NCBI GenBank assembly: GCA_021816585.1
Contig: JAKAXL010000004.1
Coordinates: 1-49,963 of the forward strand
DNA length: 49,963 nucleotides
From: Pseudomonadota bacterium
GTDB taxonomy: Bacteria > Pseudomonadota > Gammaproteobacteria > Burkholderiales > Burkholderiaceae_C
Reading direction: 5' to 3'
In this document: piece by piece, positions 1-49,963 of the stretch
Numbering within the stretch: the stretch's first letter is position 1
How the letters are laid out: each line of letters opens with the position of its first letter
Translations under genes and position numbers: made by a program
The notes under the pieces: generated by a model
Seen by the model: the letters and a program-made list of their open reading frames with translations, nothing else
What the model was told of the DNA's origin: nothing
The model's database searches: none

Positions 1-145
1 TCCGCGGATATGAGTCTGATTCATCGTCGCTGCAACGCTCGTGTCGCATCACCCGATCGATCCCGAAACCCATCACCGGCCACCACCCATGCGCTGACGC
101 GATTGACAGCGGCGACCATATGAGGAGGCTGCGCGGGGCGTCGGC

Positions 146-166
146 GCGTTGCGTATGCTGCAACGC
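146..166. repeat. Perfect inverted repeat downstream of dacB
   Basis: Two 7-base arms, GCGTTGC (146-152) and GCAACGC (160-166), flank a 7-base loop. No T-run follows on either strand, so it is a weak terminator candidate for dacB or an operator for a gene beyond the window edge. The rest of positions 1-201 shows no convincing gene. Confidence 0.35.
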
Positions 167-201
167 AACACAGGCGCCCCCGGCGGCTGCGTCGCGCCGC
201 C

Positions 202-1674
202 TCAGACGCGGTCCGCGGCGTGTTCCAGCAGGGCCTGCAGCGCGGGCCACGCCGCTTCGGCGCGCGGGTCGTTGACCAGCGCCACGAAACTCCTGCGCTG
301 CCCGTCCTCGCGTTGCAGGTAGCCGGCCAGGCTGAGCACGCCATCCAGCGTGCCGGTCTTCGCATGCACCATGCCGCGCAGTTCCGCGCCGCGCAGTCGC
401 TCGCGCAGCGTGCCGTCGTCGCCGGCCAGCGGCAGCGACGCGACGAACTCGGGCATCAGCGGACTGCGCCAGGCCGCGCGCAGCAGGCGGTCGAGGTCGC
501 CGGCGCTGACGCGTGCGCGGCGCGACAGACCGCAGCCGTTGTCCAGCACCAGATCGGGCATCGCCAGTCCGTGCGCCGCGAGCCACTGCCGCGTCACCGC
601 GGCGGCGCGCGCGAAGTCGGCCGGCGCCTGCCCGGCCTGCAGCGCCAGCGTCAGGAACACCTGCTGCGCCATCACGTTGTTGCTGTACTTGTCGATGTCG
701 CGCACGAGTTCGGCCAGCGGACGGCTCTCCCAGGTGGTCAGCAGCGTGGCGCGCGCGGGCACGCGGCCGGACACGACGATGCCGTTCCATTCGATGCCGA
801 CTTCCTGCAGCACCGCGCCCAGCACGGCGCGCACGAACTCGTCGGGCGGCATCAATGCCGCCACGTTCCAGCTCTGTTCGCCGCAGGCGGCGGCGTAGCT
901 GCCGGCGAAGCGCGGCGTCAGCGGCTGGCTGAAATCGGCTTCCAGGCGCGCCTTCCAGTCGCCGCAGGAACCCGGCGCGAGCTGCGGCGCCTGCGGCGCG
1001 AAGCCTCGCAGCGGCGGCTCCACCCACACGCCGACGCCGTCGGCGCGCGCCTGCAGATGCACCTGCATCGCGCCGAAATCGAGCAGGAAGGCGTCGGGGC
1101 CGACGTTGTAGGGCTGCAGCGGCTTGCCGTCGAACAGCGCCGGGTCGTGCGGCGGCAGCGCGAATGCGCTGCGGTCCACCACCACGTTGCCGGCGATGCG
1201 CCGCAGCCCGAGGCCGCGCAGGCGCAGGGCCAGGCGCCACAGATCCTGCGATACCAGGTGCGGGTCGCCGCTGCCGACGAAACCGAGATCGCCCTCCAGC
1301 ACACCGGAGTCGATCGGCCCCACCGCGTACACCGGAGTGCGCCAGCGGTAGTCCGGGCCGAGCAGGTTCAGCGCCACGTACATCGGCACAAGCTTGAGCA
1401 CCGACGCGGGGCTGCGCGGCACCGCCGAGCGCCAGTCCACCAGCGGCGTACCCAGGCGCAGGTCGCGCAGCACGAAGCTGCAGTGCGCGGGGTCGATGCC
1501 GGCGCCGCGCAGCGCCAGGCGCACCCGCCGCGGCAGTTCGAGCAGCGCCGGCAGCGCCTGCGCGGGGCTCGGCGCGGCCCCCGTCAGCGCGAGCGCGGCC
1601 AGGGCGCCGGCGCCGCGGCGCAGCGCGCTGCGCCGCGCGGGATCGAGCGCGGCGGAAGACGGGGAACGGGGCAT
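202..1674 (-). CDS. dacB: D-alanyl-D-alanine carboxypeptidase/endopeptidase (PBP4 family)
   Basis: Periplasmic penicillin-binding protein of class C type 4 that trims or cleaves D-Ala-containing cross-links in peptidoglycan. The 490-residue product starts with an Arg-rich, Ala-rich signal-like segment (about residues 12-40). It carries the three serine-acyltransferase motifs: SVLK (S91 nucleophile, K94), SNN in the KYSNN stretch of the middle third, and KTG in HAKTGTL near the C-terminus. A large insertion between the first two motifs is typical of the PBP4 group. The length is normal for the family. It is divergent from tsaB, with about 200 bases between the two starts. Confidence 0.93.
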   Translation of the reverse strand: MPRSPSSAALDPARRSALRRGAGALAALALTGAAPSPAQALPALLELPRRVRLALRGAGIDPAHCSFVLRDLRLGTPLVDWRSAVPRSPASVLKLVPMYVALNLLGPDYRWRTPVYAVGPIDSGVLEGDLGFVGSGDPHLVSQDLWRLALRLRGLGLRRIAGNVVVDRSAFALPPHDPALFDGKPLQPYNVGPDAFLLDFGAMQVHLQARADGVGVWVEPPLRGFAPQAPQLAPGSCGDWKARLEADFSQPLTPRFAGSYAAACGEQSWNVAALMPPDEFVRAVLGAVLQEVGIEWNGIVVSGRVPARATLLTTWESRPLAELVRDIDKYSNNVMAQQVFLTLALQAGQAPADFARAAAVTRQWLAAHGLAMPDLVLDNGCGLSRRARVSAGDLDRLLRAAWRSPLMPEFVASLPLAGDDGTLRERLRGAELRGMVHAKTGTLDGVLSLAGYLQREDGQRRSFVALVNDPRAEAAWPALQALLEHAADRV

Positions 1675-1762
1675 GGCGGTGACGGAAGGACGGATGGCCC
1701 GCGAGCGCGACGGGCAAGCGGCATGCTACGTCCGCGCCGCCTGTCGCGGTGGCCTGCCCGAC

Positions 1763-1768
1763 TACACT
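1763..1768 (+). promoter_or_regulatory. Candidate -10 element for the tsaB-rimI-udg genes
   Basis: TACACT in the dacB-tsaB divergent gap resembles a sigma-70 -10 box and is one of the few AT-containing hexamers in the gap. No good -35 was recognised. Confidence 0.3.
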
Positions 1769-1882
1769 TTGGATGGCGGCATGCCCTTGGCCCGCGGCGC
1801 GGACGCGGGCTTCGGCGCGGGTTCCGCCGAAGCGCCCGTGCTCGTCCCTCCCGTTCGTCCCTCCACCCGGTTGATTCGCTTC

Positions 1883-2659
1883 GTGTCCGCCCCGCTCGTC
1901 GTCCTCGCCTTCGACTCCAGCACCGAATGGCTTTCGGTGGCGCTGGACCTGGGCGACGACCGCGTGCTGCAGCGCGAGGAGCCCGGCGGCGCGCGCGCGT
2001 CGCAGCGACTGCTGCCGCTGGTGGGCGAACTGCTCGCCGAGGCCGGGCTCGGCCTCGCCGATGTCGGGCTGATCGGATTCGGCGCCGGTCCCGGCGCCTT
2101 CACCGGTCTGCGCGCGGCCTGCGCCGCGGCGCAGGGCCTGGCGCGCGGAATCGGCTGCCCGGTGGTGGCGGTGCCGACCCTGCTGGCGGTGGCCGCCGCC
2201 GCCGAGCCGCGGCCCGGCGCCGCGCGCGTGCTGGCGGTGGACGACGCGCGCATGGGCGAGATCTACTGGGCGCTGGCCGCGGCCGAGCCGGATGCGCCCG
2301 CGAGCTGGCGCCTGCTGCAACCGTCGCGCGTGCAGTCCCCGCGCGACGCGGCGGCCTGCTGGCTGCGCGAGTTCGGCGCCGCGCCGCGCGAGTTGCTGCT
2401 GGCCGGCAATGCCTGGGCCGAGCATGCCCAGGCGCTGCGCGAAGCTCTCGGCGAGGGCTGGCACGAGGCCTTGCAGGCGGCGCGCACGGCGGCGCCGCAG
2501 GCCGCCGCGGTGGCGCTGCTGGCGCGCGCCGCGCATGCGCGCGGCGAAAGCGTGGAGGCTTCGCAGGCGCGCCCGCTGTACGTGCGCGACAAGGTGGCGC
2601 TCACCAGTGCCGAGCGTGCCGCGCGCGCGTCGGGCAGCCGCGCCGAGGCCGCCGAATGA
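1883..2659 (+). CDS. tsaB: tRNA threonylcarbamoyladenosine biosynthesis protein TsaB
   Basis: Partner of TsaD and TsaE in making the t6A modification at position 37 of ANN-decoding tRNAs. It is a Kae1-like ASKHA-fold protein without its own catalytic metal site. The 258-residue product opens with the family signature LAFDSSTEWLSVAL and carries GAGPGAFTGLR about 60 residues later. The GTG start at 1883 is chosen because homology begins there. In-frame alternatives are TTG 1871 and ATG 1781, the latter adding 34 low-complexity residues. The stop overlaps the rimI start (ATGA at 2656-2659), so the two are translationally coupled. A tsaC-type gene for the same pathway is at 14535-15503. Confidence 0.88.
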   Translation: MSAPLVVLAFDSSTEWLSVALDLGDDRVLQREEPGGARASQRLLPLVGELLAEAGLGLADVGLIGFGAGPGAFTGLRAACAAAQGLARGIGCPVVAVPTLLAVAAAAEPRPGAARVLAVDDARMGEIYWALAAAEPDAPASWRLLQPSRVQSPRDAAACWLREFGAAPRELLLAGNAWAEHAQALREALGEGWHEALQAARTAAPQAAAVALLARAAHARGESVEASQARPLYVRDKVALTSAERAARASGSRAEAAE

Positions 2660-3156
2660 GCCAGGTGATCGGTGCCGGCTTGCGCACGATGGACACCGAC
2701 GACCTCGACGCCGTGATGGACATCGAGCTGCGCGCCTATGAATTCGCATGGAGTCGCGGCAATTTCGCCGACTCGCTGGCCGCCGGTTACGTGGCGCAGG
2801 TCCTGTGCGACGACAACGGACGCCTGCAGGGCTATTTCGTGGCCCTGGCCGGGGTGGAGGAGATGCACCTGCTGAACATCACCGTCGAGCCGCGCCTGCA
2901 GGGGCGCGGCCTCGGGCACCAGCTGCTCGACGGCGTGCTGCTGAGCGCCACGCAGCACGGCGCGGCCTTGCTGTGGCTGGAGGTGCGTCCGAGCAACGAA
3001 CGCGCGCTGCGCCTGTACGACCACTACGGCCTGCACGCGGTGGCGCGACGCCGCGGCTACTACCCGGCGATGGTCGACGGACGTCCGGCGCGCGAGGACG
3101 CGATCGTCATGTCCTCGCCGCTGCACACGCTGCGCCAGCGCCGCGGCTTCGACTGA
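2656..3156 (+). CDS. rimI: Ribosomal-protein-alanine N-acetyltransferase RimI
   Basis: GNAT-family acetyltransferase that acetylates the N-terminal alanine of ribosomal protein S18. The 166-residue product has the acetyl-CoA-binding motif A (LQGRGLGHQLLDG, about residues 81-93) preceded by the strand EEMHLLNITVEP, and motif B with the family's LEVRPSNERALRLYDHYG. The start overlaps the tsaB stop by four bases. tsaB-rimI adjacency is common in proteobacteria. Confidence 0.92.
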   Translation: MSQVIGAGLRTMDTDDLDAVMDIELRAYEFAWSRGNFADSLAAGYVAQVLCDDNGRLQGYFVALAGVEEMHLLNITVEPRLQGRGLGHQLLDGVLLSATQHGAALLWLEVRPSNERALRLYDHYGLHAVARRRGYYPAMVDGRPAREDAIVMSSPLHTLRQRRGFD

Positions 3157-3175
3157 AGGCAGGAGCCACGTCGCG

Positions 3176-4111
3176 ATGCCGCATCCCCTGCTCGATCCCC
3201 GTCGCCTGGCCGTGCTGCACGCGCTCGGCCTGCAGCAGGCCTGGGTGCCGCGCGCCGCGCTGCAACCCGAGGAACTCGACGCGTTGCAGCCGCGGCTGCC
3301 GGGCGCCGCCCGGCGTGCCGCACGTCGCGACACCGGACAGGAGGCCGCGCCGGCCGCGTCCGCGGGCGCTGCTTCGGCGGCAGGTCCGGCCGCGACTTCG
3401 GTGTCGACTCCGGCACCGGCCAGGCCGCCCGCGCCGAAGCCCGCCGCGCCGCGCCGCGACCCGGAGCCCTCCGCGCCGCTGCCGGCCCCGGTGGCGGCCG
3501 CCCCGGCCAGCCCCCAGCGCCTGCAGCAGATCGCCGCGCTGTCGTGGCAGGAGCTGCAGACCTTCGCGCAGGACTGCCGCGCCTGCAAGCTCGGCACCAT
3601 GCGCCAGCGCGCGGTCGTCGGGGTGGGGCACGCACAGGCCCGCGTGATGGTGGTCGGCGAAGCGCCGGGGGCCGAGGAGGACCGGCTCGGCGAGCCCTTC
3701 GTCGGCGCCGCCGGCAAGTTGCTCGACAACATGCTGCGCGCCTGCGGACTGGCGCGGCAGGGCGACGACCCGGCGAGCACCGTGTACATCGCCAATGTGA
3801 TCAAGTGCCGGCCTCCGGGCAACCGCAACCCGGAGCCCGACGAGATCGCGCAATGCCTGCCGATCCTGCAGCGCCAGATCGAGCTCGTGCGTCCGCGCCT
3901 GCTGCTGGCGCTGGGACGCTTCGCCGCGCAGGCGCTGACCGGCAGTTCCGAGCCGATCGGGCGCCTGCGCCAGCGCAGCTGGGAGTGGCGCGGCATCCCG
4001 CTGGTGGTCAGCTACCACCCCGCCTATCTGCTGCGCACGCCGCAGGACAAGGCCAAGGCCTGGGTCGACCTGTGCCGCGCGCAGGACCTGCTCGGACAGG
4101 CGACGGACTGA
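3176..4111 (+). CDS. Family 4 uracil-DNA glycosylase, iron-sulphur type
   Basis: Removes uracil from DNA in base excision repair. The glycosylase domain fills residues about 125-311, with the GEAPGAEED loop (161-169) and a C-terminal SYHPAYLLR motif. Four cysteines at 134, 137, 211 and 227 match the CxxC...C...C pattern of the 4Fe-4S cluster in family 4 and 5 enzymes. Residues 1-44 form a small N-terminal segment, joined to the enzyme by an Ala/Pro-rich low-complexity linker (about 45-112). Such an extension is common in betaproteobacterial versions. An AGGAG-like site (3160-3164) precedes the ATG. The gene is 19 bases after rimI and probably in the same operon. Confidence 0.9.
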   Translation: MPHPLLDPRRLAVLHALGLQQAWVPRAALQPEELDALQPRLPGAARRAARRDTGQEAAPAASAGAASAAGPAATSVSTPAPARPPAPKPAAPRRDPEPSAPLPAPVAAAPASPQRLQQIAALSWQELQTFAQDCRACKLGTMRQRAVVGVGHAQARVMVVGEAPGAEEDRLGEPFVGAAGKLLDNMLRACGLARQGDDPASTVYIANVIKCRPPGNRNPEPDEIAQCLPILQRQIELVRPRLLLALGRFAAQALTGSSEPIGRLRQRSWEWRGIPLVVSYHPAYLLRTPQDKAKAWVDLCRAQDLLGQATD

Positions 4112-4151
4112 ATCCACCGCCGCGTCGCGGGGAATCGGCGCAACGGCTCCT

Positions 4152-4157
4152 TAGAAT
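4152..4157 (+). promoter_or_regulatory. Candidate -10 box immediately upstream of pyrF
   Basis: TAGAAT ends 7 bases before the preferred pyrF ATG at 4165. Initiation at the usual distance would start the transcript at or beside the ATG, giving a leaderless or nearly leaderless mRNA. No -35 was recognised. Confidence 0.4.
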
Positions 4158-4164
4158 GCGCGCC

Positions 4165-4992
4165 ATGGCCTTTCTCGACCAATGGCTCGCCGCCTGCCGG
4201 CGCAATTCCAGCCGCCTGTGCCTGGGGCTGGACCCCGAACCCGAACGCCTGCCCGCGCCGTGGACGCGCGATGCGCAGCGCCTTTTCGACTTCTGCGCCG
4301 CCGTAGTCGACGCTACCGCCGACCTGGTGTGCGCGTACAAGCCGCAGATCGCGCACTTCTCGGCCGTCGGCGCCGAGGCGCAGCTCGAGCGTCTGGTGCG
4401 GCACATCCACGACCGCGCCCCCGGGGTCCCGGTGATTCTCGACGCCAAGCGCGGCGACATCGGATCCACCGCCCGGCACTACGCCCGCGAAGCCTTCGAA
4501 CGCTACGGCGCCGACGCGCTGACGCTGTCGCCGTTCCTCGGGCGCGATTCGCTGGACCCGTACATGGAGGCGTACCCGGAGCGCGGGCTGTTCGTGCTGT
4601 GCCGCACCTCCAACCCCGGCAGCGACGACTTGCAGGCGCTGGACCTGCAGGCCAGGTCCGGCGCGCCGGCCGAGCGCGTGTTCGAGCGCGTCGCGCGCCT
4701 GGCCGCCGGCGACTGGAACCGCCACGGCCAGCTTGGCCTGGTCACCGGCGCGACCCGCCCCCACGACATCGAGGCGGTGCGCCGCATCGCGCCGCAACTG
4801 CCGCTGCTGATTCCCGGAGTCGGCGCGCAGGGCGGGGACCTCGAGGCCACGGTGCGCGCGGCCGGCGACCGCTTCCTGATCAACGCGTCGCGCAGCATCC
4901 TGTACGCCGGCGAAGGCCGCGAATTCGCCGCCGCCGCGCGCGCCGAGGCGCAGCGCCTGCGCGACGCGATCGGCGCGCTGGCGCCGATCTGA
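4165..4992 (+). CDS. pyrF: Orotidine 5'-phosphate decarboxylase
   Basis: Last step of UMP synthesis, converting OMP to UMP. The 275-residue product belongs to the longer type-2 group. It shows LCLGLDPEPERLP near the N-terminus, the catalytic signature DAKRGDIGSTA (Lys and Asp) around residues 93-103, and a phosphate-binding LLIPGVGAQGGD segment. The ATG at 4165 matches the family N-terminus (MAFLDQW). An in-frame ATG at 4156 would add three residues but lies within the presumed -10 box. There is no clear Shine-Dalgarno site. Confidence 0.93.
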   Translation: MAFLDQWLAACRRNSSRLCLGLDPEPERLPAPWTRDAQRLFDFCAAVVDATADLVCAYKPQIAHFSAVGAEAQLERLVRHIHDRAPGVPVILDAKRGDIGSTARHYAREAFERYGADALTLSPFLGRDSLDPYMEAYPERGLFVLCRTSNPGSDDLQALDLQARSGAPAERVFERVARLAAGDWNRHGQLGLVTGATRPHDIEAVRRIAPQLPLLIPGVGAQGGDLEATVRAAGDRFLINASRSILYAGEGREFAAAARAEAQRLRDAIGALAPI

Positions 4993-5022
4993 GACCGCTT
5001 CCCACCCGTTTCGCCCACGCCG

Positions 5023-5532
5023 ATGTCCGATCCCGCCTCCCCCGAGCACTCGCCGCTGACCCATTTCGACTCCGCCGGGCAGGCCCACATGGTCGACGTC
5101 GGCGCGAAGGACGAGACCGCGCGCGTCGCGGTGGCCAGCGGAATCATCCGCATGCGCCCGCAGACCATGGCGCTGATCCAGTCCGGCAACGCGCACAAGG
5201 GCGACGTGCTCGGTGTTGCGCGGCTGGCCGCCATCATGGGTGCCAAGCGCACCTCGGACCTGATCCCGCTGTGCCACCCGATCGCGCTGACCCGCGTCGC
5301 GGTGGAACTCGACATCGAGCCCCAGGCCTGCGCCGTGCGCTGCACCGCACGCGCCGAGACCCGCGGCCGCACCGGCGTCGAGATGGAAGCCCTGACCGCG
5401 GTCCAGGTCGGCCTGCTCACCGTCTACGACATGTGCAAGGCGGTCGATCGCGGCATGGTCATCACCGACGTGCGGTTATTGGAGAAGCACGGCGGCAAGT
5501 CGGGGGACTGGGTGGCGCCGGTTGGCCCCTGA
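5023..5532 (+). CDS. moaC: Cyclic pyranopterin monophosphate synthase MoaC
   Basis: Converts the MoaA product, 3',8-cyclo-GTP, to cyclic pyranopterin monophosphate in molybdenum cofactor synthesis. The 169-residue product has the expected [14 protein letters not shown] opening, the [13 protein letters not shown] motif around residues 76-88 with the conserved CHP, and the C-terminal [12 protein letters not shown] helix. Length and motifs are normal. No other molybdopterin gene is in the window. It converges with the islet at 5584-6767. Confidence 0.95.
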
Positions 5533-5583
5533 GCGTCTCCGGACGAGGCCCGCAGAGTCGAACATCGGCCGAGGCGCGACGAG

Positions 5584-5967
5584 CTATGCGTTCAGTTGTA
5601 CGCCTTTCCTGGCCAGCTCAAGCTCGATCCTTGCCCAGGTCCGTCGGAAGAAGCGGCGGAAAAGCGCAACCGTGATTCGATGTCGGATCCTTGCCGAAGG
5701 AGATCGGCGATTCCGCTGCTGCATTTCACGGATGCATGTCGACAGACTCTCCCGATCAAAGCCAGCCCAGATCGGGGGAATCGTGGTCAGCAGGTTCGGA
5801 CCACATTGCGGAGCCACTTCCGTGAAAAAGATCTCCTTCAGATCTGCGACTGGCACTCCGACGACCCGACGTGCGATGAATTCATAATTCACCTCGTTGT
5901 CGATGAAGGCGTCGGACAAGGCTTCCCATACGTCCTGTCGGCGCTGTTCGCTCAACGTAGATTCCAT
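5584..5967 (-). CDS. DUF7079-like small acidic protein, possible immunity protein
   Basis: A 127-residue soluble protein of unknown function. The N-terminal part (DVWEALSDAFIDNEV, then a stretch ending in EVAPQCGPNLL and IWAGFD) resembles, from memory, the DUF7079 family. That assignment is not verified here. No signal peptide or membrane segment is visible, and the C-terminus is Arg-rich. A strong Shine-Dalgarno site (GGAGG) lies 8-9 bases before the ATG, inside the end of the upstream gene, and the two reading frames overlap by 16 bases, so translation is probably coupled. Base composition is clearly less GC-rich than moaC and tldD on either side. The position after a putative membrane-active protein suggests immunity, which is inference. 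Confidence 0.72.
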   Translation of the reverse strand: MESTLSEQRRQDVWEALSDAFIDNEVNYEFIARRVVGVPVADLKEIFFTEVAPQCGPNLLTTIPPIWAGFDRESLSTCIREMQQRNRRSPSARIRHRITVALFRRFFRRTWARIELELARKGVQLNA

Positions 5968-6767
5968 CGCGCGAATTCCTCCAGTTCATCCTCGGCAGTC
6001 CGTTCCAGAGTCTCCGCAGCCACGCTGCCGACGACGCTACCGAGCAGGACGATCGCGACAGCGCAGACCACTGCACCTGGGCCGCAAATCGGAGCGACGA
6101 GCAAGCCTCCCGCGATTGCGCCCCCGGCCATGCCGCCGGCTATGGTCGAGCCTTGTCGAATCAGCTCACGGGGCTTTTCATCGGCGATTGCCACGGCGTG
6201 CACCCCGATGATGCCGGTGGCTACCAGCCCGACTTTCCCCAAGACGCGAAGCCGACGGGTTTGAGCTGAAACATCCAGGTTGTCACGTCCGGCCGATTCG
6301 ACTATCGAGTAATAGACCTGGTTCTTTTGCAGGTCGGATAGCGACGCAAAGGGGCGCTTGAAGAGGCCGTTCGCGTATCTGTCCAGGAGCAATTCCAATG
6401 TCGGCCCGGTCGGCTTGACCTTTTGCGCGTAGGCCCGCCCCTGCGCCGACGACGCCGCGCGCGTTTCCTCCATCAAGTGGTTGCGCATGCGCTGGCAGAA
6501 TCTTGCGCCCTCCACGACGCTGACCCGCCCGGCGTCGACCTCGGCCCGCACCTCGCGCGAGATGCGCTGGATGTTGCTTTGGTAGAGCTGGCGCAACCTG
6601 GCGTCGCGGATGGCGTCGGTGGCGAAGCGGCTTCCAGCGGCCTCGAATTCGTCGCGAGTCAGCTCGAGCGGACTGGGCAGTTCGTGCTCCTGGCCCACGG
6701 CGAAGGGGCCTGTCACGCCGGGCAACTGCCGCTCCGGTTCGCCGACGGCCGAGCTTGGTGCTTGCAT
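5952..6767 (-). CDS. Glycine-zipper membrane protein of unknown function, possible secreted effector
   Basis: A 271-residue protein without a signal peptide. Residues 1-30 look disordered, about 34-170 are predominantly helical and charged, and a hydrophobic stretch occupies about 176-195. A glycine-zipper region follows at about 207-250 (repeated GG and GxxxG, with an ICGPGAVVC turn), then an acidic tail. No known catalytic motif was recognised. The ATG at 6767 is chosen because a GGGGAGA site sits 8 bases upstream. An in-frame ATG at 6812 would add 15 residues. The lower GC, the absence of secretion or mobility genes nearby and the tightly overlapping small downstream gene suggest a horizontally acquired pair. 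A membrane-inserting toxin is one reading and a housekeeping membrane protein another. Confidence 0.7.
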   Translation of the reverse strand: MQAPSSAVGEPERQLPGVTGPFAVGQEHELPSPLELTRDEFEAAGSRFATDAIRDARLRQLYQSNIQRISREVRAEVDAGRVSVVEGARFCQRMRNHLMEETRAASSAQGRAYAQKVKPTGPTLELLLDRYANGLFKRPFASLSDLQKNQVYYSIVESAGRDNLDVSAQTRRLRVLGKVGLVATGIIGVHAVAIADEKPRELIRQGSTIAGGMAGGAIAGGLLVAPICGPGAVVCAVAIVLLGSVVGSVAAETLERTAEDELEEFARWNLR

Positions 6768-6998
6768 GTCGAGATTCTCCCCAGCAGGAAGGCGGATGTG
6801 ATGTCGCCCCATGGGTTCTGCGAAAAGGGCGGGGGACGGGTGCAAGGGACCGGTACGAGCCACCGCTGCACCGACGCCCACAGGACTGCAGGCTATACCG
6901 CGGCCGCGCTGCTCGCCTGCGGCCACGCCAATTCCCGGGTCGCGACATGTGGGAGTGGTGTCCTGGGCAGGGCGGCCGTCCAGCGTCCACAGGCGAGC

Positions 6999-7032
6999 CC
7001 CGGGCGTGCAGCGGCTGCGCTGCACGCCCGGG
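6999..7032. repeat. Perfect 15-bp inverted repeat between divergent genes
   Basis: Arms CCCGGGCGTGCAGCG (6999-7013) and CGCTGCACGCCCGGG (7018-7032) are exact reverse complements around a 4-base loop. There is no T-run. Neither flanking gene is transcribed into it, so it is not an obvious terminator for them. It may be left from an earlier gene arrangement. Confidence 0.6.
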
Positions 7033-7097
7033 CGGAATCCGCGAATCCCTTGCGCAATCACGGGTCGCCACCCCGCGCAACGCCGGCCCGCGGCTCC

Positions 7098-7103
7098 TAC
7101 AAT
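7098..7103 (+). promoter_or_regulatory. Candidate -10 box immediately upstream of tldD
   Basis: TACAAT ends 6 bases before the tldD ATG at 7110, which would place the transcript start at or next to the start codon. No -35 and no Shine-Dalgarno site were seen. Confidence 0.4.
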
Positions 7104-7109
7104 CGGGGT

Positions 7110-8576
7110 ATGAACACCGCCACCGAACCCGCACTGCTGCGCCTGCAAGAGGCGCGGCGGTTGTTGCTCGAGCCCTACGGCATCGACGAGTCCACGCTGC
7201 AGCGCGCGCTGGCCAGCGCCTTCGAGCACCGGCTGGACGACGCCGACATCTACCTGCAGTACACCCGCTCGGAGGGCTGGAGCCTCGAGGAGGGACTGGT
7301 CAAGAGCGGAAGCTTCGGCATCGAGCAGGGTTTCGGCATCCGCGCCATCGAGGGCGACAAGACCGCCTTCGCCTATTCGGACGACATTTCCGCGCAGCGC
7401 CTGCTGGAGGCGGCGTCGACGGTGCGCGCGATCGCGCGCCAGGGCCGCGGGCGCGTGCGCGTGGGCGCGGCGCCGCGCATCGGCGGCGGCCACCAGCTGT
7501 ACGACAGCCTCGACCCGCTGCAGGCGCTGGACTCGGCGGCCAAGGTGGCGCTGCTGGCGCGCGCCGACGAGATGGCGCGCTCCGCCGACTCCCGCGTGGT
7601 GCAGGTGATGGCCAGTCTGGCCGGCGAGTACGACGTGGTGCTGGTGATGCGCGCCGACGGCCTGCTGGCGGCCGACGTGCGCCCGCTGGTGCGCCTGAAC
7701 GTCAGCGTGATCGCCGAGCACGCGGGGCGGCGCGAGACCGGATCGTCGGGCGGCGGCGGGCGCTACGCGCTGGACCGCTTCGACGAGGCCACGCTGCGCC
7801 ACCACGTCGACGAGGCGGTGCGCCAGGCGGTGCTGAACCTGGAGTCGCGCCCGGCGCCGGCCGGCGAGATGAGCGTGGTGCTCGGCTCCGGCTGGCCCGG
7901 GATCCTGCTGCACGAGGCGATCGGCCACGGGCTCGAGGGGGACTTCAACCGCAAGGGTTCCAGCGCCTTCGCCGGGCGCATCGGGCAGCGCGTGGCGGCC
8001 CCGGGCGTCACCGTGCTCGACGACGGCACGCTGGCCGGGCGCCGCGGTTCGCTGAACATCGACGACGAGGGCCACCCGACCGAGCGCACCGTGCTGATCG
8101 ACAACGGGGTGCTGGTCGACTACATGCAGGATTCGCTGAATGCGCGCCTGATGAAGCGCAAGCCCACCGGGAACGCGCGCCGCGAGAGCTACGCGCACGC
8201 GCCGATGCCCCGCATGACCAATACCTACATGCTCGGCGGCGACCGCGACCCGCAGGAGATCGTCGCCAGCCTGGACCGCGGGCTGTACGCGGTGAACTTC
8301 GGCGGAGGCCAGGTCGACATCACCAGCGGCAAGTTCGTGTTCTCGGCCAGCGAGGCGTGGTGGGTGGAGAACGGCCGTCTGCAGTACCCGGTGAAGGGCG
8401 CGACCCTGATCGGCAACGGTCCGGACGTGCTGACCCGCGTCAGCATGATCGGCAACGACATGCAGCTCGACCCCGGAGTCGGGACCTGCGGCAAGGAAGG
8501 GCAGAGCGTTCCGGTGGGCGTCGGCCAGCCGACGCTGCGCATCGACCGCGTCACCGTCGGCGGGACCGGCAACTGA
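7110..8576 (+). CDS. tldD: Metalloprotease subunit TldD
   Basis: Catalytic subunit of the TldD/TldE (PmbA) zinc protease, which acts on unfolded peptides, on the CcdA antitoxin and in microcin maturation in enterobacteria. The 488-residue length is normal. The zinc-binding HEAIGH motif is at residues 268-273, followed by GLEGD. The conserved tail with SKFVFSASEAWW-like and VGTCGKEGQ segments is intact. The partner gene pmbA is not in the window. The ATG at 7110 fits the family N-terminus. Confidence 0.95.
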   Translation: MNTATEPALLRLQEARRLLLEPYGIDESTLQRALASAFEHRLDDADIYLQYTRSEGWSLEEGLVKSGSFGIEQGFGIRAIEGDKTAFAYSDDISAQRLLEAASTVRAIARQGRGRVRVGAAPRIGGGHQLYDSLDPLQALDSAAKVALLARADEMARSADSRVVQVMASLAGEYDVVLVMRADGLLAADVRPLVRLNVSVIAEHAGRRETGSSGGGGRYALDRFDEATLRHHVDEAVRQAVLNLESRPAPAGEMSVVLGSGWPGILLHEAIGHGLEGDFNRKGSSAFAGRIGQRVAAPGVTVLDDGTLAGRRGSLNIDDEGHPTERTVLIDNGVLVDYMQDSLNARLMKRKPTGNARRESYAHAPMPRMTNTYMLGGDRDPQEIVASLDRGLYAVNFGGGQVDITSGKFVFSASEAWWVENGRLQYPVKGATLIGNGPDVLTRVSMIGNDMQLDPGVGTCGKEGQSVPVGVGQPTLRIDRVTVGGTGN

Positions 8577-8586
8577 CCGCCCGGGG

Positions 8587-8606
8587 GCGCGGCGGCTGCG
8601 CCGCGC
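8587..8606. terminator. Hairpin after tldD
   Basis: Arms GCGCGGCG and CGCCGCGC around a 4-base loop, 10 bases after the tldD stop. It lacks a T-run, so intrinsic termination is uncertain. Confidence 0.3.
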
Positions 8607-8689
8607 GCGACCCCGGCCCGCCAAGCTAAGTCCTGCCTCAGTTTTCTCTGGTTGAATGCGGGCATCGAAGCTGCCCCCAAGGTCTTTCC

Positions 8690-9229
8690 ATGCCGTCGTC
8701 CGCCGTCGTCTACAACCCGCTGTCGCGCGCCCTGCACTGGAGCATCGTGCTGCTGGTCGCCGTCGAGTTCGTGCTGGCCTGGCTGATGCCCGACGTGCAT
8801 CGCGGCACGCAGCCGGTGGGGCTGATCGCCTGGCACATCGGCGTCGGCACCACCATCCTGGCGCTGATGCTGCTGCGCCTGCTGTGGCGCGGGGTCGGCG
8901 GCGCGCCGGCGCTGCTGCCGGGGCCGACCTGGCAACAGCACCTGGCCAAGCTGGTGCACGTGCTGCTGTACGCGGGCTTCGTGGTGCTTCCGCTGCTGGG
9001 CTGGGCGAATGCCTCGTCGCGCGGCTGGACCGTGCACCTGGCCGGAGTGGTCGGGCTGCCTGCGCTGGCGGCCAGCGGCGCCGTGTGGGCGCACAAGATG
9101 GGCAACGTGCACCAGGTGGTCGCCTACGTGCTGCTGGGCGCGATCGGACTGCACGTGGCGGGCGCGCTGTTCCACGGCGTGGTGTTGCGCGACGACACGC
9201 TGCGGCGCATGTGGCCGCGCAAGGCCTGA
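8690..9229 (+). CDS. Cytochrome b561 family membrane protein
   Basis: Di-haem membrane cytochrome of the bacterial CybB type, thought to move electrons between quinone and periplasmic or membrane partners. The 179-residue product has four hydrophobic segments (about 16-34, 44-65, 85-108 and 138-160). Histidines that could ligate haem lie in or near them: HW at about 16, WHIGVG near 48, VHVLLY near 90, and HKMGNVHQ plus GLHVAG in the last third. It begins about 110 bases after tldD and is probably transcribed separately. Confidence 0.87.
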   Translation: MPSSAVVYNPLSRALHWSIVLLVAVEFVLAWLMPDVHRGTQPVGLIAWHIGVGTTILALMLLRLLWRGVGGAPALLPGPTWQQHLAKLVHVLLYAGFVVLPLLGWANASSRGWTVHLAGVVGLPALAASGAVWAHKMGNVHQVVAYVLLGAIGLHVAGALFHGVVLRDDTLRRMWPRKA

Positions 9230-9288
9230 GCCCCGGCCCGAAGCGCCGCGCCGCGTTGCCGCGGCGCATCGCGGCCGGCAAGCCCTGC

Positions 9289-9318
9289 TTGGCGCGATGC
9301 AGCAGGCAGGCTTATACT
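9289..9318 (+). promoter_or_regulatory. Sigma-70-like promoter for the aromatic leader and DAHP synthase
   Basis: TTGGCG (9289-9294) and TATACT (9313-9318) with an 18-base spacer. Transcription would start about 9325, just before the leader peptide ATG at 9342. Confidence 0.6.
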
Positions 9319-9341
9319 GAGCCGCGAAACTTCTTCCTGCC

Positions 9342-9425
9342 ATGCCCTGCGCCCGCTTCTGGTTTTACGGCTTTTTTTGGTTCTCGCACCGCGCCGGCGG
9401 AGGGAGAGGGCACAGTCTGAGCTGA
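9342..9425 (+). CDS. Aromatic-rich leader peptide of the DAHP synthase attenuator
   Basis: A 27-codon open frame whose residues 6-14 read FWFYGFFWF: five Phe, two Trp and one Tyr in nine positions. It lies between a promoter and an intrinsic terminator just upstream of the gene for the first enzyme of aromatic amino acid synthesis. That is the layout of ribosome-mediated attenuation as in the trp and pheA leaders of enterobacteria. Ribosomes short of charged Phe, Trp or Tyr tRNA would stall at 9357-9383. The Shine-Dalgarno site is weak. It is too short for ordinary gene callers. Confidence 0.85.
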   Translation: MPCARFWFYGFFWFSHRAGGGRGHSLS

Positions 9426-9476
9426 ACCCCACGAAATTCCCGAAAAAACCGCCGGCCGAGCCCGGCGGTTTTTTTT
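9345..9476 (+). promoter_or_regulatory. Transcription attenuator with alternative RNA pairings
   Basis: Four segments can be drawn. Segment 1 (9345-9353, CCCTGCGCC) pairs with segment 2 (9396-9404, GGCGGAGGG) at 8 of 9 positions. Segment 2 shifted slightly (9393-9400, GCCGGCGG) pairs perfectly with segment 3 (9449-9456, CCGCCGGC). Segment 3 is also the 5' arm of the terminator. Segment 1 covers codons 2-4, just before the aromatic run. A ribosome stalled on the run would hide segment 1, free segment 2 to pair with 3 and prevent termination. The pairings are read from sequence and the mechanism follows known attenuators. Confidence 0.8.
9443..9476 (+). terminator. Intrinsic terminator of the attenuator
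   Basis: Stem CCGCCGG (9449-9455) with CCGGCGG (9462-9468), a 6-base loop, an A-run before it and eight T after it (9469-9476). It ends about 45 bases before the DAHP synthase start. Confidence 0.9.
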
Positions 9477-9519
9477 CGCCCCGGGCCCCGACGGACCCCC
9501 GAACCAGGAGCGCCAGGAG

Positions 9520-10677
9520 ATGTCCATGCTCGATCCCGCCAGTCCCGATTTCGCCCCCGAACGCGCGGGCGCCCGCGGCGCGCCCAGCGCCGAGCGCACC
9601 TCGTCCACCGACGACGAGCGTGTCGAGGACGTGCGCCCGCTGCCGGCCCCGGAGCAGCTGATCCGCCAGCTGCCGATCGCCGGCACCGCGGTGGAGACCC
9701 TGATCGGGCAGACCCGGCGCGCCGTGCATCGCATCGTGCAGGGGCAGGACGACCGGCTGCTGCTGGTCATCGGGCCGTGCTCGATCCACGACCCGAAGGC
9801 GGCGCGCGACTATGCGCAGCGCCTGCTCGAGCAGCGCCGCCGCCACGCGGCAGAGCTCGAGGTGGTGATGCGCGTGTACTTCGAGAAGCCGCGCACCACG
9901 GTGGGCTGGAAGGGCCTGATCAACGATCCGTACCTGGACCAGAGCTACCGCATCGACGACGGACTGCGCATGGCGCGCGAGCTGCTGATCGACCTCAACC
10001 GCATCGGCGTGCCCGCGGGCAGCGAGTTCCTCGACGTGATCTCGCCGCAATACATCGGCGACCTGATCTCGTGGGGCGCGATCGGCGCGCGCACCACGGA
10101 GAGCCAGGTGCACCGCGAACTGGCCTCCGGGTTGTCGGCGCCGATCGGTTTCAAGAACGGCACCGACGGCAACCTGCGCATCGCCATCGACGCCATCCTG
10201 GCGGCGCGGCGCCCGCACTCCTTCCTGTCGGTGCACAAGAGCGGACAGGTGTCGATCGTGCAGACCCGCGGCAACCAGGACACGCACGTGATCCTGCGCG
10301 GCGGGAGCCGGCCGAACTACGACGCGCCGAGCGTTCGCGCCGCCTGCGAGCAGCTGCACGCGGCCTCGCTGCAGTGCCGCCTGATGATCGACTGCTCGCA
10401 CGCCAACAGCGAGAAGAAGCACGAGCGCCAGCTGGTGGTGGCGCAGGACATCGGCGCCCAGCTGCGAGCCGGTGAGCGCTGCATCTTCGGCGTGATGGCC
10501 GAGAGCCACCTGGTCGGCGGGGCGCAGAAGTTCGCTCCGGGCCAGCACGATCCGGCGAGCCTGACCTACGGCCAGAGCATCACCGACGCCTGCCTCGGCT
10601 GGGACGATTCGCTGCGCCTGATGGACGAGCTGGCCGACGCCGTGCGCGCGCGCCGCGCGCGTGCCGCCCAGGCCTGA
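9520..10677 (+). CDS. aroG: 3-deoxy-7-phosphoheptulonate synthase, class I (AroG/AroF type)
   Basis: Condenses phosphoenolpyruvate and erythrose 4-phosphate to DAHP, the entry step of the shikimate pathway. The 385-residue product has the class Iα motifs [10 protein letters not shown], the [17 protein letters not shown] segment, [17 protein letters not shown] and DCSHANSEK with metal and substrate ligands. The N-terminus is about 30 residues longer than usual and Ala/Asp-rich. Two starts are possible: ATG 9520 (AGGAG at 9506-9510) and ATG 9526 (AGGAG at 9515-9519, better spaced). Expression is probably set by the attenuator upstream. Which aromatic amino acid inhibits the enzyme cannot be read here, so the letter of the symbol is uncertain. 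Confidence 0.93.
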
Positions 10678-10701
10678 AGTCCCGCGCCGGCCCGGACTGC
10701 C

Positions 10702-10707
10702 TACAAT
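10702..10707 (+). promoter_or_regulatory. Candidate -10 box for purC
   Basis: TACAAT in the aroG-purC gap, about 160 bases before the purC ATG. The leader between them contains a CGCGGGCG/CGCCCGCG hairpin (about 10743-10772). No -35 or known riboswitch was recognised. Confidence 0.35.
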
Positions 10708-10865
10708 GTCGCGTCGCCGCCCGTGGCGCCGCGACACGGCGTCGCGGGCGTAGGCTTTTTCGCGCCCGCGGCGCGAATCCTCCCGCAGCCCCGTCCCCGG
10801 GCGCGCGGGCCGGGGCGTGCAGGCGCTTGCAGGCGTGCCCCCGGCCCGAGGCCCGACGCAAGCGC

Positions 10866-11759
10866 ATGAACGATACCCCACTGCTGAGCACCTCGATCCG
10901 TTCCCTCCCGCTGGTCGGCCGCGGCAAGGTGCGCGACAACTACGCCGTCGGCGACGACCTGCTGCTGATGGTCGCCAGCGACCGCATCTCGGCCTTCGAC
11001 GTGATCATGGACCAGGGCATCCCGGGCAAGGGACGCACGCTGACCGAGATCTCGCGCTTCTGGTTCCACCTGCTGGAGGACGTGATTCCCAACCACCTGA
11101 CCAGCATCGACCCCGAGTCGGTGGTGGCGCCCGACGAGCGCGAGCAGGTGCGCGGGCGCGCGCTGGTGGTCAAGCGCCTGCGCCCGCTGCCCATCGAGGC
11201 GGTGGTGCGCGGCTACCTCGCCGGATCGGGCTGGAAGGACTACCAGGCCGGCGGCAAGGTCTGCGACATCCAGCTGCCCTCCGGGCTGCAGCAGGCGGCA
11301 CGCCTGCCGCATCCGATCTTCACGCCGGCGATGAAGGCCGAGGCCGGCCAGCACGACGAGAACATCGATTTCGGCCACATGGTGCGCATGGTCGGCGTGG
11401 AAGTGGCGGCGCAGATCCGCGACATCAGCCTGGAGATCTACGGCCGCGCCGCCGCGCATGCGCAGGCGCGCGGGATCATCCTCGCCGACACCAAGTTCGA
11501 GTTCGGGCTGGACGCGCAGGAACGCCTGGTCTGGATGGACGAGGCGCTGACCCCCGATTCATCGCGTTTCTGGCCTGCCGACCAATGGCGCGAAGGCATC
11601 TCGCCCCCCAGTTTCGACAAGCAGTACCTGCGCGACTGGCTGGAGCAGGTGCCGGGCTGGAACAAGCAGGCGCCGGCGCCTGCACTGCCGCCCGAGGTGG
11701 TCGAGGCCACCGCGGCGCGCTATCGCGAGGCGCTGCAGCGCCTGACCCAGCCGGTGTAG
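10866..11759 (+). CDS. purC: Phosphoribosylaminoimidazole-succinocarboxamide synthase (SAICAR synthase)
   Basis: Joins CAIR and aspartate in purine synthesis. The 297-residue product has the [12 protein letters not shown] nucleotide-binding opening, [11 protein letters not shown], the [12 protein letters not shown] segment and the ADTKFEFG motif near the C-terminus. Its length fits the longer proteobacterial and fungal type. The ATG at 10866 matches the family N-terminus. An in-frame start at 10827 would add 13 residues. purE and purK follow after one converging gene. Confidence 0.94.
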
Positions 11760-11761
11760 CC

Positions 11762-11783
11762 GGCGCGCGCGGCGGCGCGCGCC
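11762..11783. terminator. Hairpin between convergent purC and the thioredoxin gene
   Basis: Arms GGCGCGCGC and GCGCGCGCC around a 4-base loop in the 41-base gap between two converging stops. There is no T-run. It may serve both directions. Confidence 0.4.
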
Positions 11784-11800
11784 CGAGGTGCCCCGCCCGC

Positions 11801-12688
11801 TCAGCTGAGCACGGTCATGCTCAGGCGGCGGCGGTACGACTCCACCGTGGGGTCGACCGCCGGGGGCTGGCCGTCGGCGGTCTTCGGCAGCGGCGGAGCC
11901 ATCAGCTCGAGCACCGCGACGTAGGCCCTGCGCGCGGCCTGCTCGTTCCACTCCTTGTCGCGCATCAGGATTTCCAGCAGTTCGTCCATCGCCGCCGTCC
12001 ACTGGCGTTGCGCCATGCGGCGCTGCGCGAGCAGGAAGCGGGCGTCGAAGTCGCGCCGGTCGGCGGCGATGCGCGCCGCCAGCAGCTCGTCGGCGGGCGC
12101 CTGCGCCGCGGCCTCGATGGCGTCCATCCAATGCTTGATCGCGCTCGCGCGCGGGTCGATCGCCAGCTTGCCCAGCAGCGGCTCGAAGGTGCGGCGGGCG
12201 TCGTCCAGGCGCTCGTGCAGCAGCAGCTGCAGCACGTAGTCTGCGCGCAGCGCGTCGTCGCCCGGGTTGGCGGCCAGCGCCTGCTGCGCGCGCTCCAGCG
12301 CGGCGCCCGGCTCCAGCGGGGCCTCGGCCTCGGCCTCGGCGGCCGGCTCGGGCTGCTCGTCGGCCGGCGGCACGTGGCGGTCGAGGAACTGGCGGATCTG
12401 TCCCTCGGGCAACGCGCCGACGAAGCCGTCCACCGGCTGCCCGTCCTTGAGCAGCACGACCATCGGGATGCTGCGCACGCCGAAGGCCGCGGCCAGGTCC
12501 TGCTCGTCCTCGGTGTTGATCTTCACCAGCTTGAAGCGCCCGGCGTAGGCGGTTTCCAGCTTCTCGAGGATCGGGCCGAGGGTGCGACAGGGCCCGCACC
12601 ACGGCGCCCACAGGTCGACCAGGACCGGCAGGCTGCGCGAGGCTTCGACCACTTCGGTCTCGAAATTGGCAATGGTTGCGTCGATCAT
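11801..12688 (-). CDS. Thioredoxin-TPR protein, YbbN/CnoX type
   Basis: A 295-residue cytoplasmic protein with an N-terminal thioredoxin domain (about 5-110; WAPWCGPC with Cys31 and Cys34) joined by a Glu/Ala-rich linker to a TPR-like helical region (about 145-275). YbbN (CnoX) of E. coli has this architecture and works with chaperones to protect oxidised proteins. E. coli YbbN lacks the CxxC pair, whereas many homologues, like this one, keep it and may be redox-active. ATG 12688 is preferred over the upstream in-frame start at 12766, because GGAGA lies 10 bases before it and homology starts there. It is divergent from purE. Confidence 0.88.
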   Translation of the reverse strand: MIDATIANFETEVVEASRSLPVLVDLWAPWCGPCRTLGPILEKLETAYAGRFKLVKINTEDEQDLAAAFGVRSIPMVVLLKDGQPVDGFVGALPEGQIRQFLDRHVPPADEQPEPAAEAEAEAPLEPGAALERAQQALAANPGDDALRADYVLQLLLHERLDDARRTFEPLLGKLAIDPRASAIKHWMDAIEAAAQAPADELLAARIAADRRDFDARFLLAQRRMAQRQWTAAMDELLEILMRDKEWNEQAARRAYVAVLELMAPPLPKTADGQPPAVDPTVESYRRRLSMTVLS

Positions 12689-12777
12689 GGCGAATGATTC
12701 TCCAAAACACCCAGGTGGGGTCGGCTGCGCCGTTTTCCAGTCCGCAGGCGCTGACGCACGAAGCATACCGGCGCCGG

Positions 12778-12783
12778 TAAAAT
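12778..12783 (+). promoter_or_regulatory. Candidate -10 box for purE-purK
   Basis: TAAAAT in the divergent gap, 28 bases before the purE ATG. No clear -35. Confidence 0.4.
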
Positions 12784-12811
12784 GGGGTGCTTTTCACGTG
12801 GGGGTCCCGAA

Positions 12812-13294
12812 ATGGCCTTGGTCGGCGTCGTCATGGGTTCGAGTTCCGACTGGGACGTCATGCAGCATGCGGCGCAGATGCTGCAGCGACTGCAGATCCC
12901 CTTCGAGGCGCGCGTGGTGTCGGCGCACCGCATGCCCGACGCGATGTTCGAGTACGCGTCGCAAGCGCGTGCGCGCGGCCTGGCGGCGATCATCGCCGGT
13001 GCCGGAGGCGCGGCGCACCTGCCGGGCATGCTGGCCGCCAAGACCACCGTTCCGGTGCTCGGCGTTCCGGTGCCGGGGCGCCACCTGCAGGGGCGCGATT
13101 CGCTGCTGTCGATCGTGCAGATGCCCAAGGGAGTCCCGGTGGCCACCTTCGCCATCGGCGAAGCGGGCGCCGCCAATGCGGCGCTGTTCGCCGCGGCGAT
13201 GCTGGCCGCCGCCGACCCCGGGCTGCAGCAACGCCTGGAGGACTTCCGCGCCGAGCAGACGGCGCAGGCCAGCGCGATGCGGGTGTCGCTGTGA
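12812..13294 (+). CDS. purE: 5-(carboxyamino)imidazole ribonucleotide mutase
   Basis: Converts N5-CAIR to CAIR in purine synthesis and forms an octamer in class I enzymes. The 160-residue product has the [10 protein letters not shown] phosphate-binding motif, VVSAHRMPD with the catalytic His, and [11 protein letters not shown]. The ATG at 12812 fits the family start. An upstream in-frame ATG at 12782 overlaps the presumed -10 box. The stop overlaps the GTG of purK. Confidence 0.95.
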
Positions 13295-14490
13295 GCCAGG
13301 AGCGCGACGGATTCATCGCCCCCGGCGCGGTGCTGGGGGTGCTGGGCGGCGGCCAGCTCGGGCGCATGTTCGCGCAGTCGGCGCAGTCCGCCGGCTACGA
13401 GGTGGTGGTGCTGGAGCCGCAGCCGGCGTCGCCGGCGGCGCTGGTGACCACGCGCAACGTGGCCAGCGACTACGACGACACCGACGGACTGCACCGGATC
13501 GCGCGCACCGCGCGCGCCGTGACCATCGAGTTCGAGAACGTGCCGGCGGCCGCGCTGCAATGGCTGGACCAGCATGTGCGCCTGGCGCCGCATGCGCCGG
13601 CGGTGGCGGTGTGCCAGGACCGCGCGCAGGAGAAGGCCCTGTTCACGCGCCTGGGCGTGGCCTGCGCGCCGCATGCCCGCATCGACGGCGCGGCGACCTG
13701 CGGCGCCGCGGCCTCGCTGCCGCTGTTCCCGGGCATCCTGAAGACCTCGCGCATGGGCTACGACGGCAAGGGCCAGCAGTCGGTGCACGACGCGCAGCAG
13801 CTGCGCGCGGCGTGGGACGCGCTGGGCGGCGTGGACTGCGTGCTGGAGCGCCGCCTCGAGCTGGATTTCGAGCTGTCGGTGGTGCTGGCGCGCGGCGCCG
13901 ACGGCACCACCGTGCATTTCGAGCCGCAGCGCAACGTGCATCGCGACGGCATCCTGTTCTCCAGCACCGCGGCCGCCGGCGTGATCGACGACGCGCTGGC
14001 CGAGCAGGCGGTGCGCGCGGCGCGCGGAATCGCCAAGGGGCTGGGCTACGTCGGCGTGCTGTGCGTGGAGTTCTTCGTCACCCGCGGCGGCGAGCTGCTG
14101 GCCAACGAGATGGCCCCGCGTCCGCACAACTCGGGGCACCACACGATCGACTCCTGCGACGTGTCGCAGTTCGAGCTGCAGTGGCGTTGCCTGGTGGGCG
14201 CGCCGCTGCCGCAGCCGCGCCGGCACAGCGCCGCGCTGATGCTCAACCTGCTCGGCGACCTGTGGTTCGACGCCGGCGACGCGGTGCGCGAGCCGGACTG
14301 GGCGTCGGTGCTGGCGCTGCCCGGTGCGCACCTGCACCTGTACGGCAAGCAGCAGCCGCGGCGCGGCCGCAAGATGGGGCACCTGACCTTCACCGCGCCG
14401 GGGCTGCGCGAGGTGCGCGAGACGGCGCGCCAGGCCTGCGAGCGCCTGGGGCTGCGGCTGCCCGGGGCCGACGAATGGCCGGCCGGCTGA
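13291..14490 (+). CDS. purK: 5-(carboxyamino)imidazole ribonucleotide synthase
   Basis: ATP-grasp enzyme making N5-CAIR from AIR, bicarbonate and ATP. The 399-residue product has the [11 protein letters not shown] opening, an ATP-grasp central part ([27 protein letters not shown]) and the catalytic [22 protein letters not shown]-like region, here read at about residues 255-280. The GTG start shares four bases (GTGA, 13291-13294) with the purE stop, indicating coupled translation. Confidence 0.94.
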
Positions 14491-14534
14491 CCCGCGCGGC
14501 TGCGGCGAGTCCCGGCGAGTCCCGACGAATTCCG

Positions 14535-15503
14535 ATGAACCACGATGCGATCCGCGAGGCCGTGCGGCTGCTCGAAGCCGGGCGGCTGGTCGGGCTGCCC
14601 ACCGAGACGGTGTACGGCCTGGCCGCCGACGCGGCGAACGACTCCGCGGTGCGCGCGATCTACGCCGCCAAGGGGCGTCCGGCCGACCATCCGGTGATCG
14701 TGCACCTGCACCGCGACGCCGACCCGCTGCGCTGGGCGCGCGAGCTGCCGGAGGCCGCGCGGCGCCTGATCGAGGCCTTCTGGCCCGGGCCGCTGACCCT
14801 GGTGCTGCCGCGGCGCGACGGTGTCGCACGGGTCTGCGCGGCGGGGCAGGACACGATCGCGCTGCGTTGTCCCGACCACCCGCTGGCGCAGGCCGTGCTG
14901 GGCGCGCTGCATGGCGGGCAGGGCGGGCTGGCGGCCCCGTCGGCGAACCGCTTCGGGCGCATCAGCCCGACGCGGGCCGAGCATGTGCGGGCCGAACTCG
15001 GCGACGCCGTCGCGATGGTGCTCGACGGCGGGCCCTGCAGCGTCGGCATCGAAAGCACCATCGTCGACTGCAGCTCGGAGCATCCGCGCATCCTGCGTCC
15101 GGGCGGGCTGTCGGCCGGGCGCCTGGCCGAGGTGCTCGGGGTGGAACCGCACAGCCTGCGGGCCGACGCCGCGGCGCCGGCGCCGCGGGTCCCGGGCGCG
15201 CTGGCCTCGCACTACGCGCCGCGCACCCCGCTGCGCCTGCGCGAGGCTGCCGACATCGACACCGAGTGGCCGCGCAGTTGCGCGCACACCGCGGTGCTGG
15301 CGCGCCGCGCCGCCGTTGCCGGTGCGCATGCGCACTGGCTGGCGCTGCCGGCGGATCCGCAGGGCTACGCGCAGGCCCTGTACGCCGCGCTGCGCGCGCT
15401 GGACGCGCTGGGGCTGCGCCAGATCTGGGTCGAGCAATTGCCCGGGCAGGCCGACTGGGACGCTGCGCGCGACCGCCTGCGCCGCGCCGCATCCCTGCCC
15501 TGA
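14535..15503 (+). CDS. tsaC: L-threonylcarbamoyladenylate synthase, Sua5 type
   Basis: Makes threonylcarbamoyl-AMP from threonine, bicarbonate and ATP for tRNA t6A synthesis. The YrdC domain (about residues 1-200) has [27 protein letters not shown] and [13 protein letters not shown]-terminal Sua5 domain follows a [12 protein letters not shown] linker, so at 322 residues this is the longer Sua5 form rather than the short TsaC. The ATG at 14535 fits the family. An in-frame ATG at 14475 overlaps the end of purK. The gene is probably cotranscribed with purEK. Confidence 0.92.
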
Positions 15504-15577
15504 ATCCGGACTCGCGCTTCGGATACAGTGCCTGCGGTGCGCGCCGCGGCGTCCGGATGGAGGGCGGCGCGCGAGAC

Positions 15578-15593
15578 CTGTATTTTCATACAG
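15578..15593 (+). promoter_or_regulatory. LexA (SOS) box upstream of recA
   Basis: CTGTATTTTCATACAG keeps the full CTGT(N8)ACAG frame of the proteobacterial LexA operator with an AT-rich core. It lies 66 bases before the recA ATG, next to the core promoter (possible -10 TACAGT, 15602-15607). Confidence 0.88.
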
Positions 15594-15659
15594 TCCTGTG
15601 ATACAGTGCCGGCCACGGCACGCGGGTGCCGCATGGGCGCGCCGCAGGCGGGGACGACG

Positions 15660-16727
<1,068 letters not shown>

Positions 16728-16735
16728 TCCGGCCC

Positions 16736-17275
16736 ATGCCCGGCGGCGCGCCTCCCCCGCGGCGCGACGAGCGTGCGGCGCTGCGCGCGCGTGCCTTGCG
16801 CATGCTGGCGCTGCGCGAGCATGGTCGCGCCGAGCTCGAGCGCAAGCTCTCGCATGCGCGCGGCACCGGGCAGCCGCCGGCGCCCGAACTGCTGCGCCGC
16901 GTGCTCGACGAGCTGCAGGCGCAGGGCCTGCTCGACGAGGCGCGCTTCGCGCAGTCCGTGGCGCGGCGCCTGGCGCAGCGCCACGGCAGCCTGCGCGTGC
17001 TCGGCGAACTCAAGCGCCAGGGTCTGGACGACGAGTTGGCGCGGCACGCGCTGCGCGAGGCCGAGTCCGAGCTCGAACCCGAGGCCGATCGCGCGCTGCG
17101 CCTGCTGCGCCGGCATGACCCGCAGCCGCCCGTCGATGCCGCGCAACGCGCGCGGCAGATGCGCTTCCTGCAACGCCGCGGCTTCAGCGCCGAGGCCGTG
17201 CGCGAGGCCATGCGCGTGCACGCGGGCGGCGCGCAATCGTCGCAATCGTCGCTGCACGACGACTGTGACGACTGA
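16736..17275 (+). CDS. recX: Regulatory protein RecX
   Basis: Small all-helical modulator that inhibits RecA filament growth. The 179-residue product has the family pattern of three-helix repeats: [37 protein letters not shown] and [16 protein letters not shown]. It begins 8 bases after the recA stop and is almost certainly cotranscribed. The C-terminus ends in a Ser/Gln/Asp-rich tail encoded by a short CAATCGTCG repeat. Confidence 0.9.
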
Positions 17276-17588
17276 GTGAACATCCCCCAGGGCCGGGCTT
17301 CGCCCGGCCCGCCCCCCCAAGGGAGGACGAGAAGACTCGGGGCGTCCCGGGGTCTTCCGGCGTCTGCTCGTGGCCTTCCATTGCGCCGCGGCCGTCGCGC
17401 GCGCTGCTAGACTTGCGTATTGCGCTGCATCAATTTCGACTGCCACCGGTGTGGCATTGCGGGCATCGCGGGCATTGCGCGGCCTGCCTTGCACGGCACG
17501 CCGGGCTGCGCGAGGGCCCGTCCGCGAGCGCTGCCCGGGTGGGCGGTGCCGGCGCCCGATCACCGCGACATCCTTCGGAGAACAGCAC
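17276..17588. other. recX-sucC intergenic region
   Basis: The 313-base gap contains a GC hairpin soon after recX (see 17290-17310) and then the sucC leader. A TAGACT hexamer at 17408-17413 could be a -10 box. Open frames here show no homology. A GGAG ribosome site (17577-17580) precedes sucC. Confidence 0.4.
17290..17310. terminator. Hairpin after recX
   Basis: GGGCCGGG and CCCGGCCC arms around CTTCG. It is followed by a C-rich stretch rather than T, so Rho-independent activity is uncertain. Confidence 0.4.
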
Positions 17589-18749
17589 ATGAAGATCCAC
17601 GAGTACCAGGGCAAGCAGATCCTGCGCGAATTCGGCGTGCCCGTGCCGCGCGGCATTCCCGCGTTCACGGTCGACGAGGCGGTGCGTGCCGCCGAACAGC
17701 TGGGCGGCCCGGTGTGGGTCGTGAAGGCGCAGATCCATGCCGGGGGACGTGGCAAGGGCGGTGGCGTCAAGCTGGCGCGTTCGGTCGACGAGGTGCGCCA
17801 GCTGGCCGGGCAGATGCTGGGCATGCAACTGGTCACGCACCAGACCGGCCCGCAGGGGCAGACCGTGCGCCGGCTGCTGGTCGAGGACGGCGCCGACATC
17901 CGCAAGGAGTACTACGCGGGCCTGGTGATCGACCGCGCGGCGCAGAAGGTGGCCGTGATGGCTTCCAGCGAAGGCGGGATGGACGTCGAGGAAGTCGCCG
18001 CGAAGACCCCGGAGAAGATCCACAAGGTGTGGGTCGAGCCGACGCAGGGCCTGCAGGAGTCCGACGCGCTGGCGCTGTGCGAGCAGATCGGCCTGCCCGA
18101 GGGCAGCCGCAGGCAGGGCGCGCAGGCGCTGCAGGCGCTGTACCGCGCGTTCTGGGACAAGGACGCGTCGCTGGCCGAGATCAACCCGCTGATCCTGCAG
18201 GGCGACGGCTCGGTGGTGGCGCTGGACGCCAAGTTCAACTTCGACGACAACGCGCTGTTCCGCCACGAGGACATCGTGGCGATGCGCGACCTCGACGAAG
18301 AGGATCCGGCGGAGATCGAGGCCTCCAAGTACGGCCTGTCGTACATCCAGCTCGACGGCAACATCGCCTGCCTGGTCAACGGCGCGGGACTTGCGATGGC
18401 GACGATGGACACGATCAAGCTGTTCGGCGGCGAGCCGGCCAACTTCCTGGACGTGGGCGGTGGAGCCACCGCCGAAAAGGTGACGGCAGCCTTCAAGATC
18501 ATGCTGCACAACCCGCAGGTCAAGGCGATCCTGGTCAACATCTTCGGAGGCATCATGCGTTGCGACGTGATCGCCGAGGGTTTGATCGAGGCCAGCCGCG
18601 CGGTCGCGCTGAAGGTGCCGCTGGTGGTGCGCATGAAGGGCACCAACGAGGACCTGGGCAAGCGCATGCTGGCCGATTCCGGACTGCCGATCCTCAGCGC
18701 CGAGACGCTGGCCGAGGCCGCGCAGAAGGTCGTCGCGGCGGCCGCCTGA
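17589..18749 (+). CDS. sucC: Succinyl-CoA synthetase (ADP-forming) beta subunit
   Basis: With SucD, interconverts succinyl-CoA and succinate with ATP formation in the TCA cycle. The 386-residue product shows [18 protein letters not shown], the ATP-grasp glycine-rich [14 protein letters not shown], the AEINPLIL metal-binding segment and [10 protein letters not shown]. The ATG at 17589 has a GGAG site. sucC and sucD lie directly after recA-recX, as in many Burkholderiales. Confidence 0.97.
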
Positions 18750-18837
18750 ACCCACCGTTCCCCATTCGTCGCGCCCGCGCCACGGTTTCGTCCCCGCCGG
18801 ACCGCCGCAGCCGCGCAGGCCAGCCAAGGAATCTCCC

Positions 18838-19734
18838 ATGTCCATCCTGATCGACAAGAACACCAAGGTCATCACCCAAGGCATCACCGGCAAGACCGGC
18901 CAGTTCCACACCCGCATGTGCCGCGACTACGCGAACGGCAAGGCCTGTTTCGTCGCCGGGGTCAACCCGAAGAAGGCCGGCGAGGACTTCGAGGGCATCC
19001 CGATCCACGCCACGGTGGCGCAGGCCAAGGCGGCCACCGGGGCCACCGTGTCGGTGATCTACGTGCCGCCGGCGGGCGCCGCCGCGGCGATCTGGGAGGC
19101 CGTGGAGGCCGACCTCGACCTGGCCATCTGCATCACCGAGGGCATCCCGGTGCGCGACATGATGGAAGTGCGCGCGCGCATGCGCGCCAAGGAGGCGGCC
19201 GGCGGCAAGCAGACCCTGCTGCTGGGGCCGAACTGCCCGGGTCTCATCACGCCCGACGAAGTGAAGATCGGCATCATGCCCGGGCACATCCACCGCAAGG
19301 GGCGCATCGGCGTGGTGTCGCGCTCGGGCACGCTGACCTACGAGGCGGTGGCCCAGGTCACCGAACTCGGCATGGGCCAGAGCAGCGCCGTGGGCATCGG
19401 CGGCGACCCCATCAACGGACTCAAGCACATCGACGTGCTGAAGATGTTCAACGATGATCCCGACACCGACGGCGTGATCATGATCGGCGAGATCGGCGGC
19501 CCCGACGAGGCCGAGGCCGCGCGCTGGGCCAAGGACAACATGCGCAAGCCGATCGTCGGCTTCATCGCCGGGGTCACCGCCCCCGCCGGCAAGCGCATGG
19601 GCCATGCCGGTGCGCTGATCTCCGGCGGCGCCGACACCGCCGAGGCCAAGTTGCAGGTGATGGAAGCCTGCGGTTTCACGGTCACGCGCAATCCCTCCGA
19701 AATGGGCCGCCTGATGCAGAAGGCCCTCGGGTAG
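18838..19734 (+). CDS. sucD: Succinyl-CoA synthetase (ADP-forming) alpha subunit
   Basis: Carries the CoA-binding domain and the active-site histidine that is phosphorylated. The 298-residue product has QGITGKTGQFHT near the start, NCPGLITPDE in the middle and the GHAGALISGG segment with the catalytic His near residue 256. It follows sucC by 88 bases. The tandem repeat array starts right after its stop codon. Confidence 0.97.
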   Translation: MSILIDKNTKVITQGITGKTGQFHTRMCRDYANGKACFVAGVNPKKAGEDFEGIPIHATVAQAKAATGATVSVIYVPPAGAAAAIWEAVEADLDLAICITEGIPVRDMMEVRARMRAKEAAGGKQTLLLGPNCPGLITPDEVKIGIMPGHIHRKGRIGVVSRSGTLTYEAVAQVTELGMGQSSAVGIGGDPINGLKHIDVLKMFNDDPDTDGVIMIGEIGGPDEAEAARWAKDNMRKPIVGFIAGVTAPAGKRMGHAGALISGGADTAEAKLQVMEACGFTVTRNPSEMGRLMQKALG

Positions 19735-19736
19735 TT

Positions 19737-20120
19737 GACGACCCCCGCTCACTGCGTTCGCCGCCCCCCGCGGGGGCAGGGCCCGCCTTGGGGCGGCCCG
19801 GCGGCGGGCCCTGGTGGGACGACCCCCGCTCACTGCGTTCGCCGCCCCCCGCGGGGGGCAGGGCCCGATCAGGGACGACCCCCGCTCACTGCGTTCGCCG
19901 CCCCCCGGGGGGCAGGGCCCGATCAGGGACGACCCCCGCTCACTGCGTTCGCCGCCCCCCGGGGGGCAGGGCCCGATCAGGGACGACCCCCGCTCACTGC
20001 GTTCGCCGCCCCCCGGGGGGGCAGGGCCCGATCAAGGACGACCCCCGCTCACTGCGTTCGCTGCCCCCCGGGGGGGCAGGGCCCGCCTTGGGGCGGCCCG
20101 GCGGCGGGCCCTGGTGGGAC
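19737..20120. repeat. Six tandem copies of a hairpin-forming intergenic repeat
   Basis: Units start at 19737, 19818, 19874, 19928, 19982 and 20037, each beginning GACGACCCCCGCTCACTGCG and containing a CCCCCC...GGGGGG hairpin core. Units 1 and 6 are 81 bases long and end with a second GC-rich palindromic tail. Units 2-5 are 54-56 bases and replace that tail with GATCAGG or GATCAAG. A partial seventh start (GACGGCCCGC) follows at 20118. Single copies of comparable elements act as bidirectional terminators in related bacteria (from memory). The surrounding gap 19735-20294 shows no gene. Confidence 0.93.
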
Positions 20121-20294
20121 GGCCCGCTGAGTCCCCGCTGAGCGGCTCGGTACCTGCGCGACACGCGCGCGGTCTTGCGCCGGTGCCGGTCGCGCTTGTC
20201 ACTTTGTGCGTCGGGCCGACTCGCCTGCCGCTATGCTTCGAGTTCGCGTAGCCGGGCCGACGCAAGGCGGCGGGCGCGGAATCGGAGTTCGAAC

Positions 20295-20996
20295 TTGCCC
20301 CTGGAATCCCTCGCCACGGCAGCCTTCTGGAGCGCCGCAGCGCAGATCGTGCTGATCGACCTGCTGCTGGGCGGCGACAACGCGGTGATCATTGCGCTGG
20401 CCAGCCGCGGCCTGCCGCTGGAGCAGCGCCGGCGTGCCATTGTCTGGGGCACGGTGGGCGCGGTCGGATTGCGCATCGTGCTGACCCTGTTCGCGGTGAG
20501 CCTGCTCGAGCTGCCGGGGCTGAAACTGGTCGGCGCCGCGCTGCTGCTGTGGATCGGCATGCGCCTGATGCTGCCCACCGACACGCATGCCGAGGTCAAG
20601 CCGGCCGAGCGCCTGTGGGCGGCGGTGCGCACGGTGATCACCGCCGACCTGATCATGAGCCTGGACAACGTGGTGGCCATCGCCGGCGCGGCGCGCAATG
20701 CGCAGACCCGGCACGAGTGGGCCCTGGTGACCTTCGGCCTCGTGCTCAGCGTGCCGATCATCGTCTGGGGCAGCGCGATGGTGATCCGGCTGATCACGCG
20801 TTTTCCGGTGATCGTGCTGCTGGGGGCGATGCTGCTGGGCTGGATCGCCGGCGGGCTGGCCGCAGGCGACCCGGTGCTGCAACCGTGGCTGCGCCGCCAG
20901 CCGCTGGGCGAGCATGCGCATGCGCTGGGCGGCCTGCTCGGGCTGCTGCTGGTCTGGCTCGGCGGGCGCTGGATGCGCGCGCACGCCGCGCATTGA
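20295..20996 (+). CDS. TerC-family integral membrane protein
   Basis: A 233-residue protein with about seven hydrophobic segments. It has the two TerC hallmarks: LLGGDNAVIIALA in the first segment and MSLDNVVAIAGAA in the middle, each with an acidic residue suited to metal binding. TerC proteins are linked to tellurite resistance and to manganese export (Alx/MntX group). The substrate here is not known. The TTG at 20295 gives the best N-terminus, but CTG 20301 is close and there is no strong ribosome site, so the start is uncertain. It is often found downstream of sucCD in Burkholderiales. Confidence 0.87.
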   Translation: MPLESLATAAFWSAAAQIVLIDLLLGGDNAVIIALASRGLPLEQRRRAIVWGTVGAVGLRIVLTLFAVSLLELPGLKLVGAALLLWIGMRLMLPTDTHAEVKPAERLWAAVRTVITADLIMSLDNVVAIAGAARNAQTRHEWALVTFGLVLSVPIIVWGSAMVIRLITRFPVIVLLGAMLLGWIAGGLAAGDPVLQPWLRRQPLGEHAHALGGLLGLLLVWLGGRWMRAHAAH

Positions 20997-21013
20997 GCCG
21001 CCGGGGAGCCCCC

Positions 21014-21808
21014 ATGTCCGTTCCCGGCAACGGCCCCGTGCTGCAGCTCGACATGGCCAGCTGCACCGACCGCGGGCGCATGCGCGAGCACAACGAGGAT
21101 GCGTTGGCCTGCGATGCGGTGGCCGGGGTCGCCGTGCTCGCCGACGGCATGGGAGGCTACGCCGCCGGCGAGGTGGCCAGTGGCGCCGCGGCTTCGCAGG
21201 TCGCCGCCGAGCTGGCCCGCCTGAAGGCCGAGTACCCGGTGCTGAGCCCGGCCGACATGATGCAGGCGATGCATGACGCGATCCGCCGCGTCAACACGCA
21301 GATCTACCGCGCCGCGCGCAAGGATCCGCGCTACACCGGAATGGGCACGACGCTGGTCGCGGCGGCCTTCACCGGGCAGGTCGCGGTGATCGCGCATGCC
21401 GGGGATTCCCGCGCCTACCTGTTGCGCGACGGGCGGCTGCGGCGCATGACCAAGGACCATTCGCTGTTGCAGGAACGCATCGACCTGGGCCTGATCCAGG
21501 CCGACGACCCCGCCGGCGACGCGGTGCGCAACCTGATCACCCGCGCGCTCGGAGTCGACCCGCTGCTGGAGCCGGAAATCGGCGTGCACGCGATGCGCGA
21601 CGGCGATCGCGTGCTGCTTTGCTCGGACGGGCTGAGCGACATGATCAGCGACGCGCGCATCGAGCAGGTGTTGCTGCAGCACGCCGATGAGCCGCAGCAG
21701 GCCGCGCGAGAACTCGTCGAACAGGCCAATGCGGCCGGGGGACGCGATAACATCTCGGTCATCCTCATCGGGCTGCGCCTGGCTGACGCCGATTCCGGCG
21801 CAAGCTGA
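21014..21808 (+). CDS. PP2C-type serine/threonine protein phosphatase
   Basis: A 264-residue soluble metal-dependent phosphatase of the PppA/Stp group. The metal and phosphate motifs are complete: DRGRMREHNEDA, LADGMGGYAAGE, GMGTTLVAA, HAGDSRAYLLR, LLCSDGLSDMI and GGRDNISVILI. The GGGGAG site before ATG 21014 supports the start. The FHA gene follows 53 bases later, so the pair probably works together in Ser/Thr phosphorylation signalling. No kinase gene is in the window. Confidence 0.93.
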   Translation: MSVPGNGPVLQLDMASCTDRGRMREHNEDALACDAVAGVAVLADGMGGYAAGEVASGAAASQVAAELARLKAEYPVLSPADMMQAMHDAIRRVNTQIYRAARKDPRYTGMGTTLVAAAFTGQVAVIAHAGDSRAYLLRDGRLRRMTKDHSLLQERIDLGLIQADDPAGDAVRNLITRALGVDPLLEPEIGVHAMRDGDRVLLCSDGLSDMISDARIEQVLLQHADEPQQAARELVEQANAAGGRDNISVILIGLRLADADSGAS

Positions 21809-21861
21809 TTCCCGCCTGTCCGGCCTTCACAGGCTGTCAACCATTCAAAAGGTAGTCCGCC

Positions 21862-22572
21862 ATGGCCAAGCTGGTCATTTTTCTGGATGACAAGGTGCTC
21901 AAGGAAGTGGCCCTGACGAAGGACCGCGTGACCCTGGGTCGGCGCCCGCACAACGACGTGGTGATCGACAACCTGGCGGTCAGCGGCGAGCACGCGGTGC
22001 TGCTGCGCGAGGGTGACGGCTACGTGGTGCAGGACCTGGGCAGCACCAACGGCTCGTACATCAACGGCAAGCCGGTCAAGCGCGCGCCGTTCCGCGAGGG
22101 CGACAGCCTGGACATCGGCAAGTACACGCTGCGCCTGCTGTCGGATGCGCGCGCGTCCGCCTTCGCCGGTTCGCGCTTCGCGCCGTCGAGCTACGGCGGC
22201 TCCGCGTTCGCGTCGACCGGCTCGCGTGCCGGGGCCTCGACCACCGCCGGCACGCAGATGCCGAGCACGGGTACGCGCGCCACGGGCCTGGAGGAACTCG
22301 GCCTGCCGGCGTTGAAACTGCGGGTGGTCAACGGCGCATCCGCGGGCACCGAGCTCGCGCTGGACAAATCCCGCACGACCTTCGGGCAGCGCGGAATCAT
22401 GGTGGTCTCGATCCAGCGCAATCCTCGCGGCTACGAGCTCTCGCAGGTCGAAGGCGAGGAGCGCGTGCGCATCAACGGCACCCCGCTGGGCGTCGTCCCG
22501 GTCGTGCTGGCCGCCGGCGACGTGATCGAACTGGCCGGGGGCACGCGGCTGCAGTTGCTCAGCGCCGCCTGA
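21862..22572 (+). CDS. FHA-domain protein with a second, degenerate FHA-like region
   Basis: A 236-residue cytoplasmic protein. The N-terminal FHA domain (about 5-95) has all phosphothreonine-binding residues: Gly26-Arg27, Ser41-x-x-His44 and Thr62-Asn63-Gly64. A Ser/Gly/Ala/Thr-rich linker (about 100-145) follows. Residues about 150-236 look like a second FHA-type beta sandwich without the SxxH motif, so it probably cannot bind phosphothreonine. The linker is itself rich in possible phosphorylation sites. It lies next to the PP2C phosphatase. Confidence 0.88.
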   Translation: MAKLVIFLDDKVLKEVALTKDRVTLGRRPHNDVVIDNLAVSGEHAVLLREGDGYVVQDLGSTNGSYINGKPVKRAPFREGDSLDIGKYTLRLLSDARASAFAGSRFAPSSYGGSAFASTGSRAGASTTAGTQMPSTGTRATGLEELGLPALKLRVVNGASAGTELALDKSRTTFGQRGIMVVSIQRNPRGYELSQVEGEERVRINGTPLGVVPVVLAAGDVIELAGGTRLQLLSAA

Positions 22573-22627
22573 GCCCGCCGCGCGGTGACGGGCGGTGCCG
22601 GCCGGCCCGCCCGCCGCGCCGTCCCGG

Positions 22628-24067
22628 TCAGCCCTGCGCCGCCTCGACGCGCATCAGCTTGAGCATGTTGGTGCCGCCGGGCGCGCCGATCGGCTCGCCG
22701 CAGGTGATGGCGTAGCTGTCGCCCGGCGCCAGTGCGCCGAACTCGCGCAGGTGGCGCTCGGCCTGGCGCAGCGCCTCGTCGCGCTCGCTGGAGAACACCA
22801 TGTGCAGCGCGCGCACGTTGCGGTACAGCGCCATGCGCCGCACCGAGGCCTGGCGCGGCGACAACGCGAAGATCGGCATGCGCACGCGGTGCCGGCTCAT
22901 CCACAGCGCGGTGGATCCCGACTCGGTCAGCGCGACGATGGCCTTGCAACCCAGGTGGTGCGCGGTGAACAGCGCGGCCATCGCCACCGTCTGGTCGATG
23001 CGCGTGAAGGTCTTGTCGATGAAATCGGACTCCAGCTTGAGTTCCTCGAAGCGCTCGGCCTCGACGCAGATGCTGGCCATCGCCTCGACCGTCTCCACCG
23101 GGTAGCGCCCGGCCGCGGTCTCCGCCGACAGCATCACCGCGTCGGTGCCGTCGAGCACGGCGTTGGCCACGTCCGACACCTCGGCACGGGTCGGCACCGC
23201 GTTGGAGATCATCGACTCCATCATCTGGGTCGCGGTGATCACCAGCCGGTCGAGGTCGCGGGCGCGCCGGATCATGCGCTTTTGCAGCGCCGGCACCGCG
23301 GCGTTGCCGACCTCCACCGCGAGGTCGCCGCGCGCCACCATGATGCCGTCGGAAGCCAGCAGGATCTCCTCCAGGTGCGGTATCGCCTCGGCGCGCTCGA
23401 TCTTGGCGATCAGCCCGGGCTTGTGGTCCCAGGCCTGGCCGGCGACATTGGCCAGCTGCCGTGCCAGTTCCATGTCGGTGGCGGTCTTCGGGAACGACAC
23501 CGCCACGTAGTCCGCCTGGAAGGACATCGCGGTGCGGATGTCGTCCATGTCCTTGGCGGTCAGCGCCGGCGCCGACAAGCCGCCGCCCTGCTTGTTGATG
23601 CCCTTGTTGTTCGACAGTTCGCCGCCGATCACCACGGTGGTGGAGATGCGCGCGCCCTGCACCGCGTCGACCGCCAGCACGATCAGGCCGTCGTTGAGCA
23701 GCAGGCGGTCGCCCGGGCGCACGTCGCGCGGCAGGTCCTTGTAGTCCAGCCCGACGCATTCGTCGTTGCCCAGTTCGATCGACGCGTCGAGCGCGAAGCG
23801 CTGCCCGGGCTGCAGCATGACCTTGCCCTGCTCGAAGCGGCCGACGCGGATCTTCGGGCCCTGCAGGTCGGCCATGATCGCCACCTCGCGGCCGCAGCGC
23901 GCGGCGGTCTCGCGCACCAGCGCGGCGCGGTCGATGTGGTCCTGCGCCTTGCCGTGGGAGAAGTTCAGGCGCACCACGTCGACCCCGGCGCGGATCATGC
24001 GCTCGAGGATTTCCGGGGACGAACTCGCGGGGCCGATGGTGGCGACGATCTTGGTGGCTCGGGACAT
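22628..24067 (-). CDS. pyk: Pyruvate kinase
   Basis: Transfers phosphate from PEP to ADP in the last step of glycolysis. The 479-residue product has the TKIVATIGPASSS opening, VRLNFSHG, the catalytic IAKIERAEA-like loop, MVARGDLAVEV and ATQMMESM. The length is normal. It ends the minus-strand block that also holds HPr and enzyme I, which compete for PEP. A 144-base gap separates it from the ligase gene, so it may have its own promoter. Confidence 0.97.
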   Translation of the reverse strand: MSRATKIVATIGPASSSPEILERMIRAGVDVVRLNFSHGKAQDHIDRAALVRETAARCGREVAIMADLQGPKIRVGRFEQGKVMLQPGQRFALDASIELGNDECVGLDYKDLPRDVRPGDRLLLNDGLIVLAVDAVQGARISTTVVIGGELSNNKGINKQGGGLSAPALTAKDMDDIRTAMSFQADYVAVSFPKTATDMELARQLANVAGQAWDHKPGLIAKIERAEAIPHLEEILLASDGIMVARGDLAVEVGNAAVPALQKRMIRRARDLDRLVITATQMMESMISNAVPTRAEVSDVANAVLDGTDAVMLSAETAAGRYPVETVEAMASICVEAERFEELKLESDFIDKTFTRIDQTVAMAALFTAHHLGCKAIVALTESGSTALWMSRHRVRMPIFALSPRQASVRRMALYRNVRALHMVFSSERDEALRQAERHLREFGALAPGDSYAITCGEPIGAPGGTNMLKLMRVEAAQG

Positions 24068-24211
24068 GGCGCAGGGACGGGGTGGCAGTCGCCGCGCGGC
24101 GCGCGGCGGGCGCAGCCAGTGTAGAAGCTTTCCCCGTTCCCCGGATCGCCCGGGGCGCCCGCGCGGGTGCGGCCTTGACGGCGCGCAGCCCTCGACGGCC
24201 CAGGCCCCGGT

Positions 24212-26077
24212 TCAGTGCCGCGGCACCGCGACTCGCCGCAGCACGGGCGCCGCGTGCAGGATGTCCAGCACCCGCGCGACCTGCGGGTTGCCGCCGAGTC
24301 CGGCGGCGTCCGCCAGCGGCGCGAAATTGCGCGCGGTCTGCGGCGCGTAGCGCCAGAAGGCACTGGCGGTGTAGCGCGCCAGCTCCAGCGCCTCGGCGTC
24401 GCGCCCCAGGCGCAGCAGCACGATGATGCGCCGCGACAGCAACCCGGGGTCGCCCCAGGCGTGCGACGAGCGCTTGAGCAGCGCCAGTTCGCGCTCCAGC
24501 TGCGCCCGGTCGTCCCCCGGCGCCGGCAGCACCGATGCGGCATCCGGGAACTGCGCCAGCGGCAGGAAGAACCAGTCGTCGCGCATCGCCTGGCGGCGCA
24601 GCGCACGGCCGTCTGCGCTGTCGGCGGCATAGATCATCGAGGTGCGCACATAGTCCAGCTGCGCCTTCGCGCACAGCGCCAGCGCCAGCACCCCGGGCAG
24701 CAGGGCGAGCAGGCGCGGCGCGGCGCGCGGCTGCGAGGGCCGCGCCGGCAGCGTCGGCAAGGCCCGGCCATGCGGCGGGCCATCGTGCGCGGCGCCCTCG
24801 GCCCAGCCGAGCAGGAAGGCGAAGTCGAGCAGGAAGTACACGTACCAAAGCGGGTACTCGACCAGGCTGTGCGCGCCGAGGAAGGCGCAGCCCAGCAGCG
24901 GGGCCAGCACGGCGCGGCGCGCGTCGGCGCCTTGCGCGCCGCGCCGCCACGGCGCGAACACGCGCCACAACCAGCCCGCGCCGAGCGCGAGGACCGGCAA
25001 GGTGCCGGCCAGGCCGGTCTCGGCCAGCAGCTCCAGCAGCAGGTCGTGCGCGTTGTCGATGTTCTCCAGCGGCAGCGGATGCAGGTGTCCGGCCACCGAG
25101 GCCTGCTCCAGGCCCCAGCCGATCTGCCCCCAGCCCCATCCGTGCAGCGGATGCATGCGGAACACTTCCCAGGCGTTGCGCCAGATGATCGCGCGCGCAT
25201 CCACCGGCTGGTCGAGCTGGCGAGACAGCGCATCCAGGTAGCTGATCCAGCCCAGGCGGTCGGCCAGGTGCATGGCTTCCCACCACCCCAGGTACAGCAA
25301 CGGCGCCGCCAGCAGCGCCGCCATGCGCGGGTCGCGCCACGGCCGCGGCCAGGCCAGCAGCACCAGCACCGACAGCGCCAGCACGTGCACGGTGCCGGTG
25401 CGCGAGCCGCTGGCCTCGAGCGCCCAGCACAGCAGCGCACTGACCAGCCAGACCCAGCCGGCGCGCCAGCGCGGCGCCAGCAGTGCCAGCCCGACATAGC
25501 CCATCGCCACGGCGGTGGCGAAGTGGTTGGGCTGGCGCAGGTTGCCGTACACGCGGCCGCTGCCCGGATAGCTGATCAGCTGGTAGACCCACGCAGCGTG
25601 GGTGCCGAGCCAGCGGCTTTGCGCCGGGAGCTGCCACATGGCGAACTGGGCCAGCCCGATCACCACCTGCAGCAGGCCCTGCAGCAGCAGGGCCCAGGCG
25701 GCCACTTCGACCCAGCGCGAACGCCACGCCAGATTGCGCCCGAGTCCGGCGACCAGCGCGGCGCCCAGCAGCAGGATCACCGCCAGCCAGCCCTGGCCGG
25801 GGTAGGCGATCTGACCCGACAGGCTCTGCACCGCGATCACCGCGGCCAGCGCGCAGAAGCTCAGCCCGGCCAGCGACAGCCGCGGACGCAGCCCCAGCCA
25901 CGCGGTGCCGGCGAGCAGCAGCCCCCAGCTCCAGGCGCTGACGAACATCGAGCCCATCTTGGCGCTCGGCCCCGGGTCCCACGGCCATACCAGGCCCAGG
26001 GCCAGCCCCAGCACCAGCAAGGTGGCGACCCACGCCGGGAGGTCGTCGGGGGCGCTGCGTGCGACGGCGGAGGTCAT
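24212..26077 (-). CDS. O-antigen ligase / PglL-type O-oligosaccharyltransferase-like membrane protein
   Basis: A 621-residue inner-membrane protein with about 11-13 hydrophobic segments and a soluble C-terminal tail of about 150 residues. The Wzy_C signature lies in the large periplasmic loop: NLRQPNHFATAVAMG, HPLHGWGWGQIGWG and the DNAHDLLLELLAETG motif with conserved His. The WaaL/PglL group transfers lipid-linked glycans to lipid A or to pilin and other proteins. The short C-terminal region resembles the Wzy_C_2 tail of PglL proteins. Its ATG overlaps the stop of the M48 protease gene. No pilin gene is next to it, so the acceptor is unknown. Confidence 0.83.
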   Translation of the reverse strand: MTSAVARSAPDDLPAWVATLLVLGLALGLVWPWDPGPSAKMGSMFVSAWSWGLLLAGTAWLGLRPRLSLAGLSFCALAAVIAVQSLSGQIAYPGQGWLAVILLLGAALVAGLGRNLAWRSRWVEVAAWALLLQGLLQVVIGLAQFAMWQLPAQSRWLGTHAAWVYQLISYPGSGRVYGNLRQPNHFATAVAMGYVGLALLAPRWRAGWVWLVSALLCWALEASGSRTGTVHVLALSVLVLLAWPRPWRDPRMAALLAAPLLYLGWWEAMHLADRLGWISYLDALSRQLDQPVDARAIIWRNAWEVFRMHPLHGWGWGQIGWGLEQASVAGHLHPLPLENIDNAHDLLLELLAETGLAGTLPVLALGAGWLWRVFAPWRRGAQGADARRAVLAPLLGCAFLGAHSLVEYPLWYVYFLLDFAFLLGWAEGAAHDGPPHGRALPTLPARPSQPRAAPRLLALLPGVLALALCAKAQLDYVRTSMIYAADSADGRALRRQAMRDDWFFLPLAQFPDAASVLPAPGDDRAQLERELALLKRSSHAWGDPGLLSRRIIVLLRLGRDAEALELARYTASAFWRYAPQTARNFAPLADAAGLGGNPQVARVLDILHAAPVLRRVAVPRH

Positions 26078-27687
26078 TGCGGAATCATCTTGTCCAGGGC
26101 GCGGTCCTGTTTCAGCCGCTGCTGCATCGCGCGCATCCGCGCGTCGATGATCGAGGCCTCGAAGTAGTCGGCGCCGGGGGTCTTGTGCGCGATGTGCAGC
26201 TGCATCAGCGCGCCTTCCAGGTTGCCGTCCAGCGCGTAGGCCTCGGCGGTGGCGCGATGCTGCGCGGCGAATTCGCCGCAGGCGGCGTAGGCCTGCGCCA
26301 GCCAGGTCCACAGCTGTTCGTCGTGCGGATGCAGCACCGTCTGCTCGCGCAGGAAGTCGCGAGCCTCGGTCTTCGTCGAAGGGCTCGCCAGCAACGCGCG
26401 CGCCTGCAGGTGCAGCAGCGCCGTCGAGTGCGGCGCCTCGGCGCGCAGCTTGCGCGCCAGATCCAGTGCCTCGTCCGGCTTCGAGCGCGCCATCAGCCAG
26501 TCGGCGCGCAGCAGCCGCAGCGGCAGATGCTGGCCGGGGTCCAGGCCTTCGGCCAGCTGCTCGGCCTGGCGCAGCGCGGCGTCGCACTTGTCGAGCTCGC
26601 CGGCGCGCAGCCAGCACACGGCTGCGCAATAGGCCCAGGCGCAACGCTGCGCCGGGTACTTGTCGGGGCGCCCCGGCTGCGCCTGGCGCATGCTCAGCGC
26701 CAGCCGGCGCATGTCCTCGATGCGCGTGGGCTCCAGCGCGCGCGCGCGTGCGTTCATCAGCCAGAAGCGCAGCGTGGTGTCGGGCGGCAGCGGCTCGTCG
26801 CCGCCGAGTTCCTGCGCATAGGCGATGCGTTCGCTGGTCAGCGGGTGGTCCTGCAGGAACGCGAACACCACCGAATCGTCCAGGCGCGACAGGTACTGCA
26901 GGCGCTCGAGCATGCTGGCCATCGCCTGCGGCGGATAGCCGCTGGCGCGCAGCACGCCGATGCCCACGCGGTCGGCGTCGCGCTCGTTGCTGCGCGAAAA
27001 GCGCAGCTCCCGATCCGCCACCGCGGCCTGTCCGCCCAGCAGCAGGCCTTCGGCGGCCTGCCCGCTGCCGGCCACGCCGGCCAGCACGGCCAGCACCATC
27101 GAGCCGATGGACAGCGCGCCGTTGGACCCCGCGCGCGCCATGCGCTGCTCGATGTGGCGTTGCGTGATGTGCGACATCTCGTGCGCGAACACCGCCGCCA
27201 CCTGCGCTTCGGCCACCGCGTCGACGACCATGCCGGTGTACACGCCGATGTGGCCCCCAGGCAGCGCGAAGGCGTTGAACACCGCCTCGCGCAGCAGGAA
27301 CACCGAGAAGTGGCGCGGCGCCTCCGGCTCGGCGGCAGCCAGCTCGGCCTTGCGCAGGCGCTCGACGATGCTCTGCAGGTAATCGCGCAGCAGCGCGTCG
27401 CGCAGGTAGTGCGGATCCTGGCGGATCTCGGACATGATGCGCTGGCCCAGGCGCTGCTCCAGCACCGGGCTGAGCACGCCCTGGCCGGCGTCGCCCAGCG
27501 CCGGCAGGCTGGCGATCGACTCTCCCGGCATGGCCGCGCGCGCCAGCAGCGGCTGCAGCGCCAGCCCGGCGCAGCCCAGGCAGCACAGCAGCGCACGGCG
27601 GCGCGGCGAAGGCGCGACGCCCGCATGTCGGGCGCCACGGCCGACGCCGCGGACGGCGCTGGGTGCGAGGCGGCGGGCTCGGGGCAT
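26074..27687 (-). CDS. M48-family metalloprotease with TPR-like tail (BepA/YfgC type)
   Basis: Probably a periplasmic zinc protease in outer-membrane protein quality control, like E. coli BepA, which acts on LptD and BamA. The 537-residue product has an N-terminal Arg-rich signal region (about 28-52), the zinc motif HEMSH at 169-173 and the third ligand region SNERDADRVG near 230. Helical repeats typical of TPRs fill about 340-537. It overlaps the ligase start by four bases (ATGA) and begins 15 bases after the enzyme I stop, so it is in the same transcription unit. Confidence 0.9.
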   Translation of the reverse strand: MPRARRLAPSAVRGVGRGARHAGVAPSPRRRALLCCLGCAGLALQPLLARAAMPGESIASLPALGDAGQGVLSPVLEQRLGQRIMSEIRQDPHYLRDALLRDYLQSIVERLRKAELAAAEPEAPRHFSVFLLREAVFNAFALPGGHIGVYTGMVVDAVAEAQVAAVFAHEMSHITQRHIEQRMARAGSNGALSIGSMVLAVLAGVAGSGQAAEGLLLGGQAAVADRELRFSRSNERDADRVGIGVLRASGYPPQAMASMLERLQYLSRLDDSVVFAFLQDHPLTSERIAYAQELGGDEPLPPDTTLRFWLMNARARALEPTRIEDMRRLALSMRQAQPGRPDKYPAQRCAWAYCAAVCWLRAGELDKCDAALRQAEQLAEGLDPGQHLPLRLLRADWLMARSKPDEALDLARKLRAEAPHSTALLHLQARALLASPSTKTEARDFLREQTVLHPHDEQLWTWLAQAYAACGEFAAQHRATAEAYALDGNLEGALMQLHIAHKTPGADYFEASIIDARMRAMQQRLKQDRALDKMIPQ

Positions 27688-27702
27688 CGTGGTCGATGCG
27701 CT

Positions 27703-29460
27703 TCAGGCGGCGAGCGCGGCGAGGGCGCGCGCCTGATCCTCGGGCTCGAACTGGCCCAGCACCGCCTGCGCCAGCGGCGCCAGCCGCGAGCAGTCGGCGC
27801 GCAGCACTTCCTTCTTGACCGCCAGCAGCTGCGCCGGGTGCATCGAAAAGCTGCGCAGCCCCAGCCCGAGCAGCAGGCGCGTGAGCTGCGGATCGCCGGC
27901 CATTTCGCCGCACACGCTGACGTGCACCGGGCGGTCCTTCCACGAATGCGCGGCGTGCGACTGCGCGATGGCCTGCGCCAGCAGTTGCAGCACGGCCGGA
28001 TGCAGCGGGTCGTACAGCTCGGCCACGCTCTCGTCGGCGCGGTCGATGGCCAGCGTGTACTGCACCAGGTCGTTGGTGCCGATGGAGATGAAATCGAAGT
28101 GGCGCAGGAACAGCGGCAGCATCAGCACCGCCCCCGGCACCTCGATCATGGCACCCACCTCCACGGCGCCCGGCTCGATGCCGGCTGCGCGCAGCTCGGA
28201 GCGCGCCAGCTCGAGCTGCGCGAAGGTCTGGTGCAGCTCGCGCGCATGCGCCAGCATCGGCACCAGGATGCGCAGGCGCCCGAAACCGGCGGCACGCAGC
28301 AGCGCGCGCAGCTGCACGCGGAACATCGCGGGGTCGGACAGGCTGTAGCGGATCGCCCGCAGGCCCAGCGCCGGATTCAGGTGGGTGAACTCGCCGTCGC
28401 GGTAATCGGCGCCGTCGTCCAGCGGCTTGTCGGCGCCGATGTCGATGGTGCGGATGGTCACCGGCCGACCGCCCATGGTCTGCACGACGCGCCGGTAGGC
28501 CTCGAACTGCTCGTCCTCGCCCGGCAGGTCGCGGCCGCGGTTCATGAACAGGAATTCGGTGCGGAACAACCCGATTCCCGAGGCGCCGCCGCGCAGCGCG
28601 GCCTCGCAATCGTCGGGCAGCTCGATGTTGGCGAGCAGCTCGATGCTCTGGCCGTCGAGGGTGCGCGCCGGCGTGTTGCGCAGACGTTGCAGGCGCTGGC
28701 GCGCCAGCTCCGATTCCTGCTTGCGCACGCGGTAGTCGTCGACGATGGCCGGCGACGGATCCACGATGAGCAGGCCGTTGTCGCCGTCGATGATCACCCA
28801 GTCGTCCTGGCGGATCAGCCGGCTGGCCTCGCGCGCGCCGACCACCGCCGGGATGTCCAGGCTGCGCGCGACGATCGCGGTGTGCGAGGTCTTGCCGCCG
28901 ATGTCGGTGACGAAGCCGCGGAACACGCCCTGCTTGAACTGCATCATGTCGGCCGGAGCGATGTCGTGCGCCACCAGCACCAGGTCCTCGTCGCCGTGCG
29001 CGCCGCCGTCGATGGCCTGCGTACCGCGCAGCGCGCGCAGCAGCCGCTCGACGACCTGCTCGACGTCGGCCTTGCGTTCGCGCAGGTAGCTGTCGTCCAT
29101 CTCGTCGAAGCTGCGCGCGATCACGTCCAGCTGCGCCGTCAACGCCCACTCGGCGTTGTAGCGCCGACGGCGGATCCAGTTCGCCGTCTCGCGCCCGATA
29201 TGCGGGTCGTCGAGCAGCATCTTGTGCACGTCGATGAACGCTGCCAGTTCGGGCGGAGCATCCGACGGAAGCTCCGTCTGCAGGGTCTGCAGCTCGTCGC
29301 GCACCGCGGCGCGCGCCGAGCGCAGGCGGTTCACCTCCTGCTCCTCCTGGCCGGGATCGACGAAATAGTGCGCGACGTCGAGTCGGGCCGACGACATGAG
29401 CACGGCGCGCCCGACGGCGACGCCGCGCGAAACCGGGATACCGAACATCTGCAGGGCCAT
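27703..29460 (-). CDS. ptsI: Phosphoenolpyruvate-protein phosphotransferase, enzyme I
   Basis: Autophosphorylates from PEP and passes phosphate to HPr. The 585-residue product has the phosphorylated His193 in GGKTSHTAIVARS, the PEP-binding GLFRTEFLFM and IGTNDLVQYTLAIDR segments, and the active-site Cys in VSVCGEMAGD. There is no GAF domain, so it is ptsI rather than ptsP. It lies 28 bases after the sensor kinase gene. No PTS sugar permease is in the window, so phosphate probably flows to the regulatory EIIA(Man) upstream. Confidence 0.94.
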   Translation of the reverse strand: MALQMFGIPVSRGVAVGRAVLMSSARLDVAHYFVDPGQEEQEVNRLRSARAAVRDELQTLQTELPSDAPPELAAFIDVHKMLLDDPHIGRETANWIRRRRYNAEWALTAQLDVIARSFDEMDDSYLRERKADVEQVVERLLRALRGTQAIDGGAHGDEDLVLVAHDIAPADMMQFKQGVFRGFVTDIGGKTSHTAIVARSLDIPAVVGAREASRLIRQDDWVIIDGDNGLLIVDPSPAIVDDYRVRKQESELARQRLQRLRNTPARTLDGQSIELLANIELPDDCEAALRGGASGIGLFRTEFLFMNRGRDLPGEDEQFEAYRRVVQTMGGRPVTIRTIDIGADKPLDDGADYRDGEFTHLNPALGLRAIRYSLSDPAMFRVQLRALLRAAGFGRLRILVPMLAHARELHQTFAQLELARSELRAAGIEPGAVEVGAMIEVPGAVLMLPLFLRHFDFISIGTNDLVQYTLAIDRADESVAELYDPLHPAVLQLLAQAIAQSHAAHSWKDRPVHVSVCGEMAGDPQLTRLLLGLGLRSFSMHPAQLLAVKKEVLRADCSRLAPLAQAVLGQFEPEDQARALAALAA

Positions 29461-29488
29461 GGCAGCAATGGTACGAGGCCGCGGCGGC

Positions 29489-30661
29489 TTACAGCGCGGC
29501 GAGTTCGAGCACGAAGCAGGCGCCGCCGCCGGGATTGGGCTCGTAATGGGCGTCGCCGCCGTGCAGGCGGGCGATTCGCCGCACCAGCGCCAGCCCCAGC
29601 CCGCTGCCCTCGGCGCGGCCGCCCAGGCGGATGAAGGGTTCGAAGATATGCTCGGCCTGCGCCTGCGGAACTCCGGGGCCGCGATCGCGCACGACGATGC
29701 GCACCCCCTGCGCCGTGCGCCGCACCAGCAGCTGCGCGCCGTCGCCGCCCGCATGCTTGCGCGCATTGCTCAGCAGGTTGCGGATGCCGTGGCGCAGCAG
29801 CCGTTCGTCGGCGCGCATGCGCACCCAGTCGCCGCTGGCCTCGATGTCCTCGCGCGCCGCCTCCTCGGCGGCCACCGCCAGCACGTCGACCTCCTCGACC
29901 TGCAGCGAATGCGTGGCGCCGGCGTCGAGCCGGCTGAACAGCAGTATCGAGCCGATCAGCCGGTCGAGTTCGGCCAGGTCGCGCCGAGCCTCGTCCATCG
30001 CGCGCCCGCGCAGGCGCGCGGCGCCGCCGTCGGGCTCGTCGTGCTCGAGTTTCTCCAGGATCATGCGCAGCCGTGTCAGCGGCGTGCGCAATTCGTGCGA
30101 GGTATAGGCCAGCAGGGACTTGTGGCTGCGCACCAGCGCCTCGATGCGCTCGGCCGCCTGGTTGAAGGCCACCGCCAGCGCAGCGACCTCGTCCTTGCCC
30201 TCGACAGGCACGCGCGCCCCGAGGTCCAGGTTGCCCAAGGCCTGCACGCCACGCTGCAGGCGGTGCAGGCGCCGCGTCAGGCGGTGCATCAGCGGCAGGG
30301 TCACGGCGCCGACCACCAGCGCGCTCAGCAGCGTGGTGCTCAGCGGGGACAGCAGCAGGTGGCGCCACGGCGACGGCTTGAGGCCGTACAGATGGAAAAA
30401 GGCCTGCAGCAGCTGCTTGCGCAGCTCGGCCTGCTGCGGGTCGGAGAAGAACACCATGTGCAGCACCAGCGCGGACACCAGCGCCTGCGCGACCAGCGCG
30501 GCCACCAGCGCCAGCGCGATGCGCGCTCCCAGGCGCGAGCGCGGCTGCGTCTCGCCGGGCGCTGCCGCCAGCGGAACCGGAACCTGCGCGCCCGGCGTGG
30601 GGGGTTCCGCCTCGGCGGCGGCCGGCGGCGACGGGGTCTGCAGCAGCGTCGGGACGTTCAT
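29489..30661 (-). CDS. Two-component sensor histidine kinase
   Basis: A 390-residue inner-membrane sensor. A Pro-rich cytoplasmic start (1-40) precedes membrane segments at about 48-71 and 103-125, with only about 30 residues of periplasmic loop between them. HAMP follows (about 126-175), then the phosphoacceptor His189 in YTSHELRTPL and the ATPase part with N box (RNLLSNARKHA), VRDRGPGVP and GSGLGLALV. The tiny loop makes direct periplasmic ligand sensing unlikely. It is 45 bases downstream of its response regulator. Both lie between the HPr and enzyme I genes. Confidence 0.92.
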   Translation of the reverse strand: MNVPTLLQTPSPPAAAEAEPPTPGAQVPVPLAAAPGETQPRSRLGARIALALVAALVAQALVSALVLHMVFFSDPQQAELRKQLLQAFFHLYGLKPSPWRHLLLSPLSTTLLSALVVGAVTLPLMHRLTRRLHRLQRGVQALGNLDLGARVPVEGKDEVAALAVAFNQAAERIEALVRSHKSLLAYTSHELRTPLTRLRMILEKLEHDEPDGGAARLRGRAMDEARRDLAELDRLIGSILLFSRLDAGATHSLQVEEVDVLAVAAEEAAREDIEASGDWVRMRADERLLRHGIRNLLSNARKHAGGDGAQLLVRRTAQGVRIVVRDRGPGVPQAQAEHIFEPFIRLGGRAEGSGLGLALVRRIARLHGGDAHYEPNPGGGACFVLELAAL

Positions 30662-30705
30662 GCAATCGCCTGCAACGGATGGCACCGGGTCGGCATGCGG
30701 CGGGC

Positions 30706-31461
30706 TCAGCCGCCGTCCTGGCTGCGTGCGAACACGTAACCCGCCCCGCGCAGCGTCAGAATGCGCCGCGGATGCCGCGGATCGTCCTCCAGCACGGCAC
30801 GGATGCGGCTGATGTGCACGTCGACGGAGCGGTCGTAGACGTCCTGCGCGCCGCTGCTCTTGACCGCGTCGAGCAGGAATTCGCGCGACAGCACCCGGCC
30901 CGGGTGCCGGGCCAGCGCCAGCAGCAGGTCGAACTGGTAGCCGGTGAGGCTGCGTGCCTCGCCGTCGATGCGTGCCTGGCGCGCCTGCGGGTCGATCTCC
31001 AGGCGTCCGAAGCGCAGCAGCGGGGTCGCTCCGGGCAGGCCCTGGCGCCGGCGCACGATGGCGCGCAGCCGCGCCAGCAGCTCGCGCGGCTCGAAGGGTT
31101 TGGGCAGGTAGTCGTCGGCGCCGAGTTCGAGCCCGATCACGCGGTCCAGCGGGTCGCCGCGCGCGCTCAGCACGAGCACCGGCAGGTCGTCGCCGCCGCC
31201 GCGCAGGCGCCGGCACAGGTCCAGGCCGTCGCCGTCGGGCAGCATCAGGTCGAGAATCGCCGCGTCGAAGCCGGGCCCCTGGTGGGAGCCGTCGAGCTCG
31301 CTCAGCGATTGCGCCAGCGTGGTGGCGCGGCGCACCGTCCAGCCGGCCTCGTTCAGGTAGTCCTCGACCATCTGGCCCAGGCGCAGGTCGTCCTCGACCA
31401 GCAGCACGCGCGGGCGCGCGGCGATGGGGGGCGCGGTGGCGTTGGCGTTGGAGTCGGACAT
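30706..31461 (-). CDS. OmpR/PhoB-family response regulator
   Basis: A 251-residue DNA-binding regulator. The receiver domain (about 17-130) has the acidic pair in LLVEDD, the phosphorylated Asp71 in AILDLMLPDGDG and the conserved Lys in LPKPFEP. The winged-helix domain (about 145-245) ends with RTLRGAGYVF-type residues. It is cognate to the kinase directly downstream. Its targets are unknown. Confidence 0.94.
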   Translation of the reverse strand: MSDSNANATAPPIAARPRVLLVEDDLRLGQMVEDYLNEAGWTVRRATTLAQSLSELDGSHQGPGFDAAILDLMLPDGDGLDLCRRLRGGGDDLPVLVLSARGDPLDRVIGLELGADDYLPKPFEPRELLARLRAIVRRRQGLPGATPLLRFGRLEIDPQARQARIDGEARSLTGYQFDLLLALARHPGRVLSREFLLDAVKSSGAQDVYDRSVDVHISRIRAVLEDDPRHPRRILTLRGAGYVFARSQDGG

Positions 31462-31627
31462 TTCTGGGCAGGGCAGGTCGTGGGTCGGGGTCGGGCGCCG
31501 CCGCGCCCGGCACGCCAGGGCGCAGCATGCACGCGCCGCGTTGCCCGGCGTCTTCGCGCGTATGTCGAAGTATTGCGCAAGCGCACGCCGGATGCGGCGC
31601 CTGGGCCGGCCCGGGTCCCGCGGCCGG

Positions 31628-31897
31628 CTACTCGCCTTCGCCGAACTTGTCCTGCACCAGCGCGTGCAGCGCGTCCAGCGCCTGCTCGGCGTCGGCGCCG
31701 TCCGCCTCCAGCACCAGGCGTGTTCCCTGGCCGGCGGCCAGCATCATGACTCCCATGATGCTCTTCGCATTGACGCGTCGCGTGCCCTTGCCGAGCCAGA
31801 TGTCGCTGTCGAATTCGGAGGCCAGCTTGGTCAGCTTGGCCGAAGCGCGGGCGTGCAGCCCCAGCTTGTTGGCGATCAGGATCTCGCGTCGGAGCAT
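31628..31897 (-). CDS. ptsH: Phosphocarrier protein HPr
   Basis: Relays phosphate from enzyme I to EIIA. The 89-residue product has the phosphorylated His15 in NKLGLHARAS and the regulatory Ser46 in VNAKSIMGVMML, the site of HPr kinase in organisms that have it. Its first 22 bases overlap the end of the EIIA gene. It is separated from enzyme I by the two-component genes. Confidence 0.95.
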   Translation of the reverse strand: MLRREILIANKLGLHARASAKLTKLASEFDSDIWLGKGTRRVNAKSIMGVMMLAAGQGTRLVLEADGADAEQALDALHALVQDKFGEGE

Positions 31898-32388
31898 GGG
31901 CACGGTGGCGCCGCGGCGGCGCAGGGGTCGGGCGGGCAGCAGGGCTGCGGTGACGAGGCCTCGATCTCGGCGACGGCGCGCTGTCCGCCCTCGACGGCGC
32001 GCGGCACCAGGCGGTCGAGGCCCTCGTCGCGATAGCACAGGCAGCGCAGCAGCATCGGCAGGTTGACGCCGCCGACCAGGCGCACACGCGGTGTGCTTGC
32101 GGTTTCCGAGAGCAGGCTGCGAGCGGTGTTGCACGGGGTCGCGCCGATGGCGTCGGTCAGCACCAGCACCTCGCCGTCGTCACGCGCCAGGCGGGCGACG
32201 GCCTGCCTGGCGTCGCGCAACACCGCTTGCGGGGAGGCGTCGGCGGCCACGTCCAGACCCTCGAGCCCCTGCGGTGCCGCGCAATACACGTGCCCGGCGC
32301 AGGCGCAAAGCGCACTCGCCAGCGGGGCGTGGGCGATGATCAGGATGCCGGGCACGAACGGTTGCGCAGGGTACGTCGAGCCGTCCAT
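31876..32388 (-). CDS. PTS system EIIA component, mannose (Man) family
   Basis: A 170-residue cytoplasmic protein of the EIIA(Man) fold. His20 in ILIIAHAPLASAL is the predicted phosphorylation site, and VLTDAIGATPCN and LVGGVNLPMLLR are family motifs. With no IIB, IIC or IID gene nearby it is probably a regulatory acceptor, as in other betaproteobacteria. It has an odd C-terminal tail of about 25 residues containing five Cys and many Pro, part of which is encoded in the overlap with ptsH. Confidence 0.88.
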   Translation of the reverse strand: MDGSTYPAQPFVPGILIIAHAPLASALCACAGHVYCAAPQGLEGLDVAADASPQAVLRDARQAVARLARDDGEVLVLTDAIGATPCNTARSLLSETASTPRVRLVGGVNLPMLLRCLCYRDEGLDRLVPRAVEGGQRAVAEIEASSPQPCCPPDPCAAAAPPCPCSDARS

Positions 32389-32432
32389 GGTAGCTGCATC
32401 GCAGCAAAGACGCGGGGAAATCCTCCGCCGCG

Positions 32433-33035
32433 TCAGTCCGGGGCGGCGCCCAGGCGCACCGAGGACGCGAACATGTGCGCCGCATCGCGCTTGTAGTGCG
32501 CCTGCTGCCCCAGCACCGTGGCCTGGAACACCTGCGAGCCCTGGGCGAACAGCAATACATGCTCGCGCAGCGCCTGGCCGCCCGGGGCCTGTCCGGCGAG
32601 GTCGAGCTGGAGCGCGTCGGCAAGGCCCTCGGAGGCGTGCGTGACGTGGGCCGGCTGCGATGCCAGCACGCGCGCCGAGACGTTCGCCAGGGCCGCGCGA
32701 TGCATCTCGGCCAGCGCCGGCGCGACCAGCGAGGGGTCGCCGAGGTCGGCGTGGGCCAGCGCGAAGGTCATGTCGGCCGCCTTGCAGCCGGTCATGCTCA
32801 TGGCGACGCGCTTGCCCGCCAGCATGACCGGCTGGGTCACGGTGAGGGGCTTGCAGGGGAAGTCGAGCAGGATGTCGACTTCCTTCGGCCCCGCCTGGCG
32901 CCAGTCCAGCGCCGGCGAGCAGGCGAACAGGCAGCCGGCGGCGGCCGCCGCCGCCAGCATCCGGGTCGCGCGCCACACCGACGCAGGCAGTCTTGATCGT
33001 ACGCAAGGGTCTTGCGTGGTACGCGGATTTAGCAT
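32433..33035 (-). CDS. Hypothetical lipoprotein
   Basis: A 200-residue protein of unknown function. The N-terminus is positively charged, followed by a hydrophobic Ala run and a lipobox-like LFAC ending at about residue 39, which suggests export and lipidation. The mature part contains two further cysteines (FPCKPL and MTGCKAAD) that could form a disulphide. A catalytic motif was not recognised. A -10-like box sits 6 bases before the ATG. It lies just upstream of the EIIA gene and may be the first gene of the block. Confidence 0.75.
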   Translation of the reverse strand: MLNPRTTQDPCVRSRLPASVWRATRMLAAAAAAGCLFACSPALDWRQAGPKEVDILLDFPCKPLTVTQPVMLAGKRVAMSMTGCKAADMTFALAHADLGDPSLVAPALAEMHRAALANVSARVLASQPAHVTHASEGLADALQLDLAGQAPGGQALREHVLLFAQGSQVFQATVLGQQAHYKRDAAHMFASSVRLGAAPD

Positions 33036-33041
33036 GTTTTC

Positions 33042-33047
33042 ATTATC
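33042..33047 (-). promoter_or_regulatory. Candidate -10 box immediately upstream of the lipoprotein gene
   Basis: GATAAT on the minus strand ends 6 bases before the ATG at 33035. As with pyrF and tldD, the predicted transcript would begin at or next to the start codon. Confidence 0.45.
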
Positions 33048-33071
33048 CCAGCATGCGAGAGTCCCCCGGCC

Positions 33072-33593
33072 ATGCGTCTCGAATCGCCGTCCGCCGCCGC
33101 GCTCTCGCGGCGCTCGCTGCTGCGCGCACCGGCGGCTTGCATGACGCTGGGCGCGGCCCTGCTGGCGCTGCCCCTGGCGGCCCGCGCCGACACCCCGCTG
33201 CCGGCGGCGCGCGACCTGCGCGCCAGCGTGGCACAGGCGGCGCGTCGCGGCCAGCCGCTGGTGCTGCTGTTCAGCCTGCCCGGTTGCGGCTACTGCGAAC
33301 AGGTGCGCCGCAATACCTACCGCTGGCTGCTGCGCGATGGCGTCGACGTGCAGCAACTGGAGATGCTGCCCGGCTACCGCCTGCGCGATTTCGACGGCCG
33401 CGACACCAACGGCGAGGCGCTGGCCGCACGCTATCACGTGCAGCTGGCGCCCACCGTGCTGTTCCTGGGCCCCGGCGGACGCGAGATCGGAGAGCGCCTG
33501 GTCGGCGCCGGCGAGCCGGATTTCTACGAGGCCTTCGTGGACCGCTCGCTGCAGCAGGCGCGGGAACACCTGAAGGAGCCGGCGGGCCGCTGA
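33072..33593 (+). CDS. Exported thioredoxin-fold protein with CGYC motif
   Basis: A 173-residue protein with an N-terminal signal (about 11-39) that includes a twin-Arg-like SRRSLLR, then a thioredoxin fold with Cys72-Gly-Tyr-Cys75 and a cis-Pro candidate in LAPTVLFLGPGG. It resembles the SoxW/thioredoxin-2 group, whose members reduce or isomerise disulphides in the periplasm. The substrate is unknown. It is divergent from the lipoprotein and 144 bases upstream of the efflux cluster. Confidence 0.85.
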   Translation: MRLESPSAAALSRRSLLRAPAACMTLGAALLALPLAARADTPLPAARDLRASVAQAARRGQPLVLLFSLPGCGYCEQVRRNTYRWLLRDGVDVQQLEMLPGYRLRDFDGRDTNGEALAARYHVQLAPTVLFLGPGGREIGERLVGAGEPDFYEAFVDRSLQQAREHLKEPAGR

Positions 33594-33643
33594 GGCGTGG
33601 GCGCGTGGTCGACGCGACCGCTGCGGCTGCGGGATTTCCCTTA

Positions 33644-33649
33644 TATACT
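33644..33649 (+). promoter_or_regulatory. -10 box of the RND efflux cluster
   Basis: TATACT in a short AT-rich patch, about 90 bases before the TolC-like gene. The -35 region is poor. Operator-like repeats begin two bases downstream and would cover the transcription start. Confidence 0.55.
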
Positions 33650-33650
33650 G

Positions 33651-33680
33651 ATACTGCTAGGGGTATGCGGGGAGCATACC
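33651..33680 (+). promoter_or_regulatory. Composite CsoR-type operator candidate
   Basis: Site A, ATACTGCTAGGGGTAT (33651-33666), matches a palindrome ATACCCCT-AGGGGTAT in 14 of 16 positions, a form like known CsoR/CstR operators. Site B, GGTATGC-GGGGA-GCATACC (33662-33680), is a perfect 7-bp inverted repeat that shares the GGTAT of site A. Both lie directly downstream of the -10 box, where a repressor would block initiation. A CsoR-family gene is at the end of the same cluster. Confidence 0.6.
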
Positions 33681-33737
33681 GGGACCACTTCCGCGTGGCG
33701 CATCGCGGAACAGGCTGCAGGCACATGGGGGCACGAA

Positions 33738-35138
33738 ATGAAGGGTCGCGGGTTACGACACATGGCAGCCGCCGCGCTGGTGCTGGCTGGCGCATGGCCG
33801 GCATGGAGCCAGGCGCGCACGCTGGATTTCGCGCAGGCGGTGGAGGTCGCGCTGCACCAGAACCCGGACTTGCGCGCCGTGCAGGCGCAGATCGAGCAGG
33901 CACGCGCCGGGGTGGCGCAGGCGCGCGGAGCGCGCCTGCCGCGCCTGAGCGCGGGGCTCGGCGCCACGCGCACGGATGACGCGCTGAACGCGTTCGGACT
34001 CAAGCTGGCGCAGCGCGGCGCGACCTTCAACGATTTCGGCGCCGGCCAGTTCAATCCGGCGCAGCCCGGAGTGCTCGGCGTGGCGCCGAACAACCTGAAC
34101 TACCCCGGGGCGGTCAACGATTTCAGTTCGCGCCTGCAGGCGCAGCTGCCGCTCTACACCGGCGGCAAGCTCGAAGGTTATCTGCGCCAGGCGCACGCGA
34201 TGCTGCTGGCCGCGCAGGCCGGCGACCGCGCGGCACGCCAGGAAATCATCGACCATGTGTTGCAGGCCTACGACGGCGTGTACACGGCGCGCGCCTACGA
34301 GCAGGTCGCGGCGAAGGCGCTGCAGGCGGCGCAGAGTCAGTTGCGCATGGTGGACAACCTGTACCGCCAGGGCGTGGTGCTGAAAAGCGACCTGCTGGCG
34401 GCCCAGGTGAACCTGGAGAACGTGCGCATGCAGCAGCAGCAGGCGGCCGACCTGCAGGCGCAGGCGATGGACGGGCTGCACGTGGTGCTGGGCATGCCGC
34501 TGGACCAGCCGATCGAGCTCGGTCCGCCGGTACGCGTGTCGATGCCCGAGGGCACCCCCGGGGCGTGGATCGCCTCCGCGCAGGCCGACAATCCGCGCCT
34601 GGCCGCGCTGAGCGAGCAGGTGGCGGCGGCCGGCGGCAAGGTGGAAGTGGCGCGCTCCGAGCTGTATCCGCAGGTCGGGGCCATGGCCCGGGTCGAGACC
34701 CATGACCCGAACCTGGGCTTTTCCGCGCACAGCTACACCGTCGGCGTGCAGCTGAACTGGGACATCTTCGACGGCGGCGTGACGCGCGACGCGATCGACG
34801 AGGCCGCCGCGGCGCGCGATGCGTTGCGGCTCAAGCTGGAGTCGTCGCGCGAACAGCTGGGCATGCAGATCCAGGACGCCTACCGCAAGGCCCGGCTCGC
34901 CGCCGGCCAGATCGCCGGGCGCGAACTCGCGGTGCAGCAGGCCGACGAGGCTCAGCGCATCGTCGCGCAACGCTACGCCAACGGCGTCGGCACGCTTCTC
35001 GAGTTGCAGGGTGCGCAGGCCATGCTCGACAAGGCCCGCGCCGACCTCGTGCTGGCACGCAGCCAGGCGACGACGCAGCGCGCGGCCTTGCGCCTGGCCC
35101 TGGGCAAGCTCGATGTCGACTCCGTGCAGGCCCGCTGA
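33738..35138 (+). CDS. TolC-family outer membrane efflux protein
   Basis: A 466-residue outer-membrane channel of a tripartite efflux system. A signal peptide (about 1-26) is followed by two homologous coiled-coil/beta repeats, each with the OEP pattern. The first repeat contains QLPLYTGGKLEGYLRQA and the second QLNWDIFDGGVTRDAIDEA. The ATG at 33738 gives a clean signal sequence. It is the first gene of the cluster and lies just downstream of the operator candidate. Confidence 0.92.
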   Translation: MKGRGLRHMAAAALVLAGAWPAWSQARTLDFAQAVEVALHQNPDLRAVQAQIEQARAGVAQARGARLPRLSAGLGATRTDDALNAFGLKLAQRGATFNDFGAGQFNPAQPGVLGVAPNNLNYPGAVNDFSSRLQAQLPLYTGGKLEGYLRQAHAMLLAAQAGDRAARQEIIDHVLQAYDGVYTARAYEQVAAKALQAAQSQLRMVDNLYRQGVVLKSDLLAAQVNLENVRMQQQQAADLQAQAMDGLHVVLGMPLDQPIELGPPVRVSMPEGTPGAWIASAQADNPRLAALSEQVAAAGGKVEVARSELYPQVGAMARVETHDPNLGFSAHSYTVGVQLNWDIFDGGVTRDAIDEAAAARDALRLKLESSREQLGMQIQDAYRKARLAAGQIAGRELAVQQADEAQRIVAQRYANGVGTLLELQGAQAMLDKARADLVLARSQATTQRAALRLALGKLDVDSVQAR

Positions 35139-35172
35139 CCCCCTTCGATCCCGTCTTTACGTCGAGACTGCC

Positions 35173-36258
35173 ATGACCCACCCTTTCCTGCCGGCCGCGC
35201 TGCGGCCGCTCGCGATCGCGCTTGCCGTCGTGCTGTTCGCCGGTTGCGCACGCCACGAAACCCCGCCGCAGGCCGCCGCGCCGCGCGTGGTCGACGCGCG
35301 CACCGTGACCCTGTCGGCGCGGGACTCCACCCTGCGCACGCTGCTCAGCGGCGTCGTCGCGTCCAGCCACCAGGTGCAGGTGGCGTCGCGCCTGATGGGC
35401 TACATCCGCGCGGTCGACGTGCACGAGGGCCAGCACGTGAAGGCCGGCCAGTTGCTGCTGCAGATCGACCCCACCGACATCCAGGGCCAGGTCGCGCAGG
35501 CGCGCGCCGGGCTGGCGCAGGCGCAAGCCAACCTGGTCGACGCGCAGTCCGACTACCAGCGTTTCGGCAAGCTCTACCGCGCCGACGCGGTGACGCGCCA
35601 GCAGTGGGACGGCATCCAGCTGCGATACAAGGTGGCGCAGCAGCAGGTCGCCGCGGCGCGCGCCGGCTACGACACCGCGGCCTCGCAGATGCGCTATGCG
35701 CGGGTGATCTCCCCGATCGACGGCGTGGTGGTGCAGAAGATGGCAAGCGCCGGCGACCTCGCCGCGCCGGGACGCCCGCTGCTGGTGGTGGAGGGCGAGG
35801 GCCGGCTGCAGGTGCAGGTGCAGGTGCCCTCCGAGGTGTTCGAGCGCTTGCGCGTGGGCCAGCCCGTCCCGGTGTACGCCGCCGCGCGCGAGCTGGCCGG
35901 AACGGTCGCCGAGGTCGTTCCGGTGGCCGACCCGCTGAGCCACACCCACGCCGTGAAGATCGACCTGCCGGCGGGAGCGGGCCTGAACAGCGGCAGTTTC
36001 GTGCGCGTGGGCTTCGCGCTGGGCAGCGCGCCGCAGTTGCGGGTTCCCGCGGCCGCGCTGGTCGAGCGCGCCGGCATGCACGGCGTGTTCGTCGTCGACT
36101 CCGCGGGAATCGCGCACTTCCGCCTCGTGCGTACCGGCGAGGCAGCGGGCGACATGGTCGACGTGCAGGCAGGCCTGGAACCCGGCGACACGGTGGTCAC
36201 CAGCGACCTCGAGCAGATCAGCAACGGCGTGAAGGTCGGCGGAGGCCATCGTGGCTGA
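35173..36258 (+). CDS. RND efflux periplasmic adaptor (HlyD/AcrA family), lipoprotein
   Basis: A 361-residue periplasmic adaptor linking the RND pump to the TolC-like channel. The signal ends in a lipobox (LFAGC at about residue 24). Next come the lipoyl half-motif (GYIRAVDVHEGQHVKAGQLLLQID), a coiled-coil hairpin (about 100-165), the second lipoyl half (ISPIDGVVVQKMASAGD) and beta-barrel and membrane-proximal domains. No metal-binding His-rich tail like those of some CusB or CzcB proteins is present. It overlaps the RND gene by eight bases. Confidence 0.93.
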   Translation: MTHPFLPAALRPLAIALAVVLFAGCARHETPPQAAAPRVVDARTVTLSARDSTLRTLLSGVVASSHQVQVASRLMGYIRAVDVHEGQHVKAGQLLLQIDPTDIQGQVAQARAGLAQAQANLVDAQSDYQRFGKLYRADAVTRQQWDGIQLRYKVAQQQVAAARAGYDTAASQMRYARVISPIDGVVVQKMASAGDLAAPGRPLLVVEGEGRLQVQVQVPSEVFERLRVGQPVPVYAAARELAGTVAEVVPVADPLSHTHAVKIDLPAGAGLNSGSFVRVGFALGSAPQLRVPAAALVERAGMHGVFVVDSAGIAHFRLVRTGEAAGDMVDVQAGLEPGDTVVTSDLEQISNGVKVGGGHRG

Positions 36259-39200
36259 ACACGTTCCCATGAACAGCGCGGGGCGGCTGGCGCGCGCCTT
36301 CATCCGTTCCAAGATCACCGCGCTGGTGATGCTGGCGCTGACCCTGGCCGGGGTGCTGGCGCTGCTGGTCACGCCGCGCGAATACAACCCGCAGATCGTC
36401 GTCCCGGCCGCCAACATCATCGTCGCCAAGCCGGGCGCCGGGCCGCGGGAGATCCAGGACCTGGTCGTCAAGCCCCTGGAGGCGATCATGGCCTCGATGT
36501 CGGGGGTGGACCACACCTATGGCTACGCGACCAACGACTTCGGCGTGGTCACGGTGCAGTTCAAGGTCGGCGAGGACCAGCAGAAGAGCCTGGTCAAGAT
36601 GTACAACCAGCTGATGCAGAACCTCGACCGCATCCCGCCGGGGGCGATGCAGCCGGTGGTCAAGCCGATCGACGTCGACGACGTGCCGATCCTGACCCTG
36701 ACCCTGAGTTCGCGCAGCCTCGGCCAGGCGCAGTTGCGCGAGGTCGGCACGAAGATCCTGGCGCACCTGCGCGCCACCCCGGGGGTGTCGTTCAGCGAGG
36801 TCGTCGGCGGCGCGCCGCGGGCGGTCAACGTGTGGATCTCGCCGGCCAGGCTGGCGGCGGCCGGTATCCCGTTGCAGCAGGTCGACCAGATCCTGCGCGG
36901 CAGCAACGCGGCGGCCCCGCTGGGCAACGTGGTCGACGCCAACCGCGTGGTGCCGGTGCGCATCGACAGCTTCCTCGGCGGCGCGCGCCAGGTCGGCGAC
37001 ATCCTGATCGGCGCTCCCAACGGCAAGCCGGTGTACCTGAAGGACGTCGCGCGGGTCGAGGACGGCCCCGAGGAGACCGATTCGCTGTCGCATTTCGCCT
37101 GGGGCCTGGCGGCCAAGGGCCGGCCGCAGGGGCAGGAGATGAACGCGGTCACGCTGGCCATCGCGAAAAAGGCCGGAACCAACGCGGTAGTGGTGGTCGA
37201 TTCGGTGCTGCGCAAGCTGCACTCCATCGAGTCGTGGGCGCTGCCGCAGGGCGTGCACGTGACCATCACCCGCAATGACGGGGCCAAGGCCGACGAGGCG
37301 GTGAACACGCTGGTCGAGCACCTCGGCGTGGCCATCGTCAGCGTGTCGGTGCTGCTGTGGTTGTTCCTGGGGTGGCGCGAGGCGGGGATCGTCACGCTGA
37401 CGGTGCCGCTGACCCTGTTCGCGGTGCTCACCGTCGACCTGATCGTCGGCGAGACCATCAACCGCATCACCCTGTTCGCGCTGATCCTGTCGCTGGGCCT
37501 GCTGGTCGACGGGGCGATCGTGGTCATCGAGAACATCCATCGCCACCTGCACCACGGCCCGGTGGGCGATTTCGAGCGCACCGTCGTGCACGCGACGAAC
37601 GAGATCGGCAATCCGACCAACATGGCCACGCTGGCGGTGATCCTGGCCTTCGTGCCGATGGCCTTCGTCACCGGCATGATGGGGCCGTTCATGCGTCCGA
37701 TCCCGGTGAACGTGCCGGTGGCGATGATCGCCTCGCTGCTGCTGGCCTATACCGTGGTGCCGTGGGCGGCACGCGCCTGGCTGTCGAAGAAGGCGGCGCG
37801 GGCGCAGTTGCAGCACAGCGAACCGCTGGAAGAGGAGCCCGGCGAGCCCGGCGCGCACCAGCCCGATCGCCTGCATCGCTCGTATCTGCGGGTGTTCGAG
37901 CCGCTGCTGCGCAGCCGGACGCGGCGCAACACCATGCTGCTGCTGGTGGTCGTGCTGTTGCTGGCGGCGATGCTGATGCCGGCCTGGCAGTTCATCCGTC
38001 CCTCCGGCATGAACGGCCCGCTGTCGCCGCTGGGCGTGGAGCTGAAGATGCTGCCCAACGACAACACCAACAGCTTCCTGGTGCAGGTCGACACGCCGGC
38101 GGGCTCGTCGCTGGAGCGCACCGACGAGGTCGCGCGCGCGGTCGGCGACGTGCTGGCGCGCAACCCCGACATCGTCGACTACCAGACCTTCGTCGGCATG
38201 GCGGCGCCGATCGATTTCGCCGCGCTGGTGCGCGGGGACAACCTGAAGCGCGGCGACAACTTCGCGCAGATCCGCGTCAATCTGGTGCCGAAGGACCGCC
38301 GCTCCATGCCCTCGCACGCCATCGTGCAGCAGCTGTATGGGCAGCTGGCGCCGTTGCGCGCGCGCTTTGCCTCCACCTTCATCAAGCTGTACGAGACCCC
38401 GCCGGGGCCGCCGGTGCGCTCGCAGGTGATGGCCGAGCTGTACGGGCCGTCCTACGCGCGGCTGCGCGTGCTGGCCAAGGAGGTGCTGGGCGACTTCGAC
38501 CACACCTACGGGCTGATGAACCAGGATGATTCGGTGACCGCCACCACCGCCGAATACCGCATCGTCATCGACCGCAGCAAGGCCGCGCAGTCGGGCATCG
38601 TGCCCGGCCAGGTGATCCAGCTGCTGCACGACTACGTGGCCGGCATGGACGTGGGCGCGGTGCACGTGGCCGGCGCCGACGAGCCGGTGAGCATCGTCGT
38701 GCGGGTCGCGCGCCCGGATCGCCAGTCGCCGCAGCAGTTGCTGGACATGCCGATCCGCGGCGCCGGCGGGCGCATCGTCCCGCTGGGGGCGATCGCGCGG
38801 GTCGAGCGCACCGACCTGGCCAAGCCGATCTATACGCGCGACCAGCATCCGGTGGTCTACGTCGGCGGCGAGATGGTGCGATCGAGCCCGGTGTACGCCA
38901 CGCTGAGCCTGAACAGCCGGCTCGACGGGCACCGCCTGGCCGACGGCACCGTGCTGCGCACCGGCAATCTCGGCTTCACCGACACGCCGCCGTCCGACCT
39001 CAAGGGCTACCAGCTGCTGTGGGGCGGCGAGATGCGCCTGACCCTGGACGTGTTCCGCGACCTGGGATCCGCCTTCATCGTCGCGCTGGTGTTCATCTAC
39101 CTGCTGCTGGTCGCCTATTACAAGTCCTTCATGCTGCCGGTGATCGTGATGGGCGCGATTCCGCTTACACTAATAGGAGTATTCCCCGGGCACTGGCTGA

Positions 39201-39556
39201 CGCACCAGGCCTTCACGGCGACCTCGATGATCGGGGTGATCGCGCTGGCCGGGATCGTCGTGCGCAACTCGCTGCTGCTGATCGACTTCATCCTGGACTA
39301 CCGCGCGCGCGGCTACAGCCTGGAGGAATCGGTGGCGCAGGCCGGAGCGGTGCGCCTGCGCCCGATCCTGCTGACGGCGCTGGCCATCATCTTCGGGTCG
39401 GCCATCATGATCACGGACCCGGTGTTCGGCGGGCTGGCGGTGTCGCTGATCTTCGGCACGCTGCTGTCGACGCTGCTGACGCTGATCGTGATTCCGCTCA
39501 TTTACTACATCTGGCAGATCCGTTTCGTACTTCCACGCGCTGCGCGCCATTCCTGA
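36251..39556 (+). CDS. RND-family efflux permease
   Basis: A 1101-residue proton-driven inner-membrane pump with 12 predicted membrane segments and two large periplasmic loops. The fourth segment reads LGLLVDGAIVVIEN. The first proton-relay Asp of AcrB-type pumps is kept (about residue 420) and the second is Gly, as in pumps of the metal (CusA/CzcA) type with a single Asp there. The start of the first loop (PREYNPQIVVPAANI) is not the usual AcrB form. The substrate cannot be read. GTG 36251 is supported by GGAGG at 36241-36245. Codons 972-977 (39164-39181) are a run of codons rare in this genome. Confidence 0.92.
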   Translation: MAEHVPMNSAGRLARAFIRSKITALVMLALTLAGVLALLVTPREYNPQIVVPAANIIVAKPGAGPREIQDLVVKPLEAIMASMSGVDHTYGYATNDFGVVTVQFKVGEDQQKSLVKMYNQLMQNLDRIPPGAMQPVVKPIDVDDVPILTLTLSSRSLGQAQLREVGTKILAHLRATPGVSFSEVVGGAPRAVNVWISPARLAAAGIPLQQVDQILRGSNAAAPLGNVVDANRVVPVRIDSFLGGARQVGDILIGAPNGKPVYLKDVARVEDGPEETDSLSHFAWGLAAKGRPQGQEMNAVTLAIAKKAGTNAVVVVDSVLRKLHSIESWALPQGVHVTITRNDGAKADEAVNTLVEHLGVAIVSVSVLLWLFLGWREAGIVTLTVPLTLFAVLTVDLIVGETINRITLFALILSLGLLVDGAIVVIENIHRHLHHGPVGDFERTVVHATNEIGNPTNMATLAVILAFVPMAFVTGMMGPFMRPIPVNVPVAMIASLLLAYTVVPWAARAWLSKKAARAQLQHSEPLEEEPGEPGAHQPDRLHRSYLRVFEPLLRSRTRRNTMLLLVVVLLLAAMLMPAWQFIRPSGMNGPLSPLGVELKMLPNDNTNSFLVQVDTPAGSSLERTDEVARAVGDVLARNPDIVDYQTFVGMAAPIDFAALVRGDNLKRGDNFAQIRVNLVPKDRRSMPSHAIVQQLYGQLAPLRARFASTFIKLYETPPGPPVRSQVMAELYGPSYARLRVLAKEVLGDFDHTYGLMNQDDSVTATTAEYRIVIDRSKAAQSGIVPGQVIQLLHDYVAGMDVGAVHVAGADEPVSIVVRVARPDRQSPQQLLDMPIRGAGGRIVPLGAIARVERTDLAKPIYTRDQHPVVYVGGEMVRSSPVYATLSLNSRLDGHRLADGTVLRTGNLGFTDTPPSDLKGYQLLWGGEMRLTLDVFRDLGSAFIVALVFIYLLLVAYYKSFMLPVIVMGAIPLTLIGVFPGHWLTHQAFTATSMIGVIALAGIVVRNSLLLIDFILDYRARGYSLEESVAQAGAVRLRPILLTALAIIFGSAIMITDPVFGGLAVSLIFGTLLSTLLTLIVIPLIYYIWQIRFVLPRAARHS
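39167..39182 (+). promoter_or_regulatory. Operator-like site inside the RND gene
   Basis: ACACTAATAGGAGTAT agrees with operator site A of the cluster promoter at 12 of 16 positions, including seven of eight in the right half. It coincides with the rare-codon patch. It could be an internal site controlling the two downstream genes, or chance. Confidence 0.3.
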
Positions 39557-39591
39557 GAGTTTCCTCGCATTCGCGACCTTCCGAGCCGACC

Positions 39592-39813
39592 ATGACCACC
39601 GAACGCTATATCCGCATCTTCGCCGGCAGCTTCATCCTGATCTCGCTGCTGCTGGGCGCGCCCGCAAGCCCCTTGTACGTGTCGAGCTGGTTCCTGTGGG
39701 TCACCGCCTTCGTCGGCGCCAACCTGCTGCAGTTCGGCTTCACCAATTTCTGCCCGCTCGGATTGATCCTGCGCCGCCTGGGAGTGCCCGATGGAGCGGC
39801 CTGCGGGCGCTGA
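39592..39813 (+). CDS. YgaP-like (DUF2892) small membrane protein
   Basis: A 73-residue protein with two hydrophobic helices (about 8-24 and 30-50) and the family's FTNFCPLGLILRRLG ending with a single Cys. The same module is the membrane anchor of the E. coli rhodanese YgaP. Stand-alone versions often lie near sulphur or persulphide genes (from memory). It begins 35 bases after the RND gene and is probably cotranscribed. Its role with the pump is unknown. Confidence 0.87.
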   Translation: MTTERYIRIFAGSFILISLLLGAPASPLYVSSWFLWVTAFVGANLLQFGFTNFCPLGLILRRLGVPDGAACGR

Positions 39814-39865
39814 GCCCGGCCCCGCGGATGCCGCGGCGAAGCTGACGGCGGGCGGGAGCTGTGGG

Positions 39866-39871
39866 TATCAT
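39866..39871 (+). promoter_or_regulatory. Candidate -10 box for the CsoR-like gene
   Basis: TATCAT about 64 bases before the ATG. The overlapping GGGTAT repeats the right half of the operator candidate at 33651-33666, compatible with autoregulation. Confidence 0.3.
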
Positions 39872-39934
39872 CGGACCGGCACAGGCAACGAACCTGCTGC
39901 GGAACCTCGAAATCCCAATCGCGGAGACTCCCCG

Positions 39935-40225
39935 ATGTCCGTATTGACCAATGCCGCGTCGCGCACCGATATCCTGAACCGGCTCAAGCGCGCGGAAGGC
40001 CAGTTGCGCGGCGTGCAGCGCATGATCGACGAGGGCGAGCCCTGCCTGAAGGTGGCGCAGCAGCTGTCGGCGGTGCGCAAGGCGCTGGACAGCACCTTCG
40101 TGCGCATGACCGTGTGCTTCATCGAGCAGGAACTCGACGCGCGCCTGGAAGGCAGCAACGCCGAGAAGACCCGCCTCGACTCGATGATGGAAGAGATGGA
40201 AACCCTGCTGGCACGAATGGCTTGA
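39935..40225 (+). CDS. CsoR/RcnR/FrmR-family (DUF156) transcriptional repressor
   Basis: A 96-residue all-helical regulator with the family opening ILNRLKRAEGQLRGVQRMI and QQLSAVRKAL. Members sense Cu(I), Ni/Co, persulphide or formaldehyde through residues on helix 2. Here Cys37 matches the invariant ligand Cys. The usual His 25 residues later is Phe62 with Cys61 beside it, and the next position is Glu66 rather than Cys or His. That is not the C-H-C set of copper sensors nor the Cys pair spaced 29 apart of CstR. The signal is therefore unknown. As the last gene of the efflux cluster it is the likely regulator. Confidence 0.9.
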   Translation: MSVLTNAASRTDILNRLKRAEGQLRGVQRMIDEGEPCLKVAQQLSAVRKALDSTFVRMTVCFIEQELDARLEGSNAEKTRLDSMMEEMETLLARMA

Positions 40226-40233
40226 TGGACAGC

Positions 40234-40264
40234 CCCCGGGGCCGGGCGATGCCCAGCCCCGGGG
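40234..40264. terminator. Convergent hairpin between the CsoR-like gene and mnmA
   Basis: A 14-base stem (CCCCGGGGCCGGGC with GCCCAGCCCCGGGG, one mismatch) around a 3-base loop fills the gap between two converging stop codons. It probably ends transcription in both directions, although the T-run is missing. Confidence 0.55.
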
Positions 40265-40265
40265 C

Positions 40266-41363
40266 TCATTCCTCCCCGGCCTGGGCGATGATGCCGCCGC
40301 CGAGGCAGACGTCGCCGTCGTACAGCACGGCCGACTGTCCGGGGGTCACGGCCCACTGCGGCCGCGGGAATTGCAGCTGCAGCTGCGCGCAATCGGCCTG
40401 CAGCACGACGCATTCGCTGTCGCGTTGCCGGTAACGGGTCTTCGCCCCCAGGCGCGAGCCGGCCGCCGGCGCGCTGCCGCTCACCCACGACGCTTCGGTG
40501 GCGCCCAGGCGCGAACTCTGCAGCCAGGGATGATCGTGTCCCTGCACCACGTACAGGGTGTTGGTGGCGACGTCCTTGCGCGCGACGAACCACGGCTGGC
40601 CGTCGCTTTCCCGCCGCCCGCCGAGTCCGATCCCCTTGCGCTGGCCCAGCGTGTAGAAGGCCAGTCCCAGGTGTTCGCCCAGCAGCTCGCCGTGCGCGCC
40701 GCGCATCGGGCCCGGACGGGTCGGCAGGTAGCGGGCGAGGAACTCACGGAACGGGCGCTCGCCGATGAAGCAGATCCCGGTCGAGTCCTTCTTGCGCGCG
40801 TTCGGCAGGCCGATCGAATCGGCGATCCGCCGCACCTCGGACTTGGGCAGATCTCCCACCGGGAACAGCGTGCGGCGCAGCTGATCCTGGTTCAGCCGGT
40901 GCAGGAAGTAGCTCTGGTCCTTGGTTTCGTCGATGCCGCGCAGCAGCTGCACCTCCTCGCCGACGCGGCGCACGCGCGCGTAATGCCCGGTGGCGATGTG
41001 CTCGGCGCCCAGCGCCACCGCATGGTCGAGGAAGGCCTTGAACTTGATCTCCGCGTTGCACAGCACGTCCGGGTTGGGCGTGCGGCCGGCCGCATATTCG
41101 CGCAGGAACTCGGCGAACACGCGGTCCTTGTATTCGGCCGAGAAGTTCACCGCCTCGATGTCGATGCCGATCAGGTCGGCCACGCTGACGGCGTCGAGCC
41201 AGTCCTGGCGCGACGAGCAGTACTCGTCGTCGTCGTCGTCTTCCCAGTTCTTCATGAACAGGCCGAGCACGTCGTGGCCCTGCTGCTTGAGCAGCCACGC
41301 CGAGACCGAGGAGTCGACGCCCCCGGACATGCCGACGACCACACGGGGACGATGCGATGCCAT
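40266..41363 (-). CDS. mnmA: tRNA-specific 2-thiouridylase MnmA
   Basis: Adds sulphur to U34 of Lys, Glu and Gln tRNAs using ATP and a persulphide relay. The 365-residue product has the P-loop [13 protein letters not shown], the catalytic Cys in [12 protein letters not shown] and the second in [11 protein letters not shown], and the [11 protein letters not shown] segment. ATG 41363 fits the family start. Upstream in-frame codons lie in nudJ. It is 10 bases downstream of nudJ. Confidence 0.96.
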
Positions 41364-41373
41364 GGCGGGGATT

Positions 41374-41877
41374 CTAGTGGTCGGGCGAGGCTCCATGCTG
41401 CGGCGCCGCATGCGGTGCCGCAGCATCGGCATGCAGCATCTGCAGCGGCCAGCGCCGGCCGCTGGCGTGGTCGAGCGCGCACTGCAGCACCGCGGGACTG
41501 CGATGCCGCGACCGGCTGGCGCGCAATTCGTCGAGACTCATCCACAGCGTGCGCACGATGCCGTGGTCCAGCGCGCGTTGCGCGTCGTGCGCGCCGAGTT
41601 CGCCTGCGAAGGCGAAGCGCACGTAATGCACGGTGCCGGTGTCGCGCTCGCCGTGGCTCTGGTAGATGCCGAGCAGCGAGGTGGGGCGGAACACGTGCGC
41701 GGTCTCCTCGAGAGCCTCGCGCGCCACGGCCTGCAGCAGGTCCTCGCCCGGTTCGAGGTGGCCGGCGGGGTTGTTCAGGCGCAGCCCCTGGGGGGTATGT
41801 TCCTCCACCAGCAGGTAGCGTGCGTCGCGTTCGATGATCGCGGCGACCGTGACGCGGGGCAGGTCGATTCGTGACAT
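41374..41877 (-). CDS. nudJ: Nudix hydrolase, NudJ type
   Basis: A 167-residue pyrophosphohydrolase acting on thiamine pyrophosphate or nucleoside triphosphates in E. coli. The Nudix box is complete ([20 protein letters not shown], about residues 39-58). The NudJ assignment rests on length and on position directly upstream of mnmA, the same order as in E. coli. The C-terminal 25 residues are His/Ala-rich and probably disordered. Confidence 0.88.
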
Positions 41878-41961
41878 TGCCGTATTGTGCACTGCGGCGA
41901 CGGCGCCGGTCCCGAAATTCGCGTTTGCGGCCGTGCCGGAGCGCTCGCATGCGGATTCGCC

Positions 41962-41967
41962 GATAAT
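41962..41967 (+). promoter_or_regulatory. Candidate -10 box for the pnt operon
   Basis: GATAAT, 29 bases before the pntAA ATG. GGAGAGGGGAAG follows as the ribosome site. Confidence 0.4.
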
Positions 41968-41996
41968 TGCGGGCTTTGACCGGAGAGGGGAAGCAC

Positions 41997-43118
41997 ATGC
42001 GCATAGGCGTTGCGGCCGAGAGCATGGCGGGCGAAGCGCGCGTCGCCGCCACCGCGGAAACCGTGAAAAAGCTTGTTGCACAGCAGCACGAGGTGCTGCT
42101 GCAACGTGGAGCCGGCGAGCGCGCCGGGGTGCTCGACGCCGACTACGAGGCGGCCGGCGCGAAGCTGGTCGACGAGGCGCAGGCCTTGGGCGCCGAGATG
42201 GTGCTCAAGGTGCGCCGCCCGCAGGCGGCGGAACTGGCGCAGATGCGCCAGGGCGCGGTACTCGTGGGCATGCTCGAGCCATTCGACACCGAGGGCCTGC
42301 GCGCGTTGGCCGGCGCCGGGCTGAGCGCCTTCGCGCTGGAGGCTGCGCCGCGCACGACGCGTGCGCAGAGCCTGGACGTGTTGTCCAGCCAGGCCAACAT
42401 CGCCGGCTACAAGGCGGTGCTCCTGGCCGCCGACCTCTATCCGCGCTTCATGCCGATGCTGATGACCGCGGCGGGAACCGTGAAGGCGGCTCGCGTGGTC
42501 GTGCTGGGCGCCGGTGTCGCCGGGCTGCAGGCGATCGCCACCGCCAAGCGCCTGGGCGCCGTGGTCGAGGCCTCGGACGTGCGTCCGGCCGCGCGCGAGC
42601 AGGTCGAGTCGCTGGGAGCCAAGTTCATCGACGTGCCGTTCGAGACCGACGAGGAGCGCGAGATCGCCAAGGGCGTCGGCGGCTACGCGCGGCCGATGCC
42701 GCAGTCGTGGCTGAAGCGCCAGGCCGAACTCGTGGCGGCACGCGTGCGCCAGGCCGACATCGTCATCACCACCGCGCTGATCCCGGGACGACGGGCGCCG
42801 ACCCTGGTCGGCGAGGACATGGTGCGCTCGATGCGCGCCGGCTCGGTGCTGGTCGACATGGCCGCGGCGCAGGGCGGCAATTGTCCGTTGACCGAGGCCG
42901 ACCGCGTGGTGCACAAGCACGGTGTGACCCTGGTCGGCCATACCAACCTGCCGTCGATGATGGCGGCCGACGCGTCCAGCCTGTATGCACGCAACGTGCT
43001 GGATTTTCTCAAGCTGGTGCTCGACCGGGAGAAGGGCTTCGTGCTGAACCTGGAAGACGACATCGTCAATGCCTGCCTGGTGACCCACGGCGGGGAGCTG
43101 CGGCGCGGCAACGCCTGA
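41997..43118 (+). CDS. pntAA: NAD(P) transhydrogenase subunit alpha part 1 (NAD-binding)
   Basis: Soluble dI domain that exchanges hydride with NAD(H) in the proton-pumping transhydrogenase. The 373-residue product has MRIGVAAES, the Rossmann motif [36 protein letters not shown] and the [14 protein letters not shown] and [12 protein letters not shown] segments of the alanine dehydrogenase/PNT fold. It is separate from the membrane part, as in the three-subunit enzyme of Rhodospirillum rubrum. Confidence 0.95.
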
Positions 43119-43147
43119 TCGGTACGCACGGCGCGAGGAGAAGCGAG

Positions 43148-43462
43148 ATGCATGAGATTTCACCACTGGTCATCAATCTGATCATTTTTGTCCTGTCCAT
43201 TTACGTCGGTTATCACGTGGTCTGGAACGTGACCCCGGCGCTGCATACGCCGCTGATGTCGGTGACGAATGCGATTTCCGCGATCATCATCGTCGGCGCG
43301 ATGCTGGCGGCGGCGCTGACGGTTACCCCCGTGGGACGCATCATGGGCATGCTGGCGGTGGCGATGGCCTCCGTCAACGTGTTTGGGGGATTCCTCGTGA
43401 CCCGGCGCATGCTGGCGATGTTCAAGAAGAAGGAGCGGGCGACGCCGTCCGCCGGCGCCTGA
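43148..43462 (+). CDS. pntAB: NAD(P) transhydrogenase subunit alpha part 2 (membrane)
   Basis: A 104-residue membrane protein with three hydrophobic segments (about 7-25, 37-60 and 65-87) and a Lys-rich end. It matches the small membrane domain that is fused to PntA in E. coli. It lies 29 bases after pntAA and 31 before pntB, in one operon. Confidence 0.93.
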
Positions 43463-43493
43463 GCGCCGCGAACGCCACAGCCAAGGATTTGTC

Positions 43494-44933
43494 ATGACCC
43501 TCAGCATGAATCTGGTCACCCTGTTGTACCTCGTCGCCTCGGTGTTTTTCATCCAGGCCTTGAAGGGACTTTCCCACCCGGCAAGCAGCCGTCGGGGCAA
43601 TCTGTTCGGCATGCTCGGCATGACCATCGCGGTACTGACCACGGTGGCGCTGATCGTGAAGATCGGCGGTGACGCCGGAGTCTCCGGACTGCTTTATGTA
43701 TTGATGGCGCTGGTGGTCGGCGGCGCCATCGGCGCCGTCATGGCGCAGCGCGTGCAGATGACCAAGATGCCCGAGCTGGTGGCCTTCATGCACAGCATGA
43801 TCGGCCTGTCGGCGGTGTGCATCGCGATCGCCGAGGTGGCGGAGCCGCATGCCTTCGGGATCGTCGCGGCGCCGGGCATGGCGCTGCCGCACGGCAACCG
43901 TGTCGAGCTGTTCATCGGCACGATCGTCGGCGCCATCACGTTCAGCGGTTCGGTGATCGCCTTCGGCAAGCTGTCGGGCCGCTACAAGTTCCGGCTGTTC
44001 CAGGGGGCCCCGGTGCGTTTTCCGGCGCAGCACAAGCTCAACCTGGTGCTGGCGCTGGCCACCATCGGGCTGGGCATCGACTTCTGGTATGGCGCGCAGT
44101 GGGCGCCCTTCCTGCTGATGCTGGCGCTGGCCTTCGTGCTCGGGGTGCTGATCATCATCCCGATCGGCGGTGCCGACATGCCGGTGGTCGTGTCGATGCT
44201 CAACAGTTATTCGGGCTGGGCCGCGGCGGGAATCGGTTTCTCGCTGGAAAACAGCATGCTGATCATCGCCGGATCGCTGGTCGGCTCGTCCGGCGCGATC
44301 CTGTCGTACATCATGTGCAAGGCGATGAACCGCTCGTTCTTCAACGTGATCCTGGGCGGTTTCGGCGGCGAGTCGGGTGGCGCCTCGGAGGCGGGTGCGC
44401 AGCAGCGCAGCGTTCGCTCGGGAAGTGCCGATGACGCCGCGTTCATCCTGGCGAACGCCGAAAGCGTGATCATCGTTCCCGGCTACGGGCTGGCGGTGGC
44501 GCGCGCGCAGCATGCGCTGAAGGAACTGGCGACCAAGCTCACCGAGCACGGGGTCAGCGTGAAGTATGCGATCCACCCGGTGGCGGGACGCATGCCCGGC
44601 CATATGAACGTGCTGCTGGCCGAGGCCGAGGTTCCGTACGACCAGGTATTCGAGATGGAAGACATCAACCCCGAATTCGCGCAGGCCGACGTCGCGGTCG
44701 TGCTGGGGGCCAACGACGTGGTCAATCCGGCGGCCCGGAATGATCCGAAATCCCCGATCGCGGGCATGCCCATCCTGGACGCGTACAAGGCGAAGACGGT
44801 GATCGTCAACAAACGATCGATGGCCACCGGCTACGCCGGGCTGGATAATGAACTGTTCTACCTCGATAAAACCATGATGGTGTTCGGGGATGCCAAAAAG
44901 GTCATCGAGGACATCGCGAAGGCCGTTGAATAA
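43494..44933 (+). CDS. pntB: NAD(P) transhydrogenase subunit beta
   Basis: Membrane domain plus the soluble NADP(H)-binding dIII domain. The 479-residue product has eight or nine hydrophobic segments up to about residue 290. The dIII domain (about 310-479) has VIIVPGYGLAVARAQHA, YAIHPVAGRMPGHMNVLLAEA and the MEDINPEF and VVLGANDVVNPAA motifs. A clear intrinsic terminator follows. Confidence 0.96.
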   Translation: MTLSMNLVTLLYLVASVFFIQALKGLSHPASSRRGNLFGMLGMTIAVLTTVALIVKIGGDAGVSGLLYVLMALVVGGAIGAVMAQRVQMTKMPELVAFMHSMIGLSAVCIAIAEVAEPHAFGIVAAPGMALPHGNRVELFIGTIVGAITFSGSVIAFGKLSGRYKFRLFQGAPVRFPAQHKLNLVLALATIGLGIDFWYGAQWAPFLLMLALAFVLGVLIIIPIGGADMPVVVSMLNSYSGWAAAGIGFSLENSMLIIAGSLVGSSGAILSYIMCKAMNRSFFNVILGGFGGESGGASEAGAQQRSVRSGSADDAAFILANAESVIIVPGYGLAVARAQHALKELATKLTEHGVSVKYAIHPVAGRMPGHMNVLLAEAEVPYDQVFEMEDINPEFAQADVAVVLGANDVVNPAARNDPKSPIAGMPILDAYKAKTVIVNKRSMATGYAGLDNELFYLDKTMMVFGDAKKVIEDIAKAVE

Positions 44934-44971
44934 GGGGACGCAGAGGCTTTGCGGTCCCGGAATCCGCGTTG

Positions 44972-45000
44972 AAAAGGCCGCCCGACCGGGTGGCCTTTTT
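44972..45000 (+). terminator. Intrinsic terminator after pntB
   Basis: AAAAGGCCGCCC pairs with GGGTGGCCTTTT around a 4-base loop, ending in five T. The A/T flanks make it a two-way terminator in form. Confidence 0.92.
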
Positions 45001-45101
45001 GTTTGCGCATTTCTTGCGTTATCATCCGCATATTCAACCGTCGCGTAGCTGCGGGCAGGCGGTGTCCGAACCTGATCGCCCAACCACCACTGGAGGTGTC
45101 G

Positions 45102-45404
45102 ATGTCCTCGTATAAGGAATTGTTGTCGCAAATCGAAGTGCTGAAGCAGCAGGCCGAATCCCAGCGCAAGGCGGAGATTGCCAGCGTCGTCACCGATATT
45201 CGCGCAAAAATGCAGGAGTACGGCATCAGCGCGAGCGACCTGGGTTCCGGCGGACGCGGCTCGCGCAGCAAGGGCATGACGGTGGCCGCCAAGTACCGTC
45301 ATCCGCGCACCGGCGAGACCTGGACCGGCCGCGGCAAGATGCCCAAGTGGCTGCAGGCCGAGGTCAACACCGGCAAGCGCAAGGAAGATTTCCTGATCGT
45401 CTGA
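45102..45404 (+). CDS. H-NS family nucleoid-associated protein
   Basis: A 100-residue DNA-binding protein that silences AT-rich DNA. An N-terminal coiled-coil oligomerisation region (about 1-45) is followed by a basic Gly/Ser/Arg linker (about 48-58). The DNA-binding domain has the core motif TWTGRGKMPKWLQ. A TGGAGGTG site supports the ATG at 45102. A -10-like TATCAT lies at 45020-45025. Confidence 0.93.
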   Translation: MSSYKELLSQIEVLKQQAESQRKAEIASVVTDIRAKMQEYGISASDLGSGGRGSRSKGMTVAAKYRHPRTGETWTGRGKMPKWLQAEVNTGKRKEDFLIV

Positions 45405-45749
45405 AGACGCGGCGGGGCGCCGCGGGTCCCCGAAGGGCCCCGCGACCGCACGCTGTTCGACCCGCCCGATCACGCGGCGCCCTCCCGACGGGGACGGCGC
45501 CGCGTATGTTTTGTGGGGTGGATGCGACGGATCGCCGGATCGTCGAAGATATCCCGGAAGAATGATGTGTTTTCGAAAAAGCATGCGTGCGCAACTGAAT
45601 GCCGCAGAATGATTGCAATGCGCAACAATCGTCAGGATTGCCGGATTCGCTGGTCTGTTGGAAAGTTTTGATGTAAATACTTACTCTTCGTAACACTGTT
45701 CGTGTACCTTCTTGTCGCATATTCCTCGAAGAATTGCACAAGAAGCCCC
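45405..45749. other. Gap between the H-NS gene and the Crp/Fnr-type gene, AT-rich in its right half
   Basis: The first half holds a CGCGGG/CCCGCG hairpin (about 45421-45444), a likely H-NS gene terminator. From about 45545 to 45749 the sequence becomes unusually AT-rich for this genome, with runs such as TTTTGATGTAAATACTTAC. It may contain the promoter and binding sites for the next gene. No convincing gene was found. Confidence 0.5.
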
Positions 45750-46496
45750 ATGAAAGCCAAAGACGTTCTCAATTTGCCTAGGTGTTGCCCTTGGATGTCG
45801 GGGCTGGACGACACCGACCTTCAGCAGGTGCAGCGCGAGCTGCAGATCCAGAGCTTCGAGCCCGGCACGGTGGTGTGCCGGGCCGGCGAGCCCACCCGGC
45901 ATTGGGTCGGCGTGTTCAGCGGCCTGTTGCTGGTGCGCCGCCCGCCGGATCGCCTCGGCCCGTCGGTCGCCGTGGCGCCCGGCGGCTGGCTCGGCGAGGA
46001 CACGCTGGCGCGTTTCGAGCCCTGGGCCGACGACGTCGTCGCGTTGCGCAAGAGCCATGTCGGGCTGCTGCCGGCGCAGACCTACTTTCGCCTGCGCGAA
46101 CGCAGCCTCGCGTTCAACCACGTGCTGCTGGCGCGCCTGGAGCAGCGCATGCGCATTTGCATGCAATCCGTGCAGGCCGGGCGTGCCGGCGGCGCCGACG
46201 AGCGCGTCGCGCAGGCCCTGCTCGGGCTGTTCGACCCGGTTCTGCATCCCGCGGTGGGGCAGACTCTGCGCGTCACCCAGGAAGAACTCGCGGAGATCTG
46301 CCGCTTGTCGCGCCAGCGCGTCAACCAGGCGCTGCAGCGCCTGGGCTCGCTGGGAATGCTGCGGCTGCGCTACGGCGGTCTCGAGCTGGTCGCCGCGGAG
46401 GCGCTGCGGCAGTTCGCAGGCCATGGGGTCAACGGCGTGGCGCTGCGCGACCCGCCGGTGCTCGAACGGCCGGCCGGCGAGCAGCACTGGGCCTAG
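45750..46496 (+). CDS. Crp/Fnr-family transcriptional regulator
   Basis: A 248-residue regulator with a cNMP-type beta-roll (about 20-130), a dimer helix and a Crp-type helix-turn-helix near the C-terminus (TQEELAEICRLSRQRVNQALQRL). The roll lacks the Arg-Ser phosphate-binding motif of cAMP receptors. The N-terminus has only a Cys-Cys pair and not the Cys set of Fnr, so the effector is unknown and probably neither cAMP nor an Fnr-type cluster. ATG 45750 is used. An in-frame start at 45702 is possible. The upstream AT-rich region may be its control region. Confidence 0.87.
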   Translation: MKAKDVLNLPRCCPWMSGLDDTDLQQVQRELQIQSFEPGTVVCRAGEPTRHWVGVFSGLLLVRRPPDRLGPSVAVAPGGWLGEDTLARFEPWADDVVALRKSHVGLLPAQTYFRLRERSLAFNHVLLARLEQRMRICMQSVQAGRAGGADERVAQALLGLFDPVLHPAVGQTLRVTQEELAEICRLSRQRVNQALQRLGSLGMLRLRYGGLELVAAEALRQFAGHGVNGVALRDPPVLERPAGEQHWA

Positions 46497-46631
46497 ACCT
46501 GGGCGGCGGCGGCGCCCCGGGATCCGCGGCCTCGCGTGCGACCGCAGCGCCGGCCGGGGAAGGTCCGTGGCTGCGTCGACGCTGCCGCCGGCAGGCACTC
46601 GCGCAGGCCGACGCCGTTGGCGCCGCGCCCC

Positions 46632-46637
46632 TAGAAT
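46632..46637 (+). promoter_or_regulatory. Candidate -10 box for the mla operon
   Basis: TAGAAT about 80 bases before the mlaF ATG, in the 220-base gap after the Crp/Fnr-type gene. No clear -35. Confidence 0.35.
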
Positions 46638-46716
46638 GACACCTCCTTCCCGCGGTCCCGCCCCGGAGCCATCCGGGGCGCCGGCGATCCAGCCGGCGCC
46701 GACCCGCCTGTCCTGC

Positions 46717-47550
46717 ATGTCCGAATCCTCCGCGAAAGCCCTGGTCGAGTTCGAACGCGTCGACTTCTCGTACGACGCGCGTGCGGTGCTGGGCGCGATC
46801 AGCCTGCGCGTGATGCCGGGCGAGGTGGTTGCCGTGATGGGCGCCTCCGGCGGCGGCAAGACCACGCTGCTGCGGCTGATCGGCGGCCAGTTGCGCCCGG
46901 ACGCCGGCGACGTGCGATTCGACGGCGAGAGTGTTGCGCAGATGTCGCATGCGCGCCTGTACGCGGCGCGTCGGCGCATGGGCATGCTGTTTCAGATGGG
47001 CGCGCTGTTCACCGACCAGACCGTGTTCGAAAACGTGGCCTTCGCGCTGCGCGAGCACACGCGCCTGCCCGAGTCGATGATCCGCGACCTCGTGTTGATG
47101 AAGCTGCACGCGGTCGGGCTGCGCGGAGCGCGCGACCTGTACCCCGCGCAGCTGTCCGGGGGCATGGCCCGACGCGTCGCGATGGCACGCGCGGTCGCGC
47201 TCGATCCGGCGCTGGTGATGTACGACGAGCCCTTCGCCGGGCTCGACCCGATCTCGCTGGGCATTTCGGCGCGGCTGATCCGCACCCTCAACGACGCGCT
47301 GGGCCTGACCAGCATCATCGTCTCGCACGACGTCGAGGAGACCTTCACCATCGCCGATCGCGTGTTCATCCTCGGCAACGGACACCTGCTCGCGCAGGGC
47401 ACGCCGCAGCAACTGCGCGACAGCACCGAGCCGCTGGTGCGGCAGTTCGTGCGCGGCGAGCCCGACGGGCCCGTGCGCTTCCACTATCCGGCGCCGGAAC
47501 TGCGCGAGGATTTCCTCGGCGCCGACACCGGGCGGGGGATGCGGCCGTGA
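46717..47550 (+). CDS. mlaF: Phospholipid-transport ABC ATPase MlaF
   Basis: ATPase of the MlaFEDB complex that moves phospholipids between the inner and outer membranes. The 277-residue product has Walker A GASGGGKTT, the Q loop, the ABC signature LSGGMARRVAMARA, Walker B ALVMYDEPFAGLD and the switch His in SHDVEE. Its stop overlaps the mlaE GTG by four bases. Confidence 0.94.
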   Translation: MSESSAKALVEFERVDFSYDARAVLGAISLRVMPGEVVAVMGASGGGKTTLLRLIGGQLRPDAGDVRFDGESVAQMSHARLYAARRRMGMLFQMGALFTDQTVFENVAFALREHTRLPESMIRDLVLMKLHAVGLRGARDLYPAQLSGGMARRVAMARAVALDPALVMYDEPFAGLDPISLGISARLIRTLNDALGLTSIIVSHDVEETFTIADRVFILGNGHLLAQGTPQQLRDSTEPLVRQFVRGEPDGPVRFHYPAPELREDFLGADTGRGMRP

Positions 47551-48335
47551 ACGCGCTGTTGCAGCTGCTGCGCGGCGTCGGCGCGACGACGCGCCGCGTG
47601 CTGGGAGACCTCGGATGGGGCCTGCGGCTGTTCCTGCGGCTGCTGGTGCTGCTGCCGGGCGCCTTCCGGCGTCCGCGCCTGGTGGCCCAGCAGGTGTATT
47701 TCCTGGGCAACGATTCGCTGCTGATCATCGCGGTATCGGGACTGTTCGTCGGCTTCGTGCTCGGCCTGCAGGGCTACTACACGCTGTCGCGCTACGGCGC
47801 GTCGAGCTCGCTGGGCATCGTCGTCGCGTTGTCGCTGGTGCGCGAACTCGGACCGGTGGTGACCGCCCTGCTGTTCGCCGGACGCGCCGGAACCTCGCTG
47901 ACGGCGGAGATCGGCCTGATGAAGGCCGGCGAGCAGCTCGCAGCGATGGAAATGATGGCCGTCGACCCGCTGGCGCGGGTGCTCGCGCCGCGCTACGCCG
48001 GGGGCATCCTCGCGATGCCGCTGCTGGCCTGCGTGTTCAGCGCGGTCGGCATCGTCGGCGGCTACGTCGTGGGGGTGCTGCTCATCGGGGTCGACTCCGG
48101 TCAGTTCTGGGGCCAGATGCAGTCGGGCGTGGACGTGTTCAAGGACGTCGGCAACGGCGTCATCAAGAGCCTGGTCTTCGGCGTCGCGGTCACCTTCGTC
48201 GCGCTGTATCAGGGCTGGCGTGCCCAGCCGACCCCGGAAGGCGTCTCCAGGGCGACCACGCGCACCGTGGTCGTGGCGTCGCTGGCCGTGCTGGGCCTGG
48301 ATTTCCTGCTCACGGCGCTGATGTTCAGCACCTGA
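47547..48335 (+). CDS. mlaE: Phospholipid-transport ABC permease MlaE
   Basis: A 262-residue inner-membrane permease with about five or six hydrophobic segments. It has the MlaE-family GLQGYYTLSRYG, LVRELGPVVTALLFAGRAGTS and EIGLMKAGEQLAAMEMM segments. The GTG start lies within the mlaF stop (GTGA). Confidence 0.94.
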   Translation: MNALLQLLRGVGATTRRVLGDLGWGLRLFLRLLVLLPGAFRRPRLVAQQVYFLGNDSLLIIAVSGLFVGFVLGLQGYYTLSRYGASSSLGIVVALSLVRELGPVVTALLFAGRAGTSLTAEIGLMKAGEQLAAMEMMAVDPLARVLAPRYAGGILAMPLLACVFSAVGIVGGYVVGVLLIGVDSGQFWGQMQSGVDVFKDVGNGVIKSLVFGVAVTFVALYQGWRAQPTPEGVSRATTRTVVVASLAVLGLDFLLTALMFST

Positions 48336-48358
48336 ACCCGCAGCGCAAGGACTACATC

Positions 48359-48823
48359 ATGGATAAGCGTTCCACCGACGTCTGGGTCGGACTGTTCGTG
48401 CTCATCGGCGCCGCCGCGCTGCTGTTCCTGGCGCTGAAGGCCGGCAACCTGCTGAGCGTGAATTTCGGGCCCAGCTACGATGTGATCGCCCGCTTCGACA
48501 ACATCGGCGGCCTGAAGACCGACGCGCCCGTGAAAAGCGCGGGCGTGGTGGTCGGACGGGTCTCGTCGATCCGCTTCGACAACCAGACCTTCCAGGCCGA
48601 CGTGACGCTGGCGCTGGACCAGCGCTATCAGTTTCCCACCGACACCTCGGCGAAGATCCTCACGTCCGGGCTGCTGGGGGATCAGTACGTTGGGCTCAGT
48701 CCCGGCGCCTCGGAAAAGAATCTTCGCAATGGCGACGTGATTCAAAACACGCAATCCGCCATCGTCCTGGAGAATCTGATCGGGCGTTTTCTCTACAACA
48801 AGGCCGCCGAGGGCGGCAAATAA
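48359..48823 (+). CDS. mlaD: MCE-domain lipid-transport protein MlaD
   Basis: A 154-residue protein with one N-terminal membrane anchor (about 9-28) and one MCE domain (about 38-115) that forms a hexameric ring in the periplasm. The DNIGGLKTDAPVKSAGVVVGRV and GLLGDQYVGLSPG segments are characteristic. It begins 23 bases after mlaE. Confidence 0.94.
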   Translation: MDKRSTDVWVGLFVLIGAAALLFLALKAGNLLSVNFGPSYDVIARFDNIGGLKTDAPVKSAGVVVGRVSSIRFDNQTFQADVTLALDQRYQFPTDTSAKILTSGLLGDQYVGLSPGASEKNLRNGDVIQNTQSAIVLENLIGRFLYNKAAEGGK

Positions 48824-48860
48824 GTCCGGATCCACCGGCAGGCATGTGCAGGAGAATTCC

Positions 48861-49676
48861 TTGAACTTTCGTTCCGAAGCCATCGCGAGCCGCGGCCCCT
48901 GGCGGGCCGCGGCATTGCTGCTGGCGGGTACGCTGCTGCTCGGAGGTTGCGCCACGCGCGATCCGCAGGATCCGCTGCAGCCCTACAACCGCGCGATGTT
49001 CGCCTTCAACCGCAATCTCGACAAGGTGGTGATGAAACCGGTCGCCACCGGCTATCGCAACATCACCCCGAAATACGTGCGCGAAGGGGTGAGCAATTTC
49101 TACGGCAACCTCGAAGACGTCTGGTCGGTCGGCAACGACTTTCTGCAGGGGCATGTTGCGCTGGGTTTCAACGGCATCATGCGAGTCGGGGTCAATACCG
49201 TGTTCGGGCTGTTCGGGCTGATCGACGTGGCCACGCCGATGGGCCTGTACCGGCACCCCAACGGCTTCGGTCTGACGCTGGCGCGCTGGGGTGTGCCGTC
49301 GGGGCCGTATTTCGTGATGCCGTTCTTCGGCCCGTCGACGTTGCGCGACGCGCCGGCCACGGTGGTGGACCTGATCTACAACCCGGTGCTCGATCTGTCC
49401 TCGAACGTGAGCACGCGCAATCAGTTGATCGCGATGCACTACATCAGTCTTCGTGCATCGCTGCTCAGCACCACCGATCTGCTGGACCAGATCGCCATCG
49501 ACCCCTACGTGTTCACGCGGGATGCCTACCTTCAGAGGCGGCACGCCCAGGTCGAGGCGGTGCGTCACACCGGGATCCTGGCCATGGAGCCTTCCGACGA
49601 TTCCGGAGCGGGGGGCGCGGGCGCCGAGTCCGCGCAGGAGCCGGCGTCGGAGGCCAGCCAGGCGGCGAAGCCCTGA
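48861..49676 (+). CDS. mlaA: Outer-membrane lipoprotein MlaA (VacJ)
   Basis: Removes phospholipids from the outer leaflet of the outer membrane. The 271-residue product has a lipoprotein signal ending in LLGGC, then DPLQPYNRAMFAFNRNLDK and the NFYGNLEDVWSVGNDFLQG and PYFVMPFFGPS motifs. The TTG at 48861 is chosen because AGGAG lies 6 bases upstream. A GTG at 48846 would add five residues. The C-terminal 30 residues are Ala/Ser/Glu-rich. It lies inside the mla operon, unlike in E. coli, where mlaA is elsewhere. Confidence 0.94.
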   Translation: MNFRSEAIASRGPWRAAALLLAGTLLLGGCATRDPQDPLQPYNRAMFAFNRNLDKVVMKPVATGYRNITPKYVREGVSNFYGNLEDVWSVGNDFLQGHVALGFNGIMRVGVNTVFGLFGLIDVATPMGLYRHPNGFGLTLARWGVPSGPYFVMPFFGPSTLRDAPATVVDLIYNPVLDLSSNVSTRNQLIAMHYISLRASLLSTTDLLDQIAIDPYVFTRDAYLQRRHAQVEAVRHTGILAMEPSDDSGAGGAGAESAQEPASEASQAAKP

Positions 49677-49743
49677 AGGCGCGGCTCGCCAACCTCGAGA
49701 TCCATCCGGCCCCGCGGGGCCGGTCCCCCTTGCGGAGATGACC

Positions 49744-49963
49744 ATGATTGCCAAGATTCGATTCCTGTTCCTGCCGTTGCTGCTGGGGTGTACGCTGGGC
49801 GTCGTCGCCCACGCCGATCCGCTGCCGCCCCCGGTGGAGGTGGTCAAGCATCTGACCGATTCGGTGATGACCGCGGTTCGCGACGACCCCGCGCTGAAGG
49901 CCGGCGACCAATCCAAGGTCGAGCAGCTCGTCGAGACCAAGGTGCTGCCCTTCCTCGACTTCC
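49744..49963 (+). CDS. mlaC: Phospholipid-binding protein MlaC, N-terminal part (cut by window end)
   Basis: The first 73 codons are visible. A signal peptide (about 1-26, ending in AHA) is followed by VVKHLTDSVMTAVRDDPALKAGD and the start of the VLPFLDF segment typical of the Ttg2/MlaC family. The periplasmic product shuttles phospholipids between MlaA and MlaD. A CGGAG site precedes the ATG. Confidence 0.88.
   Translation, partial: MIAKIRFLFLPLLLGCTLGVVAHADPLPPPVEVVKHLTDSVMTAVRDDPALKAGDQSKVEQLVETKVLPFLDF

Follow-up and report, generated by a model that had tools for sequence, protein, structure and literature searches.

A conserved aromatic-codon leader and terminator, very probably an attenuator, ahead of DAHP synthase genes of Burkholderiales

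Carbon enters aromatic synthesis at DAHP synthase, the first enzyme of the pathway, and in E. coli the DAHP synthase genes are controlled by TyrR and TrpR. The locus described here raises the question of what a short reading frame crowded with aromatic codons does directly ahead of such a gene. The window, that is, the whole stretch of 49,963 nucleotides that was analysed, comprises positions 1-49,963 of the forward strand of contig JAKAXL010000004.1 (assembly GCA_021816585.1), from a Pseudomonadota bacterium of the family Burkholderiaceae_C, order Burkholderiales. We observed the parts of an attenuator, their conservation, their pairings with covariation, and their link to the DAHP synthase gene. 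With high confidence, we take the element to be a ribosome-mediated transcription attenuator of the trp/phe type acting on this gene. As the same arrangement occurs in related bacteria, it is very probably a switch, which, judged from the sequence, would turn the aromatic pathway on when Phe, Trp or Tyr run short. The features of the locus are as follows.

8690-9229: cytochrome b561 gene, the upstream neighbour of the leader and the DAHP synthase gene
9289-9318, + strand: predicted sigma-70 promoter from a promoter scan, TTGGCG (9289-9294), 18 nt spacer, TATACT (9313-9318)
9342-9425, + strand: leader peptide gene, ATG at 9342, 27 codons plus stop (9423-9425), with eight aromatic codons
9357-9383, + strand: control codons F W F Y G F F W F, codons 6-14, read from the sequence
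9381-9392, + strand: region 1, 5' arm of the conserved local hairpin (UUCUC g C a CCGC), overlapping the last Phe codon
9393-9408, + strand: region 2, of which 9397-9400, 9402 and 9404-9408 pair with region 1 (fold, swap test)
9393-9400, + strand: antiterminator arm GCCGGCGG within region 2, pairing with region 3
9449-9456, + strand: region 3, pairing with region 2 (antiterminator) or region 4 (terminator)
9462-9476, + strand: region 4 and T run, forming an intrinsic terminator with 9442-9455; the end of the terminated RNA is predicted near 9476
9520-9528, + strand: probable start of the DAHP synthase gene, ATG at 9520 or ATG at 9526, read from the sequence
9520-10677, + strand: type I DAHP synthase gene (AroG-like), the regulated gene (PF00793, E 6.4e-90; TIGR00034 over cut-off)
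Beyond the DAHP synthase gene: SAICAR synthetase gene, its downstream neighbour

The first-pass annotation had proposed an aromatic attenuator ahead of a DAHP synthase gene, and its coordinates and letters for the promoter, the 27-codon leader and FWFYGFFWF at codons 6-14 are correct. The gene was confirmed as a type I DAHP synthase, and its best solved relatives are E. coli-type, Phe-sensitive AroG-type entries. An AGGAG at 9515-9519 is better spaced to the ATG at 9526 (6 nt) than to the one at 9520. The same genome holds two DAHP synthase paralogues, L002 (C78:131124) and L003 (C127:15246), which are 58% and 54% identical to the window's enzyme, respectively; neither has such a leader within 450 nt. 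The residues aligned near Ser211 of AroG, which we take to be a site bearing on feedback inhibition, differ among the DAHP synthases of this genome (FLSV, FMGM and FPSI), and these enzymes may thus have different feedback inhibitors.

For conservation, we compiled 159 loci upstream of DAHP synthase genes, with some organisms present twice: three from the window's own genome, 29 from relatives, 26 from family members, one plasmid record, 80 named contigs, and 20 from other families of the order. In 134 of the 159 loci, a script scan detected a leader rich in aromatic codons with a terminator behind it. The aromatic run, whose lack of conservation in relatives the first-pass annotation had named as counting against its reading, is kept across Burkholderiales. 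The loci outside the 134 are L002, L003, three from Cupriavidus, four of the six from Polynucleobacter, thirteen of the twenty from other families, and L124, L039 and L092. No leader was found within 450 nt in the Cupriavidus, the four Polynucleobacter and the thirteen other-family loci. L124 sits at a contig end, L092 has a leader without a recognised terminator, and L039 was taken at a misplaced offset, the covariance model described below finding the element in its genome (G157). The genus Polynucleobacter is split, as L090 and L096 keep the leader and L088, L089, L094 and L109 have none within 450 nt; a recent loss of the leader is possible there. The leader peptide of the window had no match in Pfam or NCBIfam.

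The scan of 9000-10000 returned TTGGCG/TATACT as the only sigma-70-like site (shuffle mean 0.0). The -10 hexamer begins 29 bases before the leader AUG, which predicts about 17 untranslated bases at the 5' end, with transcription starting near 9325. In seven of eight non-redundant loci of the same genus, a TAnnnT hexamer lies between -34 and -27 relative to the leader ATG. Outside the genus, 80 of 92 loci carry an extended -10 (TGNTANNNT) with its hexamer 12-15 bases before the AUG, against a background of two matches per 27,993 bases. With a -10 so close, the RNA should start at or beside the AUG, and most relatives outside the genus thus probably make a leaderless leader RNA. Several order-level loci, among those listed, do not have such a close -10. 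A Shine-Dalgarno match of at least 5 nt precedes the leader in none of 100 non-redundant loci, none being seen at the window's leader, whereas 48 of the 100 downstream genes have one when the best of the candidate starts is taken.

Leaderless leader genes have been reported for Sinorhizobium meliloti trpL (partial text of PMC7298713) and Streptomyces lividans (partial text of PMC8079986). As far as those texts go, the likeness is a leader frame at the first transcript base, the leaderless start being only a prediction in our case; the amino acids and genes are others, and the window's own genus has a predicted 5' end of about 17 nt.

The pairings that make up the switch were examined in 90 non-redundant loci. 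The two that the first-pass annotation had drawn downstream of the control codons hold: 9393-9400 pairs with 9449-9456 at 8/8 positions, and 9449-9455 pairs with 9462-9468 at 7/7. The folded terminator stem is longer, reaching 9442-9455/9462-9475, with an A run against the T run at 9469-9476, and the last 45 nt fold at -21.5 kcal/mol. For both 2:3 and 3:4, the native duplex energies were better than those with arms swapped between species (0/2000 permutations each), in a test that ignores the kinship of the loci by shared descent. Repeated in 59 loci from 13 other families, with kinship again disregarded, the swap test gave 0/2000 for each of 1:2, 2:3 and 3:4.

The core of region 2, GGCGG, is present in 123 of the 134 leaders and falls in two reading frames, GGC GGN in most leaders and G GCG G in 34. 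Its retention across both frames indicates that it is conserved as RNA rather than as peptide. The base beside GGCGG, read through regions 2-3-4, is C-G-C in 95 of the 123 loci of the first set, and in the 59 other-family loci it is T-A-T in 24, C-G-C in 11, and another combination in 24; a change carried through three strands is the trace expected of two competing helices. The 2:3 pair at this position is broken in 18 of the 123 first-set loci and in 18 of the 59 outside the family. When region 2 is shuffled by mononucleotides, 223 of 2680 shuffles pair at least as well as the native duplex. Single-base permutations of region 2 against region 3 gave 23, 140, 43 and 406 of 2000 in the first set, in which the sequences are mostly alike, and the 2:3 covariation signal is clearer between families than within that set. 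By these tests, the antiterminator is mutually exclusive with the terminator and conserved as RNA.

The first pairing of the first-pass annotation, 9345-9353 with 9396-9404, fared differently. It can be drawn (8/9 pairs), it is part of the full-length minimum-energy fold of the window, and by this fold it may form in the window's own species. It is not a conserved hairpin, as it is kept in only 3 of the 90 folded loci with the core, and its native arms are no better than swapped ones, which equal them in 635 of 2000 permutations. The other parts of the element exceed chance. The conserved hairpin is instead 9381-9392 with 9397-9408 (9381-9385/9404-9408, 9387/9402 and 9389-9392/9397-9400), which folds at -15.0 kcal/mol within 9374-9410 and surpasses its swapped arms in the same 90 loci (0/2000). 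Therefore, the control codons end at its 5' arm; they lie just upstream of this arm and at its start, and not in the loop of the first pairing, as had been claimed. RNAalifold recovers the outer stem UUCUC/GAGAG by itself, and some of the pairs show compensatory changes; the covariation contribution is low (-0.28 and -0.23), and 3-9 sequences of 64, or 5-11 of 88, have any given pair broken or gapped.

Folding up to region 3 with nothing masked gave 1:2 (at least four pairs) in 51 of the 90 loci and 2:3 in 30. With region 1 masked, 2:3 formed in 90/90. Shuffling region 3 as a control still left this pairing in 339 of 450 cases; because the shuffled control pairs as well, the masked fold says little. 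The stretch before region 3 alone was no more stable than its shuffles in the window (z +0.4), and its mean z over 100 loci was -1.0.

For the placement of the ribosome, the sense of the response and the amino acids that count, we infer the following. RNA polymerase would transcribe the leader, and a ribosome would begin on it. When charged Phe-, Tyr- and Trp-tRNA are plentiful, the ribosome would run past the aromatic codons, and either 1:2 would re-form behind it or it would cover region 2; the 3:4 terminator would then form, and transcription would stop near 9476. If an aromatic tRNA lacks its amino acid, the ribosome would instead halt within 9357-9383. When its A site is occupied by the Trp-13 codon (9378-9380), its leading edge would, by the ribosome footprint size that we used, be placed near 9391, masking the 5' arm at 9381-9392. 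Region 2 would thereby be freed to pair with region 3, no terminator would form, and the DAHP synthase gene would be transcribed. A stall that masks the 5' arm of 1:2 is the classical attenuator geometry.

Every one of the 134 leaders contains Phe; Tyr is present in 131 and Trp in 122, and 120 leaders have the three together. Phe accounts for 599 of the 948 aromatic leader codons and Trp for 140, and in other families of the order Phe is found in 63 of 64 leaders, Tyr in 56, and Trp in 22. These counts would suit an attenuator that reads mainly Phe, perhaps with Tyr, in which the few Trp codons matter little and not all three end products would govern the enzyme; the review PMC11802643, in its quoted part, likewise has the aroR leader of Corynebacterium glutamicum answering to Phe and not to Tyr. 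The placement of Trp speaks the other way. A Trp codon directly precedes the last aromatic codon in 95 of the 134 leaders, and a stall at that position would mask region 1 best. We regard the Phe-dominated alternative as a serious contender, albeit the less probable one, and lean slightly towards a leader in which all three amino acids count, with Phe and Tyr probably the core signals and Trp a signal added in the window's family. The Phe codon TTT makes up 61% of the Phe codons in the leaders and 16% in the genes behind them.

A different possibility is that the released leader RNA or peptide acts in trans, as reported for rnTrpL and peTrpL of Sinorhizobium meliloti, either alongside cis control or in its place. 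A short, discrete terminated RNA is predicted, and outside the genus most relatives probably have its 5' end at the AUG, as stated for rnTrpL in the quoted part of PMC7298713. The peptide downstream of the aromatic run, however, varies between genera, whereas both the aromatic codons and the pairing of the RNA persist, and the link to one kind of gene points to control in cis; we therefore consider action in trans improbable. It is scarcely credible that the stretch is a mere terminator of the upstream gene with a chance reading frame, since the promoter placement, aromatic codons, hairpins and covariation are conserved across families, even though a terminator does separate the cytochrome b561 gene from the DAHP synthase gene.

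Returning to the cis-acting attenuator, we searched for the repressors that control the E. coli genes. Neither PF01371 (TrpR) nor TIGR04381 (the TyrR DNA-binding domain) scored over cut-off in any of 31 genomes, and both were detected in E. coli. The window's own draft genome is 93.56% complete, so that absence is not proof of loss there. One genome (G006) gave a below-cut-off match to PF01371 (24.6 against 27 bits). The available part of PMC5343134 describes TrpR and TyrR as conserved in many groups of gamma-proteobacteria and absent in other classes. A broader reading, to which we give even chances, is that of an old Burkholderiales attenuator family, mostly leaderless in the window's family, that would make shikimate entry depend directly on the charging of Phe-tRNA, Tyr-tRNA and, in that family, Trp-tRNA, a single RNA switch thereby summing the three end products in bacteria without TyrR or TrpR.

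Known RNA families did not account for the element. Rfam release 15 gave no match over the gathering score in the window, and within 9200-9600 only matches below that score were obtained (best E 0.11). The Burkholderia sRNA ncS01 was rejected as a candidate at 16.7 bits against a cut-off of 58 (E 1.4), and the portions seen of PMC5688073, PMC10987360 and PMC10175445 hold no link between ncS01 and a DAHP synthase gene or a leader peptide. The first of these, in the same portion, reports 82 short 5'UTRs in B. cenocepacia.

The attenuators trpL and pheL of E. coli have their control codons at region 1 and alternative 1:2, 2:3 and 3:4 pairings. Our element is like them in both respects; each of them serves one amino acid and end-branch genes, whereas here the common entry step is concerned. 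The C. glutamicum aroR-aroF attenuator, reportedly the subject of Neshat 2014, shares an aromatic leader peptide ahead of a DAHP synthase gene. It belongs to another phylum, and the part quoted of its leader has Phe-Tyr-Phe without Trp, against eight aromatic codons here; in the quoted parts of PMC11802643 and PMC4046766, ribosome stalling on this leader is said to enhance transcription of the operon. The former also names trpL and pheL, in the same quoted part.

In Acholeplasma, the uORFC-13-1 motif ahead of aroF was predicted computationally with 24 representatives (PMC8632094, in part). According to that text, it too has a short Phe-containing frame ahead of a DAHP synthase gene, beside what looks like an intrinsic terminator; it differs in being confined to one genus and environmental sequences and in having Phe as the residue named. 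Putative attenuators from Merino's database are mentioned in the part seen of PMC1173090 for DAHP synthase-tyrA operons of Vibrio and for the pheA-tyrA supraoperon of Bordetella parapertussis. Attenuation has been suggested for aroF of E. coli and Shewanella (PMC2659441, in part), and the part available of PMC2965389 contains nothing on aroG, DAHP or phenylalanine. Our search of the open literature, outside whose scope lay Merino's database, subscription papers and supplements, found no DAHP synthase attenuator in Burkholderiales, and the element may have been noticed earlier. Attenuation of DAHP synthase is known elsewhere, and we take the widespread Burkholderiales element as a new instance, because it has no Rfam match over the gathering score, the window's leader peptide has none in Pfam or NCBIfam, and no Burkholderiales case was found in the literature searched.

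For the genome-wide search, we built a covariance model (R1) from 64 leaders. In the window's genome, the model gave a single match, 9342-9476. At the family level, it matched 194 of 200 genomes, covering 137 of 141 genera and 176 of 179 good assemblies; when the best 20 family matches were compared by eye, 19 lay just upstream of a listed DAHP synthase, the twentieth belonging to a genome outside the rows compared. A same-design RNA switch in 194 of 200 genomes of one family, at the entry step of the shikimate pathway, gives one rule of regulation that applies to many genomes together, along with a covariance model usable in annotation. It also allows one to ask whether a single leader sums three amino acids.

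At the order level, the model gave 82 matches, spread over 81 of 300 genomes. For 77 of the 82, a DAHP synthase gene follows directly on the same strand, a count made up of 72 of the 77 loci tested, the window, and G038, G047, G054 and G057 by position; the remaining five have E values of at least 0.0013. The families used for training overlap with those in which the element was found, since the training leaders include one Solimonas and members of f8, f12, f13, f20 and f23. Of the 64 other-family matches, 38 fall in family labels without a training sequence under a genome handle, a count that does not take in some named training contigs (L090, L097 and L138), whose families may be among them.

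In the class, 5 of 274 genomes had a match, three from the window's family and two from f63, and both f63 matches (L238 and L239) are followed by the DAHP synthase motif GPCSIH. A leader and terminator also precede the DAHP synthase gene in L139 (Solimonas sp. SE-A11). The copies in Solimonas and f63 may reflect either transfer of the gene together with its switch or an older origin. In f23 and f44, the gene behind the switch is closer to the paralogue L002 than to the window's gene in 12 loci (L173, L174, L180, L182, L194, L196, L202, L216, L222, L223, L224 and L232), so that the switch occurs on either DAHP synthase subtype.

Second matches of the model in five family genomes were considered as other regulated genes and rejected; their E values are at least 1.6e-4, and by eye they show a terminator and no aromatic leader. 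Two strong matches were obtained in G212, a genome 70% complete (C327:1016-1145 and C42:1596-1726), which represent a second copy or a mixed assembly. Finally, a weak match at L246 (G339:C20:48230-48373, E 0.002) contains an aromatic-rich frame, MVTFSVVYNVYFYWYRSSGGAKGC, ahead of a gene of about 204 codons.
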